DNA from: Jaapia argillacea MUCL 33604
Lineage: Eukaryota > Basidiomycota > Agaricomycetes > Jaapiales > Jaapiaceae
Direction: 5' to 3'
Assembly (NCBI GenBank): GCA_000697665.1
Contig: KL197749.1
Span: 200,988 to 264,987, forward strand
DNA length: 64,000 bases
Shown here: piece after piece, positions 1 through 64,000 of the stretch
Layout of the letters: each line of letters opens with the position of its first letter
Numbering within the stretch: position 1 is the stretch's first letter
Made by a program: the position numbers and the translations under genes
Notes under the pieces: model-generated
Databases searched by the model: none
What the model saw: only the letters and a program-made list of their open reading frames with translations
What the model was told of the DNA's origin: nothing

Positions 1-1215
1 CAAATGTTCAAGAAATCAAGGTCGATAAACAAAGAATAAGTTGAGACCGAGTCGAAGCATGCAGCGAGCAAGTCGTAAATTGGCCTCAATGCACTGAACG
101 CCGCAAATCTGTTTGGTCCTGCTTGCCTTTGTGGGCTTCCAACGCGTCGCGTCGCAGCGAATGACCACCGCCGTAACGCGCATATATCCTGATATTCTTC
201 TGATTTGTCTTGCCGCGGCTGCCTTTCAAAATCCTCGAACATTTTTTGCACGACGATACAATGGCGAATATATGTCTGGGACTATTCTGCACAGTCGTGG
301 AGATTCAAAGTCATTATCCTCCTAGTCGATCCATCGCGCTGCTGCGGGTTTGAATCGGAAGAGAGATGTGGGCGGGGCTCACCGACGTCTCTAAAGCTGT
401 TGAACGCCCTTGTTATCGCGATCAAGCCTGTTCTCATGCGAAACTAGGCTGAATAGTGGCGAAAGCAGCGCGACCGACGTTTATCCATTTGGCTTCTCAC
501 GGGCCCTACCCTCACCCCTCACCCGAAATCTTAATCTTGTTGGTCAGTGTCCATCGTACTGGTGACAATCCCCGAATACCTACAGCCCCTTGTATTCGGT
601 ACGGCTTGCCAGGTGTTTCCAAATCATCGTTCGAAGGGTGCGACACACCAGAGTCAACTTCGAGCTATCGGCCGTTTCTTGTGGCTCTGTGGTCCGATGC
701 ATTCCCGAACCTCTATGCATGCCTGACTACTTTTCTTTTAGCATTGGATATTCATGTCGCTTTCGAGGCACACAAGAAAGTCAGAACTGTTTGCGATATG
801 GCCTCAGATCACCTCATCCACGAAGTTCTGGTACAACCACGTGGCCATATCCTCTGCCTCACGTTCGCATAGGGCGGTGGTGCACTAAGTAAGTCAGTGC
901 TTCCACATTCCGCGAACATCATCCAGGAACAAGGTCAGTCTATCTTCGACGTGCCGTACGTACCGGCATCGCTATGCTAAGCCTATCTCCAACTCACGCC
1001 ATACCCCCCCAAAGATTCGCCATAGATATCTCGTCTCTCCATGCAGGACTTACTCCATCTATGATGGGTTCGTCTTTGGAACAATACTGAATCCTGGCTC
1101 AGTCAGCACAGTGAGCCCCTGCCGAACACCTGGACCTTGATCACGACGATGGACACTTGACTTGCGCAACACACTCATGACTTCAACCATCACGATCACC
1201 TGAGGACCAGGAAAG
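1..1215. other. Intergenic, no gene recognised
   Basis: Open frames of up to 138 codons occur on both strands, but they overlap one another, mostly begin at non-ATG codons and show no domain I recognise. The last ~100 bases are the promoter of the dioxygenase gene that follows. An upstream gene could begin before the window, but I see no 3' exon with convincing coding character. Confidence 0.6.
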
Positions 1216-1222
1216 TATAAAA
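1216..1222 (+). promoter_or_regulatory. TATA box of the dioxygenase gene
   Basis: A perfect TATAAAA lies 76 bases upstream of the ATG at 1292. Spacing and orientation fit a core promoter for the TauD-type gene. Confidence 0.6.
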
Positions 1223-1291
1223 GCTCAATGGATTTTTCGTGTTCTTCAGTGTCATCGCACTTCTCTCCCACCAGTTCTCCTTCAATTCCTC

Positions 1292-2839
1292 ATGGCTCCC
1301 TCTGTCGCTGAGACTGTCACTACTACCACCGAGCAGGTCAGCAATGGCCTCGCGAAGATCAACTTAAAGGCTGGAGAGAAGCAAGATGTGAGAGATTCTT
1401 CTCATCCTGGGTCTCCCCACACTGAAACTTACGCTTTCTTGCAGAACGGCCCTGCTTACCCCTTCTACCTTCCCTACTGGGATGTTGAGGAGAAATTCCC
1501 CAAAACCGAAGTCTTTGGTAAGTTATCCGCTTATCCGCTTATCAGCAATCCCCACCCTGATTCCATCATCTGTTACAGAGGTCGAAGACCCTGGCAAGCG
1601 TGCCAACCCTGCCAAACCTAACCTCCTCAACCCCTCGACCAAAGTTAACCACCTTAGTCCCTACATTGGAACCGAGATCACTGGCGTCCAAATCTCCCAG
1701 CTCTCTAAAGAGGGTTTGGATGAGCTCGCTTTGTATGCCGGCGAGAGGAAGTTGTTGGTTTTCAGGGATCAAGACTTCAAGGATATCGGACCTGAGAGGC
1801 AGATCGAAATTGCGAGGTAAGATTAACCCTTCCAGCAGTTATTGCATCCTATGAGACTGAGCGTGTTCCCCCTTTCACCAGACATTTTGGTCCCATTCAG
1901 CGTCACCCCACATCTGGGAACGTGAAAGGCTTCCCAGAGTTCCACGTCGGTGAGTATCTCGGTCCACTCTACAAAACTTCTCGTTACCGACGACTTTCAG
2001 TCTATCGTGACCCCGAACATGACCAGTTCCGGGAGTACCTTGGTACTGACCGTGCTAATCTGACCAGCTGGCACTCCGACGTCGTAAGTACTGTCACTAT
2101 CATTTTACCAGCTCCTAGATTCAGATGTACTCTGTCCAGTCGTATGAGAAACAACCTCCCAGCACAACATTTTTCTTCCTCCTCGAGCAGGTATACATTC
2201 CGCGTTTCTCACAGCCAATGACTATAACTGACTGGAACGCTTGACAGCCCGATCTAGGTGGTGACACTCTGTTCGCTTCTCAAGTTGAGGCGTTCAACCG
2301 TCTATCCCCCGAATTCCAGAAGCGCCTTGAGGGTCTCAAGGCCGTCCACTCGGCCGTCGAACAGGCTGAGCACTCCAGGAAGCGAGGTGGACCCGTCCGT
2401 CGCGAAGCTGTCGAACATGAGGTGATTTCATCTCTTCCAATTTCCATTGTCGCAAAGACTCATGCACATCCTGCACCTAGCACCCCCTCGTCCGCCAGCA
2501 CCCCGTGACAGGCGAGAAGGCCCTCTACGTCAACCAGGGCTTCACCCGTCGCATCGTCGGTTACAAGCGCGAAGAGTCCGAGTATCTGCTCAGGTTCTTG
2601 TTCGACCACATCTCTAAGGGTGCCGACTTCATCGTCAGGGCGTCCTACAAGCCTGGAACCGTTGTCGTTTGGGTAAGATATACTCTACTCCAAAGAATAT
2701 GGGAACTGAACACTTCTTCAATGCTCAGGATAACCGCGTCACCGTCCATTCTGCTACCGTCGACTACCCGGCTGCTCAGAGAAGGCATGCTGTGCGCCTG
2801 ACGCCTCAAGCTGAGATTCCTGCCGAGGTAACTGTCTGA
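1292..2839 (+). CDS. TauD-type Fe(II)/2-oxoglutarate dioxygenase
   Basis: Likely an alpha-ketoglutarate-dependent dioxygenase of the TauD/sulfonate dioxygenase family. Such enzymes couple decarboxylation of 2-oxoglutarate to hydroxylation of small sulfonates or related substrates. The first exon reads MAPSVAETVTTTTEQ, then about seven short introns follow (for example 1388-1443, and one starting near 1517). Family marks: the HxD iron ligands in TSWHSD (near 2070), the distal His in DNRVTVHSATVDYP (near 2740) and the 2-oxoglutarate Arg in RRHAVRLTPQAE just after. The order N-terminal strand, HxD, distal His and Arg is complete, and about 350-380 residues is normal for fungal members. ATG 1292 is chosen because a TATA box sits 76 nt upstream. 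The last codons read PAEVTV then TGA. The gene converges on the helicase gene (gap ~165 bp). The exact substrate cannot be read from the sequence. Confidence 0.85.
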
Positions 2840-3003
2840 GTTGCTGGGGAATGGGAAACGGGAAACAACTGAGGAATTGCTTGTAATATTATTGGGAGGC
2901 AATATATCGCTTTCTTCGACGATGACAGCGGGGGCGTGTAGAATGACTGGTGGTGTGGAATTCATTAGACAACCATACGGGTACTGAATAACCTCGGAAA
3001 AAC

Positions 3004-5087
3004 CTAATAACGACCCCGAGACGACTTGAAATCCCTCTTGGAGTTCTGCAACGTCCTCTCTACATCAACACTTCCCCTCATCTTTCCCTTCCCAAACACA
3101 ACGACCGTTCCTTGTTCGCCAGCCCTCCCAGTCCTTCCCGCTCGATGCAAGAAATCAATCTGGTTCCGTGGCTCGTCGAGCATGAAGACATGCGTGAGGG
3201 ACGGAGAGAAGTCAAGGCCGCGGGAGAGGAGAGACGTCGTGATCAGCACATTCGGAGTCTCCTTGGGTTTGGCGACGGGGTGTTCTGAATCCGACGAAGT
3301 GGCCATTGGGTCCTTCTGCTTCTTGGAGGAGACCTGCGGTTTCAGGAACCCGGCCAAATGCCGGTTGCTCCCAATGCTTCGGGCTTCACTGGTACTCGTG
3401 AGCGCCAAGTTGGGAATTCCCTTCTCCTCCAAATACTTCCCCAGCTCTTCTACCTTCGTACTCCTATTACAGAACACCAGCACTTTCGACTTCTCCGACC
3501 GCCCTTGGTGCGCGTCTTCATCCCACACTCTACGAATTCGCTTCTCAACATCGGAATTCCGGTTTCCCGTAGATGGACCGACGTGTTCAGTTTTCAGAGA
3601 GGATGGGAGTTGGTGAAGTTTGGGAGAGGCAAGGCGGATGAGATTGGGGTGATGTGTGTCGAGATAGGAAGCGAGCGATGCGGGGATTGTTGCGGTCGTC
3701 ATGATGAAATGGAATGGATACATCAAAACACCAGGGCGTACCCCTCTGTCTTCCGGCGATTCTGGCAAAACTCGACCACGAGCCTCACTAATGTCGGATA
3801 GCAGCATTTGGGTGTACTCCAGGAAGTCAGGATCTATTTGAATACCATATGAACGATGTTAACAGTGACCAAGAACAAAACCCAACTGACCGAATAGTAC
3901 ATCCGCTTCATCAACAACGACATACTCGATCTTCTCCAAGTTCAACTCCGGCTCTCGCTTGAAAAACGATTGCTCTTCTGACGGATCTGCCTGTGTCTCC
4001 GGTTGTCTGTCCCAACCGTAGCCGCGTACCATGTCGAGGAGTTTCATAGGTGTACCCACCAGTAGGTCGGCGTTCCTCCCATACTCAGTTTCTCGGGGAG
4101 GCCTAACCTCGAACTCGGCACTCGCATCACCATCTGCACCTGCAGAAGTGGTATCCCCAGACATCTTGGAAGCGGTAGAAGAACGCGATGTGTTGGGTAG
4201 GTTTGCTCGAGATGCGCAGCGAACCCGTAATTTTTCGATGTGGGTAAGTGACTTTGCAAATGAGGTTAGCTGTCGGGATAGCTCATGTGTCGGTGCAATG
4301 ATAAGCCCTCGCGGTGACGGGAGGTGTGAATGGAGTTGGGCTTGTCGATGTGGTGAATTGTGGGGCATTTCCGTACGTTTCAGGTTGTGTAAGAGAGGAA
4401 GGAGATAGGCAAACGATTTTCCTGAACCCGTTTCAGATGCCAGAAGACATTGATGCCAACGCTGGTGAGAAGGGAGACCAGAACGATGCACATTACTCGT
4501 TTTGGAGTCAGGGACAAGATGCTTTATCGCGAGCGACTGAATGGGAGTGGGCACTGCTGATGGACCCAACACGTCTCGAACAGACTCCACCAGTCCTCTC
4601 AGCAACGGCGGACCGAAAGACCTGGGTAAGTCTTTGATCGGCTGAAGCCTCTTTGGAGACAGCTGCAGTTCGTCCTCAAGAGAATGTCGTAGTCTAGCTC
4701 TCCGCAGGACTAGGGAGGGAGACGGCTTCGAAGAATCAGATGTCCCTGGCTGTTCTCCAGGGTGAGGGAGATCATCGCGAACAAATTTCGGTTCCGGGGT
4801 AGGCTGTCGCTTTGGCGGGGAAGGACGACGAGGAGCAACTTCCACTCGGCGAGGTTGTTGGCGACTCGCCACTTTGGGTGTCAGGTTATCAACCAGTCGC
4901 TTGCGTGCCGGCACTGAAACCAACACCTGAGACGCAAGTACGGAAAATGGCAGGTAAACGACTCACTTTTCTTGTTTCGCTGGCCACCACTGAGGTGCAC
5001 CGGCGAGGTATGGAAGCATGATGCACGATACTCCAGACACAGGCATTGGGTTTTCAATGTGTGTGATGAACGGAGGAGAAGGGACAT
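3004..5087 (-). CDS. MRH4: Mitochondrial DEAD-box RNA helicase, Mrh4-like
   Basis: ATP-dependent RNA helicase. The motif order is complete: Q-region FGPPLLRGLVES, motif I ASETGSGKS, Ia APTHELSRQL, Ib VGTPMKLLDM, II DEAD, III TAT (in MTTATIP), IV VLVFCNRSTK, V TSLLSRGLDF and VI HRAGRTGRAG. The first exon starts at ATG 5087 and reads MSLLLRSSHTLKTQ, later FHTSPVH. It is basic, Ser-rich and lacks acidic residues, a typical mitochondrial presequence. It is spliced (donor ~4966, acceptor ~4911) to PARKRLVDNL. A second intron (~3888-3840) falls right after DEADVLF and restores DEADVLFDPDF. Known role of yeast Mrh4: assembly of the large mitoribosomal subunit. The inference of the same role rests on the presequence and the SAT-to-TAT change. 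The 5' end faces LSM6 across a 250-bp shared promoter. Confidence 0.85.
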
Positions 5088-5337
5088 GGCCGTCCGGCGA
5101 GTTGTCGATCAAGGCCAATTACAATGGTCAGGTTTGAGACGAGAAACAAGGCCTCGAGATTCAATGAGCTGCTAGTGGATGTGAAGCTGAGATTACTCAG
5201 TACATGGCCTATAAGAAGTGTATAGATAATTGAATGAGAGAGCCAGGCAAGGAAGTGACAGCAGCGGACGAAGTTGGACCTGGCGTTGGACTTCAAATTT
5301 TTTCAATTTCGGCTTCACGCGCTCGCACAAACCTGCC
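5088..5337. promoter_or_regulatory. Bidirectional promoter between MRH4 and LSM6
   Basis: The 250 bp lie between two divergent start codons, so both promoters must fit here or overlap the 5' UTRs. I see no clear TATA box. The block just before the LSM6 ATG is pyrimidine-rich (runs of T and TC). Confidence 0.55.
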
Positions 5338-5752
5338 ATGGACGAAACCACTCCGCCCCCACCGCCTGCAGAAACTTCTCCGCCTCCCCCGCCTCCTCCT
5401 GCACCATCAGCACCATCGGGATCACCGTCAGATTTCCTGAAGGGTGTAGTACGCAAACGTGTTGTCGTCCGACTCACTTCAGGCGTCGATTATCGAGGTG
5501 AGGCACTCATCTACGCTCGACTCGAACATAACAACATAACGTCTCCATCTTTCAGGTGTTCTTTCATGTCTCGATGGTTATATGAACATCGCCCTTGAAC
5601 AGACAGAGGAGTACGTCAATGGCCGTGTTACGAATCGGTATGGGGATGCATTCATACGAGGGAACAATGGTGAGTCTATCGTGAACAGTGCCTTCGTTCC
5701 TTTCCTAACAGACCCCACAGTCTTGTATATCTCCGCAGCTGAAGCAATATAG
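5338..5752 (+). CDS. LSM6: U6 snRNA-associated Sm-like protein LSm6
   Basis: LSm6 is one of seven ring subunits of LSm2-8 (U6 snRNP, splicing) and LSm1-7 (cytoplasmic mRNA decay). Three exons: 5338-5497, 5556-5669 and 5721-5752. The Sm fold is complete: Sm1 from DFLKGVVRKRVVVRLTSG to GYMNIALEQTEEY, and Sm2 with GDAFIRGNNVLYISA. The protein ends SAAEAI, close to the usual LSm6 C terminus. Unusual is a ~30-residue N-terminal extension of Pro, Ser and Thr (MDETTPPPPP, then a second Pro run) before the Sm domain; canonical LSm6 starts almost at DFL. It may be a disordered lead, or translation may start further in, but no internal ATG precedes the Sm1 motif. Confidence 0.93.
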
Positions 5753-6492
5753 GACTCTCCCACTTGTATTATCAATCTGTCATCGTTGTACATCGCCCTT
5801 CTCCCCTTCAGATCATGCAAGCCGATTCTTTCATCGCTCGCAAATTTGCCCCGATCACAACCATTTTGCGGCCCAACACACAAGAAACATTCGATCCTGT
5901 TTCAAGAGACAATGTTATTGCAGCGTGGGCAATGTAAAGAAGAAGACAGGAGACATGAAATCAGGAGACAAGTCAATCTAAATCGTTCATTATGGACAAG
6001 GAAAAGAAAAAGATCATTGATGGCGTCGTAAAAGAACGCTCGATTATCCCAACCTTGCGATGGAATGGAAGTAGAGGGTGGGCGGTCGTGGAGACCAACC
6101 CGTGCAAGGTTAATGTACAAGCGGAGAGGGGATGGAGAGGAAGGGGAGAGGAGGGAAGCTAGGAATGAAGTGGTAAGGCTGCGCATTGTCAGATTGTCGG
6201 GAGGGATGGGGGGAGCGGTAAGCATTGCGGCTAGAACTACAATGGAATGGGGTATGCAAACCGATGAAGTGATACAAAGAGGCGATTCAACACCTGCTGG
6301 TAATGCCAGTGGAGGAACAAAGTGCGTAAAAAATACAATGTGTCGTATCTTGCCCATTAGAATGTTGAATTAACGAATGTCGTAGGCTTGAACGTGAATG
6401 AATGTCGTGGTAATCGATGAACCCAGCATCGATAGTTGTCGTCGACGCCCGCGTCATGAATCGTATAGTCGTTTTCGCCTCCCTTTCAAAAC

Positions 6493-8280
6493 TCAGAACC
6501 GGTCCGAGTCTTGAGAAGCAGAGGGATCCATCATATCCATATCGTCGAACGCGAACATGCTTGAGAATGTGTCCCGCTCGAAGTCCTGAGGGGGAAGTTG
6601 CATTTCCCGATCTTCAGAGAACGGTCGGGCTTCGTACAGTGACGACGACGCTGCGGCAGCTTGGATGAACTCGTATTCGTCCTCCTCAAACGCCGGTAAC
6701 CCTAAAGTGAGTGCCGGGATGCCGCCGCTCAAGGGATCGAACTCATCATTGCACCCTTGGACATCGACGATGTCCTGAGGCCACAACATCTCTTCCTGCT
6801 CTCGCCATGCGGCCGCTTGCTCATTGCCGTATTGAATCTCCATATCCCGCAACTGCCCTTGCAGATCCTGCTCTGGTAGAGTGCCAGGCATCGTCTGCGG
6901 GGTGTAGGGGCTGCGGTAAGGAGACGAGCGACCGGACGACGTGGAGCAGGAACTGTGCATGTTGGTCCCTGCTGGAGAGATGTGGTGTTGCGGGTACAAC
7001 GAGTGGCGATTATCGAAGTTGGTGTTGATCGACAAACTACGGAAACCTCCATCTCGGTCGCGGTATTCGGGTGCGCCGCTAGGCATGCCAAAGTTGAAGC
7101 CCTCGTTTATCTGAAACGGACCGTAAGTGACAGTCCCTCTAACAAAGCAGCCGAATTACTCACGGAAAGACTGCCCTGATATTCGTTGGAATCGCCGAAG
7201 GGAGGAATGAGATCCTCGTCCAAGAAGTCGAATTGCGTCATCGACTCGTGGAGATGAGAAGGTCGCGATTTACGCCTTGTTTGTTGGATGGGCATCATCG
7301 CGGGAGACGATGGGCAAGACGGCATATAGACAGTTGGCAATTGGATACCATACTGGCCAGCGGCGGGAGTAGGAGCCGACGATGATCGGCTGTGACCCCG
7401 AAGGAAGACGGGAGGAGCACTCAAGACAAAAGGTGCGCTCTCAGAGTCGGTGTACGATTGATCATCGTAATCCGTGGCCTTCCCCTTCCCTGACTTCTTG
7501 CCCCTCCCCTTTGACCGCTGAGGGCGGTATACGTAGTCGGGGTACATCTTCTCGTGCTCCCTCTTCTTCTCCTTGGCGAGCTCCTCCCAGTGAGCGCGAT
7601 CTTCCGGGGCAAGGCTCTTCCACTGCAAACTGATGGTCTTGGATAGATCGGCTTGTCGCTGCCTCTTGTTCGGGATGCCGTCCGCGCCAGCAGACTCTTC
7701 TTCCTGTTGGAGCAATTCCTTTCGTTCTTCGCAGCATTTTCGGCGGAAAAGGATAAATGCGTTTTCCGGTCGCTTGATATAATCTCCATCCCCCTTCTTG
7801 GGCCTCCTTGGCTCGTTTGAAGCAACGCTGATGTCGCTGCACGTAGATTGGGATGACCCTCGGCGCTTATGACCGAACGAAGACGACGACTCTACGGAGT
7901 AGTTTGACTCTACTGAATATGTTGAATAGGTAGAGGAGGCGTTCGAAGACAGGGAATCAGCGGGTGATTCTGAGCGGTCGAAGGAAAGGGGGGTGGGGCC
8001 GCGATTGGGGAAGGAAAAAGCGCTGGTATCGCCTTGGAACGGCGAAGGGGAAGGGGAGGGGGAAGAACCGGTGGTACGGACGGGGAACGTAAAGGCACGG
8101 GGAGTGGGCGAAATGATCTCCAAGGTGGGGGTTTCTGGCGTATCGGGAGTCACGTCAAGTGCTATTGGCGCCCAACGAGGGGAGGGGGGGAAAATTCAGC
8201 GGTGAGTCCGATTTTACTCTGATTAGTGCGATCTGCTACTCACATCGAGAGGAAGCATGGCGTGTTCGGTATGCAGGCAT
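6493..8280 (-). CDS. HMG-box transcription factor
   Basis: Three exons. Exon 1 (ATG 8280, MPAYRTRHASSR) is spliced to LDVTPDTPETP, and a second intron (~7165-7110) joins YQGSLS to INEGFNFG. The HMG box is of the MATA/Sox type: DYIKRPENAFILFRRK opens helix 1, then KTISLQWKSLAPEDRAHW and KEKKREHEKMYPDY follow. About 20 residues rich in Glu and Gln separate helix 1 from helix 2, a loop longer than in most Sox boxes but known in basidiomycete HMG regulators. Flanks are Ser-rich and disordered (N-terminal ~110 residues), then a basic patch RSKGRGKKSGKGK after the box. The C terminus is acidic (FAFDDMDMMDP), a possible activation domain. Basidiomycete relatives include mating and fruiting regulators such as Prf1, but no target can be assigned here. 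Confidence 0.88.
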
Positions 8281-9701
8281 GATGGCTTCGTTTAGGACAA
8301 TGGATCAAAGTACAATGCAAAGTGGGATCGTAGCAAGGCTAGCTTGCTCACACTGGCAATTATGGCGAAGAAAAGAGTATCGACCCGCGAGTACAGCAAA
8401 TAATGGTGGAGGTATCCCGGACAATGAGCAAACCTGGTTCTCCCCGAGGTGGAGGGTGGAGAAACAATTGGGCGTGGAAGCTGAAGAGGGGCACAATAGC
8501 GATTTGGCATTCTTATAGTCCTCGGCACGGATAGGACTCCGTGGGTGACATCCCTCCGCCGAGGAGGGGCACGAGCTACTTTCATTTCGAGAGATACGAC
8601 GGATCTGATGAGGGATCTTGTCTTTTGTCTGCGCCAAAGAAATGCGACCCATGGTTTCGGGAATGGACCATATAAGGACATGTGAGAACTAATACGACAC
8701 TGCCAACGCATTGCAAACAATGATCTCTTATTGTCTCAGTTCTACTTTGACAATCTCGTGGAACGATTCTGGCAGGTATATCCAGGCCTCGTTGCTTCGC
8801 CTGCGCTAGGACTATTGTGTCTCGGTCAAACTTACAGGCTTATTGTCCCCATGACTTCCTCGATACGTTCGTGATAAAGTTCCGACACCCAAGATGGCTC
8901 TCTTGGACCATATCTCTCTGGCCCTCGCGCTATTCGCTGGCGCCTGTGGACCCTCACTATCCATCGTGATCTGCCAACTGCCGCCCAATACTCTGTGGGC
9001 GTCTCCACAACCTGGCGGTCGACGCATTTTTTGTTGCTCGGGTACTTCGGAACTCCTCTGATGCTCAGGCGTTCAGGTCCGATCGCATGTTATCCTCGTG
9101 TCTCAGCGAGAACATTTTCCGCCTCGTCTCTTTTGTCTCAGCGGCCCCGAATGATTAGGTAAATCTCCCGATGTCGCCCATCGACCTCCTCTTTGGTAGT
9201 TTCTTGCCGGCAATGTCGCAATATATCCGACATCTGTCCCAGCAGTTTTTCGTGGTAGCGTTATCGTTCCATCCATCAGCTCTGATTGGAAGGTCGGTGA
9301 ATTTCTCTCTGCCCCTTGGCCAGACTCAGTGCCCTGTCAGCAGATCTGAGCAGGTGCGTTGCTAACATTTAGAATTCAAGTCGTGGCAACCGCAACATGG
9401 AGGTGCATGACGATGGGATGAAACCATTGTCAATCGAATGGAAGCTCAGTTTGGCGCAGAGATTGGTGTGGCGATAATGATCGGCTCTCAATCATCCGAC
9501 AAATACCTAGGTAATCGCTGGTGCTTCCTACATCGCCGATCATGGACGACATTGCCTTCGACTGTTGTCCTTCGATGTGGGGAATGATACCTCACAGGAC
9601 GTTACCTCCGTTTTGATAGATTATTGTGGTACAGAGGGCAAGCGACATTTCGGAAACCACGAGAATCCCCATCACCATACCATCAGCATCTTTCATCGCC
9701 T
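8281..9701. other. Intergenic, HMG-gene promoter and ALDH 3' flank
   Basis: This 1.4-kb stretch holds the upstream region of the HMG-box gene and the 3' flank of the aldehyde dehydrogenase gene. A 142-codon open frame on the minus strand (8292-8720) begins at TTG, has no recognisable domain and probably covers promoter or 5' UTR. A long upstream region is common for HMG regulators. Confidence 0.45.
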
Positions 9702-11878
9702 TCACATCTTATGCCCCAAATTCACATGCACCGCCTTCACTGCTGTATAGCTACAAATCCAAATGTTAGATCACCCGTTCCATTTTTATGCGGGATGGGG
9801 GCATGACACTCACTTGCGGAGGGCATACTCTCCGAGCTCACGGCCAATACCCGATTGCTTGTAACCTCCAAATGGCACGTTCACTTCAGGGAAATTGGTG
9901 CAGTTGATCTAAAGGGGAGCAAGGAAACCTCCGAAATCTAACCAAGTTTACACCGGGACCAGAATAGGACGCACCCAAACCGTACCGGCCTGGATCTTGT
10001 GAGCCACTCGTAAAGCGAGATTGATGTTTTGGGTGAAGATGGCCGATGCCAAGCCGTACGCGGTATCGTTCGCTTGCCTGACCACGTCTTATGCGGCAAG
10101 TCAGTATTTAGCCCCAAGCTGACATAGAGAGCGAAAAGGCAGCGATGTGCTGACCTTCTTCGTCTGTGAACTTGATAACCACGGCAACAGGACCGAATAT
10201 CTCTTCTTTCACGATCTTCATCTCGGGCCTACAATTGGTGAAGATTGTGGGTTGAATGAAGTATCCCTCGCTTCCGTGTCGGCCTCCACCAATGTGGACT
10301 TTCGCTCCGTCCTTCTTTCCGGAGTCGATATAGTTCATGATCCTCTGAGAGCAGACTGTGAGCACCACACGACACCATGCCGTTTTCTGGGGAAACGCAC
10401 GTCAAATTGAGTTTGTGAGACCTGAGGGCCTTGGTAGGTGGTTGGTTCGAAGGGGTCTCCAAGAGTCAGCGCTTGGGAGTGAGCGGTGAAACGTTTCATG
10501 AATTCATCGTAAATCCCAGCTTGCACGAATATTCGTGAGCCTGCCGCGCATGCCTGTCCGTGATTAAAACTAGCATAGTTGAAATGAGTTCACCGAGTTT
10601 ACTTATCAGTACGGCGCGATGGAAAAGATGGCACCCACTAGATTCCATGAGCAGCCCACTTGACGGCCTGCTCAATCTCCGCGTCGTCGAATATAATATT
10701 TGGGCTCTTCCCTCCAAGCTCAAGAGTAACATTCTTCAGATTGGTCCTCGCAGCAGCCTCCATGATCTTCCTTCCGGTTACCGTGCTCCCCGTAAACGCA
10801 ATTTTCTCGATCCCCATGTGCTCTGACATGGCTTGACCAACTGTGCTTCCCAAACCATTGATGATGTTGACAACGCCTGCCGGGTAGCCAGCTTCGTTGA
10901 CGAGAGAACACATACGGAGAGCGGAGAGGGGTGTGACTTCAGAGGGCTTGAGGACGATCGTGTTTCCAGTTGCGAGGGCAGGACCGATTTTCCAGCACAT
11001 CATGACGACTTTCATGGTCTGTCAGAGGGTGATTCAGAGTTGAAACTGAAAAGACTGACGAGGGAGATTCCATGGGATGATTTGTCCCTGTAAAGAGAAT
11101 TCGAGAACATGTTGGCTGAAGAGAAAGGGAGGACTTACGACAACGCCAATGGGTTCATGTCGCGTGTACGCCAGTTTGTTTTCATCAGTCTGAACGAGGT
11201 ATCAGGTTTGGTCCTCCCCAATTGAACTAAATTAGGCTGACTGACCTCGATGGTTTGACCGTGATCCTTGTCCGACCAACCGGCATAGTATCGAAGAGTC
11301 GCAATGCACCCGTTGATGTCAAAATTCCTGGCGACAGAGTAAGCCTTTCCTATAGAACGAATAAAGGTAATTCAGTAAAGTGACTCGGACCGAAAGCAAT
11401 ACTTTCCAATGGGTATACGAACCGACATCCAAGGCTTCAAGTGCAGCCAATTCATCTGCATTTTGTTCCATGAGGTCAGCGAGTTTCCAGAGGAGCTTGC
11501 CTCTCTCCGATCCGGCGACGTTGAGGCCCCATGATTTATCAAACGCGTCTTGGGCAACCTTGACAGCGATGTCGACGTCTCTTGAGGAGCCGATAGCAAC
11601 TTTTCCGATGACCTTAGCATTAGCTGGGTCCTATATTAATAAAAAAAATCTGCGCAAGAGGGAGTAGTGGAACACGAACTGGGGTTGATAACGCTAGAGA
11701 CGGACAAGGCGCCAAGGATCTAAGTTGACATACGATCAAGATGCGAAACAAGGGCTTACTCAATTGTCGCATCTTCAACGGGGTCAACGAACTTCCCGTT
11801 GATGAAGAGGCCAGTTGGAAATGTAGACGTGCCCTTGAAGGTGGGCGTATCGAATTTGTAGGAGAAAGTTCCAACCAT
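9702..11878 (-). CDS. Aldehyde dehydrogenase (NAD(P)+), copy 1
   Basis: Class 1/2-type aldehyde dehydrogenase, oxidising aldehydes such as acetaldehyde to acids. Starts [16 protein letters not shown] at ATG 11878. About ten exons encode ~500 residues, the family norm. Motifs in order: [10 protein letters not shown], the proton-relay and NAD region [31 protein letters not shown] (Rossmann), the general-base Glu in [11 protein letters not shown], the nucleophile Cys in [23 protein letters not shown] and [19 protein letters not shown]. The last exon is tiny: the intron falls before [16 protein letters not shown]. No signal or targeting peptide is visible, so it is probably cytosolic. A second intact copy with the same end structure lies at 32368-34214, and a decayed piece of a third lies immediately upstream. 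Confidence 0.93.
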
Positions 11879-12479
11879 TATGGTAAAGATTTGAAACCGA
11901 GGAATTGCAGGGGGTGGGCAGCGGCCGTGAACGGGTGAGCGACGGCGTCAATTCACACTTATATGGCATCCTAGCATTTGGCTGATCGCAGATCGTGGAA
12001 CCCAAAGCTCCTCCAGGTAGCCATAATCCCCGTCCCGCATGGAATATAGAGGCATTCGAAGTCCAAGGTGGGTCCCAACTCGCAGCGTGAACCGTGACGA
12101 TAGCTATTTATACCAAAGGAGCTATCGGCATACGGCAAGGCTTAGGCGAGTAACAGCAACTGCAAGTGTTCATCAGAAGGTGGGTGCTTCTGCGAAGCAC
12201 AAAACCGTGGGTACCTCGCTCACGTGGTCACCTTGTGGAAGACACTTCTTGACCTTGGTAAGTTCTGCCAAGCCGAGGGTGAGGTAAGTAGATGTTAGAT
12301 CCTCCTGGCTGAGCAATGGGACAAGATGATATCCGATGTTACCTCCGACTCAAAGGTTGGGGGCCCATTCAGCATCCGAACCAAGTACTTATCATTGCGA
12401 GAGGCCGGGGATTCGAATGGTTGACCGCCTCTAGGTGGGCCTATTTTATCGAGACGCACGAACTGGGTTCGTGAGGACC

Positions 12480-13130
12480 TCGTTCTGCAGTTCACTGGAG
12501 GGGATCGGAAAAAGTCAGAGATTGAGGATAAACCTTTTATGCACCCAGTAGATCCCAGTCTGCACGAATATCTGTAATCATAGGGTGTCCTTCGTTCTCT
12601 CATAGAAACAGGCCAAAAAGCGCGCAAGTTCATAGAAAGTGGAAGCGCTCACTAGAAGATCTTCCAGTCACCGTGTTTCTAATGCATGCAACCTTCATGA
12701 TCGTCATGTGCTGCGATGTGGCCTGACCAACGACGTCTGCTAGGGTAGCCGGTTTCGTTGTTGAGAGACGCAGAGAGAACGGTAGTACGCAGGAGGGTTT
12801 GTGGACAATGATTCTGGTAGTGAGAGCAGGGGGATTCAACCGGATATCAAAGCGACTGCTCTGCATTCACAGAGTGCGCTGGAAGAAAATGTGATTGGGC
12901 TTACAGGGAAGACTCGACGAGATTGTTTGTCCCTAATGAGTTTTTCAGGGAGAACTTGGCCAAAAGCGGACGGAGGACCTACCACAGCACTGACGGGTTC
13001 ACTTCGTCTTCACATCATCTTGTACTCGTTGGCCTAAAAAGGTATTCGCAGTTGCTCCTTCCGAGCTGAGCGTCAGAGCTAGATCGGAACCCTCGCTCGT
13101 TTGACTTTGATGCTGGTCGGCCCAACAAGC
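12480..13130 (-). pseudogene. Aldehyde dehydrogenase relic
   Basis: Directly behind the intact dehydrogenase, same strand, lies a decayed copy of its middle. Recognisable pieces are PALTTRIIVHKPS (intact gene: [14 protein letters not shown]) and VVGQATSQHMTIMKVAC followed by NTVTGR (intact: [23 protein letters not shown]). The DNA around 12555-12575 also resembles the exon coding GIYDEFM and IFVQ. Non-coding DNA matches as well: an intron-like block near 12920-12990 parallels 11065-11150 in the intact gene. The relic therefore came from a DNA-level duplication, not from a reverse-transcribed mRNA. Stops, deletions (about 15 residues lost after the KPS motif) and loss of both gene ends make it non-functional. 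Outer limits are approximate. Confidence 0.75.
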
Positions 13131-13675
13131 ACAGAAGTGGGACTGTCAATCACCAAGTCGTGGAGAAGGTGCCCACCATTGTTTGAGACCGAAGAAATGC
13201 AAGGAAGATGTAATTTAGTACGACTCCATTGAACCCATCGAAAATGCAAGCATCTCCTCATCGTCGCATTTCACAGGCAGCAGCATTCTCCGCCACGCAC
13301 GAGCATCACAGGTGTCCGAACCCAAACGACCCCAACTGGTGCCACAAACACATGTGACAGCCATTTAGATGACGATCACTGATCAGTAGCGTCATGTTTC
13401 AAGGACTTTCTTCAGTTCCGACTCACCGCATCGGGGTAAGGCGAGTGTTGATCAAAAGACCCGAGTGCTATTTATCAAGTCTTCTTCACGTTTCTCGGGT
13501 CGGCGATTATAGGATCCAGGAAGGGTTGGAACGTGCGCTACCTTCTGTGGCCACGTGGACTCCTTCCGCGAAGAATATCGACAGTTTTGAATCCTTGTGT
13601 GGATTCCGCTAAACTGGCGGTGACTGATACGGACCCGAGGAACTGGCATGAAATATCTCGATAAGTGTAGGTCAA

Positions 13676-14896
13676 TTACAGCTTCGGTGCTATCTTTCTG
13701 AGGGGTAGGAACTTTGGCGGTTTCTTTTTGAGGAAGGACGACATGGCTTCTTTCACATCCTACAATTGAACTTAGTATCGCTGGAGGAGTTAAAGTGGAA
13801 ATATTGAAGCTCACCGCCGTCTGCAGCATCGCTGCATTCCAAATAGCAGTGTACTTCAGATTGTCCTCCACACTGTTACACGAGTAAGTCAAATTCTGCC
13901 CCACTGAAAACGAAGGGGGCGTACCTGTGGTCTCTCGCATGCAAGAGGATTTGCTTTGTACCCATAACGGCGATGGGGGATTTCGTAGCAATGACCTGAG
14001 CGGTTTCGAGAGCGGCAGAGACCACTTCTGCTCGACTACCCGAAACGATCTTGGAAACAAACCCCATGCTCAAGGCTTCCTGAGCCGAGAAGCTCCTCGC
14101 AGTAAAAGCAAGTTCACGAACGAAACTCTCATTGCCCGTAATCTTCGGGATACGTGCTAGCGTACCAATATCCGCCGCCAAACCGACGTCGACTTCCTGA
14201 TGACATCAATCGAAGCAAAATATGAAATGGTATTGTCAGTCGACGGATTTAACGGTTTTAAGTATGGGTGGATTCATCACTGACTTTGATGGAGAAGGTG
14301 GCATCAGAGGCGGTGAAGCGAATGTCACAGGCAGATAGGATGTCAATCCCGAGGCCTATCACTGATCCATGAACGGCTGCGATGACGGGGTATGGACAGC
14401 GTTCGGTCGCTGCGATACCGCTTTGAAAGGCGATGATGTGATCTCGCAGTTGGAGAGCGCTTCGGGCTGGTTCCCTCTCAGAGGTCTCGAGGGAGCCGAG
14501 GGCTTTCACTGGGAAAAGGGGAGATAAGTGAGTGATGCGAGATAGAAGTCGAAAAGGAAGAATTCACAGTCCAAACCAGCTGTGAAGAGTTTTGGTAGGC
14601 TGGAAGAGAGGGCGACAGCCCGAATATCGGGATCCTGGCTGATGGTATCGAAGATGTGACCAAATTCAGTCCATACCCTAAAAATGCTCGTATCAAAGTC
14701 TGAAAACAGGGTCCCTCAAGAGGTGACATTACGCGTCATTGAATGAGTTCACGGGTTTCCTTCAGTCGAAAGAATCTATTTTAACACCAAGCCAGACGCG
14801 AATAAGAGGAACGTACCTGGACAGCTCGACATGGGCAACGTGTGGAGAAGGATAGGAGACGTTGATAAATTGACCGGAGACAGCAGATCCAGGCAT
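13676..14896 (-). CDS. Delta(3,5)-delta(2,4)-dienoyl-CoA isomerase
   Basis: Crotonase-family enzyme that shifts double bonds of 3,5-dienoyl-CoA so that unsaturated fatty acids with odd-numbered double bonds can enter beta-oxidation. Starts MPGSAVSGQFINVSYPS. Motifs: FTAGLDL (oxyanion-hole loop), YPVIAAVHGSVIGLGIDILS and ACDIRF, then EVDVGLAADIGTLARIPK. The Glu and Asp of that last stretch match the two catalytic acids known for the mammalian ECH1 isomerase, which separates it from plain enoyl-CoA hydratases. About six exons; the last reads KFLPLRKIAPKL then TAA. The C-terminal PKL is a variant peroxisomal PTS1 tripeptide, so peroxisomal location is likely. The 5' end faces ATG4 across 481 bp. 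Confidence 0.87.
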
Positions 14897-15377
14897 TTCG
14901 TAAACGAGTAGTGGGTTGCTGGGAGAACTCAACCCCAGACGTAAACAAACACGTTCAGGCTCGGAATCTCTCAAGCAATTGACAGAAGATCGAGTAACAG
15001 GACCGTTGAACAACAAGTCAATGCTAAGTAGGTGGACAACCGGAGCTGTTTAAAGGCAAGGAAGCTTTTGTCACCTGAGAACTTGTACTTAGCCGGTACC
15101 AAAGCCGCATATCATACGGCAACGCCGAGTGACCGAGACTGCCTTTCGCGGGATTTGATGGCAACCCTCACCGAATGTATAGGAGGTATTGCAACAACAC
15201 AGCAGTAGATCAGCACAACGCCTTGGAGACAGGGATTCGGCAGAGCCAAGTATATGGTCGCAAGCCGACAAAGTGAGTGGCCGGTGTGGTGAGAGCAACG
15301 CCACCTGACGTGACAAGAAAGTCACATTCAGTCACACCTCCCAACGTTGCCCACGACGTTGAGCTCGTTGATATCGC
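14897..15377. promoter_or_regulatory. Shared promoter region, isomerase and ATG4
   Basis: The 481 bp separate the divergent start codons of the dienoyl-CoA isomerase (-) and ATG4 (+). No gene lies inside. I see no clear TATA box on either side. The arrangement would allow co-regulation of peroxisomal fat use and autophagy, but nothing in the sequence proves it. Confidence 0.45.
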
Positions 15378-18300
15378 ATGTCTGCCAAAGGTTCTCGGTT
15401 ATCACCTTCCCCCTCTTCACCTCTCCCCAATCATGGTTCAAAATTACCAAAGTTTCTACAGAAACAGAACCGTGACAGATCCAAATCGACTAGCTTAACC
15501 GACCCAGGAGGTAGCGGGGCGAGCAGCGTAGCCAGCTCATCGTCTTCAAGTTCAAACCAGATTTCAGACCTAGCAATGCCCAGAAGGAAAGGCGCGAGCA
15601 GGTTGCTCGGCAGAGGCGACAAATCTCGACAATCGCCCGATTCGGGTAGCCCTGCGCTCGCAGAGATGGACTTGGGAGAAGAATCCGCGATGGAGGAGCC
15701 GCCAGTCATCATCGAGCCTCCCATGCGTTCCCGTACAAGGTCAGAGAGACCGTTGAGCTCGGTGTCAGATATCCCACCTTCCAGCTCCCTCTTACCATCC
15801 TCTTCTGGCCGTCTCAGCGAGCTTCCCACCAGATTGTCTGGTTGGTTTCAACATACTTTCAGCACGTCAAGCACCGACTTGTCACTCCCCTCCCTCCTCG
15901 CTCAGTCCCAGTTTCCTTCGTCGGGAGGAGCGTCGCCAAGGGCCAAGGCCTCCGCACTTGTCAACGTTGCCAAGACAGGCAAGGGACACCTTGATAAGGC
16001 GATGCGTTACCTTCTGGACAGTGATGCGACCCCGGATCGCTGTCCTGATCCCATTTGGCTCTTGGGTGTCCAACACCCCGGATACGAAGCCCCGCCCCCT
16101 CCCACCACCCCTCCTCCTTCCACTGGACCTGCTCGACGCAGCTCCGCAGATTCGCGTCGTTCACCACAACCACCATCCTCCCTTCGATCTTCAACTTCTT
16201 CTTCGACTTCTCAAACCGTCACGGTAAACAATCTAGGCGATCTGTCTCAATCGTTGTCCGCTTCCGCGTCAAAGCACCCCGCAGCCAATTGGCCCCCTGT
16301 ATTTTATGCCGACTTTACCTCCCGGATATGGCTCACTTATAGATCGCACTTTTCTCCCATTCGAGACTCATCGCTGACCGCATTAGAGTCGGAGCTGGCA
16401 GACTCTGCGGCCCTGTCCGGCAGCCCTCAGCCGAAGCGATGGAATTGGCCAATCGGCGGAGAGAAGGGTTGGACAAGTGATGCAGGCTGGGGATGTATGC
16501 TGAGAACCGGACAGTCGCTTTTGGCCAATGCACTCCTCCATCTGCAGCTCGGTCGAGGTGAGTAATTTTTTGCCTGTTGCAGATCTTGTGTCTGACTGCG
16601 ACTGTCTCAGATTGGCGCCGACCACCTACACCTGTCCACACCGCTGACTACGCGACTTATGTCCAACTGATAACCTGGTTCCTCGACTCCCCATCTCCTC
16701 TCTGTCCCTTCAGTGTCCACCGTATGGCACTTGCTGGCAAGGAGCTGGGGAAGGATGTAGGCCAATGGTTTGGCCCCAGCACTGCAGCTGGAGCCATCAA
16801 GTTTGTTTTTCTTCACAGGCTCGCAGTCCACGCATATACTCATGGCGTTTCATTTTAGGAACCTTGTTCACTCATTCCCTGAAGCAGGCCTTGGCGTGGC
16901 GGTTGCTGTTGATGGGGTGGTGTATCAGACGGATGTTTACGCAGCATCTCATGGGTTGGGTGACTCGCCTCGAGGGCGTGGACATTACACATGGGGTTAC
17001 CGTGCCGTCCTCGTTTTGGTTGGGATTCGGCTAGGTCTTGATGGTGTCAATCCGATTTACTACGATTCGATCAAGGTGAGTGTCGAGTGATACCGTAGCA
17101 GCTGTACCCTGCTAACCTCTTAGCAGACTTTGTACACGTGGCCTCAATCGGTTGGCATTGCGGGAGGACGACCTTCGTCGTCTTACTATTTTGTCGGGTC
17201 TCAAGCAGATAATCTGTTCTATCTTGACCCGCACCATGCCCGACCCGCAGTACCACTCCGCCCACCGCCCACTGCGGGCGAGACGGTCACACCTCGAGCC
17301 CATTCCCAAGATCGATGGGAACGGCAGAACACCCCTGACTCTATATCATCGGATTGGGAGGGTGATTCTAGGAGGCGGTACAAAATCCGTTCGCCAACCC
17401 ACCACTCTCGCTCGCCAACCTCGCCAGCGTCTTCCGTGCGGACTGGTTCGTCGACCTGGTCCAACCACCCCTCACCATTGCAGAAGCAATTCTCGAGTTC
17501 GACTGGGTCATCGTCGTCCCATTCCAACTCGCATGGCCATAGTAGATGGCAATCCACTATCGGACCGGATACTGAGCTGGATCATCGCGAGTTGATGGGT
17601 GAAGAGTTGGATTCAGTACAGGAGCATTATGTCAATGCGTACAGTGCCGTCGAGTTGAAGACGTTCCACTGTGACCGTGTTAGGAAGATGCCGTTGTCGG
17701 GTTTGGACCCGAGTATGCTGATAGGATTCTTGTGTAAAGACGAGAACGATTGGATTGATCTTCGTCAGCGGATTAACGAGGTGAGGTCATAATTTCTGCT
17801 TGCGCTATTCTTGCTCACACGTCGGCAGCTCTCGAAGAATAACAAGACCATTTTCTCCATCCAGGATGAGCCGCCAACTTGGCCCTCGGATTCTGACGAG
17901 TTTATGGGTCTCGAGTCGATCTCGGACCCTGAAATGGACATGGATATGCCCGAAGAGGAGGAGGAAGAGTATGCCGATGCTCGTTCGCTCTCTATTTCAC
18001 CTGATACAAGTATGCAAGGCGGGGGGAAGGGATCTGAAGCTGATACTGAGGAGGATCCTATTGGTCCCATCACGCCGGGACCTAACTCCCGCACCACTTT
18101 CGAGATTGTTGACGACAAGTCTAGGAATACTTTTGGCGAGGACGAAGCCACGGAACCCCCCAATGATTTGGAAGACGATGATTGGGTCGACCCCTCGATT
18201 CCCACTCCCATTGCAGAACCTTCGCCACCACCGGTTCAAGATCCCTCCCCTCCCGAGGAACATCATCGCAAATCCAAGTCCAAGGATTCCGGGGAAAGGA

Positions 18301-18521
18301 AGCATGGCAAGAAATCCAGGAAGGCTCCCACGCACTCATCGTATCCCTCGGAACAACAGCATTATCCGTTCCCAGTGACCGTTGAAGACCCAGAGGATTC
18401 CGTCGTCAGCGCACGAGGCACCAACAGCAAGCGGATACCGCAGATGCATTCAGTCAAGGCGAGGGACGGTGGACGGACGCAGAGTGGTGGCGTCAAGGGT
18501 GCCCCGACGGAAGGTTCATGA
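15378..18521 (+). CDS. ATG4: Autophagy cysteine protease Atg4
   Basis: Atg4 trims the C terminus of Atg8 before lipidation and later frees Atg8 from membranes. The peptidase C54 core is split over several exons: exon 1 15378-16557, exon 2 16611-16800, exon 3 from 16859, and more to 18521. Catalytic Cys lies at about residue 373 in [18 protein letters not shown]. The Asp-His pair is in [10 protein letters not shown] (near 17230), and [16 protein letters not shown] precedes it. Two large non-core parts stand out: a ~300-residue Ser/Pro-rich N-terminal region, and a Ser-rich insert of ~90 residues after the Asp-His motif, before [21 protein letters not shown]. The C-terminal ~230 residues are acidic and disordered. 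Such extensions are common in basidiomycete Atg4 and may carry docking sites for Atg8. Confidence 0.95.
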
Positions 18522-18940
18522 TGTCTGACTGCTTGGAGGTCCCATTATCGTGGTTGACTTGAGGACACTTTACGCTGCGGGTCAAGTTCGTCATACTGTC
18601 CCTCAGATTCGTTCCTATGGCCGCCATTTTGTTCTCGCTGTACTTTGCTCTTCTCCTTCAATACGCTAAGCATCTCTTGTACATCGTACCAAGCGGGATG
18701 GATGGCTTCAAGTTTGTAGCTGTGTAGGGATAGTTGAATAATAGAATGATACCCAGCACACCTATGATGGGACTTTCAGACAATGATTTCGGGATCGAAC
18801 CAGCGACATCTAGCCTAATACCAAAATTTTATACAGCTCCCACGTCAATCTTCAATATCTGAGTGATTTCGCAACTGTGATTTGAATGAAGCTGGACGAT
18901 GTGAGTAAAAATGTGTCAAAATATTGAGCTGAAAAATTCA
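18522..18940. other. ATG4 3' flank
   Basis: No gene. The stretch holds the probable ATG4 3' UTR and a loose 21-bp copy of the tRNA-Tyr T-arm. The minus-strand T5 run near 18932-18937 is the probable Pol III terminator of the tRNA gene. Confidence 0.5.
18790..18810 (-). repeat. Loose copy of tRNA-Tyr T-arm
   Basis: Twenty-one bases are identical to 18951-18971, the T-arm half of the neighbouring tRNA-Tyr gene. The flanks do not match, so no acceptor stem or anticodon arm is present. It looks like a fragment left by partial duplication. Confidence 0.65.
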
Positions 18941-19029
18941 TCCTTCGAGCCGGGATCGAACCAGCGACATCAAGATCGCCGAATGTTATCCATTACAGTC
19001 TTGCGCTCTTCCAGCTGAGCTATCGAAGG
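18941..19029 (-). tRNA. tRNA-Tyr(GUA) with intron
   Basis: A full cloverleaf forms on the minus strand. The acceptor is CCTTCGA paired with TCGAAGG (7 of 7), with discriminator A. The D-stem is GCTC/GAGC and the anticodon stem CAAGA/TCTTG. The anticodon is GTA, followed by a ~16-nt intron (TGGATAACATTCGGCG) at the normal site after position 37. The T-arm GCTGG-TTCGATC-CCGGC is intact. A run of five T follows as Pol III terminator. Introns in tRNA-Tyr are standard in fungi. Confidence 0.95.
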
Positions 19030-19570
19030 TTGTGTACTGGGGGGATGGCTCAGAAATATGACCTGAAGTGGCCATTGAAGATGGCCGTAACTCTCGTTTG
19101 TTTCATTCCAACTCTCCATCAATCCATGTTTTCTCTCTGATTCCTTCACCCCACTCTTCTGCATCCTTTGCACCAGTCACCCATTGCCTCCTACTTCCTT
19201 GATAATAATTATGACATTACATCTTCTATGGTTTTGATGGATTGTCCCAGCTATGCTTGACAGAGCCAACTTGGAGTATGCATTTCTGGGAAGCTTCATG
19301 TTGGTGAAAGTGTGCCCAGGTCTACTGGCTCATACAGCTGACCTATCTTACTAGAAAGATTGCTCTGGCTGGCAATATTCACAGTATAGTTGCTGTGGAT
19401 GGAGACAGCACACAACCCTTGAATTTCTATGGAGTGAGGTTTTCATCAAGTGCTCAGGCTACAAAAAGAAGTGTTAGTGTCAAATCAACTTTACTTGAGG
19501 AGTTTTGAAAGAAATATCTTGACTGGAGAGGGTACAGGATGCTAAAATGACAACAACACAAGTAAAAACA

Positions 19571-19659
19571 TGACAACAGTGGGATTCGAACCCATGCCTG
19601 CGTACCTGTCAGATGGGATTCAAATCCAAGGGGTGCTATCCAAGGGGTGCTTCACTGTC
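19571..19659 (-). pseudogene. tRNA-Ser(UGA)-like relic
   Basis: The minus strand shows a T-arm (GGGTTCGAATCCC), a 3' acceptor strand TGTTGTC that can pair with GACAGTG at the 5' end (three wobbles), and an anticodon-like loop TTTGAAT (TGA). The D-arm region is replaced by two copies of a 14-base block (AGCACCCCTTGGAT), so no D-stem forms. It is best read as a tRNA-Ser pseudogene or the head of a tRNA-derived repeat. Its 5' edge abuts the palindromic repeat family. Confidence 0.5.
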
Positions 19660-19663
19660 ACCC

Positions 19664-20478
19664 CACCCCCCAATTGGCGGGTGAGCGGAATTCCACCTGC
19701 GACTCAAGTACCTGTTGAACGCTAAGGGACGCTTCAGCACTCACTCCCCCCCAATTGGCAGGTGAGCATATTTCCACCTGGGACTCAAAGGTACATCCGA
19801 ATCAAGCATGGTCGATTGGCACTCTAGTCAGCCTGCCCCCCCCCCTATTGGCAGGTGAGCGACCACCAGTGATTCAATCGAACGTAGTGACTACTACAGG
19901 AATTGACCGAACTAGTTTCCTAGTCCTACTCCTTTCACCGACGTACTGGCAGAGGTTCTTTGCCACCAGTATTCACGGCGCCCCACTCCAAATCTCTCTG
20001 GGGGAAATTATGTCTTCAAAATCACACGTGAGATGATACGCCATACTCTCCAGACTTGGACAAGTCTTTCTCATCACATCACTTCACAGCAATGTATGAA
20101 ACGGCTCAACAATCTCCCCCCCCCTGCTTATGCCCCCCATCTTCTCCTGCAGTTTTGTCCCCCTCCCTCTGAACAGCTCGGCTCACACCCTCGGTTTGTT
20201 CTCCTCTCGCCAGACCTGCTCGCGGTTATACCCTCTCAATGCTTGTTCCTGACTGCATCCGAATCTGAGGGGTGCTTCAACGTCACTCACCCCCCAATTG
20301 GCGGGTGAGTGGATTTCCACCTGGGACTCAAAGGTACATCCCACTTGCAAACAATCATGGTCAGTTTGCGCTCTAGTTGGCCCACCTTCTCACCCCCCAA
20401 TTGGTGGGTGAGCGACCACTGGTGATTCAATCTAACGTGGTGGGTACTTGGTTGCTACTGAAATTGAACGAACTAGTT
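19664..20478. repeat. Repeat family with 24-bp near-palindromes
   Basis: Five copies of a near-palindrome with the core CCCCCAATTGGCGGG lie at about 19664-19683, 19740-19765, 19832-19856, 20286-20309 and 20389-20412. The two best copies can fold as CTCACC...GGTGAG hairpins. Two longer units, 19740-19925 and 20286-20478, each carry two palindromes in the same order, separated by TTTCCACCTGGGACTCAAAG and followed by GATTCAATC and GAACTAGTT. This is an old tandem or dispersed duplication. No coding capacity. Confidence 0.8.
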
Positions 20479-22481
20479 GACCGTCCTACATCTTGCAATC
20501 ATTATAGGGCCAGCTGCAGTGGGACTCCAGGAGGCATCGAGTGTTGAAGATTGGCCAAAGACTGGCAGTCAACATCGGGTTAGGAAGTGTCAGATAATGC
20601 CGAAGTCGAACATGTGCAATTTTCACTCATCCCTCTCTTCGACTTGGTACATTTGCGCCCTCAGCATTCACGACTTCCACATACTTCCCTCCATGGCAAA
20701 CCATCTGCAAACCTCTCGCAAGTTAGAGAGACAATTCGCTTCTCCAATATCTTGGGCAACAACCTCCTTGCTTCATGAACATCTCAGGTGACAACCTCCC
20801 CTGTCCCTTCCACAACGATGCTCGCCGTCATTCTACCACCAGCCATGACCAGCAATTCCAACAACGGAGCGCCCTCTGCCTAGAGAAGTCATCTGAATCT
20901 CAAACGCCTCCTGCTACCATTTTCAAGGCCGATTGTTCAGTCAATCACCATTTTTCCCAGCCTCGCGCTCTTATTGTACTTACGTTTGCTCGCCTCTAGT
21001 ACGGTTCGTTCTTCTACTCTACCACCATAGCAGTTACTGATCCCTTTGTGTTGAATTCAGCAGGAGTGGAAGCCGGCCATCCTGCCCACTCCTCACTTAA
21101 ATGCAAACGTGAATGTGAACGCTCACCCAACGCTCCCCTCTGAGACACCCACATGGCCCAGGGCTATACTTCTGCATCCACACCATCTGCACCACCAACC
21201 ACCTCAGCTCAACCACCCTCCACCCCCTCCCAGAGTCCAACTTCTTCAGTTTCTTCCTGCACTTCCGAATGGCCATCCTCCCATCCTCTGACCCCTATCA
21301 ATAACACTAATGCTACTGCCAATTGCAGATGTTGTGGCGCCGACTGGGACAGAGCTAAATGTGAAGACTGAGGACAGGGCTGATATGTATGAAGAGAGGC
21401 GCCCTACTTCGATGGCCGTGACAAGGTGGTGAAGATTCTCATCTCTTGTCCTAGCTGTTCTGGTGAGTAGCTCAACATCCCCATTCTTTGCGTAGACCTG
21501 ACGAGAAATACTATTGCTCGACATCGCAATCTTACGTTGAGTGAGCCCTCAATGTATTCTCGGCCCCCACCTTGAAGACAGATGGCTTCCGAATCCCGTG
21601 TCCCTTCCATTGTGCTCCTCACATCCTTCAGAGTGATTCATCCGACATCTGTTCAGCACTGTCGTGCATGAATTATGGCATTGACGCGAAGAGGACATTG
21701 TGGTATTGGTGGTTTGGGTGAGTACGACCCTTTTCATACCCCATATATCTAGTGTACCAACCCTTCCACTTTATGCAGAATGGTCACTGTCTTGGGGAAG
21801 TGTTCAAGGGAGAGCATAGCAATAAGAGGACCCAATCGCCATCACATTGCGCGGCCATTCTATCATACCATCTTGTTGACGACATAGAGGCAATAGGCAC
21901 TTTCCTAATCTGTGACCATGTTCTATCTGCAATACATGAGTGCTCAACGTGGAGATCTTGTCCTTTACCATCATGGACACCAGCAATCAGCACCAGGTCA
22001 AGTTTTCTCTGCGAGCGTGGTAGATTCCCGCCACACTTTCGAAGAATCGTTCCGAGTAGCATCTCTATCCCCTCTTATCGGCTTTCGCTATCACAACATT
22101 CACTCTTTTCATCCGTTGGATGCTCAGATCAACCGGATCCAATAAAAAGTCAATACTATGGAGTGTCGCAGATCAGATTGAGTCAAGAAAAGTATATTAT
22201 GTGCCCAACATCGACGCCACACTTGGACAATGGTCAGCATCGCATCAATTTGAAGTTCTCATAGTAGTCAGTGATGTTGCTCACCCACCGGTTGGTCAAT
22301 AGAGTGTGCAGAAAACCCCGATAAGAGAATATGAAAATTTCATTGAGAACAATGGCAAGTGATTACAACAGTGACCATCTAGGTAATAACATGATAAAAA
22401 GTGAAAGTTCATCTAAGCCGAGACAAGAGTGCGAGAAAGTCTGATTGACCAAGGGAAAAAGCATCCACATCGCAAGACCTC
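20479..22481. other. Repeat-island DNA, no confirmed gene
   Basis: Short open frames only. One (21153-21371, +) reads MAQGYTSASTPSAPP, is rich in Ser, Pro and Thr, and ends CRCCGADWDRAKCED. It could be an exon of an accessory gene, but I find no partners. Base use is AT-richer and less ordered than in the flanking gene-dense DNA. The 180 bp before 22482 is the 3' flank of the coiled-coil gene. Confidence 0.35.
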
Positions 22482-23980
22482 CTAGGTACCGCAAGCAAGG
22501 GCATCCGAAGCCATCATGAAACGATCTTTGAGGGCTTGGACCTCTCTGGCCTGAATATCCAGTTCTTGCTTCTTTTGCTGAAAGGCAGCGACAGCGTCCT
22601 TGCTCTGCTGGGCAGCATCTTCGTGTTGACGATCAGCAATCGTTGCTCATCCTCGAGCGTTGTCATGCATTTGCTCCAAGATTTGTTTCGAAACGACAAT
22701 CTCTTGCGTCCGGACCTCCAACTTTTGGCTGACCAGCTTGATTTCTTGTTGCTTGAGGACCGCAGCAAAGCCATGAACATGAAGCTGAGTGACCATATTG
22801 ATATCAGGGAATGGCCTGTTGAGCTTCATAGCAGCCAAGACCTGTTGCTTGTAGGCACTGTCGAACTACAGGCACGACACCTAGCATGAGTAAAGTGCAA
22901 CCAAGATTGTTTCACTCATGTATTTAGGGTCAAGGTCATTCTCGTTGTTTGTAGCCTTCTTGTGCGACTTCACCCTTGTCTACGCAAGTCAATTCGCTCT
23001 GCTAGTAAAATAAGTACGACATACTTTTCCAGCTGGAGGCTCGCAACGGCAATTCAAGATAAGCACCACATCTAGAGGAGAAATACGCATAACGAGAATA
23101 CCTTTGGGGCACCAGCCACATCCGCATCAGAGACGTCACCCTCATCCGTAATATCATTGAGGTGATTGACAATTAGCTTTCATCCCTTCTTGCCTTTGGG
23201 CTTCGTCCCTGTGGTATTTGCAGTTGCAGGCTTTGCAGTGGCAGTGGGCTCTGCAGCGGGGGTGGGCTTTGCAGCGGTGGTGGGCTTCGGGTGTACCTCC
23301 TTATCAGAATCTTGACTGCCTTCATCACCCTGTGCTTGTCTGTCACTTTCATCATCAGACAAGATAATCTGGGGAGGGTATTAAAATCAGAGGTGGTTGG
23401 TGAGTAATACAATCTCACAGGGTGACGACTCCCAATTTGACATGATGGCCCAGCTGCGGCATTGGTAGTCTTTGTCCTCTTCAGAGCAGGTATAGATGTT
23501 TCTAGCAAATAGTTGTTGTTGTTGTTGTTGTTGTTGTTGTCATTCCTTGCCCGTTTCCCAAGCAAGCTTGCACCCAGACTATAGCAAAGGTGTTGATATA
23601 TGACTATATGCTGAAGAAAACACTGGGAACTTGCCTAGTATCGCAGTTTTCAGCATCTTTTGCAAGGGCTTCAGGAGCATGCTTGAACACAGCTTGTGCG
23701 GCCACCAACCTACGATGCTTGACAACAGAGACACAAAGGAAATGAGTTACAATGATACCTGGTTGCCCTAACATTGGCTATTCTGAAAATGTGGGGTAAG
23801 CTTGGCGCAGTTGAAAAAATGAACTACCTACACTTCATCGCTGTGAGGGACGTCAGGGTTGTTCAGTTCGTAATGTCTCAACGCATCGTCGTTCGAAGTA
23901 ACTGCAAGGGCTTTCAGGCCAGTCAAACTGCGAGGAATGCACTGTTCTTCAGGAACATGAGACTTGGACTTTGGAACCAT
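22482..23980 (-). pseudogene. Coiled-coil/Asn-rich partner gene, in-frame stop
   Basis: Divergent neighbour of the recombinase-like gene; family not recognised. The probable start is ATG 23980 (MVPKSKSHVPEEQ; 5' end uncertain). Exon pieces continue through RRLVAAQAVFKHAPEALAKD, then GKRARND and a run of nine Asn, a lysine-rich patch, SDDESDRQAQGDEGSQDSDK, an Ala/Pro/Thr repeat, and a coiled-coil tail (FDSAYKQQVLAAMKLNRPFP, later QEIKLVSQKLEVRTQEIV). After EQMHDNARG a TGA (about 22649) interrupts the frame. The same frame stays open for 52 more codons with clear coiled-coil character (DAVAAFQQKKQELDIQAREV) to TAG at 22482. This suggests a recent nonsense mutation or an alternative end. The content suits a nuclear protein that dimerises; a role in the element is inference. 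Confidence 0.5.
23511..23540 (-). repeat. Trinucleotide repeat coding poly-Asn
   Basis: About ten tandem GTT units (AAC on the coding strand) give nine or more Asn in the partner protein. Such tracts vary in length between strains. Confidence 0.8.
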
Positions 23981-24222
23981 AGCACACTGCACCAAGGACG
24001 ATACCAGAGAGACCGAGTGGTATTGGGAATGGAATGGCACTGAACGGACTTTGGAAGCAAAGTCATCACGTCAACGATGACCGTCACCCATATCACGCTT
24101 CCCATCGCAGACAATCACACATACAAGCTTCACACCCGTGCCCTCGGTTTCTGTCGTCTATATAGTCTGTAAGACTGCCTTTTTCAAGATGAGCCCTCTT
24201 TCACCTTGCCCCCCACATCACC
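23981..24222. promoter_or_regulatory. Divergent promoter of the accessory gene pair
   Basis: The 242 bp lie between the two divergent starts. A TATATAG at 24159-24165 sits 58 nt before the recombinase-like ATG. Shared control of the two genes is likely from spacing alone. Confidence 0.45.
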
Positions 24223-27151
24223 ATGCCCTGGCAACCCAATGCCAGAGCTGCACAGTGGCTCAGTGTCTGTGAAGATCAGGTCTTTGAGCTCATTTTCGAG
24301 TCTTGGGAGGATGAGAAAGATAATGTTATCGCATTGGGGGAACATAGTTGTTTAGATCGACTGGCTGTTATCAAAGCATATGCAGTCTACGTTGCAGCTT
24401 TCCACAAAGGTTTCATCGACAACGAGTGGTGTGTCAATGGATTACTTAGTGCGCCATTCATGACTTCCACTCTCACAACCATACTGATCATCTACTTGTT
24501 CAGCTCGCCTGTGGCAATTTTTCTGTTGAAGAGTTCAGAACTTGCACTCCACCAAGTACGCAGGGGAGCGGATGGGATACAGAACTATGGTCGGCTTCAG
24601 ATGGGTTATCCTGGGACTCATAAGGCGAACTATGTTCTCGTGGACTACCCAAGTGTCCCTGATACACATCTCAGATAACCGAACTTACCAAACCCGATGA
24701 TATTCAATCCAAGATCAATCGAGATGAGACATTCCGAGTACGTCTTCACTTGGATATTCTACACCCCAGTTCTGAGTCCTGCATAGCTGACATTTCACTC
24801 AGTGGTGTACTGTCCTTCAGCGCCGGTTTAAATTACGAATGGAAGTTGCAAAAAAATTATACTTTGGTCCCCCAGAAGCTAAGCTATTGATTGTGACTGC
24901 CTTGACCAATCCCATCTCGTACACAAATGTCAGTGCTCTTGATTGATATCCTTGCTTCCACCACTCAAACCGTTTTCCTAGGCACTTCAACATTGCGTGG
25001 CTTTCCTCTTCAAGTTGATGTTTGGGCCTCGCCCCTCGTTGCTGTATGCTGTCAAAGGCTACCTAGACTGCTATATGCTAGTCAAGGTAGGCTCATCTCA
25101 TCATTCCAGATTCACTGTCAGTCCTAATGCCTCAGCAGGATGTTACACTGGTCCAGGAACACACGAAAGGATGTGGGAGGTTCTCTGTTGAGATTGTAGT
25201 CAGGTGGTTCAAGGGCCGCCATATCAACAGCCGCATGAGATTGATGTATACCCTTCGTTCAACCATCGCTCACGAATATCTTGATATGGATGTGGGTTGC
25301 TACCTCATTGCCCTCGGTGTTTGCAGGGGTCTATTCAAGGATTACGAAACTGTCAAGTCACTGCTCAATGGCTCAGAGTATCGACTACGGTGGAAAGATG
25401 ATGTCCTAGAATTCCCCTTATTCCTCAAGTCAAAGCCATGTGGACTGGGTGTCACAGATGAACCAATGACTGACGTGAACCACAGAGAGTATTTGCAGCA
25501 TATCAGTATCAAATGTGGCATGGGCGGTACGGATTCTAATTGTATTTTTCTGCAAGTCTAACATTGGTTCCAGGCTCAGAGTCAGGTGTGTTGTCATATC
25601 CATTTCGTCGGAATATGGCTATAGTGGTGGCTGCTGCATTGGGGTCACATATCGCACATACGGGAATGGGCCATGCTGCAGACACCACCACAATGGAGGA
25701 AAGTTATGACGACAACAATTCACGAACTGATTATGTTGGAGCCATGATGAATGAAGCCATTCGCCCTCCCCGGGAAGCAAAAATTCTTGAGTCTCATGCT
25801 TTCAATAGGTTAGAACCTCATCTGTTCAAGATGATAGGCCTACATGTTGTAGCTGAATATCAATCACAGGGCAACCACACTAGAAGATGGCCCTGAGCTC
25901 ACATTCCGAGAGCTTTGTGTCCGAGTCCCTATACTCAAACTACTCGCCAAGCAAGCCAAAGATCTGTACCGTTGTGTGGAACAGGGAGAGAACGACTGGA
26001 AAACATTTGTTGTATGTGGTTTTGTGTTTCGTAATTCTCCCAGCTTGACCTCCTTGTAGCTTGACCACCGAATCCTTTCTGATGAAGATGATGCAGTCAC
26101 GGCCTACACTTGGACCAAGCGCTGTATCAAAAGATTGATCAAGCGAGAGCGACGTGTTATCAACAAAGAGTGGCGCGAGAAGGAGCTGGCGTCTGTGAAC
26201 CCCTCAGGTGCCAAGCTTGAGTGGCACAAGAACAAGATTGAAGAGATGTCAGTGGCACAAATCCTACAAGCCGCCAAGGACAGTGCTGATAGTAACCAAC
26301 ATGTTGATGACGGAGACGATACTGGAGACCCATCTATCTCGACTCTCAATATTGAGACCTCACCTCTCATCTTGGGGGAGTTGAACATCGAGGACAGTCA
26401 GGAGGATGGAGATGATGCTGAGGTCGAGCGAGTGAACTTCATCATGTGTGTAGACTTGCCTTTTTCCCCACTTCATCAAATTTTGATGACTTCCATGTCT
26501 AGGAATCTTGCTACCATGGTCGAACCTCCTCCAGCTGCCCAATTTTGTGATTTGTGCGAGGACGATATCACGTGCACCCCCGAAGATATTCAGAAGGACT
26601 GGAAAATCCCAGCCAAACTTAACTGCCACCAGAACCAACAATTCCATAAGCCGCAGATGCAAGCGACCCAACTACTTGTCATCTGGAACTGCTGATTTGG
26701 TCGTAGTGAGTGGTTTTGCTGATCTCTTGGTGTGTTTCTCATTTGCAAGTTAGACACGGTGCGCTGCCATTTTTGTGGGGTTGATGACCCAGATGCAGGT
26801 GATGCAAGCTTTGGTGCAACAAACTACTGCAAGAAGTGGGCTTTGATCCAGCACATTGTGGAGGATCATCCCACACAATTATCGACTGTCGAGAAGGACA
26901 TTCTCATCACTGCAAATGAGATGCATACCCCTGCCCTGGTTCACGACGATGATGACATGAATTCTGAGTACCATGATGATCCAGGACCTGCAGGTGACGA
27001 GATATTCCAGTGCTCGAAGGAGTTGGTGGAAATGGCTGATGCTGATATTGACACAAGCTGGTACAAGGGGGACAGTGACAAGTTGGATGAAATGCAGGTG
27101 GATGGAAGTAGTGAGGGGATGGAGTTCGGATCTGATGTTGAAGGACTCTGA
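24223..27151 (+). CDS. FluG/DUF3435-type tyrosine-recombinase-like protein
   Basis: Multi-exon gene (about nine exons) starting MPWQPNARAAQWLSV. The middle matches what I know of FluG/DUF3435 proteins, whose fold is that of tyrosine recombinases such as Crypton enzymes and Starship captains. In order: GPRPS (25024-25038, candidate first catalytic Arg), VVRWFKGR, CRGLFKDYETVKSLL, then YPFRR (25597-25611, the H/Y-x-x-R box), MGHA (25666-25677) and the candidate nucleophile Tyr in EESYDDN (25705). All four catalytic-type positions are present and correctly ordered. A basic stretch KRLIKRERRVINKEW follows, then CDLC and a C2H2-like finger CHFCG...HIVEDH (near 26775-26870), and an acidic tail to TGA 27151. 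I see no frame break; one intron donor (GTTCTC near 24632) is non-standard. Activity and mobility are not shown. Alternative: a domesticated DUF3435 gene with another role. Confidence 0.7.
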
Positions 27152-27927
27152 CCTGCATTGTATAATACCCTTCCGTCTTTGTCCAGTGTGCTGCAACATG
27201 TAGAACACTTTCATATGCCCCTCCTTTGAGGGGTTCTCCCACCCCATATTTCATCCACACTTTTCGACCAACCGGCGTGTGCCTTGTTTGTTCCGGGTGG
27301 TGCCACAGCTTCCGCACCAAGTCCAATGTACACACATCTTCATCATTTGCTAATTATTCTGCTTTGCATCCAAGTTGCCTTCATCCATAGGTTAACAGCA
27401 ATATTCTAGTGCTTGGGCAGCCCCAACAACCTTTCCCACTCACTCTGTTGTGTAAACCTCAACCGCACTGCTGAATCAAAATCTAGATCTGTTCAATTCT
27501 GAAGACTTCAAGACGCACGCAATCTGAGAATCCGAAACCAAATATTTGTAGTACAGTGTATTGTCAATGCAGTCCCACTGTACTTTCACATAGAATTTTC
27601 ACCACATCTTAGCTATGTGGTGCTTGAGCAGAGAGCCAAAGATCACACCATTCAGTGTCGAACCTCAGACTCACCTGCTCACACCTTGAGCAGGGGCTTG
27701 TATATATTGTACCTATTTCCAAAGTTCTCCTGTACATGCAGTAATGACAACAATCACCAGTTGTCTCAATCCACCCTTCCAGCTTTCATTATAGCTTTCC
27801 ATACCAAAGGAGGGGCAAATGATGACACATGTCGGCACTTCCCTAGCACCGAAGCCGCACAAGATTAAGAATACAAATGAGGAATCGGTGGTGGGAGAGA
27901 AAGGGAACAAATGGTAGGATAAAAAAA
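27152..27927. other. 3' flank of recombinase-like gene, no gene seen
   Basis: AT-rich stretch without convincing exons. Antisense frames at 26879-27335 shadow the recombinase exons. If the pair belongs to a mobile element, its right end should lie here or slightly beyond, but I find no terminal repeat. Confidence 0.4.
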
Positions 27928-28038
27928 CTGACAATGAGATTTGAACTCGTGCCCGCATTACGCGGATGAGAAGCCTGCAAGCAGGTAAGCTTTTGCTAGA
28001 GTCACACGCCATGGACTGCTCAGCCATATTGCCGTCAG
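27928..28038 (-). repeat. tRNA-like repeat, SINE or tRNA pseudogene
   Basis: On the minus strand the ends can pair (CTGACGG with TTGTCAG). The sequence contains a B-box-like T-arm (GAGTTCAAATCTC), a D-arm-like GGCTGAGCAGTCCATGGC (A-box-like) and a small hairpin CCTGCTTGCAGG. It is followed by seven T, a Pol III terminator. The 111-nt length and long-variable-arm layout resemble tRNA-Ser or tRNA-Leu, but the anticodon arm does not close properly, so a working tRNA is unlikely. Confidence 0.45.
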
Positions 28039-28345
28039 AATTCTAGTGAATAATACTAGTGAGAAGACACTCTAAGAACCCTGAGTGCAAGAGAGAATAA
28101 GTAATGCACTCCACCAAGATTCTAGAACATAGAACTAGTGGAAAGACATAGTAAGCAGCCCAAGTCCAAGAGGGAATAAAAGGGTGTTGGTCTTCAAGAG
28201 AGGGATGGAAGGGGGGGCAATGGGACCATTAAGGGGTGTAAGGCTGAAAAACCACTCTACTAAGATTCTAGCACACAAAACTAGTGGGAAACACCCTTTG
28301 CAGCTGAAGTGAAAGTGAGAGTCCAAGAGTGGGAATGACAGAAAC
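28038..28345. repeat. Three degenerate tandem repeats
   Basis: Blocks starting near 28038, 28119 and 28263 share the order TTCTAG, a short A-rich spacer, ACTAGTG(G/A)GAAA, then a stretch ending in CAAGAG(A/T)G(A/G)GAAT. Spacing varies, so they are old copies. No coding capacity. Confidence 0.6.
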
Positions 28346-30667
28346 AGATCTGGCAGAGAAAAGGCAAGATCCAAGAGATGAGGCTAAAACAGCACCTAAC
28401 AAGGGGTTTGCTTCTATACAGTTGTTTCTTAGCAAATGAAGATAACTGGTGAGAAGAGATAGAAGGAGCATAGTACTTGTTTATTGTGTGCACCTCAAGG
28501 CTGTAAACCCCCATTGCTCCAGAACAAGACTTTCAGAAAGAGGGTTTCTGAAGAGCATTATCCATGTTTCACTACCCTGACAAGTTTGGGATGAATTCAT
28601 GATTCGTGGTCCAATGACCAAGCCAAGGTGCGGATCAAACTGATGGTAGCCAATGGCCACCATTGAACTGGCTAGCCCTTGAGAAGATACACGACATATC
28701 GAGTTCAGCCACTGCGCAGTGTGTGGAGATCTGAGTGTACATCCAGACCAAGGTGGCCCAAGATGTGAGCAAGGTTTCCTGGCTTCTGTCGCTGAAAGTA
28801 CACGAGGCAATGGGGCAACAGAGATGAATTGCTGAGGAAGATGGGCGTGACAGTGATGTCATCCCCATGCCTGGACATCGAGGAGGAAGGTGCAGCTGTC
28901 GGATATGAACACTTGAAGAATGGAGGCAATCGGAGCAATGTTATCCATTGGAATGTACGATGCATGGGTCGCCGGTTTGCACGGGGTACTATATTGTGGC
29001 GACCCGTCCAGACCTTGAGTGATCGTAGGATTGCAGTATATCGAGGAAATGGTTTGTACAACATCGGCCGAATCAGAGCAGGCTCAAGAAGCCCACCAGG
29101 CAGCGGACCCAACGTAGACCCACGTGAAATCGGTTGGAATGCATCCGATGGGCTGGGGCAGGAGACGCATCGTGAATAGGAACCAATAACTTGTAGCAGC
29201 CCTCTTTAAGTTTGTTTTGGCACGGTCAGAATATGGCTGTACATCATAAAGTGGCCGCGATGGTTAACCCTCAGAGGTTCTGAAACCTGCGACTAGAGGA
29301 TGAAAGGGAGCCAGCTGTTGACATGTATGGAGTTTTGGAGGGTATGAAGCATTTACTCCCGTGAGCGACGGTCGATCCTCCACGTCAACCATAGGATCGT
29401 CTTCGGTGGCCTTCGCAGACTGGGCAAGTTGAAGTAGAGGGACTGAGGAGACGCGTTCGAGTAGCAGGGTCTTCAAGCCTCGCGGCGCGGCAGATTAGAT
29501 GTGCGCTGAAGGCAGGTACGACGGGCGTTGGAGACTGGAGCGCCGCACATATCACAGCCCTTTGAAGTACCAAGGCCAATGGAAAGTCCTCTAGATAAAG
29601 CGTGGGATGTAGGATAGCAGACCACTTCTTCGCCAAACAAGGGAGAAATGGTCCGGTTCAAAGAGCGGGCCATACGCTGAAATGGCAGCTGGTATCGAGA
29701 TGGAGGCGGCTCAGCCGACGAGCATCATCCTCCAATGACGCAGAGGTATTGGCAGCCCGCATATATGCTGGTTAGGAGAGGATAGCGGATGATCAAAAGT
29801 TTCCGCAGGGGGACTGGCGGACTTTCCTCCATTGCGTCTATCTGGCAAGGCGAGGCAATTTGTATTGAAGTTAGGGGGGCATTTAAGCTGCGTCGACACC
29901 CGTGCGGGACAGTGACTCAAGATTCAGGTAACAAGATGCCCAGTTACTGACGGAGTCTGAGGTCTCGTGACAGCCTGTCAGGGTCCAGAGCAGAACGAAG
30001 GAAACCCGCGACATCCGGAGCATAGGTTGAGGAGGCTAGCCGACGAGAAAGGATGTAGTAGCGGCCAAAAGAACTCGTGCGGGCATTTGGACGAAACCGA
30101 CGCGACATCCTGCGTTTGAAACCGATCAATCACGTGTGAGGAAGGTATCTGGACGCGAGATGGCACTCCGAGGTGTCCCAGACGTCGAGGGCACACTTCT
30201 CGGAAAAGCTCGTATCTCGCGTTACCACTGCCCGACACGTGAGGCTAGAGGACGTGAACAGGCATCGCGAAGAATCAGTGGGTGGCAGTCACATTGCCCA
30301 CCCGAACAACAGTCTGCTGCCCGTGACGTACGATCGATTGACGGCGCATATATGGAGGTATATCTCCAGGGGAACCCGCCTATGAGCGCCGTGGATGGTA
30401 GGTCAACCAACATCGCAGTGGCCCGCAACCATTCGGTGAGTATGCTTCCGAGGCTGAAAGTTACTGGAGCTTCAGGATATAATGCCTTGTAGGTCAAAGT
30501 GTTCATAAGTCGAGAGATAGTGGGGCTTGCAGATGGTGGTTGATGATGAAGTTGGGTAGCCGTGTGACTACAGTATGTCACAATCCCTTTCGCGGCTGAC
30601 TTTACCTCTCTGGCTTGACGCCAACACTCATTGTACATGAACGCAGGTATCTACGGCGACGAAATCA
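28346..30667. other. Repeat-island end, doubtful minus-strand exons
   Basis: No gene is certain. On the minus strand between about 30110 and 29280 there are exon-like pieces: SRRFRPNARTSSFGRYY, later MARSLNRTISPLFG followed by CDMCGAPVSNARRTC, and KTLLLERVSSVPLLQLAQ. They could form a small protein with a CxxC pair or be a decayed gene; I recognise no family. The last ~500 bp is the promoter of the Rab gene. Confidence 0.3.
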
Positions 30668-32055
30668 ATGCGAACGGTCAAGGTCGTTGTCATGGGATGC
30701 TCCGGGGTTGGAAAGACCAGTCTTCGTGGCCAGGTGTGTTGGATCACCCTCCGTCATGTTTTTGTTGTTTAACCCCTTTACTTGGCTAGTACATCTCAGG
30801 CCGGTTCTCGACAGCATACCGAGCGACCATTGGGGCTGATTTTATCAGCAAAACATTACCGCACTATAACAACTCGGAGGACTCGGTGACCCTTCAGATA
30901 TGGGTTCGTGGGCAATTGTCCTATCTCTGTCTTGGACAGCCTTCGAATAACTGACGAACAGTGATACAACGTTATCAGGACACGGCTGGTCAGGAACGCT
31001 TTTCCAGTCTGTCAACAGCATTCTTCCGGGGTGCTGACGCCGCCATCCTCATGTTCGACGTTAACCAGCCTCAGACATTGGAAGCTCTGATAAAATGGTG
31101 GACGGAGTTCAAGGACAAGGCGCCACTTCTCGACGAGGAAGCAGAGGACTATTGCTGTATTATTGTTGGAAATAAGGTTGACTTGGCGGATGGTTCCATG
31201 CCTGCGGTTTTGGAGATGGATGCTCTTCGGTTTGTGGACAAGTTGATACCTCCTTCGCTCGTCCAATCTGCACCTCCCGACGAGGTTTACGTCGATGACT
31301 ACGACTCCGCTCCAACCGTTTATGGGATCCCTGCCATATTCCAGAACGGTTACACAGTGCCTCCCTCCACACCACCCCGGACAACCTCCATCGACATCCA
31401 TAACACTCACGGGAGTCCCATGAACACACTAACCCGGCGCTCCAAATCCCGTTCTCGAAGTCGCTCAAAGTTTCTGTCTGGCACAGTAACGACAACACAC
31501 ACAACTCTGAGCATTTACCACACTCCTTCCTCGTCTATCTTTGACATGTACGAATCAGCTCGATCATCGCCTACCCCAGGATCACCTTCTTCCACCGGCC
31601 GCGTAACTCGCTCAGTGTCCCCTTCTCCAACCCGTTCCACCGAAACTCGTCGACGCAATCGTTCTTCGCTGAGACGACTTTCGTCCTTATCCATGTCCAC
31701 AACCTCCACAGCCCCCACCATCACGCCTAGCTTATTCTATCGCCATCAAGCTGGCCCACACACAAATCAAGACTCACCGCCAACCACACTTCAACTGCCG
31801 CCCCTGCCTCCCTCACCAGAAAGGCGCCCAAAACTTTTCTTCACTTCGGCCAAGACAGGCGAAGGTGTGAAAGATGTTTTTGAGTATCTCGCCAAGAGAG
31901 TGGTGATGAAGTGGGAGTATGAAGAGGCGGTGGATGCTCGAGTTATGCATTATCAGGAGGCCAGCGGGTTGGGAAGCACCAGCGTAATCCGGTTAGACGA
32001 TGTCACCGGGAGGCGGAAAACTGCGGGAAGGTTAGGGTCTTGTTGCTCTTCGTAG
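30668..32055 (+). CDS. Rab7-like small GTPase with large insert
   Basis: Three exons: 30668-30733, 30790-30903 and 30979-32055, giving about 418 residues. G motifs: GCSGVGKTS (P-loop), YRATIGADF (switch I), DTAGQERFSSL (switch II), GNKVDL (about residue 125) and TSAKTG (about 349). ATIGADF and the WDTAGQERF context point to the Rab7/Ypt7 side of the family, which acts in late endosome and vacuole fusion. The C terminus LGSCCSS has a Cys pair suited to geranylgeranylation, though two Ser follow. Odd: between G4 and G5 lie ~220 residues instead of the usual ~30. The insert is Ser/Arg/Thr-rich (RSKSRSRSRS, then SPSPTRSTETRRRNR), so a disordered phospho-target region is likely. It is in frame within one exon without a stop, hence real coding sequence. 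Confidence 0.85.
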
Positions 32056-32367
32056 TGCTCATCCTCCCCTTGGCGCCCTGGATCTACTGATGTTAGATAT
32101 CTTTATCCACGATCTTTATTCCGTTTGGGCTGCGACTATACACATCTCGAACTTGGCCACTCACTGTACGCTCTCATACCTCTGTAACTTCACTTATCAT
32201 ACGGAAACCGATGTTACATATGCTGCCATTTTCGAGTGCAACATAGTACAATGGGTAAGACAATAACAACAGAAAGCGATGAAAAAATACAACAGGTTGA
32301 ACTCCACGACATAATATTGACTGATAACAAAACACGTCCCCACGCTTTTGTCGACGCCTCAACCAAC
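32056..32367. other. Convergent 3' ends of Rab and ALDH genes
   Basis: The 312 bp hold the two 3' UTRs. No gene is seen. Confidence 0.6.
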
Positions 32368-34214
32368 TTACATCTTGTGGCCAAGGTTGACGTGAACGGC
32401 CTTGACAGCAGTGTAGCTGGAGGTCGTGATGAGTAAGTCACCGAGGCGCGAAAGAAAGTGGAAGACGTACTTGAGAAGGGCATACTCGCCGAGTTCACGG
32501 CCGATACCTGATTGCTTGAAGCCACCGAAGGGAACCTGGGGGTTCAAGGTGTTCGCGCAGTTGACCCAGGCAGTACCAGCCTTCAATTTGTGCGCAGTGC
32601 GAAGGGCGCGGTTGATATCTTGTGAGAAGACAGCGGCAGCCAAACCATACATGGTGTCGTTCGCTTGCTTGATGACATCTATGAAGAAGAAGAGTGTCAA
32701 ATCGAAATTCCAGAGATGTAAGAAGTCGACAAGTCTCGCCTTCTTCATCCTCAAACTTGATGACAACACCGACGGGCCCGAAGATCTCCTCCTGGACGAT
32801 CTTCATGGTGGGCTTGGTGTTTGTGAAGATGGTAGGCTGGATGAAGTAACCTTCGGTACCGTGGCGCTCACCACCTGTGTGGACGGTGGCGCCATCCTTC
32901 TTGCCAGACTCAATGTAGCCCATGATGCGCTGCAAAAATTCGCTTCATAAAACGATATCTCGAGATAAAGCAGCGAAACTCACGTCATATTGAATCTGAG
33001 AGACCTGAGGGCCTTGGTAGGAGTCAGCGGCGAAGGGGTCGCCAACCTTGAGGGCTTTCGTCCTCTCTGTGAAAGCAGCAAGGAATTTGTCGTAAATCCC
33101 TGATTGGACGAAGATACGAGATCCTGCGCAGCAAGCCTGCCCGTGGTTCCAGCTGCCAAGATGATTAGATACGACAGATAAAGATAACATTTTCCCAAGT
33201 GTAACTCACAAGATCCCGTGCACGGACCAGCCGACGGCAGTGTCAAGATCGGCATCATTGAAGATAATGTTCGGGCTCTTGCCGCCCAACTCGAGGGTGA
33301 CGTTCTTCAAGTTGGTCTTGGCAGCAGCCTCCATGATCTTCCTTCCGACGAGGGTGCTGCCAGTGAAGGCAACCTTCTCGATGTGAGGGTGCTCGGAAAT
33401 GGCCTGACCGACGGTCTGACCGTAACCAACAATGACGTTCACGACACCAGGGGGAAATCCGGTTTCCTTGATGATCGAGCACATGCGAAGGGCGGTGAGA
33501 GGAGTGAACTCGGAGGGTTTGAGGACGACGCAGTTTCCGGTTGCGAGAGCGGGGCCGAGCTTCCACGACATCATCAAAAGGGGGAAGTTCCAGGGGATGA
33601 TCTGCCCGACGACACCAATGGGCTCATGACGAGTGTAGGCGAGCTTGTTCTCGTCGGTTTCGATGACCTGACCATGGTTCTTGTCGGCCCAGCCGGCGTA
33701 GTACCGAATGCAAGCAATGGACGCGGTAACATCGACGTTCTTTGCCCACCAGAAGGTCTTTCCTTTAAAATCGATCAAGATCAGAGATCGGTCGCCCAAC
33801 GAGATATGATCAACCAACCGTTATCAAGAGCCTCGATTGCGGCGAGTTCATCAGCAGCGGCTTCCATCAAATCAGCCATCTTGTTCAGAAGTTTTCCACG
33901 CTCCGCTCCCGCGGTCTCCAAACCCCATGTCGTATCGAAGGCCTTCTGGGCTGCGACAACAGCTGTGTCGACATCCTTGGAAGTACCCTCGGCGATCTTA
34001 GTCACGACCTTCCCGTTGGTAGGGTTAACAACACTGGACAAAGAGGGTAACTGTAAGCAAAGCACGGATCCAAGGGGGAAGGAAATGATATGCACTCAAT
34101 CGTTGTACCATCAGCACCGCCCACAAACTGGCCATTGATAAAAAGGCCGGTGGGGAAAGAGGTCTTCCCGGTGAATACGGGAGTGTTGAATTCGTGCGTG
34201 AAGGTGGTGGTCAT
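32368..34214 (-). CDS. Aldehyde dehydrogenase (NAD(P)+), copy 2
   Basis: Second intact class 1/2-type aldehyde dehydrogenase, clearly a paralogue of the gene at 9702-11878. Starts [20 protein letters not shown] at ATG 34214 and ends [13 protein letters not shown]. Motifs: [71 protein letters not shown] (Glu base), [13 protein letters not shown] (nucleophile Cys, with Cys instead of Ala beside it), [10 protein letters not shown] and [20 protein letters not shown]. Introns are fewer than in copy 1, but the last one, just before [10 protein letters not shown], is shared. No targeting peptide, so cytosolic. A likely role is acetaldehyde to acetate. It converges on the Rab gene. Confidence 0.94.
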
Positions 34215-35572
34215 GATGGGGTGTAAGGAAATCGATGACCTCCCTTCGCCTTATTATCACCTCTTTATAAGCCATTCTTCGGAATCCTGCGGGTATTGAT
34301 ATCCACGGCTATGGAGGTCCGACTTGCTTCTCTCGCAGGAGATCAATTCAGCTGAGGAGGGTAGCGGTCAGATGACCAACGATCGTCCTAAAGTTGGCGC
34401 AATCCGTTCGACGTGTGTCTTCGAAGTTACACGCCACAGGAGGAGGAGCCAGTTACGGCAGGCAAGATACCTTCGAAGGAGGGGCATAAACGAATGCAGG
34501 ACGATCCGTACCAGTAAGAAGGTGATGGGCAGGTGAGGTTGCGATGATAGCACAAGGGGTGATCAACGACAGTTTGGTGCAAGTGACCTCCATTGACTTT
34601 CGATCGCTGGCGATACGCTCGAGCTAGGAACAATGGGGCCCCGCACGACCCCGCATTTTGTTCAGAGTTGCTTGATGGGTCAGGAGATGCAAAGAGAAGT
34701 GATCCCAGTGGATGAATGATACACGTTCAAGGAGCAACCCCGTGTCGGGACCTGGAAGGAACTACGCCTCGGCTGCAAATTCCAGCTCTGGAGCGATCGT
34801 GATGGTTCAACAGTTCACCACAAGCTTCACGACCACCTTGATAATCAGAAATGCTCAAGTCCAGCTCGCCTCCTGGTGATGTCTTTCCATATTTTCAAGA
34901 AACGCAGAGTTGTGGATGATATAGAAGTAGAGAGCATGTCTATTTTCAGACGATATGAAATCAATAGAACCAGAGGGTAGGTAGATACCATGCTGATGCC
35001 GAAGAGTCTAAGTGGCAAGATCGAGCAAAAACATCGACAGTTTGGAGCGAAAGGATCCGTCGGGCATCCTTGTGGCGCCTTTGCTAGCCTCTGCTGCTAC
35101 CCCATATCTCGGTCGCATTCTTCGGTGTATAGAGGAGCCTTAGCGCTCGAGCAGGTGCGCTTGCGGACGCCCACAGTAATGATCGACGCCCCATACCCGC
35201 TTTCGTTCAGCGCTGTCATCTTCATTACTTCGTGGGACGGACTTGTCTCCGAGCCCGATGTATTTGAAATGCGACCATATGTTGCGTCGGGGTGATTGGA
35301 ATTACAGAGAGAAGTATGTCAACAGCAGTCAAAGGTTTAGATGTCGTCTTTGCGGGGGTATCTGGGACAACAGAAGGTGAGATCGTGGGGGGAGATAGCA
35401 CTCAGATAGAAGGACATACGTACGTACGCGGGGGGTAAGTACGCTATCCCCAAAGCTCAAGCAAAACATCATATCTCCGGGCAGAAGCGTGTGCGGAAAC
35501 ATTCATCCTGTAGATCTTCCTAGACCTTGGCAGGCTGTATGATATCGCCGCGGTGTTCGCAGTGAGGAATTG
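34215..35572. other. ALDH copy 2 promoter and intergenic DNA
   Basis: No gene is recognised. The part next to 34214 is the dehydrogenase promoter; the rest lacks coding signs. A short (ACGT)n tract lies near 35419-35430. Confidence 0.5.
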
Positions 35573-36480
35573 CTAGTTCAGTCGTGGAGGGCAGGAATCC
35601 GAGGTGTCTGTCCCGCTTTCGGAAGAGGTCGATGAGATGCAATGTGGGAAGTCGATCGTGATGCGGACGGGAGGTGTAGAGTTGAAATTTGATCGCGACG
35701 GAACCGAGGGGTTATTGGATTGCGTGAAGTTCTGAAGGGGTAAACATCGGACTTGTGTGAGGTTCGGAGGGGACTCAAAGGTGCGAGATCATCGCAAAGG
35801 TGGAGCAGAGGGCCTAACCAGGCAAATGGGGTGTACGACGAGAAATCGAGAATTGACGGCGAACAATGAGGCAGGAAAGAAACGCGCTGGGCGTTAATGA
35901 AATTGTTTGCTTACCGGTCCGCGATACAGTGATGGAAAACAACAGTTCGAGATGGGGGGAACTCAGGGAAGCCCCACAGCTACGCGACGCGGGGGTTGAC
36001 AATGCCGATATATCACAAGGATAACAGGATAATCAAGGGGTCTGAGATTTGAGATAACCTGGGGGCCGGGGACGAGCGCCTCGAGGCTCGGTGACGACTT
36101 GCACCAAACGTGAACTTAAGGGGAACGTATTGCAGCACAAATGGCGCAATGTGGAGGGGGAGGGGGATTTGAGGAAACGTACACTGAAGGTGTGATGGTA
36201 CTTCCTGCGATCGGAAAGGGGCGTCTGAGGGGAGTTCAACTTGTGGGGGCGTTTCGACCGCCACAGATTTACGAACGTGTCGCCAAGGCTCTTGCATCAA
36301 CTCGGCGAGGTTTGATGGCTAACGAGAGCCCTGATGGATGAATATATCAGCGAAGATTTTGAATGATGCAGAATATAGCGAAGCGAATATTTACTTACCA
36401 GGATCTTGCTCAGATACGAAGACAACGATAGGAGCTCGTAGTGGTCGCCCGCCTGTGCGGTGCAACCCTGTTATGGACGT
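35573..36480 (-). CDS. Hypothetical multi-exon gene
   Basis: Not recognised. Several minus-strand exon candidates have good splice sites. GGRPLRAPIVVFVSEQDP runs up to a GTAAGTA donor near 36401. LAELMQEPWRHVRKSVAVE and TPPQVELPSDAPFRSQEVPS precede a GTACGT donor. LWGFPEFPPSRTVVFHHC runs up to GTAAGC near 35916. The last exon, 35731-35573, includes TPPVRITIDFPHC and GTDTSDSCPPRLN before TAG. The first ATG and the exact joins are not clear. The gene lies downstream of the NAT9 gene on the same strand. It could be short (about 200-250 residues) or partly decayed. Confidence 0.4.
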
Positions 36481-36622
36481 GCTCCCATACGAGTGAAGGC
36501 AATGTTAGAGATAAATTCCAGCAAATGTGAGATATCGATGTAAAGCAGCGAGGATTCGAGTCCTTTTCTTCGCTGGAGAGGAGAGAGTGGACAAGATCGT
36601 ATCACGAGGCATCTATACGAAG

Positions 36623-37749
36623 TTAAAGTGGCTGCCAGTTAATTACTCTCCGTTCGCCCGTTTCCCAAATCACCATCTCACGCCTAACACAACGCATCTC
36701 GACCTCTCCGAATACCGCGACTCGTTTAACAACATCAAAACCCACCTTTTCAAATAACCTGATACTTGGCGTATTTGTCTCTGCGACTCGCGAGACCAGG
36801 TGTTTGGGCAAGAGGGGGAACGGGATGGGTGCCAACTTGGCAGGCGAATCCAAGTGGAGGGGATTTGACGTTGATTCTGGAGGGGGGAAGGGGGAAGTCA
36901 CGTAGGAGAGCAGAAGACCAAGCGCAGAGAGGGCATGACCCTTCCGGCGGTATTCTGGCTCTGCAGAATGTGGGGTGATCGTGATGGAAACACAGGGGGA
37001 GATGGGGGAAAGGTCACGCCAAACCATAGCAATAGTTTCGATATACCAATAAGGTGATGTCGTCAAGGGGGAAAAAATCAAAAGTGTCAGCTGACGCTGT
37101 ATTTGCGACCAAAGGAGGTAAAGTGCAAGAGGGCGGTGTTAGGTGTTGTGCTTACCGGCGATCATAATCTCGACCTCAGCTTCGAAATCTGGGTCCTCTC
37201 CTCCATCTTCCGCGTGTGGGGAGCCTTTGAGGAATAGGTTGACGTCGCCGATCATGGGCAAAGTGGAGAGGGATGAAGGGGTAAGGTCGACCAGGTCCGT
37301 TGGGGTGGCCCGGGCCAGGACGATGAACGTTAACTCTGTTGCGGCCAAAGGAGGGGCCCGTCAGCAACGGAAGGCCCAGGGGAGGCGCGAATGGACTCGC
37401 TGTCTTCATCCTCTCGCCATTTCTCTAAAGCCGTTCCATCAGCGAATGGCACTAGGACGAATCGGGCACAAGTCTCACTCTGCATCTCGTACTCTTCTTC
37501 CAACGTGAGCGGCTCGCTCGCGGTCAGTTCCCGCAACTCCGCGCTGGACATCCATTGGTGATATTTCTGCGGCCTGGTTTCAGAGGAGAGATTTTTTTAT
37601 GGGCGCTAGACGGAAACGTACGGCGACATGTTCTTCCCTACGTACAACTCTCTCAGCAATCACGAGAGATCTAGAAATGTCACAACGTGCCTGTATGGAA
37701 CGAGGACAACTTTCTCCCCGATGAGTACTGTTTCCTGGTTTAACAGCAT
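36623..37749 (-). CDS. NAT9-type GNAT acetyltransferase
   Basis: Starts MLLNQETVLIGEKVVLVPYR (ATG 37749), continues through a tiny exon (EEHVA), then YHQWMSSAELRELTASEPL and TLEEEYEMQ, LTFIVLARA, GDVNLFLKG, VEIMIAG, then EPEYRRKGHALSALGLLLSY (acetyl-CoA loop of Q/R-x-x-G-x-G/A type) and NTPSIRLFEKVGFDVVKR. The order and the ELTASEPLTLEEEYEMQ block are hallmarks of N-acetyltransferase 9. At least four introns, one ~61 nt between DEDSE and LTFIV. The substrate of NAT9 is not firmly settled; links to tubulin have been reported in animals. Expected in the cytosol, as no targeting signal is visible. Confidence 0.85.
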
Positions 37750-38514
37750 CAGTATACCGCTTGAACACTGAGAATCGACGTCGCTGAGGCAACTGCTTTC
37801 GAACGGAAGTCGGTCACCATCTGATTGTCCGATGCGCCTGAGTTCCACGTTGGGCCGTCGATTGCCCAAATTTGGCCAAAAAAAAAGACTAATTACGCGA
37901 GCTCCTTTACCCCGCATTTGTCTTCGACTCTCGCCTTCCCCCTCGTTCGTGAAAAATTTTGCGTTGCGGTTCAATCTCCCCACATCTTCAGCGGGTCATA
38001 TTGTCATGCTTTCTCTGTCAATCCACAAGGAATCGCTCGACGAAATGGCCATGGAATGGCGCGGATTTGACGATCCATGGACGGAAGTCCGCGTTGTGGA
38101 GCCAAGCTCCTGGTTCGTCCACTCCTCGTTTCTGGATCGACTCCCCTTCTCCACAGGAGTTGCAAATACCTGCATCCACCCGTGGGCCGTCCTCAAGCAC
38201 GGATGCCAGCGATATCGAATTCACGGATAATACATTCGTCAAGAAGCCCAAATGCTCCCTTGGCGGACAAACTCAAAAATAGAAACCGACAGTGCGTTCG
38301 TGCGTCCGTGCGGGTCTTCGCTTCCAACGCTCTCGACCTGTTATGGTTTCCACTTTTTCAAATGGGGGAACAGTTCTTGATACCTTGATGAGATCTCAGA
38401 GGAAGATCGCAGATGCTTCGTACCTGACGACCAAACCCCAGATCATATGATCACTCGATTGGCAAAGGTCTCGTTGAGCTGACGCTCTTGGTATGAGTAT
38501 GTGTTTTTCTGCAC
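37750..38514. other. Divergent intergenic region, NAT9 and transporter 1
   Basis: No gene is recognised. ORFs here overlap on all frames and lack ATG starts in good context. The right end is the promoter of the first GPR1/FUN34/yaaH gene. Confidence 0.45.
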
Positions 38515-38557
38515 GAATCAGGCGGAGATTCGACATATCCTGGTGCAACGTATAAAA
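38515..38557 (+). promoter_or_regulatory. Promoter module of transporter 1
   Basis: GAATCAGGCGGAG at 38515-38527 precedes TATAAAA at 38551-38557, 36 bp from start to start. The same 13-mer at the same distance from TATA occurs upstream of the second paralogue. The start codon is 119 bp after the TATA box. Confidence 0.75.
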
Positions 38558-38669
38558 GGTTCGTCGCTCAATCCACTGTCCTCCATTCGTTCGAGTTACA
38601 TCCACACCTCGCCCATCACTTCAATTCGCTTTTTCACTCCCTTACTCTCCTACTTTAATCTTTCTTACC

Positions 38670-39806
38670 ATGTCCGACATCGAGAAAGCGAATGGCCGCG
38701 TCGAGCACCTCCCCCACCTCCACAACAGCGCGGTTGATCCCGTTGCCCAGCCCGGTTTCGGTCTGCGTGGTGTGCCCGTCAGGAAGTTTGGTAACCCTGG
38801 CGCTCTGTGAGTCTGCCTCTTGCGGCTCCCCATCGGTCCCCACTTATCGCATTATGTATTTAGCGGTCTGATGTCCTTTGCGACCACAACCCTCCTCCTA
38901 TCTCTCATCAATGCTAGCGCCCGAAGCGTCACTGCACCCAACATGGTCGTTGGTGTTGCAGTCTTTGTCGGTGGTCTTGCCCAACTACTCGCTGGCATGT
39001 GGGAATTCGCTGTTGGCAACACTTTCGGTGCAACAGGTAAGCTCTTCCCTCTCACTGTCAACAATTCGTCCTCTGTCTCTTGTTTCACCCTTCATCATCT
39101 TGATATCTACGGCCGACATTGGTCTTCTGTCTTTCATTTGAATTTGTTATTTTACCCCACACCATACGAAACTACCCCGCAATTCATATCATTTCAATGA
39201 TAGGTCACACCCTCATCTTTGTTTTTTATAATTACATTTCATATATCGTCTCGCCATCAATCACGACTGATTGCTAACCCGCATTGCCTTCTAATTTTAG
39301 CCTTCTCATCATACGGTGGCTTCTGGATGTCCTATGCGACCATCCTCATCCCCGGATCCGGTATCCTCGCTGGTTACACGGATCCCCAAGAGCTCCACAA
39401 CGCTTTGGGTCTTTACTTGACCGCCTGGACGATCGTCACTTTCGTCTTCCTGTAAGTACTTTTTCGTTATTCTTTTCTTTTCACCTACTCATCTCTTTAT
39501 TTTGTGCCACAGCATCGCATGCTCGAGGAAGAACGGTGTCTTCGTGTTCCTCTTCTCCACCCTTATCTTCGCCTTTGCATGCCTCGCTGCCTGTATGTCC
39601 TTCCTATTCCTTTTTGACTATCTCTCAGCTGACACCTACCCCCTTGACCAGCTGAGTTCACTGGCAACGCCCACGTCCTCAAAGCCGGCGGTGTCATTGG
39701 TATCATTGTGTCATTGGTTGCATACTATGCAGCCCTTGCCACTATGTTGACCTCCGATGACTGGTTCACATTACCCCTCTTCGAGTTCCCCAAGCGGGAC
39801 GAGTAG
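38670..39806 (+). CDS. GPR1/FUN34/yaaH acetate transporter, copy 1
   Basis: Six-helix plasma-membrane protein of the acetate/succinate (Ato/Ady2) family. Starts MSDIEKANGRVEHL. The N-terminal tail ends with PVRKFGNPGALGLMSF, a variant of the family signature NPAPLGL (NPGALGL), interrupted by an intron after NPGAL. Further marks are AQLLAGMWEFAVGNTFGAT, SYGGFWMSYATILIPGSG, LHNALGLYLTAWTIVTFVFL and FTGNAHVLKAGGV. Five exons; it ends EFPKRDE. Length (~225 residues) is normal. Introns are as in copy 2, so they arose by gene duplication. The acidic/basic tail may carry ubiquitin or phosphorylation sites. Confidence 0.93.
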
Positions 39807-40317
39807 ATGCCGGTCTATATATGTTCGCAGGGAGCCCAACGGGTGGATGAATGATTTCTTTTAACACAAGGGCGAACGCCCAAATCTCTGGGGGTAAAAT
39901 TGTAATATTGTCTAATAGTTGTGGGACGAGGTGTGGATGGATGGGCTTTCACCTGCGGAACTTCTCGAATTGTTCGCCCTTTGTATTTGTAGAGATTTTC
40001 TGTGGTCTCGATTTATACCATAGGTGTGTGCACGGGTTTTTTCGCATAAACCTACTGTACAGGGGATTGGTACATAATGCATGTTCTCCTATTTATCAGG
40101 ATCTTTCGAGATGCCAATTGACATGATAAACCAACTCTCCTGCCCGACCGCCTCTCAAATCGATGCAGACAAGAGCTTGTGCTCATTATATTCGCACATT
40201 CTGAAATCTCACCGTCACTCTGGTGATAAAAAACCACTCACATCGACGTCGATCCGCGTCGATCCTGTGAGAAAGGAAAGGAAGGAGGAGACGATATTCT
40301 CTCCGAGGGTTAGGTGG

Positions 40318-41558
40318 TTAGGGTTCGAGGGAGAACTGCCCCATCCACGTGTGCATGACATCTCCCTCCCTGATCTTCGCTGCGGTTAGCACGCCAAGGA
40401 CAAGAAGGCCGACACAGCACCAGTCCGGTTCAGGGTCGCAAAACTCAAGGAGCGAAAAGGCTATCTGAAACAAACCGGATCGATAAGAAACATTTCCTCC
40501 AGACCAATAGTCAGCGAGATGTATACGTGAACTCACTTTTCGTCGTCAAGAGAACAGTCTCACCTCGGAGTCGTGGCTTCTCCACCTTGCATTATTATGT
40601 ACACCATTCTCATGTAGATCGCATCTTAATTAACGCTCTCGTTAGTTGTCGAGTAAACAGCGTCTGCCGGACTACCAGCGACGATCGGTCCCTCTGCGCC
40701 AGCGAATCCTACAGTAGTTGGTGTCAGGAAATAGCCGTAACAGGATCTTGACGAACCCTCCGCCCTGCGACAGGTACAGTATGAGGCACGAGAAGAACTG
40801 ACGTTGGGCGCGAATTGAGGGGTCAGAGTCTCGGTATTGTTCGATTCTGGCAGAATGCCACGTTAAATAGGGGGATCCGCTGGCAGGAGAAGGGTGCCAA
40901 GGAAACGGTGCCCAGGATGCTCAGGGTTAACTCAATGAACTTGATCAGCGTGGAAGAAAGGCGTTGGGGGACTGTTCTTCGAAACGCTTCCTTAGGAGGA
41001 GCCCTTGTACCCCGAAGATGTAGTCGGGCAGGGCGTTGTTGGCAATATCGCTAATCCTGTTACAGCTAGGAGCTTCGCCTGATGGGAGATGGGACGTCAA
41101 TTACCTGGCGGTGCCAGCATGATCAAGGGAAGTTGCCAGATTGTTACACGTGTACACAGGGTTCGAACAACAACATTCAACTCACCAATCAAAATAGGAC
41201 AGCCAAACAGCGCTAACACCGCCAAGAGCGCCCATATCGCATCAATGTAGGTTTGGGACAAGAAGGGTTTGTACGTTTATTGAACAATCAATGTGAAGAA
41301 ACAAATGATGGATGATCCGCCGTTCGCGGTGAGAACAACCCAGCGACCGAATGCAGATGTATGAAGCACGCTGGAGATAAATCGCGAACCAAATTTTGTG
41401 ACCTGCGTGGCAAGAAATGAACAAAAACACGAGTGAATAGTCGAGGGATAATCAGAGCAACGAGGTGCGACAGTTCGCAAGTGAGCACAGGGTGATGCGA
41501 GGAGGGGGCTGAGGCGAACTAGGGCGAAAACTCCTCGCTGTCGAGTTGCAGACAACAT
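40318..41558 (-). pseudogene. Possible broken membrane-protein gene
   Basis: Between the two transporter genes, on the opposite strand, lie exon-like pieces of a hydrophobic protein of unknown family. They include VTKFGSRFISSVLHTSAFGR and FGRWVVLTANGGSSIICFF. After FFTLIVQ comes an in-frame TAA (41277-41279), and the same frame goes on as TYIDAIWALLAVLALFGCPI up to a GTGAGT donor. Further down are DIANNALPDYIFGVQG, LTLSILGTVSLAPF and, last, IAFSLLEFCDPEPDWCCVGL. The internal TAA and missing joins suggest a decayed gene, but a still-working gene with an intron I cannot place is possible. Confidence 0.35.
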
Positions 41559-41761
41559 GCCGAGAAGATGTCATAACTGATCAAGCGACCAGTAAAATAG
41601 AGTTGCGGGAATCTCAAAAAGGAGATTGGACTTAGCTAACGCCATGCCTTTCCCCATCCGTCCATGATTTCTCCTTGTCCCTCTGCTACCCCTTCTCCAC
41701 AAAACGTAACTCTAACAATAATGGAAGCCCCCCTGACTTCGACGGGGGTTGGTTCAATCTT

Positions 41762-41804
41762 GAATCAGGCGGAGCTTTGAAAGCCACCGTTGGAATGTAT
41801 AAAA
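41762..41804 (+). promoter_or_regulatory. Promoter module of transporter 2
   Basis: GAATCAGGCGGAG at 41762-41774 and TATAAAA at 41798-41804, 36 bp from start to start, identical in sequence and spacing to the module at 38515. The start codon is 106 bp after the TATA box. Confidence 0.75.
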
Positions 41805-41903
41805 GACCCTCTCAAAGCATATGACCCCTCAGTTCGATCCACCTCAACCGTTTCCGCTCGACTTCATCTCGTCTAACCACCCGTCAATCTTTTATCCATA
41901 ACC

Positions 41904-43095
41904 ATGTCTGACATCGAGAAAGCCAACCACCGCGTCCAGCACAACGAGATCGCCAACGGTAACGGGTCCCACATGCACAACAGTGCAGTTGATCCCGTCC
42001 CCCAGCCAGGCTTTGGCCAAGGAGGCGTTCCCATTCGCAAGCTTGGTAACCCTGGACCTCTGTGAGTTGTTTCTCCGGATCCTATCCAACAAAACTTGTC
42101 GGTGGCTGACTGAATGAATTTTAGTGGCTTGATGTCCTTCGCGACCACTACTCTCGTATTGTCTCTCATCAATGCGAGTGCTCGTAGTGTTACGACCCCT
42201 AACGTAGTCGTCGGTTTGGCCCTTTTCACCGGCGGTCTTGCCCAGCTCCTTGCGGGCATGTGGGAGTTTGCCGTGGGGAACACCTTCGGTGCTACTGGTA
42301 AGTTCTTCCACATCTAACTGGTCCGTGGCTTCGCGTTCCCCTGTTTCACACTACACGTGTGATCGATTCCCCTCCACTTCTCTCTTATCATTGCAATCTT
42401 CCATTGCCTCTGCTTCTCTCCACGCGTCCTCCCCACAAAAATCCACGATTTCCCCGCATCCCGAACCTAACTTTTACTCCGGCTTCTGATCGGGTGCTAT
42501 GCCGCTATTTTTGCTTCTTGCTCATGTCCACACATGGTGTTGGGGATTTTGTCGTTTTATCATATTTGACTAATGTTACTATCTTTAGCCTTCTCATCTT
42601 ATGGTGCATTCTGGCTTTCTTACGCAACCATCCTCATCCCTGGCTCTGGTGTTTTGGCTGGGTACACAAGTGCTGTCGAGCTCCACAATGCCTTGGGAAT
42701 CTTCTTGACTTCTTGGACCATCGTCACATTCATCTTTTTGTGAGTAATTAAACCTTTTCACTCTGAATTTCTGCGACCTTAACTGATTCGCGTATCCTCA
42801 GGATTGGTTCTCTCCGCAAGAACGTCTCGTTTATCGCCCTCTTCATCTGTCTTACGATTACCTTCGGTCTGCTTGCCGGTGGTAAGCAAACTGTGCTTCC
42901 CTGGGTTCCAAGGTAGTCGTCTAACTTATCGATTTCTTAGCTGAATTCACCGGTGGTGCACATGCTCTCAAGGCTGGTGGTGTATTGGGTGTCATTACCG
43001 CCCTCATCGCCTACTACATTGCCTTGGCTCAGCTCCTGACCCAAGACGACTGGTTTACTTTACCCTTGTTCGAAATGCCCAAGCGCCGGCTCTGA
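41904..43095 (+). CDS. GPR1/FUN34/yaaH acetate transporter, copy 2
   Basis: Paralogue of the gene at 38670. Starts MSDIEKANHRVQHNEIANGN and has PIRKLGNPGPLGLMSF (signature NPGPLGL), AQLLAGMWEFAVGNTFGAT, SYGAFWLSYATILIPGSGV, LHNALGIFLTSWTIVTFIFL, LRKNVSFIALFICL and FTGGAHALKAGGV. It ends EMPKRRL then TGA. Six helices are expected, with the same five exons as copy 1. It differs most in the N-terminal tail and in the fifth helix (SFIALFICLTITFGLLAG against VFVFLFSTLIFAFACLAA). Known family members take up acetate with protons or export ammonium; which applies here cannot be told. Confidence 0.93.
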
Positions 43096-43745
43096 TTTAT
43101 CGAAGATATCCGCATCTTCCCCTGGTTGTAAGGAGTTTTGTGGCGTGTTGTTACCCTGGGGAGTAAAAATGTTACATTTTCCGTAATCTGAGGGGACGAT
43201 TCTGTCCGGATTCGCCTCTCTGTACGTCTATACCATAGGTGTTTCTATAGGATATTCGTATGCAAACCGTACCCTCTACTATCAATGTCAATTCCGGGAT
43301 TCTTTCCTCCAGTTGCTCAGACGTTGAGATATTGCGACAAGATCACTTCTCGGCGGTGATGGGGTTCGGTATACGCCGTTGTTCAGCGATTCAAGAGAAG
43401 GGGATGCGGGTTTGAAGGAGACAGCTTCTGCATATCGACAACTGACTACAGGGGTCGAAACGAAGATACAGATTATGAATGAGTAATGAAGGTAAACTTG
43501 GTGGAATGTTGAGGCTGCAAGTATACGACAATGGAACAGACGACCCTCAGGCTTCTACTGGGGTCCGCTCGAGCTTCCTTGTAGGTTGTCCGAGATCTAT
43601 GAATGTTCAGATTTGACCTGGATAAGCCTCAACGGGATTCAGGGATCCAAATCAACTCACAACCCGTGGCCACACCACGCCTTCGAAAGTTGGTAATACA
43701 CAGCGTTGCAAGTCCAATGACCTAACCATTCGGGAGGATCTGCAC
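43096..43745. other. Transporter 2 3' flank
   Basis: No gene is seen. A tRNA-like stretch near 43670-43735 lacks a TTC T-loop and was not called. Confidence 0.45.
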
Positions 43746-44215
43746 TCAATCTTGATGTTTTGTCAATTGCGTACAGACAAAGTGGTCGAGTGACTTATCC
43801 TTGACATGAGGAACGATATGCACCTGACCTTTGGGATTTACGTCTTTGGGGGAGGCGTAAATGAAAGATCCGGGCTGGACAGTACGGAGTGGAGGTGTGT
43901 GGTGTTGAGTTGTGGGTTGGTGTCTGATCGCCAAGGAGCGAAGAATGTAGGGGTAAACGTACAACAATATGAATGGGGGGAAATTGGAGACTGGGCCGTA
44001 TGTGGTGCCCTTCGACCCGAATTTCTCCACGCCAATCATCCCAAGTGACCCCGCACATGATTTAATTATACATTTGAAAGTGGTAAACTTCCATCCATTC
44101 CGTGTTGCTCATCAACGGGTGGTAATCCACGCCCTAGATCATACTCAATGTGAGGGTACGCACCTGTACGCCCTTGGTTCAATGCGAGGTGGAACGAGAA
44201 TAATCATACCGACAA
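43746..44215 (-). CDS. Doubtful small gene, unrecognised
   Basis: Minus-strand pieces look exon-like: ATDLGCVVGMIILVPPRIEP up to a GTGCGT donor (~44159), then VSNFPPFILLYVYPYI and GSFIYASPKDVNPKGQVHIV, ending FVCTQLTKHQD and a stop at 43746. No family is recognised and no start codon is obvious. The 119-bp MITE would lie in an intron just upstream (acceptor TTACAG at ~44235). Confidence 0.3.
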
Positions 44216-44240
44216 CACAGCCTAAGTCGGTTGCCTGTAA

Positions 44241-44359
44241 TAGAGTGTATTTGCACTAGGATATCCTACGCTTTGGAATAACCAGAAAGGAAATTTTCGA
44301 GCTTTTCTGCAAGCTGATTGGCTACTCCGCTAGGATATCCTACGTGCAAATACACTCTA
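44241..44359. mobile_element. MITE with 16-bp inverted ends and TA flanks
   Basis: The ends TAGAGTGTATTTGCAC (44241-44256) and GTGCAAATACACTCTA (44344-44359) are perfect inverted repeats. Each arm is followed inward by the 12-bp palindrome TAGGATATCCTA (one extra base on the right arm). Without the flanking TA the element is 115 bp. TA at both edges fits the target-site duplication of the Tc1/mariner/pogo superfamily. No coding capacity. Confidence 0.85.
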
Positions 44360-45952
44360 ATCATGACCATGCCTTCATATGGCCAAATGAACCTCGGAGA
44401 GATAGCTGAACTCACAATTGGAGGGTATTTCTGTACTGGAGAGGAGGGGGAGTGTACTAGTGGTTAATGTTCGGCTCCAAGTTTCGTCCCACTTTCGTGC
44501 TGCGGATGCTCGGCAGCAGCCGCGCCTCTCCTGCCAGTACGGTCTGCGAAGATTACTTCAACTTGCGTCTTCTCGATACCTGCCTGTTGTGTCAATCGCA
44601 AGTAACCTACAGCTGGTACGATCCTGTTTGTCTGTCGATAGCCTGGCGCCGTTCTGACATCCGGTCGGTTAACAGGCTATTTACACGCATGCTTTCAATG
44701 CCATGAGAAACAGGCCTATATCGTCCCTGGATGTTGGAATCCGCATATATGCACTCGAAAACAATCATGGCGGCCCTTTTGGCCCATCCTGGGGACTTTT
44801 GAGTCAGCGACCATCCTTATGACTCCACTGAAACTCCTGATCTGGTGAGTGCTCCTTCCCTTGATTGGGTATTACCGAAATAGCGTCCTCCACACATCGT
44901 TCGGAAGCTAGCGCGAAAGTTAGTTTGCTGCACTGTCAGGTGTCCTGTCCTTCTTGGCGATTTAAGCTCCCGTGCACTTCCAGCGACTGCCTTCCTGCAC
45001 CACTTGTTTAAGAGTGGGCCCTGTGCGGAGAAACTTCGTGTTCTTACGACTTCCTGACAGAAATAGATTTGGGGATGGAGCGTGGCAACGATGAATGGAG
45101 GCGTGGTCCCAAGGGTTATGGATGACTACTGGCAATCGGTGCGGTGGGTCCGCCTCTTGTCATCTACGTGAAATAGGCGATGCAGTTTTTGGAATATTTT
45201 TCATGTCAGTACCCACAACGAAATCTGTCTCAGGCTCTCCAGAATACCATCGATTTTCTTGCCTGTGCCGAAGAAATGTGTCGAGGCTTGCTCTAGTTTT
45301 TTGGGAAAATGCAATCTTCGTGTCATGGCGTGCATTAATGGACTTTATTCACACTTCGAAAGCATCACAGGATCCCTTAGCAATGGTAAAATTCCCTTCG
45401 TTTCCCTATCCGCTTTTCGTTGACTATCAATCGGTGTCAATCACCGGCCCCTTCAGCTATCTCCGTATCTCCATTCGTCCTGTAATGCCAGTGTATCACG
45501 TTCTATCAGACATTGTGTCGTCATTCAGTGTTCTCGTCCTTTACGCGATGCCTGCTCGGCTTGCAAGCCAAGCCAAAGACTTCTCGATAAGCCTATCCAA
45601 TCCTCCAGGGGCCCGTATGCCAGAAACGGTGAGCCCTATCTATTTGGTTGTGAAAGCCTGCTGATCACCTTCAGTAGTTCATGAACTGGAGCTCATCGGC
45701 CGTGCTGCAATAGGCCTGCTGACTGTCAGGGTTAGGGCGAGCATGTGATTGGCTCACGTGCACTCCCACTCGGAGTCAAATATAGGTGCTCATATGTGGT
45801 GGTCATGACACCACTCCCATCGGCAATACGTTTTTAACTGACGATCCAAGGTATGCATCGTCCTGGGAGATCGAGATATACTAGCCGAACAGCCGGGGAT
45901 TCAAGCAATCCTGTATCGACATCTGCACAGTATCTGATCGTCAACCATCATC
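44360..45952. other. Intergenic, promoter of FMO gene at right end
   Basis: No supported gene. A 189-codon ATG frame (45095-45664, +) shows no family, no splice partners and no promoter box. A TATA-like CAAATATAGG lies near 45777, about 175 bp before the monooxygenase ATG. Confidence 0.4.
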
Positions 45953-48580
45953 ATGGCTGCTGCTGCTACACCCATCGGGAACGCTCTATCTGAGTTGGAT
46001 CCACAGGAGTCAGTGAGCAGGATTGGCGTGAGCATCCTGGCGGGGCTTTCGGCATCCCAAACCAACTCTATTCTACCAACTCTTGATAGATTAGGAGTCA
46101 AATCCCTCCCATCAGACCTCGATGCTCTACAGATCGCTTCATCGTGGTTCGTAGCGTTCTCTCGATACGCTCAGGCAGGCGACGTGGGTGGTGTTTCATC
46201 GCTCCTAGTTGAAGACGCGTTCTGGCGCGACATCCTGGCTCTCACTTGGGATTTCCGGACGTTGCAAGGAGCCCCAAAGATCAAGCAGTTCCTCACCGAT
46301 CGACTTGCTTCAAGCAACTTGGCTTCGTTCAAGCTCAATGAGCCCACTGTTCAGCTTCAGGTACCTTATCCCGATTTGGCTTGGATCCAAGGCCTTTTCA
46401 CATTCGAAACCACCGTCGGTCTCGCATCAGGCGTCTTCCGCCTTGTCCCTACACCCACACACAATGGGCTCGTATGGAAAGCACATACAATTCTCACCAA
46501 CCTCGAAGACCTCAAAGGTTTCCCGGAACTTACAGGTCCTTTACGGGACCACGAGCCTAACCACGGGAAGTGGGTTGACAAGCGGAAGAAAGAACTCGAG
46601 TATGCTGATCGGAACCCGAAGGTGTTGATCATTGGAGGAGGACAGAGTGGGTTGGACGTTGCTGCCAGGTTGAAACACTTGGGTATAGATACCTTGGTTG
46701 TCGAGAAACAGCCGAGGATTGGGAATCAGTGGCGATATCGCTACGAGGCTTTGTGCTTGCACGACCCAGTTTGTACGTCGTTGCGTATTATGGATGAATA
46801 CCATGTTGACTGATATGCATGCAGGGTATGATCATATGCCTTACATCCCGTGAGTCGGCTCAGCTTGTTACTATCTTCATTGCTAATGGAAGTGGGGTCT
46901 AGCTTCCCGGCTTCGTGGCCGGTCTATACCCCAGCTCAGAAGGTTCGTCATCCTCCTTGGCTTCCACTGATGAATCTAACTTTGTCATAGCTGGCCGACT
47001 GGCTCGAATCCTATGCTCATTCTATGGAGCTCAACGTATGGACATCCTCCACCGTGACTGCGGCCAGACAAGACGCCACCACGAAGAAATGGACTGTGAC
47101 TGTTGAACGGAAAGGAGTTAATGGTGAAGGAGAGCAGCGAACTTTTACTGTCAATCATCTGGTATTTGCTGTCGGAATTGGCGGTGGGAACCCCTATAAG
47201 CCGGTATATCCTGGCATGGTGAGTGTCATCCCTTTTATTTGTGTAGTATCCGCTTCTTGTATATGTGCTGAGGATGATTTCAGGATGAGTTTGAGGGCCA
47301 GATTTTACATTCTTCCGAACATAAAAGTGCGAGGGATCATATCGGCAAGAAAGTCGTGGTCATTGGAGCCTGTACATCTGGTGAGTCGGATCTGTTGAAG
47401 GCTTTGGTCCGTTATATCTGAAGTTCATGATCGTTGTGAAACTAGGCCACGATATCTCGGCTGATTATGTTGAACACGGTGTTGACGTGACAATGTATCA
47501 GCGAAGTTCGACATATATCATGAGTACGAAGCATGGCATGCCTTTGCTGCTTGGTGGTAAGTCTTACTCCCAAGGTCATCTGATCTGATCTGATCTGATC
47601 CCTCGCGAATACAATAGCTCTGTACTCCGAGAATGCACCACCGACAGATATCGCCGACCGTGTCAACGCTTCCTTCCCCAACAGCTTACTGAAATACGTC
47701 CATCAGAGGATTACAAAAGATATCGCTCTTGCCGATCAGTACGTCGCATTCCATGTCATCCCATCTGATATCTTGTTACTTGGGGATTCCATTGACATTG
47801 TGATTGCTCCTCCTGTAGAGAAACCTTGGCAGGCCTAACGAAACGTGGGTTCAGGCTTAGCTTTGGAGATGAAGGATCTGGGTTTTTGTTGTTGGCTTGG
47901 AAGAGAGCTGGAGGGTATTATCTAGGTACGTTGCCAATGTCCCTCTGCTCGCTCGCGAGACGTTGATTCTCGGCCGTCCTTTCAGACGTTGGAGCGAGTC
48001 AACTCATCATAGATGGCAAGATCAAACTCAAGAACGATAGTCCCATCGAGAGGTTCACCAAGAAGGGATTGAAATTCGAGAACGGGAGCGAGCTGGAAGC
48101 TGATGTCGTCCTTTTTGCTTCCGGGTACGCGTCCTTCCCTCTCTACGCCTTCCTTTCCATTTAGTTGTTCCCATCTGACCTTTTGTGGTGACCGGATTGT
48201 AGGTATGGCGATCCTAGAGATTCAGTTCGCCGAGTGTTGGGCGACGAGTTGGGTAGCAAGGTCAAGCAACTTTGGGGTTTGAACGCAGAGGGTGAGATTA
48301 ATGGTGTCTGGAGGGATCTTGGAGTGGAGAATTTGTGGTTTATGATGGGTGCGTCCGCATTTCCTCACTCGAACCCTCCTAGGGTTCAGGGTTGATGTTG
48401 GGGTGCTTACTGTATTACAGGTAACCTCGCGCTTTGTCGTTTCCACTCGAAGCATCTTGCCCTTCGTGAGTCATTATCATCCCTTTCGGGATGTTCTGTT
48501 ATTGATGACTTATTTGTTTCGTAGAAATAAAAGCGATTGAAGAGGGGGTATTTGGAACTCGGTATAGTCTGGCGGAGTAA
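45953..48580 (+). CDS. Flavin-containing monooxygenase, SnoaL-like N-term
   Basis: Two-part enzyme. Residues ~50-210 resemble a SnoaL/NTF2-like domain (WFVAFSRYAQAGDVGGVSSL, DFRTLQGAPKIKQFLTDRL). Then comes an FAD-binding Rossmann motif VLIIGGGQSGLDVAARLKHL with VVEKQPRIGNQWRYRYEAL. A second dinucleotide motif, KKVVVIGACTSGHDISADYV, is a variant of the NADPH motif GxGxSG, with Cys-Thr-Ser-Gly where Gly-Asn-Ser-Gly or -Ala is usual. HLVFAVGIGGGNPYKP and ADVVLFASGYGDPRDS complete the fold. At least ten introns. The stop at 48578 follows GTRYSLAE. Fungal relatives are annotated as dimethylaniline or indole-pyruvate-type monooxygenases; the true substrate is open. No membrane segment. Confidence 0.88.
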
Positions 48581-49892
48581 GAAAATGGAATGAATGTGAG
48601 GTTTAACGGAAAGTTTTTCTGTACAATGATTTGGAGAAGTAGAAATAAGGGGAATGTATGAAATATTTGGTCGTCAGCTGGATTCGGATTGGGAGAGTCG
48701 CTAACAGAGTAGAGGTACTTGACTCCTGAATCTTTGGAATCCTGGCGCGCTATCGTTAAAGAGCCTCGAATAGGGAGATGCTCGAGGATGAGAACGGCCA
48801 TCGAGAGAATATGTCTAGCTCCCATAACATCCTTCATTCGACGGGGTGAGCTGCGAGCGATGGGTGATGGGTGCCATGGGTCATAAGAGAAGGATAACGT
48901 TGGCAGGATGAGACATGATGGTATGATAGATAGTAGGTCGTGACCCGAGGAAAGTCTTGACAGGGAGGGGGAACGTCCACCAAGCCCGTAAAACAGTGGG
49001 CCATGTTTCTCAGATGGAGTGGTCGACGGGAGTTGCAAGTCGTCACAGCTGCTCTTCCTGCTATATGCGACCATTCGGAAATCTTGCAGTCCTGCCGTCC
49101 TCTTGGGGAGATGGCACATCGATGCATCCTGTTCAGCCTGTCTGCTGAAGACTGAACACCCATCGAAGCGAGGTATCCATGAAGGGTAATCGACGGTCCG
49201 ATCAGAGCAAAACGCGCAAGATCGCACAACTCATGGCGAATTAGGGAACCAGCTCGCATCTAGACTGACGGAGGTAACTGAAGGGGTACCTTCGAATGTA
49301 ATGAAGATAGCAACGCACTAATCGCTGTTGCCGAGAATATCAACCCTCACCCAGTCAATGCCCGATTGACGGCCTACAAATCATGGGTGGTCTGACTGTC
49401 GCCACGCAGCTTGTGAAGATGCCGAGCCTCGTGTAACTTTCCCAAGATACTCAGGTGCAAAGGCACGTCTCCGAGAACGTTCGCCCACGAGCAATGGACG
49501 ATTTTTGTAGCGTTCTGAACTGTGTTTTGGTGTGTATAATAGTTTAGATATACAAACGTGGTGCATGGAGAGCGCAAAGATAGATTGAAGATAGACGCCA
49601 AAAGCAAGGCAGATGCGATCAAAAGCTGCGGTTGCCGACGTCAGCGTTGCAAGCCACGTTGAACAATTGATTTATCGGAAAGTTATTCCACAACTGCCTT
49701 GCCCCAACTCTCGTTCGACCAAGCTTGTACTTTTCATCCGCTTTTCTCACTCCCTCTCGGTTTCCTTTCGTTTCGTCGCAACTTACCTGCCACATAGAAT
49801 CCAAAGGTCGGGACTTGGACCGAGTACCGCGCCGCCGGGAACAGTGTACCATAGCAAACCAATTCCACCGAGATTCCACTGGGGTTCACCAA
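48581..49892. other. FMO 3' flank and OSBP promoter
   Basis: A 242-codon minus frame (48499-49227) overlaps the FMO end, begins at GTG and has no domain, so it was not called. No other gene is seen. Confidence 0.5.
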
Positions 49893-52800
49893 ATGAGTTC
49901 TTCATCTCGCACATCCCTCCGAGGCGTCGATACAAGTCAGTCTTACCTCTTATACTCTGTCATATCCTCGCAAGCGCAAAGTCGCTGCTGATCGATATCA
50001 CCGACTAACCGCGCTCTCTGATCCGTTATTCAGGCGTCATCGAGCCATTGTACCAAGTCAAGCTACTAGCAGCTCTACGGAGTGGGGATCCAGCACTCAT
50101 CCATCCATTCCTCGCGGAAATCTCAAAGGATAGGCGGAAATCTGAAGAAGGAGAGGTTGATGTCGGAGGAGCTGCTCTTCACCTCGCCATTCGATGTGCT
50201 TCCTGTACGTGGCCGCCTCCCTCCCTCCCATTTATTTCTGATAATCTCATGGGATGAAATAGGCGATACTGTATCTCTTCTTCTCTCCCACCGCTCCATC
50301 TCTCCAAACGCCATCCATCCTCCAGGCTCAGGCACCACGGCTCTGCACTTGGCAGCTTCAATTAGCAGGGCGGATGTGGTAAAGCTGCTGCTTGACCAAG
50401 ATGGAATCGATGACACGCTTCGGGATAAGAATGGGAAGACTTGCTTGGATGTTGCAAAGGGGAAGGACGTCGTCCGAGCGATTGAAGGTACGTTTCCTCC
50501 TACGTCCCATCACTTCACCACAATGCTGGCTTAAACCACAAAAGCTGACATGTACTACCCGTTATAAATCGCAGACTCTCGCCAATTCCTAACAGCATCT
50601 TACCGTTCCCTCCTCCGCGCATACACCCACTCTCCCGCCGCCTCTCCACCCCCTCCAGCCCTTCTCTCCCTCCTTTCATCCCCGCGAGTCAAACTGATAG
50701 ATCTGTCATACTTCGACGATGATACCTCTGCCACACTTTTACATGAGGCAGCAAAGAGGAGGGATTTGAGGTTGATCGAGTTGGGTGTTAGAGCTGGTGG
50801 GGATGTTTTCGTTAGAGATGGGAAGGGGAGGGGACTTGGACACGGCTTGGGGAAGGATGATAAAGTTCGAGTGTTTTTGAGGCAATGTAAGTTTGCTTCA
50901 CCCAGTTCTCATCCATCTCGTTTATTCAACCTACTCATCGACCAAACGGCTCGCCATGATTTGTCTTATCTACAGTTGCGAATCGAGACCCAACTCTTAT
51001 AGAAACCCCATCCGACACCGAACCGCCAACCCAGAAGGGTTATCTTAACAAATACACAAACGTCGCAAAAGGGTACAATACCCGATGGTTCGTACTGAAA
51101 GACGGTGTTTTATCATGTGCGTATCTTTACTCTACCATCTCCTCCACACCCCAATTCAATCGAAAAGTATCGCAATCTGATCCATCTAACTACCAACAGA
51201 CTATCGCTACCAAGGGGACGAATCCATAGCTTCTCGAGGGTCCATCGCCCTTACCTCTGCCTCTCTCAAGATCGCTCCCGGGGGCGAGAAGTTGAGGTTC
51301 GAGGTGCATAGCACGCCTTCGAAAGGACATCAAACAAGTGGACAGCAAAAGTGGTATCTGAGGGCGAATCATCCTGTTGAAGCCGCAAGGTACGGAACTC
51401 GATCGGGCTTTGTGACATCTTTGAAAGTGGAGCTGATTGTTTCATTTTTGGCATTTGTGTAGATGGGTCAAGAATATCGAGAGAGGAATTGAGTGGGCTA
51501 AGAAGGGGTGTGTAGAGGGTGGAGAGGGAACGCTGAAGACTGCACCCGTAGACCTTCGGAGGAGCGGAGAGACTGATGGTGTGGCACTTTCGCTGAGTGG
51601 GAGTGTCAGTGGTAGAGGGGGTATTGGCAGTTCCAGCGTTCGTAGCGGCTTCAGCGGTACTGGCACCCTTATCGGAACAATTGGGACTACGAGGACCAAG
51701 AAGCGGCAGGGTAGTACACAGGAAAGTACGAGCGCTGCCAGTTCTATCGTGGAAGAATCTTCCATACGTGGTCCGTCTCCCAACGGGAATGGGAACGTCA
51801 GTGGTGGCGAGGTGACGAATGGAGAGGGAGACGAAGAGGTCGCTGCTGATGATTCGAGCGCATCGGAGTCTTTGCGAAAGGGACCGCCTTACGATGGCAC
51901 ATTCGAATTGCACGCGAATTCTATCGCCGCACAGATGGATCTCACTTCGCAGCTCTTGTCTTCCCTCTCCTCTCGGTCTTCTACTGGTGGCGCCTCCACC
52001 TACGAACTTCAAAAAGGTTTCAAAGATTCGTTTAACCTCCTCCAGACCATGATCACAGATTATATGGCCATGACGTCCTCTAGGGAACATTATTTCAAAA
52101 CCAAGTTGGCGACGGAGAGGGAGAGGCAGAGTGTTTGGGAGGAGAGTTTGAAGAGTGTGGTGAGAGAGGGGGAGGTGTTGGAGAGGGAGCTGAGGAATAG
52201 GAGTAGGAGGAAGAGCAGGATGGTGTCGGATCGAGAAGCTACGATGTTGGGTGATGAGTTGGGGATGATTGGTGGGACTGGAACAGTTAGGAGGCGGCCG
52301 CCTTCCATGAGTTTCGCTGCATCGCCTCCGCCCATGACATTGCTGCCCCCCGATCTGGGCTCACCTAAACCTTTACCTTCTATCCCTTCGCCTTCGGTCC
52401 CTGGTGCGACACCTGGAATAGAGCAGCCACAACCGAAGGTCCCGTCGCCGATTACCCCATCTGTTGCTCTGCCGACCCCTCGCCAACATGTCATACCTAC
52501 AATTTCCTCACCTGGACCGACTCCTATAACAGCAGCCACCCATATGGATGACGAATCTGCCGTGGACACTGACGAGGAAGATGAGTTCTTCGACGCGATT
52601 GAAGCCAATGCTCTACCCAATCTGCTGGTACCAGGTCCCTTGCTTCCCTCCCACCCCCACCCCGAGTTGACAGCCCTGAGCCCGCTGGTAAATGTGGAGC
52701 AGTATGCTGGGTATTCGGATCTGAGAACCCATTTGAAGTTGGATGCGGATAACCGACCAACAACTAGCTTGTGGGCGGTGTTGAAGCATAGTATTGGGAA

Positions 52801-54317
52801 GGATTTGACTAGGATTAGTTTTCCGGTTTTCTTCAATGAGCCTACTAGTATGTTGCAGCGGATGGTGAGTTCTGGTTTGTTGGATTGCTGGTGGGTGCTC
52901 ATTGATGTATCTGTTTGGGTTATAGGCTGAGGATATGGAGTTCTCGGAGTGTCGTGAGTGTTCACTTTTGTCGGAACTCCAAATGCCGTGCCCTTGCTGA
53001 TAATGCCTCGTCAGTGGATGTTGCTGCTTCAGAAGAAGATCCTCAGCGTAGGATTGCGTTCGTTGCTGCATTTGCCATGTCCAATTACTCTTCCACCATT
53101 GGACGAATTGCGAAGCCCTTCAACCCTATGCTTGTACGTGCTCTTTGTGCGTTTTGCGTACGTCATATATTGACTTGACGCCGTGGCAGGGTGAGACGTT
53201 TGAGTATGTCCGTTTGGACAAAGAATATCGATATGTTTCGGAGCAAGTCAGTCACCACCCTCCCATATCAGCATGCTGGGCCGAAAGCCCATCATGGAAT
53301 TACTTCGGCGAGGCAAGCATCTCTCTTCTCCCTTTGTTTACAATGTATTGACGGCCATGGCTCAGGTGGATGCAAAAAACAAGTTCATGGGCAAATCCTT
53401 TGAGATCCGACCTACTGGTGTTGCACACGCTGACCTGATCATTCCTGAAGAGTGGGGTCCTGATTATCCGAAGGCCACTGGTTCCGCGATTAGGAAAGGG
53501 AAAGTGGTGGAACACTATTCCTGGAAGAAAGTGACGACCAGTGTATCTGGTTTCATCTTGGGATCGCCCACCATCGACCATTACGGCGATATGAGGGTGA
53601 GTGCATATATTCGCACAGTTTTGGCAATTCCGTCTGTAACCTTTTCAATGCTTCTAGATCGTCAATCACCGAACCAGAGATGAATGCATTCTCACTTTCA
53701 AGCCTAGGGGCTGGCGAGGGAAAGATGCATATGAGATCTCCGGATACGTGATGGATGCTGAAGGGACCGTCACGTACGAAATTGCCGGAAGATGGAACAG
53801 TCAACTCGTTGCCCGTCGCGTCGGCACCGGCATTGGATCCTTGCACCCTGACGTATCTGTGGACGACCCGGAACCTACCTATTCTCCGGAATACATCCTT
53901 CTATGGAGAAACTCTCAGAAGCCCACCGCCCCTTTCAATCTCACCCCTTACGCTATCACTCTCAACGACTGTCCCGATAACTTGCGTCCATACTTGTCTC
54001 CTACCGATTGCCGTTTACGGCCCGATCAGCGAGCTTTCGAACTGGGCAACTATGAGTTGGCGAATGATCTGAAGAACAAGCAGGAGGAGTTCCAGCGGGC
54101 GACGAGGAAAGCCAGAGAGGAAGGGAGACTACCTCGTCATCGCCCTAGATGGTTCCAGGCTGAGACAGATGGTGACACTGGAGAGAGAGTTTGGACGCCA
54201 TTGAAAGTTGGGGAGTTGGTGGAGTATTGGGTGAGAAGGGAGGAAGTTTGGAAAGCGAAGGGCGACGCGAGGTGGAAAGATGTTGAACCGATTTTTATTG
54301 AAGATAAGCCTTATTAA
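49893..54317 (+). CDS. Oxysterol-binding protein, Osh1 type
   Basis: Lipid-transfer protein at membrane contact sites, exchanging sterol and PI4P. Starts MSSSSRTSLRGVDT. The N-terminal third has ankyrin repeats (TTALHLAASISRADVVKLLL, NGKTCLDVAKGKD, TSATLLHEAAKRRDLRLIEL). A PH domain follows (KGYLNKYTNVAKGYNTRWFV, QKWYLRANHPVEAARW). Next is a long Ser/Pro-rich linker with an FFAT motif EFFDAIE (52584-52604) in an acidic context (DTDEED). The OSBP-related domain has the signature EQVSHHPPISA (near 53240-53275) and ends VEPIFIEDKPY. About ten introns, ~1000 residues. The ankyrin-PH-FFAT-ORD order is that of yeast Osh1/Osh2. FFAT means tethering to ER VAP proteins. It converges on the F-box gene. 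Confidence 0.94.
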
Positions 54318-54617
54318 ATGTTGAATGTTTCGCAGCGGACTTGCCTCATTGTATTTCTTTCTCTCTACACTGGAATGGGCTTGTACCACTACGTCCACCC
54401 TCCCCGCGGCATGTTATAATATAGACCCCGAATTCATTGGCACAGTAATTCGTACAACTCAGCGAACATTTTATGGAGCTGGACTTGGTTCACGTTCTCC
54501 GGGATTTTGCATACCATTTCTCCCCGTTCCGTCACTGGTAGATCAACAACTCGTTCAAGTTGTCGTGTAACCTAATGGACGCCCTTCTAGCCACTTACCG
54601 GGGCCTCAGTGACACGA
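54318..54617. other. OSBP 3' flank
   Basis: Probable 3' UTR and spacer. No gene. Confidence 0.5.
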
Positions 54618-54985
54618 CTATCTGGGGGGCTTGGCAATACGAAGGAGAACAATCCTAGTGGGGTTTCTCTCATCCAGAAGGGCCTCCAATATACCCTCAT
54701 AACCAGCATCCACGACGCCGGCAGATATCAAACGAGGTGCAAACGAATATTTCCCCATAGAATCAAGTGGCACCCATGGTCTCATTGCATTCGAGCTTAC
54801 GGAGTGTACCACCAAGTCGGATTCCTTCGAAACTGTTAAGGTGTGACGGTGGGTGCTGGAGTCCGTATACCGTTGTCGAAATCGATGGTCGTTGGACCAG
54901 TCCAAGCCAGAACTGCGAGCAAGGAGAGGTCGACTCCACGGGCTGAGTTTGTGAAGGTATGAGACCACGCTGCGAACGAGGTTAC
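54618..54985 (-). pseudogene. dUTPase-like fragment
   Basis: A minus-strand frame contains AGVVDAGYEG, which fits dUTPase motif 3 (AGVIDxDYRG). It is preceded by GKYSFAPRL, resembling motif 2 (YGRIAPRSGLA) with about ten residues missing between them. Upstream, SARGVDLSLL resembles motif 1, and TIDFDN can be spliced (GTATAC...TTAACAG) to SKESDLVVHSV. Motif 4 and 5 parts are unclear; it ends LLDERNPTRIVLLRIAKPPR then stop. No good ATG is seen. The missing piece between motifs 2 and 3 suggests a degenerate or truncated paralogue. Confidence 0.35.
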
Positions 54986-55061
54986 GGGATACGATGGAGG
55001 AACTAGCGGTAATTATGTCCGCAATTTCTGGACCAAGGGGACTTTCACTTCTGACCAGTTC

Positions 55062-56882
55062 CTAATATCCATATCCATAAAAGCCCTCATCACTATAGGC
55101 ATGATCATCCTCGTCCGACTCATCTTCAGCACAATCCTGTCCGTCCCAGTCGACACTCCCAACAGTCTTCCTAATCCCGTCGACATCACCTTGATCAATA
55201 TGCTGACATGCTTCCAACACCAACGTCTCTACTCTCTTCCCGCTTTTCTTCCTCCATCGTAACATTTTCACAAGATGGTTGAGGAAGGGAGCCGGGTTAC
55301 GGGAAGAACCATCATAGAAGCGTTCTTCTAGGTCGGCGTATTCGATAGAGAGGGTTCCGAGACCTGGAAGGAGGATTGGACCTCCTGTCCCTCTATCAGG
55401 GGCAGGATTTGGACGGGATGATGAATCTGCTGTAGTCGTCGTTGAACCGCCGGGCCCAGTCTTGGCGGTCTCCACACCTTTCCCGAGAGCAGACAGGGGT
55501 TGAAAACATCCACGCCCCACTATAGTCAAAGTCCTCACTCCCTGCCATTTCTCGAATTGACCTCTCCACCAGCTTTCCTTCACCACACCAATACTCGTGC
55601 TGAGAACCTCGCGGGCAATGATCTCTTCCAAGCACGTCAAATCCATCACGGAACACCCTTCTGTGAGGATCATCTCGACAAGCCCTGACGTGGGGTCGGG
55701 TAAACCCAGACAAATTTCAATATGAGGTGTTTGGTCTGAGCGTAGGCTGACGGCACTTTGGGTGGCGGCAATATCCCCTGGCATTGAGTGGGGAGAGGAA
55801 AGAGGATGATCATATCCTCTAAGCGTGACTTGGGTCCACGAACCTGATATGTCGAGACAGAGGACGGGTGTGGAGATACCAAGGTTTTTGGCCGAGGCGA
55901 AGAGAGAAGCAAAGTGTGATGATTTGAAGGCGAAGCTCGAGAGTTTGAGAGATGTGGTGGGGGGAACCGATAGTGAGGAGAGTAGGTGTGAGCAGCCAAG
56001 GGCTTCGTCTTCGAGGTGGAGGAAGGTTAGCATGGGTAGGCGGACGGCGGGGTTCCTCGGATGGGAATCGGAGGACGGGGAAGACAGACAGTCGATCAGA
56101 GCGAGGGATTCCAATTGAGGATTACCACTCAGGATCTCGAGCAGTCTCGTGAAGGTGGGTCTTCCGGACTCGGCTACAGAATTGTTTTTGACTCTTAACG
56201 ATGTTAACCCATTGAACATGGGTGAACCCCAGCTCGGAGTACATCCAGTCAAATCGAGTCGGCGAAGTGAGGGAGTTACGAGTCCGAACGCATCTTCCGG
56301 GATCGGGAAGGTATTACGAGTTCCCCAATTGAATAATGTAAGAGTGTTGAGGGCGGGTGCTGGGGGAGAGAGTGACAATGTCCGGAGATCAGAGGCAGGC
56401 AATTCGAGCACCAAAGAACGAATGCGTGACATGTGCTCCAGAGCCGAGTGAATCTGAGGCAGAGGTCTGGGGTATTGACTGGTCATGGTGCGCCTGTTAA
56501 CCGTCACGTGGAGAGGAGCCAGCCTCGAACGTACAATCATCTCAGGGACCCATTTGGGTCTCTGGAATGGCAGCGAGCACCATAACCTCGGAGTGGCGAG
56601 CGCCACTTCCCTCCAGTGCCGACAAACATGAGTTACCGCTATCCAGTCAACGGAACACCCCGAGGAAATGGGAGGCGAACTCAAGCCGGTTTGTGAGGCA
56701 TGTTGGACGAATATATTGGCAAGAACTTCGGGTGGGAGACGGGAGACGGGCACGAGGGAGTTGCGTTTGGTACACAGTTGGCGAATGGATTCGAGGTGGG
56801 CGGCGATATCTGAATCAATGTTAGCAAGAGTGAGGTTTGATTGGCGGCCGGCGTCGGATAGGGAAGACTTGTACTGTGCCAT
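55062..56882 (-). CDS. F-box protein, agaricomycete type
   Basis: Single exon, 606 residues, ATG 56882 (MAQYKSSLSDAGRQSNL). After a short coiled coil (ANIDSDIAAHLESIRQLC) the F-box reads VSRLPPEVLANIFVQHAS, then WIAVTHVCRHWREVALATPR. The F-box docks Skp1 in SCF ubiquitin ligases. The rest has irregular leucine-rich blocks (SLRRLDLTGC, LTSLRVKNNS, NPQLESLALIDCLSS, LKLSSFAFKSSHF) as in the large, fast-evolving F-box families of mushrooms. The C terminus is acidic (CAEDESDEDD). The substrate is unknown. Confidence 0.88.
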   Translation of the reverse strand: MAQYKSSLSDAGRQSNLTLANIDSDIAAHLESIRQLCTKRNSLVPVSRLPPEVLANIFVQHASQTGLSSPPISSGCSVDWIAVTHVCRHWREVALATPRLWCSLPFQRPKWVPEMIVRSRLAPLHVTVNRRTMTSQYPRPLPQIHSALEHMSRIRSLVLELPASDLRTLSLSPPAPALNTLTLFNWGTRNTFPIPEDAFGLVTPSLRRLDLTGCTPSWGSPMFNGLTSLRVKNNSVAESGRPTFTRLLEILSGNPQLESLALIDCLSSPSSDSHPRNPAVRLPMLTFLHLEDEALGCSHLLSSLSVPPTTSLKLSSFAFKSSHFASLFASAKNLGISTPVLCLDISGSWTQVTLRGYDHPLSSPHSMPGDIAATQSAVSLRSDQTPHIEICLGLPDPTSGLVEMILTEGCSVMDLTCLEEIIAREVLSTSIGVVKESWWRGQFEKWQGVRTLTIVGRGCFQPLSALGKGVETAKTGPGGSTTTTADSSSRPNPAPDRGTGGPILLPGLGTLSIEYADLEERFYDGSSRNPAPFLNHLVKMLRWRKKSGKRVETLVLEACQHIDQGDVDGIRKTVGSVDWDGQDCAEDESDEDDHAYSDEGFYGYGY

Positions 56883-57017
56883 TCTTCGCAGTTGAAATGC
56901 GCCGTGTCAGCCGGCCATCGTACGGACAGGGAGGTTGAGCCAAAGCAGCCTGTCCAAGCGAACGGGATAAGCGAATCGGTGGAAGCTCTGCGTTAACCCA
57001 AGGGTGTCGTTGCGGCG

Positions 57018-57040
57018 TAGTGTTGCCGCAAAGTAAAGCA
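57018..57040 (+). repeat. hAT left terminal inverted repeat
   Basis: TAGTGTTGCCGCAAAGTAAA plus GCA. The inverse of the right end differs at one G/A site and at T against CC. Confidence 0.85.
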
Positions 57041-57242
57041 AAGTCCCTTTAAAGCGAAAAATCAGGAGACTTTGGTGTCACCAAAGTCACTTTAAAGCGC
57101 ACTTTAAAGCCTTTGCTAGACTTTGGCAACGAAATTTACCCAATAGGGGTGTGGTCTCCCACGTTGGTTGGAGTGAGTCGGTACACCCTGTACACCGAAT
57201 TCAAGTAATAATGAAGAGGGCATTGGAGTACGGAAAATTAGT

Positions 57243-60200
57243 CTATTGATTATTTAGTATATAAGACACCTCCTCGTCCAAAATTCCAACGAGTTCGTCA
57301 AGTTGTTCGCTGACGAGCAGCTCGTGAACATCCTGCCCCCCTGACCCAACCAATTCGTTGTCCTTTGCCAACTCCTCTTCCCGAATCTCAGGATCAATCC
57401 CTTTGAATGAAAGTCTCTCCTGCCGGAAGATGTACTTAAGAAACTGTAAGATTTCGAGCATGGTCGAAGAGAGCTTGCTGCGCCGCGCCGTGATGGTCTC
57501 TTTGCTGGAGGAGAAGATCCGTTCGCAACACACTGCAGAAGCTTGAGCAGGGAGGACATCGAGGGCGACTCGGTAAAGGATAGGGAAGAGATGGCTATGA
57601 CCCTGGGAAGAGGATGAAAATTGTAGCAAGGATTACGAAATCTCCAACAGATTGAACTCACCTGCCAGAAAGACACCAAGTTGAAATGTTCGAGTGCCGG
57701 GCCAGAGATAGTGGGGGAATCGAGGTATCGCCGCAACTCTTGATCAACTGTGATACGGTCACGCTCATCTGCTGCGCGCTCAGCTGCTTCTCGGTCCGAT
57801 TCCTCAAGTGTCGGCATATTCGATCCACTCCGAGTCAGAGACTCAGACGACATGCTTGATTGTGAATATTTCCGTTTCAGCGCCTCGAGACTGAGGTATC
57901 CACGATACTGAGCTTGCGCAGCTGTCTGGGATGGGTGTGGTTGGAGATTGGGTTGAGATGTTGCAGATCTCGTGAGGGTGTCAGTTTGGGGGTTTGACGC
58001 TCGGAGAGATTTCTGGTATTGGAACATCTGCCGGCACATGATTAGCACATCAGGAGATCAAATAACGAAGCACGACTCACTGCATCCTTTATCCAATCCC
58101 TTGCCTGTGAAGCGTCGTCTTGACTCCAGTGTTTGTCGATCCACTCAAGTTTGGTGGTTGGGTTTAGAACTAATTCGACAAACCCCAGTTAGCAAAGGAT
58201 GAAAAATATTGGCTGTAACATGGAAACACACTCATCGCAAGGGCATATATCCTTGACCGACGAGACTTGAAGACATATTCTTCAATTTTCCGGATGGCAG
58301 CCTTGATGATATGCACAATGCTGGGAAGAGTCTTCATTTGAGCATTGAATATGGCTAGCAGCGACTCATAAGCAGGGATGACAATTGAGGCCGTTGGCGA
58401 CTTCTCAGCTGAAGCAAGCTGTTGGATTGTATGCACTGCAAACAGGAATTTGCGAACATGGTCGAGGACCTCTTGCTGTGATTTGGTCAGAGCATGTTCG
58501 GCAACGGCTTGGTGTTGGATATTTTTGAAGAGCATACATACAGCCTACGAGTGATCGGTCAGCAGAGTCATAACTGCAAGGTAAATGCAAAATCACTTGA
58601 TATAGCTCAAGAAGGCGATCAACCATCATAAACATGGATGACCAACGAGTATCCACATCCCGCAACAACTAGTTTTCGCTGAGGCTGAATTTTCCAGCGG
58701 CATTACCCTGCCTTATCGTCTTCTGGAACGCTGTGCGTCGTTCATCAGATGCATGGCAAGCTGAGACGAGTTTTCGACAGGCGCCAACGGGATCGGAGCG
58801 AAGGGCTTCTTCATAGTCAGGATCGTCGATTTGTGGGGGGTCAGCTCCAGGATAGGGGTCAACTCCGAATTCCAGGACTTCAAGTGCCATTTGTACGGCG
58901 ACATTGATAACATGGGGAAAGCAGCTGATGGAAACAATTTGAGCTTTAACAATCTCAGAGGCTGGGAAAAGCCATACCGCATACGATTACCATCATGATC
59001 AAACGGAATCTTGAGTTTCGTCAACTCTTGCTCCAGGTATTTCATCATAGTGCCATTGTTTTCGGCATTGTCCATCGTTATTGTACCAATCTGATCACAC
59101 AAGTAAGTCATGGCAAATTAAGTGAGTACAAAGAAGGGAGAATTCCGTTACCTTATGTTGGATGCCATACTCTTTTGCCACATTGAGGAAGACACGTCCG
59201 AGATTCGCCCCTGCATGCCCCCCAAGAACTCGCCGAAATGCGAGAAGACGATTCTGGAGCACGAGCTGACCACTGTTGAGTGCCATCCAATGCCCGCTGA
59301 TTGCCATATGTGTCTGAAGGTTGATGTCAGACCAGCAATCACTGGTAAATGATATCCTACCAAGAGTATTCTGATTATCAATGTACATTAGCCTGAGAAC
59401 ATTGCACGACAAACTACAAAGTTACCTGAAGCTCGCATTTGAGTTTGTTGTGTTCTTCAATGAACTTGTCGATAATCAGCCTCGCAAGCTTCGTGCGATG
59501 TGGGATATCGGAGTCTCGCAGTTCAATATTCAAGTATAGAAGGAGCTCTTGGAGCTCTCGGCATTCAACTACATTAATTGACTGGACCACCACGGAACAT
59601 CGTCAGCAGCAGCCGAGACTACCCAGATGACATGGACTCGCCTGGTCATCAGCAACGATCCACCGTACAAGCCGATCTAAAAAGCCCTTCACGCTGAAGG
59701 GTTCTCTTTCGCGTTGTTGGTCAGATGGAGTACTACTAACAGTACCATGGGCAAGGATCTGCCAGCCCTTCAACTTCTGCTCGATAACGACACTTCGCCA
59801 CTTGTCGTGATGGCATTTCTTGAGGTGATCTTGGATTGTCGAGGCAATACCTATAGCACACTTCCACACCTTCCATTTTCTAAGTTTCCCAATGTCAGTA
59901 GGCTCCAGATGCAGGGAGAATTGGATCTAATACTTACGGATACTCGCAGAGTCGACACCCCACAAACTCCGCCGTTGGCTTTGTGTTATACCGAGGCTCA
60001 TCTGTCGGGCACTGCGAAGGCTTGTCTTTCATGAGAAGGGTTCTTGTAAAATACCAGACATCGGAGGCGGATGTAGTCGTCTCTTCCTTCTTGTTACGAA
60101 CGAGAGATGTGTAGGTATGAGGAGCAGGGCCATCATTTTCAGATAGTACTATCCCCCCGTTCTCGTCATTGCTTGACCATGATTGAGAGGGTTCTTGTGA

Positions 60201-60716
60201 CGGCCCCACACCACAGGTTGAAGCAGTGACGAGAGGCTGATTCGTGTCGAATACACGTCATGTCTTCTTACGAGCACCGCCACCTTGGGATGACTTCCGT
60301 TTGCGACCTGAGCTCCCGCGAGAACCTTCACTTGTACCAGAGTTGACGATTCGCTCGGTCTGGTTACTCAGAGGTTGCTGCGATGGAGCCGGGTTGGAAG
60401 CAGAGTGTTGAGAGATGGGATGGATAGTCTGTCCTTGGCCATAGTAACTTCCCCACAACTCGGGGGGCACAGCCTGAGTGTAGAGACGGTCGAGGTATGG
60501 AGGTGGAGGTTGAGAGGAAGGATAGTTGTAATAATGGAAGGTGCTGCTTGGGTTGGGTGTTGATAGAGCAGTTGTAGCAGGTGATGACATCGACGGCGCA
60601 GATGGTTGTGATGATGGATACAGTACTTGTGTGGGGAATGCAGCAGGACCAAAGGGAGCAGCTCGAGGGCAGGTGCACAGGCGAGAATCGGGGCATGGAC
60701 AAGGGAATGGAGACAT
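57243..60716 (-). pseudogene. hAT transposase, amber-interrupted
   Basis: Multi-exon transposase starting MSPFPCPCPDSRLC (ATG 60716), with a Pro/Ser-rich lead and a basic patch GRKRKSSQGGGARKK. A BED-like finger follows (GCRLCEYP, HLKKCHHDKW), then FTSDCWSDINLQTHMAISGH (RNase-H-like first Asp region), TITMDNAENN (second Asp) and FPHVINVAVQ. After GNAAGKFSLSEN comes an in-frame TAG (58669-58671), then LLRDVDTRWSSMFMMVDRLL. Related hAT proteins read QLLRDV at this spot, so TAG most likely derives from CAG by one C-to-T change. The C-terminal dimerisation region is intact: LDVLPAQASAVCCERIFSSS and RRSKLSSTMLEILQFLKYIF. Because of the stop it is inactive unless the codon is spliced out or read through. 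Confidence 0.85.
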
Positions 60717-60987
60717 AGTGTCGGGGAAAGGGATCCATGTCAGAGTGAGCCTCAGGTTTTATTTGATTTTAGTCGAATTTCTAGCAGGTTCTCAACGACG
60801 AGCAAGACATCTGTCGCGGATATTGGAATGGCGTGACGAAGCGTCCGCTGCAATTCCTTTTACAGTAGTTTATGTCAGCTGCCACGCCTTTGATGAAGCC
60901 TTTAAAGTACACTTTGGCTGACTTTAAAGTGGAAAACTGGGCACCAAAGTGCACTTTGAAACGACCAAAGCAGATTGGCCTTTGAAG

Positions 60988-61011
60988 TGCTTTGGCTTTG
61001 TGGCAACACTA
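60988..61011 (-). repeat. hAT right terminal inverted repeat
   Basis: On the minus strand it reads TAGTGTTGCCACAAAGCCAA plus AGCA, matching the left end except for the bases noted there. Confidence 0.85.
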
Positions 61012-61445
61012 TGCGAAATGGTGGACGTTATAACTCGAATGAAAGGTATCCAGTCAATCCTTCGTCGAGAAGGGAGGAGAGAGGTCCGAGACCATGAGTG
61101 GGTGACGCAAGGTTTGTGTCACGGTTTCCATGAAGGATCCCACAATTCAACCCTAATCTAGAAGGTTCAGTCTAGATCATCGAACAGAACAAGCGCCAGG
61201 TAAGTCATGTGATAGACACCTCCAGATCCCCCTGATGTCATGTAGAACATTCCAGAACTCTGTAGTAGTCCAGATTTCTCTGAGTTGCTGCGCACTACAC
61301 CGCAGTCGTTCTAGATTTCTCCGAGTACGTCGTATGACCTAACTCAGGACCGTAACTCAGGATAGTTACTCAGGACTCGCAGTAGAAGCACGGGCCAGCA
61401 GCCCCGCTTAGTGATAGACGCTTACATGTGCGTAGATAGATTGTG

Positions 61446-61454
61446 TATATATAG
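61446..61454 (+). promoter_or_regulatory. TATA box in the probable LTR
   Basis: TATATATAG stands within the presumed 5' LTR, about 0.9 kb before the first Gag ATG. It is a plausible Pol II promoter of the element. Confidence 0.45.
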
Positions 61455-62366
61455 CTGGTGGAACTGGGCATAACACCCCAGCTTTCAGTTGGCTTTTTCT
61501 TTCTTGTCATTAACTGAAAGCTACCACTACCCTTTCACTCGACAGGCACTGCCTCTCTTCCCCTTTGTTATCTGTCTAGGCGATGTGGTCTACGCGTTCA
61601 ACTATTCCTACCTTTATCCTGGCCGCCATCTTTCGTTGAAATTCGACATCGACAGCGACCAAGACGCCGCCTCCCATACACCTTCCTTTTGACCATCTTA
61701 CGTTGTTAGCGGGATTCCACTTTCAGCACCCTTCTTCCCCATCTGAAATTTTCCTTTCTCGGTGACTCGGAAACGTGTAGACTGCAGAACGATTTGCTCT
61801 TCCTCACACAGCTAGTTAGTAACATACTTGAGTGTTTGCAGATAGTCTTGCAATTGGGCACTCTCGGCATTGACGCCGGTTTGCTTTGGAATTACCTCAT
61901 CGGTAGTTTCATCCCAGATTAAGTTCGTTCGTGCTTTGCCTAATCACAGCAGCCAGACTTACAGGGATAAATTTGACTGTTCGTCTGCATTCCCCCATAC
62001 TACTCTAGTAATAGGAAAGAGAGCACTAGTGATAGAATCTGGACAGCGGGATTGCATTGCCCGACTTCAGAACACTAGCTGCAAGAATCGTTCGTACGCA
62101 TTGGGCTTTGTCACCAGCCGCTAGGAAACTAGTGTGATCGGTGGGATTGTTCCTCCTGCGGACCATTCTTCACAACATCACCTGAACACGTTGGCTGGAG
62201 TTTACGTGAACCACGCCCAAGAACTCCATCTGACGACGAAGAAGAAATCGAAGAAGAGGACGAAAACTACGTCCACAGACCACGACACCTGATCACATTC
62301 AGCGCCTTCCTCCCACCAAACTTACGACAAAGACAGACCCAGCCACCACCACTACCGATACCTACT

Positions 62367-63361
62367 ATGGCTGGAGGATCAGGTGGAGCAGCAGCGGCAG
62401 TAGCAGCAGCAACTGCCAATCCTGACCCCAGTAAAGGTCTCGCTGCGAGACCAGAAATATTCACCAGGGACAAGCAAAAGTTCGGGAGATGGTGGAGAAG
62501 CATGCAGCTTTTCCTCCGCAATCCCAAGAACGGAACATTGTCGGAAACGGAAAAACCAACATCCTGATTTCCCATATCAGGGGCCCAGACGTCGACACAT
62601 GGGTCGAAAACTTTTGGGATGAATATTGGGATGAGACCAACAACAAGTGGCAAAAATCTTGGGTTGATGTCGTCAAGATCCTCAAAGAAGGATTTGAGGA
62701 CTCGAATCTGCAGCGCCAAGCAGAACTCGAGTTGGAACATTTGGTGCAAGGAAAGGACTCAGCAGAAGAGTTCTTTCAAAAGTTCGAGATACTGAGGAAC
62801 AGGGCAAAGTATGACAAGAACAACACACATCTGTTGTTGTTGCTTGAGCAGAACATCAATAACGGTATCATCGACAAAATCTACGGGGTTACGCCTCTCC
62901 CCGCAGATTACGACGCATGGAAAAAGGCGATCCTGGTGCATGACGCACTGTGGAGGAGATGTTTGGAGAACAAACGTCTTCAAGGACAGACTTCGTCGTG
63001 GAAAAAGAGCATTGACACTCCATCGACATCCACAACAAAACAGCAGGCTCCTACTGCTGGGCAAACAAGAGGAGATAAGAAAGACGCCACAGGAAAGACG
63101 TACAGCAGAATGGGTCAACCAATGGACCTAAACCGTGCATGCCTTAAATGTGGCGCAAAACAGAGCGATAAGGGGAGCTGTGGAAGCCCCTGGCATACCC
63201 TGAATCGAACGACAGGAACGACTTCTGGAACAGTCGCCGTCCGAGCTGTAGAATGGGGCACTGACACCTCAAAATCACAGCTAGCCGCCCTAGTCAATGA
63301 ATGGGCAATCAAAGACCCTGCCGGGTTCAAAAAGGCGGGTTTTCAGATCGGAACGGCTTGA
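62367..63361 (+). CDS. Retrotransposon Gag, with frameshift
   Basis: The capsid-type Gag reads MAGGSGGAAAAVAAATANP, then RDKQKFGRWWRSMQLFLRNP. At 62550-62556 (GGAAAAAC) the frame must slip by -1 to continue as TNILISHIRGPDVDTWVENF. The rest is one open frame with FEDSNLQRQAELELEHLVQG, DSAEEFFQKFEILRNRA and a Cys/His-poor knuckle CLKCGAKQSDKGSCGSPWH. It ends FQIGTA then TGA. Slippage inside capsid is not a normal Gag device, so a lost A in the run is the likely cause. Upstream of 62367 the same frame stays open from ~62133 and encodes an acidic run (SDDEEEIEEEDEN), so the natural start may be further 5'. Confidence 0.75.
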
Positions 63362-64000
63362 ATACACCAAGTGCAGTTCCAAGAAAAGGAAAAGAAAAAG
63401 CATCACCACTCGCGAAACTGAGTAAAACTATCATCTCGACTGGGGGGAACCGCTATTCCCTTCTAACGATTGATGACCTTCCAGATATTGAAAATATTAT
63501 AGGTTCATATCTGGAAGAGGACAAAAGTCAATTACGGCCTTCAATGAAGCTTAACAACGTAAGCTCCCTAGGTGGGACAATTGGCTCGATGACAGAAGAA
63601 GATGAAGTGTTTAGACGACCGATTTCTCATGGCACTTTGTATATACCGACTGAAACTGTAATGCAAGGGGAGTCCTCTACCAAGAGGCTCAGCAGCGCAA
63701 AGACTGTGCTTAATTCCCCTAATAAAAAACACATGGTTTCAATTGGAGAAGTACCAGACGAGTCAGAGAAAAAGTCGAAAGAACCCAAAAAGTCGAGTGT
63801 ATCGACAAAAGCAAAGAAAGATGAACTTCGTAGTATCACTATGGAGGGACCAAAACTTTTTAAAGTAGTAAAAGGATTACGTCGTGGAAAGCAAATGGAA
63901 TTGCTGATCACGATCACAAATCCACAGACAGAAGTGGTGATAGATGTTAGTGCATTAGTTGATACCGGGAGTACCGGCTCATGCATCAACACAAACTTTG
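63301..64000 (+). CDS. Retrotransposon Pol, protease start (partial)
   Basis: The frame is open to the window end and lies -1 relative to Gag, overlapping it by 61 bp. An ATG at 63301 could start it, or it may be made by ribosomal frameshift in the overlap (which holds CAAAAAGG). A lysine/serine-rich linker (EKKSKEPKKSSVSTKAKK) leads to ITMEGPKLFKVVKG and then ALVDTGSTGSCINTNF, the DTGS active site of a retroviral-type aspartyl protease. Reverse transcriptase, RNase H and integrase must lie beyond 64000. Confidence 0.8.
   Translation, partial: MGNQRPCRVQKGGFSDRNGLNTPSAVPRKGKEKASPLAKLSKTIISTGGNRYSLLTIDDLPDIENIIGSYLEEDKSQLRPSMKLNNVSSLGGTIGSMTEEDEVFRRPISHGTLYIPTETVMQGESSTKRLSSAKTVLNSPNKKHMVSIGEVPDESEKKSKEPKKSSVSTKAKKDELRSITMEGPKLFKVVKGLRRGKQMELLITITNPQTEVVIDVSALVDTGSTGSCINTNF

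Follow-up and report, generated by a model that had tools for sequence, protein, structure and literature searches.

A DUF3435-type tyrosine recombinase gene and its divergent partner in the basidiomycete Jaapia argillacea, a probable relic of a mobile element

In a 64,000-nt stretch of contig KL197749.1 (the window; positions 200,988 to 264,987, forward strand) of Jaapia argillacea MUCL 33604 (Basidiomycota; Agaricomycetes; Jaapiales; Jaapiaceae; assembly GCA_000697665.1), we identified a plus-strand gene whose predicted product is a DUF3435-type (Starship-captain) tyrosine recombinase, an assignment that holds on sequence comparison. With a probability of about 0.6, the locus (window positions 22482..27151) is the decayed remains of one member of an old mobile element family of low copy number, in which a captain-type recombinase lies head to head with a coiled-coil partner. 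The two genes are also paired at two further genome sites, which suggests a mobile element of an old and little-described kind. As a conserved unit of two genes the pair seems to be new, and the window copy is probably dead. Contigs of this genome are referred to as C41 (the contig of the window), C50, C44, C15, C3, C12, C22, and C85.

The recombinase gene and its family

The recombinase gene (24223..27151, plus strand) has about ten exons, separated by short introns. We assigned the exon pieces by eye from the reading frames and then located them by script at 24223-24429, 24675-24737, 24803-24928, 24982-25086, and 25139-25528, followed by 25576-25809, 25871-26011, 26060-26443, 26504-26689, and 26753-27151; an additional small exon within 24430-24674 is uncertain, and all 10 pieces align to the relative on C50. 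Four catalytic-type positions had been named in a sequence-only reading of this DNA, and each was found on the plus strand with its codon checked: Arg I of GPRPS (codon 25030-25032), invariant in a three-row alignment; the YPFRR box (25597..25611), with a Tyr in place of Cre His289 followed by Arg II; the His of MGHA (25672..25674); and the candidate nucleophilic Tyr of EESYDDN (25705..25707), the last two present in both the three-row and the profile alignments. A candidate catalytic Lys in WFKGRH (25211..25213, plus strand), absent from that list, was also checked at the codon level and is invariant in the three-row alignment. By order and spacing this Lys may be the counterpart of Sanctuary K308 and Cre K201, and the spacing of the MGHA His would put it in the place of Cre Trp315. 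The set R, K, YxxRR, H, and Y is complete in the window gene and shared by relatives elsewhere in this genome. At the position of the YPFRR box, the captain of the Starship Sanctuary has Y424 and R427, and its intervals (R-K 48, Y-R 3, R-Y 31, Y-Y 34) are close to those of the window gene (R-K 43, Y-R 3, R-Y 33, Y-Y 36); the Y-Y interval in HhpA is 35.

A 250-aa hand-spliced core of the window protein matches Pfam DUF3435 (PF11917) with E 1.6e-4; its 21.2 bits fall short of the curated cut-off (25.8), which a hand-joined core of the C12 relative exceeds with 27.9 bits. Picking exons by hand may inflate the window and C12 scores. The full 745-aa window model gives a weaker match (E 0.0026, 17.2 bits), so that neither core nor full protein belongs to the family by that cut-off, and the C50 relative on its own has no Pfam match. 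A whole-genome search with DUF3435 listed only a gene at C50:70k, whose own score is 93.6 bits, and neither the window gene nor its C50 relative. A two-row profile of these last two matches the C50:70k gene by hhalign with E 4.7e-7 over 203 columns and with the motifs co-aligned; none of 200 shuffles scored as high, and a control protein had a probability of 0.2%. Catalytic-domain homology to this clear member, together with the residues R, K, (Y/H)xxR, H, and Y, upholds the proposed DUF3435 type, though the window protein alone is below the Pfam cut-off. It is very improbable that this resemblance is due to chance, with R, H, and Y residues scattered in a gene of another kind; the sub-threshold Pfam score would fit that reading, as would the PDB sequences, where two alignments and the C50:70k protein as queries gave no match at E <= 10, but the co-aligned profile match with its shuffle and protein controls, and the C12 score, argue against it. 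A search of a large protein database with the recombinase gave 5753 candidates and none at E <= 0.001, and the recombinase and partner profiles had 16 and 40 pattern matches in viral contigs, none of which was confirmed. A structure predicted for exon 25139-25528 alone (mean pLDDT 44.6) was set aside.

Two C2H2-like fingers are encoded near the C-terminus, both on the plus strand. The first (CDLC...H...H, 26504..26689) has a motif shared by relatives on C44, C50, C22, and C15, and the second (CHFC...H...H, 26753..26932) is also found in those on C44, C50, and C15. A finger is thus present as had been proposed, but it is not a special addition to the window gene, as relatives carry fingers too. 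After the first finger, the window copy has an in-frame TGA (26693..26695, plus strand), which by eye only a weak upstream splice donor would avoid. Both the second finger and this TGA had been overlooked.

The partner gene and decay of the window copy

The divergent partner gene (about 22488-23980, minus strand) codes for a conserved N-terminal motif, a low-complexity middle, and an FPDxxMxTQLHVxGFA motif followed by a tail that looks coiled-coil-like by eye; an in-frame TGA (22647..22649, minus strand) lies in the coiled-coil-like region. Between the two inferred start codons is a spacer of 242 bases (23981..24222, no strand), compared with ~285 bases in the C50 copy, where the starts are likewise inferred. 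The partner was found at four loci, three of them with recombinase sequence: the pair is head to head in the window and on C50, and relics of it are on C15, where an open partner fragment is kept and the recombinase core was not found. The partner is therefore real and recurrently associated with the recombinase. Counted by recombinase, it is present at three of seven loci; it was not found in the 9.5-kb stretch read at each of C3, C12, and C22:99.9k, and C44 cannot be judged because the locus is interrupted near the contig end.

Observed/expected CpG is 0.53 and 0.57 in the two window genes, against a median of 0.91 and a minimum of 0.76 among 91 overlapping 3-kb tiles, and is normal (1.04 and 1.01) in the C50 pair. 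Because both window genes are CpG-depleted, the partner contains a TGA, and the recombinase probably does too (26693-26695), the window copy is probably dead. In those exons that we were able to place, the C50 recombinase has an open frame. Its counterpart on C44 is a decayed and interrupted duplicate; the two are 84-87% identical at the DNA level over most of the recombinase and ~3.8 kb beyond it. Over 590 codons the two differ with dN 0.062 and dS 0.246 (dN/dS about 0.25) despite two stops in C44 within them, which indicates that constraint acted on the protein during much of the divergence. C50 CpG corresponds to TpG or CpA in C44 209 times, and the reverse is seen 49 times. The left edge of the duplication was not found, weak similarity continuing to ~C50:85377, and its right edge in C44 is also the border of an insertion that by eye has inverted ends, beyond which repeats continue as far as the contig end. 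The 5' half of the C50 recombinase and its partner have no DNA copy elsewhere in the genome.

Edges of the unit and competing explanations

The window unit lies in a repeat island, as had been described, with multi-copy repeats stopping at ~22025-22026 on the left and resuming at ~27211-27216 on the right. On the partner side (20586..22026), three genomic copies have a common edge at 22025-22026. On the recombinase side, a MITE-like repeat (27211..27846) with 18-nt inverted repeats (27211-27228 and 27805-27822) starts ~60 bases beyond the recombinase stop; a nearly complete copy lies on C85, other copies are partial, and none is near a recombinase match. Apart from the flanking repeat, nothing else in the genome matches the unit at the DNA level, and there are no near-identical copies. 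A tRNA scan, which used the bacterial code, reported no genes in the window. The flanks share an inverted match of 10 bases (at 22288 and 27266), which we rejected as element ends because its right half is inside the multi-copy repeat. The flanks of the window, C50, and C15 have exact words of 10-14 bases in common; with one shuffle per comparison, the longest window/C50 word exceeds that of the shuffle on both the partner side (12 vs 10) and the recombinase side (13 vs 11), and in the remaining comparisons the real word is equal or shorter. These words are not collinear, and therefore we draw nothing from them.

Within this genome, no element ends, empty site, or direct repeats (at least 10 bases between the window flanks) were found around the unit, and for that reason mobility is something we infer. 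The earlier proposal of a mobile element accordingly stands in its recombinase, recurrent partner, and repeat island, but not in its ends, direct repeats, and empty site, in a copy that is decayed and broken. In such an element, the recombinase would bind the ends through its C-terminal fingers, use the Tyr at 25705 to form a phosphotyrosine link, cut the element out, and join it to a new site. The partner may be a co-expressed nuclear accessory factor, such as an assembly or direction factor, and CpG methylation and deamination after insertion could have silenced and broken the window copy.

We count the captain-like spacing, the C50:70k profile match, the recurrent pair, the CpG loss, the C50-C44 constraint, and the repeats on both sides in favor of a mobile element; the missing ends and near-identical copies, a partner at only three of seven loci, and the window score under the Pfam cut-off count against it, as does the chance that C50-C44 is a segmental duplication. 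An alternative is an old element co-opted by the host, with the C50 pair as working genes and the window, C44, and C15 copies as duplicated pseudogenes. Normal CpG in the C50 pair, the uncopied C50 5' half and partner, the low dN/dS, and the open partner fragment that outlasts the recombinase core on C15 all point that way. However, all catalytic residues are retained, whereas Crypton-derived DUF3504 domesticated genes are described as having lost theirs (PMC3212892), and there are several decayed copies, the window one amid repeats; we regard domestication as unlikely.

It is quite unlikely that the recombinase is instead the captain at one edge of a large Starship remnant, with the C50/C44 block downstream (frames D0-D3) as cargo. 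The active site is of captain type, the common block lies downstream as cargo would, and Starships have been reported in the basidiomycete Tremella fuciformis (PMC13066641). Against this, the partner lies upstream of the recombinase in the window and on C50, whereas a captain would be expected to come first, no Starship edge was found, and repeats begin almost directly past the window gene. None of the four downstream C50 frames reaches a Pfam cut-off, and thus no known Starship accessory family was seen in them; between the window flanks, no direct repeat of at least 10 bases was found.

Relation to Cryptons and Starships

As a small fungal unit with a tyrosine recombinase, the locus resembles Cryptons (CryptonF, including Cryptococcus Cn1). 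The tetrad in Cryptons is R-H-R-Y, and CryptonF also has a GCR1_C domain (PMC3212892). The window gene, in contrast, has YxxRR, with Tyr replacing the first His, and encodes C2H2-like fingers; DUF3435 is the only family that Pfam reports for it, with no GCR1_C match at E <= 10.

The likeness to Starship captains (DUF3435, PF11917; the Sanctuary captain and HhpA) is in DUF3435 homology, the R..K..YxxR..Y order, the near-equal spacing, and the Tyr at the Cre His289 position; here as there, a presumably DNA-binding region lies C-terminal to the recombinase domain. Unlike those captains, the window recombinase has a divergent partner directly upstream, and its gene seems to have more introns than would be expected of a captain. 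In Pezizomycotina, Starships are described as elements that mobilize large gene cargos (PMC12134995, PMC12257634). A 2026 report on Tremella fuciformis (PMC13066641) gives eight Starships of 41,942-605,797 bp, among them SS04, described with a captain, direct repeats, and inverted repeats; by that description, they resemble our locus as tyrosine recombinase-led elements outside Pezizomycotina.

We tentatively raise the possibility, with the odds against it, that this basidiomycete has a family of compact captain-type transposons of two genes, to which the locus belongs, with the head-to-head coiled-coil partner as obligate co-factor: a small cargo-less Starship relative, perhaps close to the ancestral form that gave rise to the cargo-carrying Starships. 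If so, this recombinase class would range more widely, through a small unit that joins a captain-class enzyme to a fixed partner; such a unit would bear on the origin of Starships and serve as a minimal system for finding out what else a captain requires, a question that the C50 pair makes testable.

A captain-type recombinase in a repeat island

The recombinase, a plus-strand gene at window positions 24223-27151, and the divergent minus-strand coiled-coil gene beside it (the partner, ~22488-23980) form a two-gene unit spanning ~22.0-27.2 kb of the window. The sequence-only reading had placed this unit in a repeat island amid ordinary genes, and that placement holds: repeats flank the unit, and genes with Pfam matches lie outside them on either side, a Peptidase_C54 gene (~15.4-16.6 kb) to the left and a Ras-family gene (~31 kb) to the right (the Pfam scan covered ten of the 46 window frames of at least 150 codons). 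The left-hand repeats have an edge near 22025-22026 common to three genomic copies. The right-hand repeat (27211-27846, starting at 27211-27216) begins ~60 bases beyond the recombinase stop, has 18-nt inverted ends (27211-27228 and 27805-27822), and recurs near-full on contig C85 and partially on several other contigs; it looks like a separate, MITE-like family. A Retrotransposon gag domain is present at 62435-63358.

Recombinase exons were placed from reading frames and splice signals and then located by script, with 24430-24674 left out of the placed pieces; short introns with plausible GT-AG boundaries split the pieces. The catalytic-type positions proposed from the sequence were recovered in order when the plus-strand codons were checked, with the catalytic Arg starting at 25030, Tyr-x-x-Arg-Arg at 25597-25611, the catalytic His starting at 25672, and a candidate catalytic Tyr at 25705; a candidate catalytic Lys, starting at 25211, is additional. 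A three-row alignment of the window recombinase with those on contigs C50 and C12 shows the catalytic residues to be invariant. In one account of Starship captains (PMC12506042), the Sanctuary captain site comprises R260, A263, K308, Y424, R427, and Y458, with Tyr where the recombinase Cre has His289, and HhpA reportedly needs the matching tyrosines (Y381 and Y416) to function. The window protein spaces its residues (R-K 43, Y-R 3, R-Y 33, and Y-Y 36) much as Sanctuary does (48, 3, 31, and 34), and the HhpA Y-Y spacing is 35. The residues and spacings thus place the window enzyme in the captain pattern, unlike the R-H-R-Y pattern of Cryptons.

Assignment to the DUF3435 type, also made in the sequence-only reading, is borne out through a profile match, although the window protein alone falls below the Pfam DUF3435 cut-off of 25.8 bits, both as a 250-aa core (21.2 bits, E 1.6e-4) and as a 745-aa model (17.2 bits, E 0.0026). 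The C50 recombinase has no Pfam DUF3435 match; the C12 relative, as a hand-joined core, clears the cut-off at 27.9 bits. The sole place listed in a genome-wide search with the Pfam model is a gene on C50 near 70 kb (70.7 bits for one exon, 93.6 bits spliced), and a two-row profile of the window and paired C50 recombinases matches this gene with a probability of 92.6% (E 4.7e-7), co-aligning ERPG/PRPS, KG, RR, MGH, and the Tyr. None of 200 shuffles of its sequence reached the real score (best 26.7 versus 52.7), a Ras-like control protein gave a probability of 0.2%, and the C12 relative aligned at 99.8%. The 70-kb gene, a clear, CpG-normal DUF3435 gene of a second lineage (~3700-5700 of L022, C50:66000-75500), lies ~19 kb from the C50 pair and has relatives on C10 (with one stop) and C7.

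Recurrence of the recombinase and its partner

Searching the 43.7-Mb assembly (95 contigs) with the recombinase protein gave eight matches at six places, on C41 (where the window occupies 200988-264987), C44, C50, C3, C22, and C12. At a seventh, on C15, we found only the gene ends and not the recombinase core, the first exon being oriented opposite to the finger exons. The partner is present at four places (C41, C50, C15, and C22 near 71 kb), and the same-genome search for further pairs that had been called for found recombinase sequence beside it at three of the four (C41, C50, and C15). On C50 the layout is that of the window, the two genes on opposite strands with their starts facing away, ~285 bases apart on C50 and 242 in the window from inferred start codons. 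On C22 a partner relic (71.4-71.8 kb) lies ~27 kb from a recombinase relic. The 9.5-kb stretches that contain the C3, C12, and C22 (99.9 kb) recombinase matches yielded no partner by tblastn (E ≤ 0.2); C44, where an insertion and then the contig end interrupt the recombinase, was left out of the tally. The clearest partner motif, FPDxxMxTQLHVxGFA, precedes a tail judged coiled-coil-like by eye, and a 70-aa partner piece gave no Pfam match above a cut-off.

Both the captain-type recombinase and the partner gene are real at the window locus, which is most likely a decayed copy of an old mobile element family whose mobility we infer. Tyrosine recombinases cleave a strand with their Tyr, forming a covalent 3'-phosphotyrosine link, and recombine without a double-strand break; the window enzyme's chemistry is set by its membership of this class. 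Recurrence and layout suggest that the two-gene unit moved as an element, in which the recombinase fingers would bind the element ends and the partner may assist the recombinase. Starships have been reported in the basidiomycete Tremella fuciformis (PMC13066641), and in the portion of the literature covered on DUF3435, Starships, captains, and Cryptons in basidiomycetes we found no recombinase with a divergent coiled-coil partner.

Decay of the window copy and the C50-C44 duplication

Both window genes are CpG-depleted, with observed/expected ratios of 0.53 for the recombinase and 0.57 for the partner; 91 overlapping 3-kb tiles outside the island have a median of 0.91 and a minimum of 0.76. 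Depleted relatives lie on C44 (0.50), C3 (0.23), and C22 (0.09), and other values are 1.04 and 1.01 for the C50 pair, 1.15 for C12, 0.98 for the 70-kb gene, and 0.93 for C15. Each window gene also has an in-frame TGA, at 22647-22649 in the partner and at 26693-26695 in the recombinase, the latter escapable solely via a weak splice donor; with the CpG depletion, this makes the window copy most likely a relic. The window and C50 recombinases share 47% amino acid identity over 654 codons, differing at 64% of third, 40% of first, and 30% of second positions (dS is saturated), and this third-position excess argues that both descend from constrained genes.

C50 and C44 are 84-87% identical over C50 ~86.3-92.7 kb, a block that takes in the recombinase, starting with the counterpart of window exon 24803-24928, and ~3.8 kb of downstream DNA. 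A comparison of 590 codons gives dN 0.062 and dS 0.246, with two stops in C44 (three TGA over a stretch including an intron). CpG in C50 is TpG/CpA in C44 209 times, with 49 in the reverse direction. The loss affects each of the four NCG contexts, a pattern that deamination of methylated CpG would produce. Such CpG-type decay, like a TET/JBP-like frame on C50, is in keeping with a basidiomycete genome but does not prove it.

Downstream of the recombinase, frames D0-D3 (L021:95-1940 and L020:1054-2793) have 57-90% amino acid identity between C50 and C44; none reaches a Pfam cut-off, and they are possibly further genes of the element. Relative to C50, C44 has a ~1.84-kb insertion at ~246893-248730 (L066/L020), and at its contig end (L020:6043-7605) reading by eye shows an inverted-ended insertion within the recombinase, followed by degenerate, tandem-like sequence. 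About 5 kb separate the end of the C50 recombinase from a minus-strand frame resembling TET/JBP 2OG-Fe(II) dioxygenases (L065:2-433, C50:84501-84932; Pfam E 0.0025, below cut-off).
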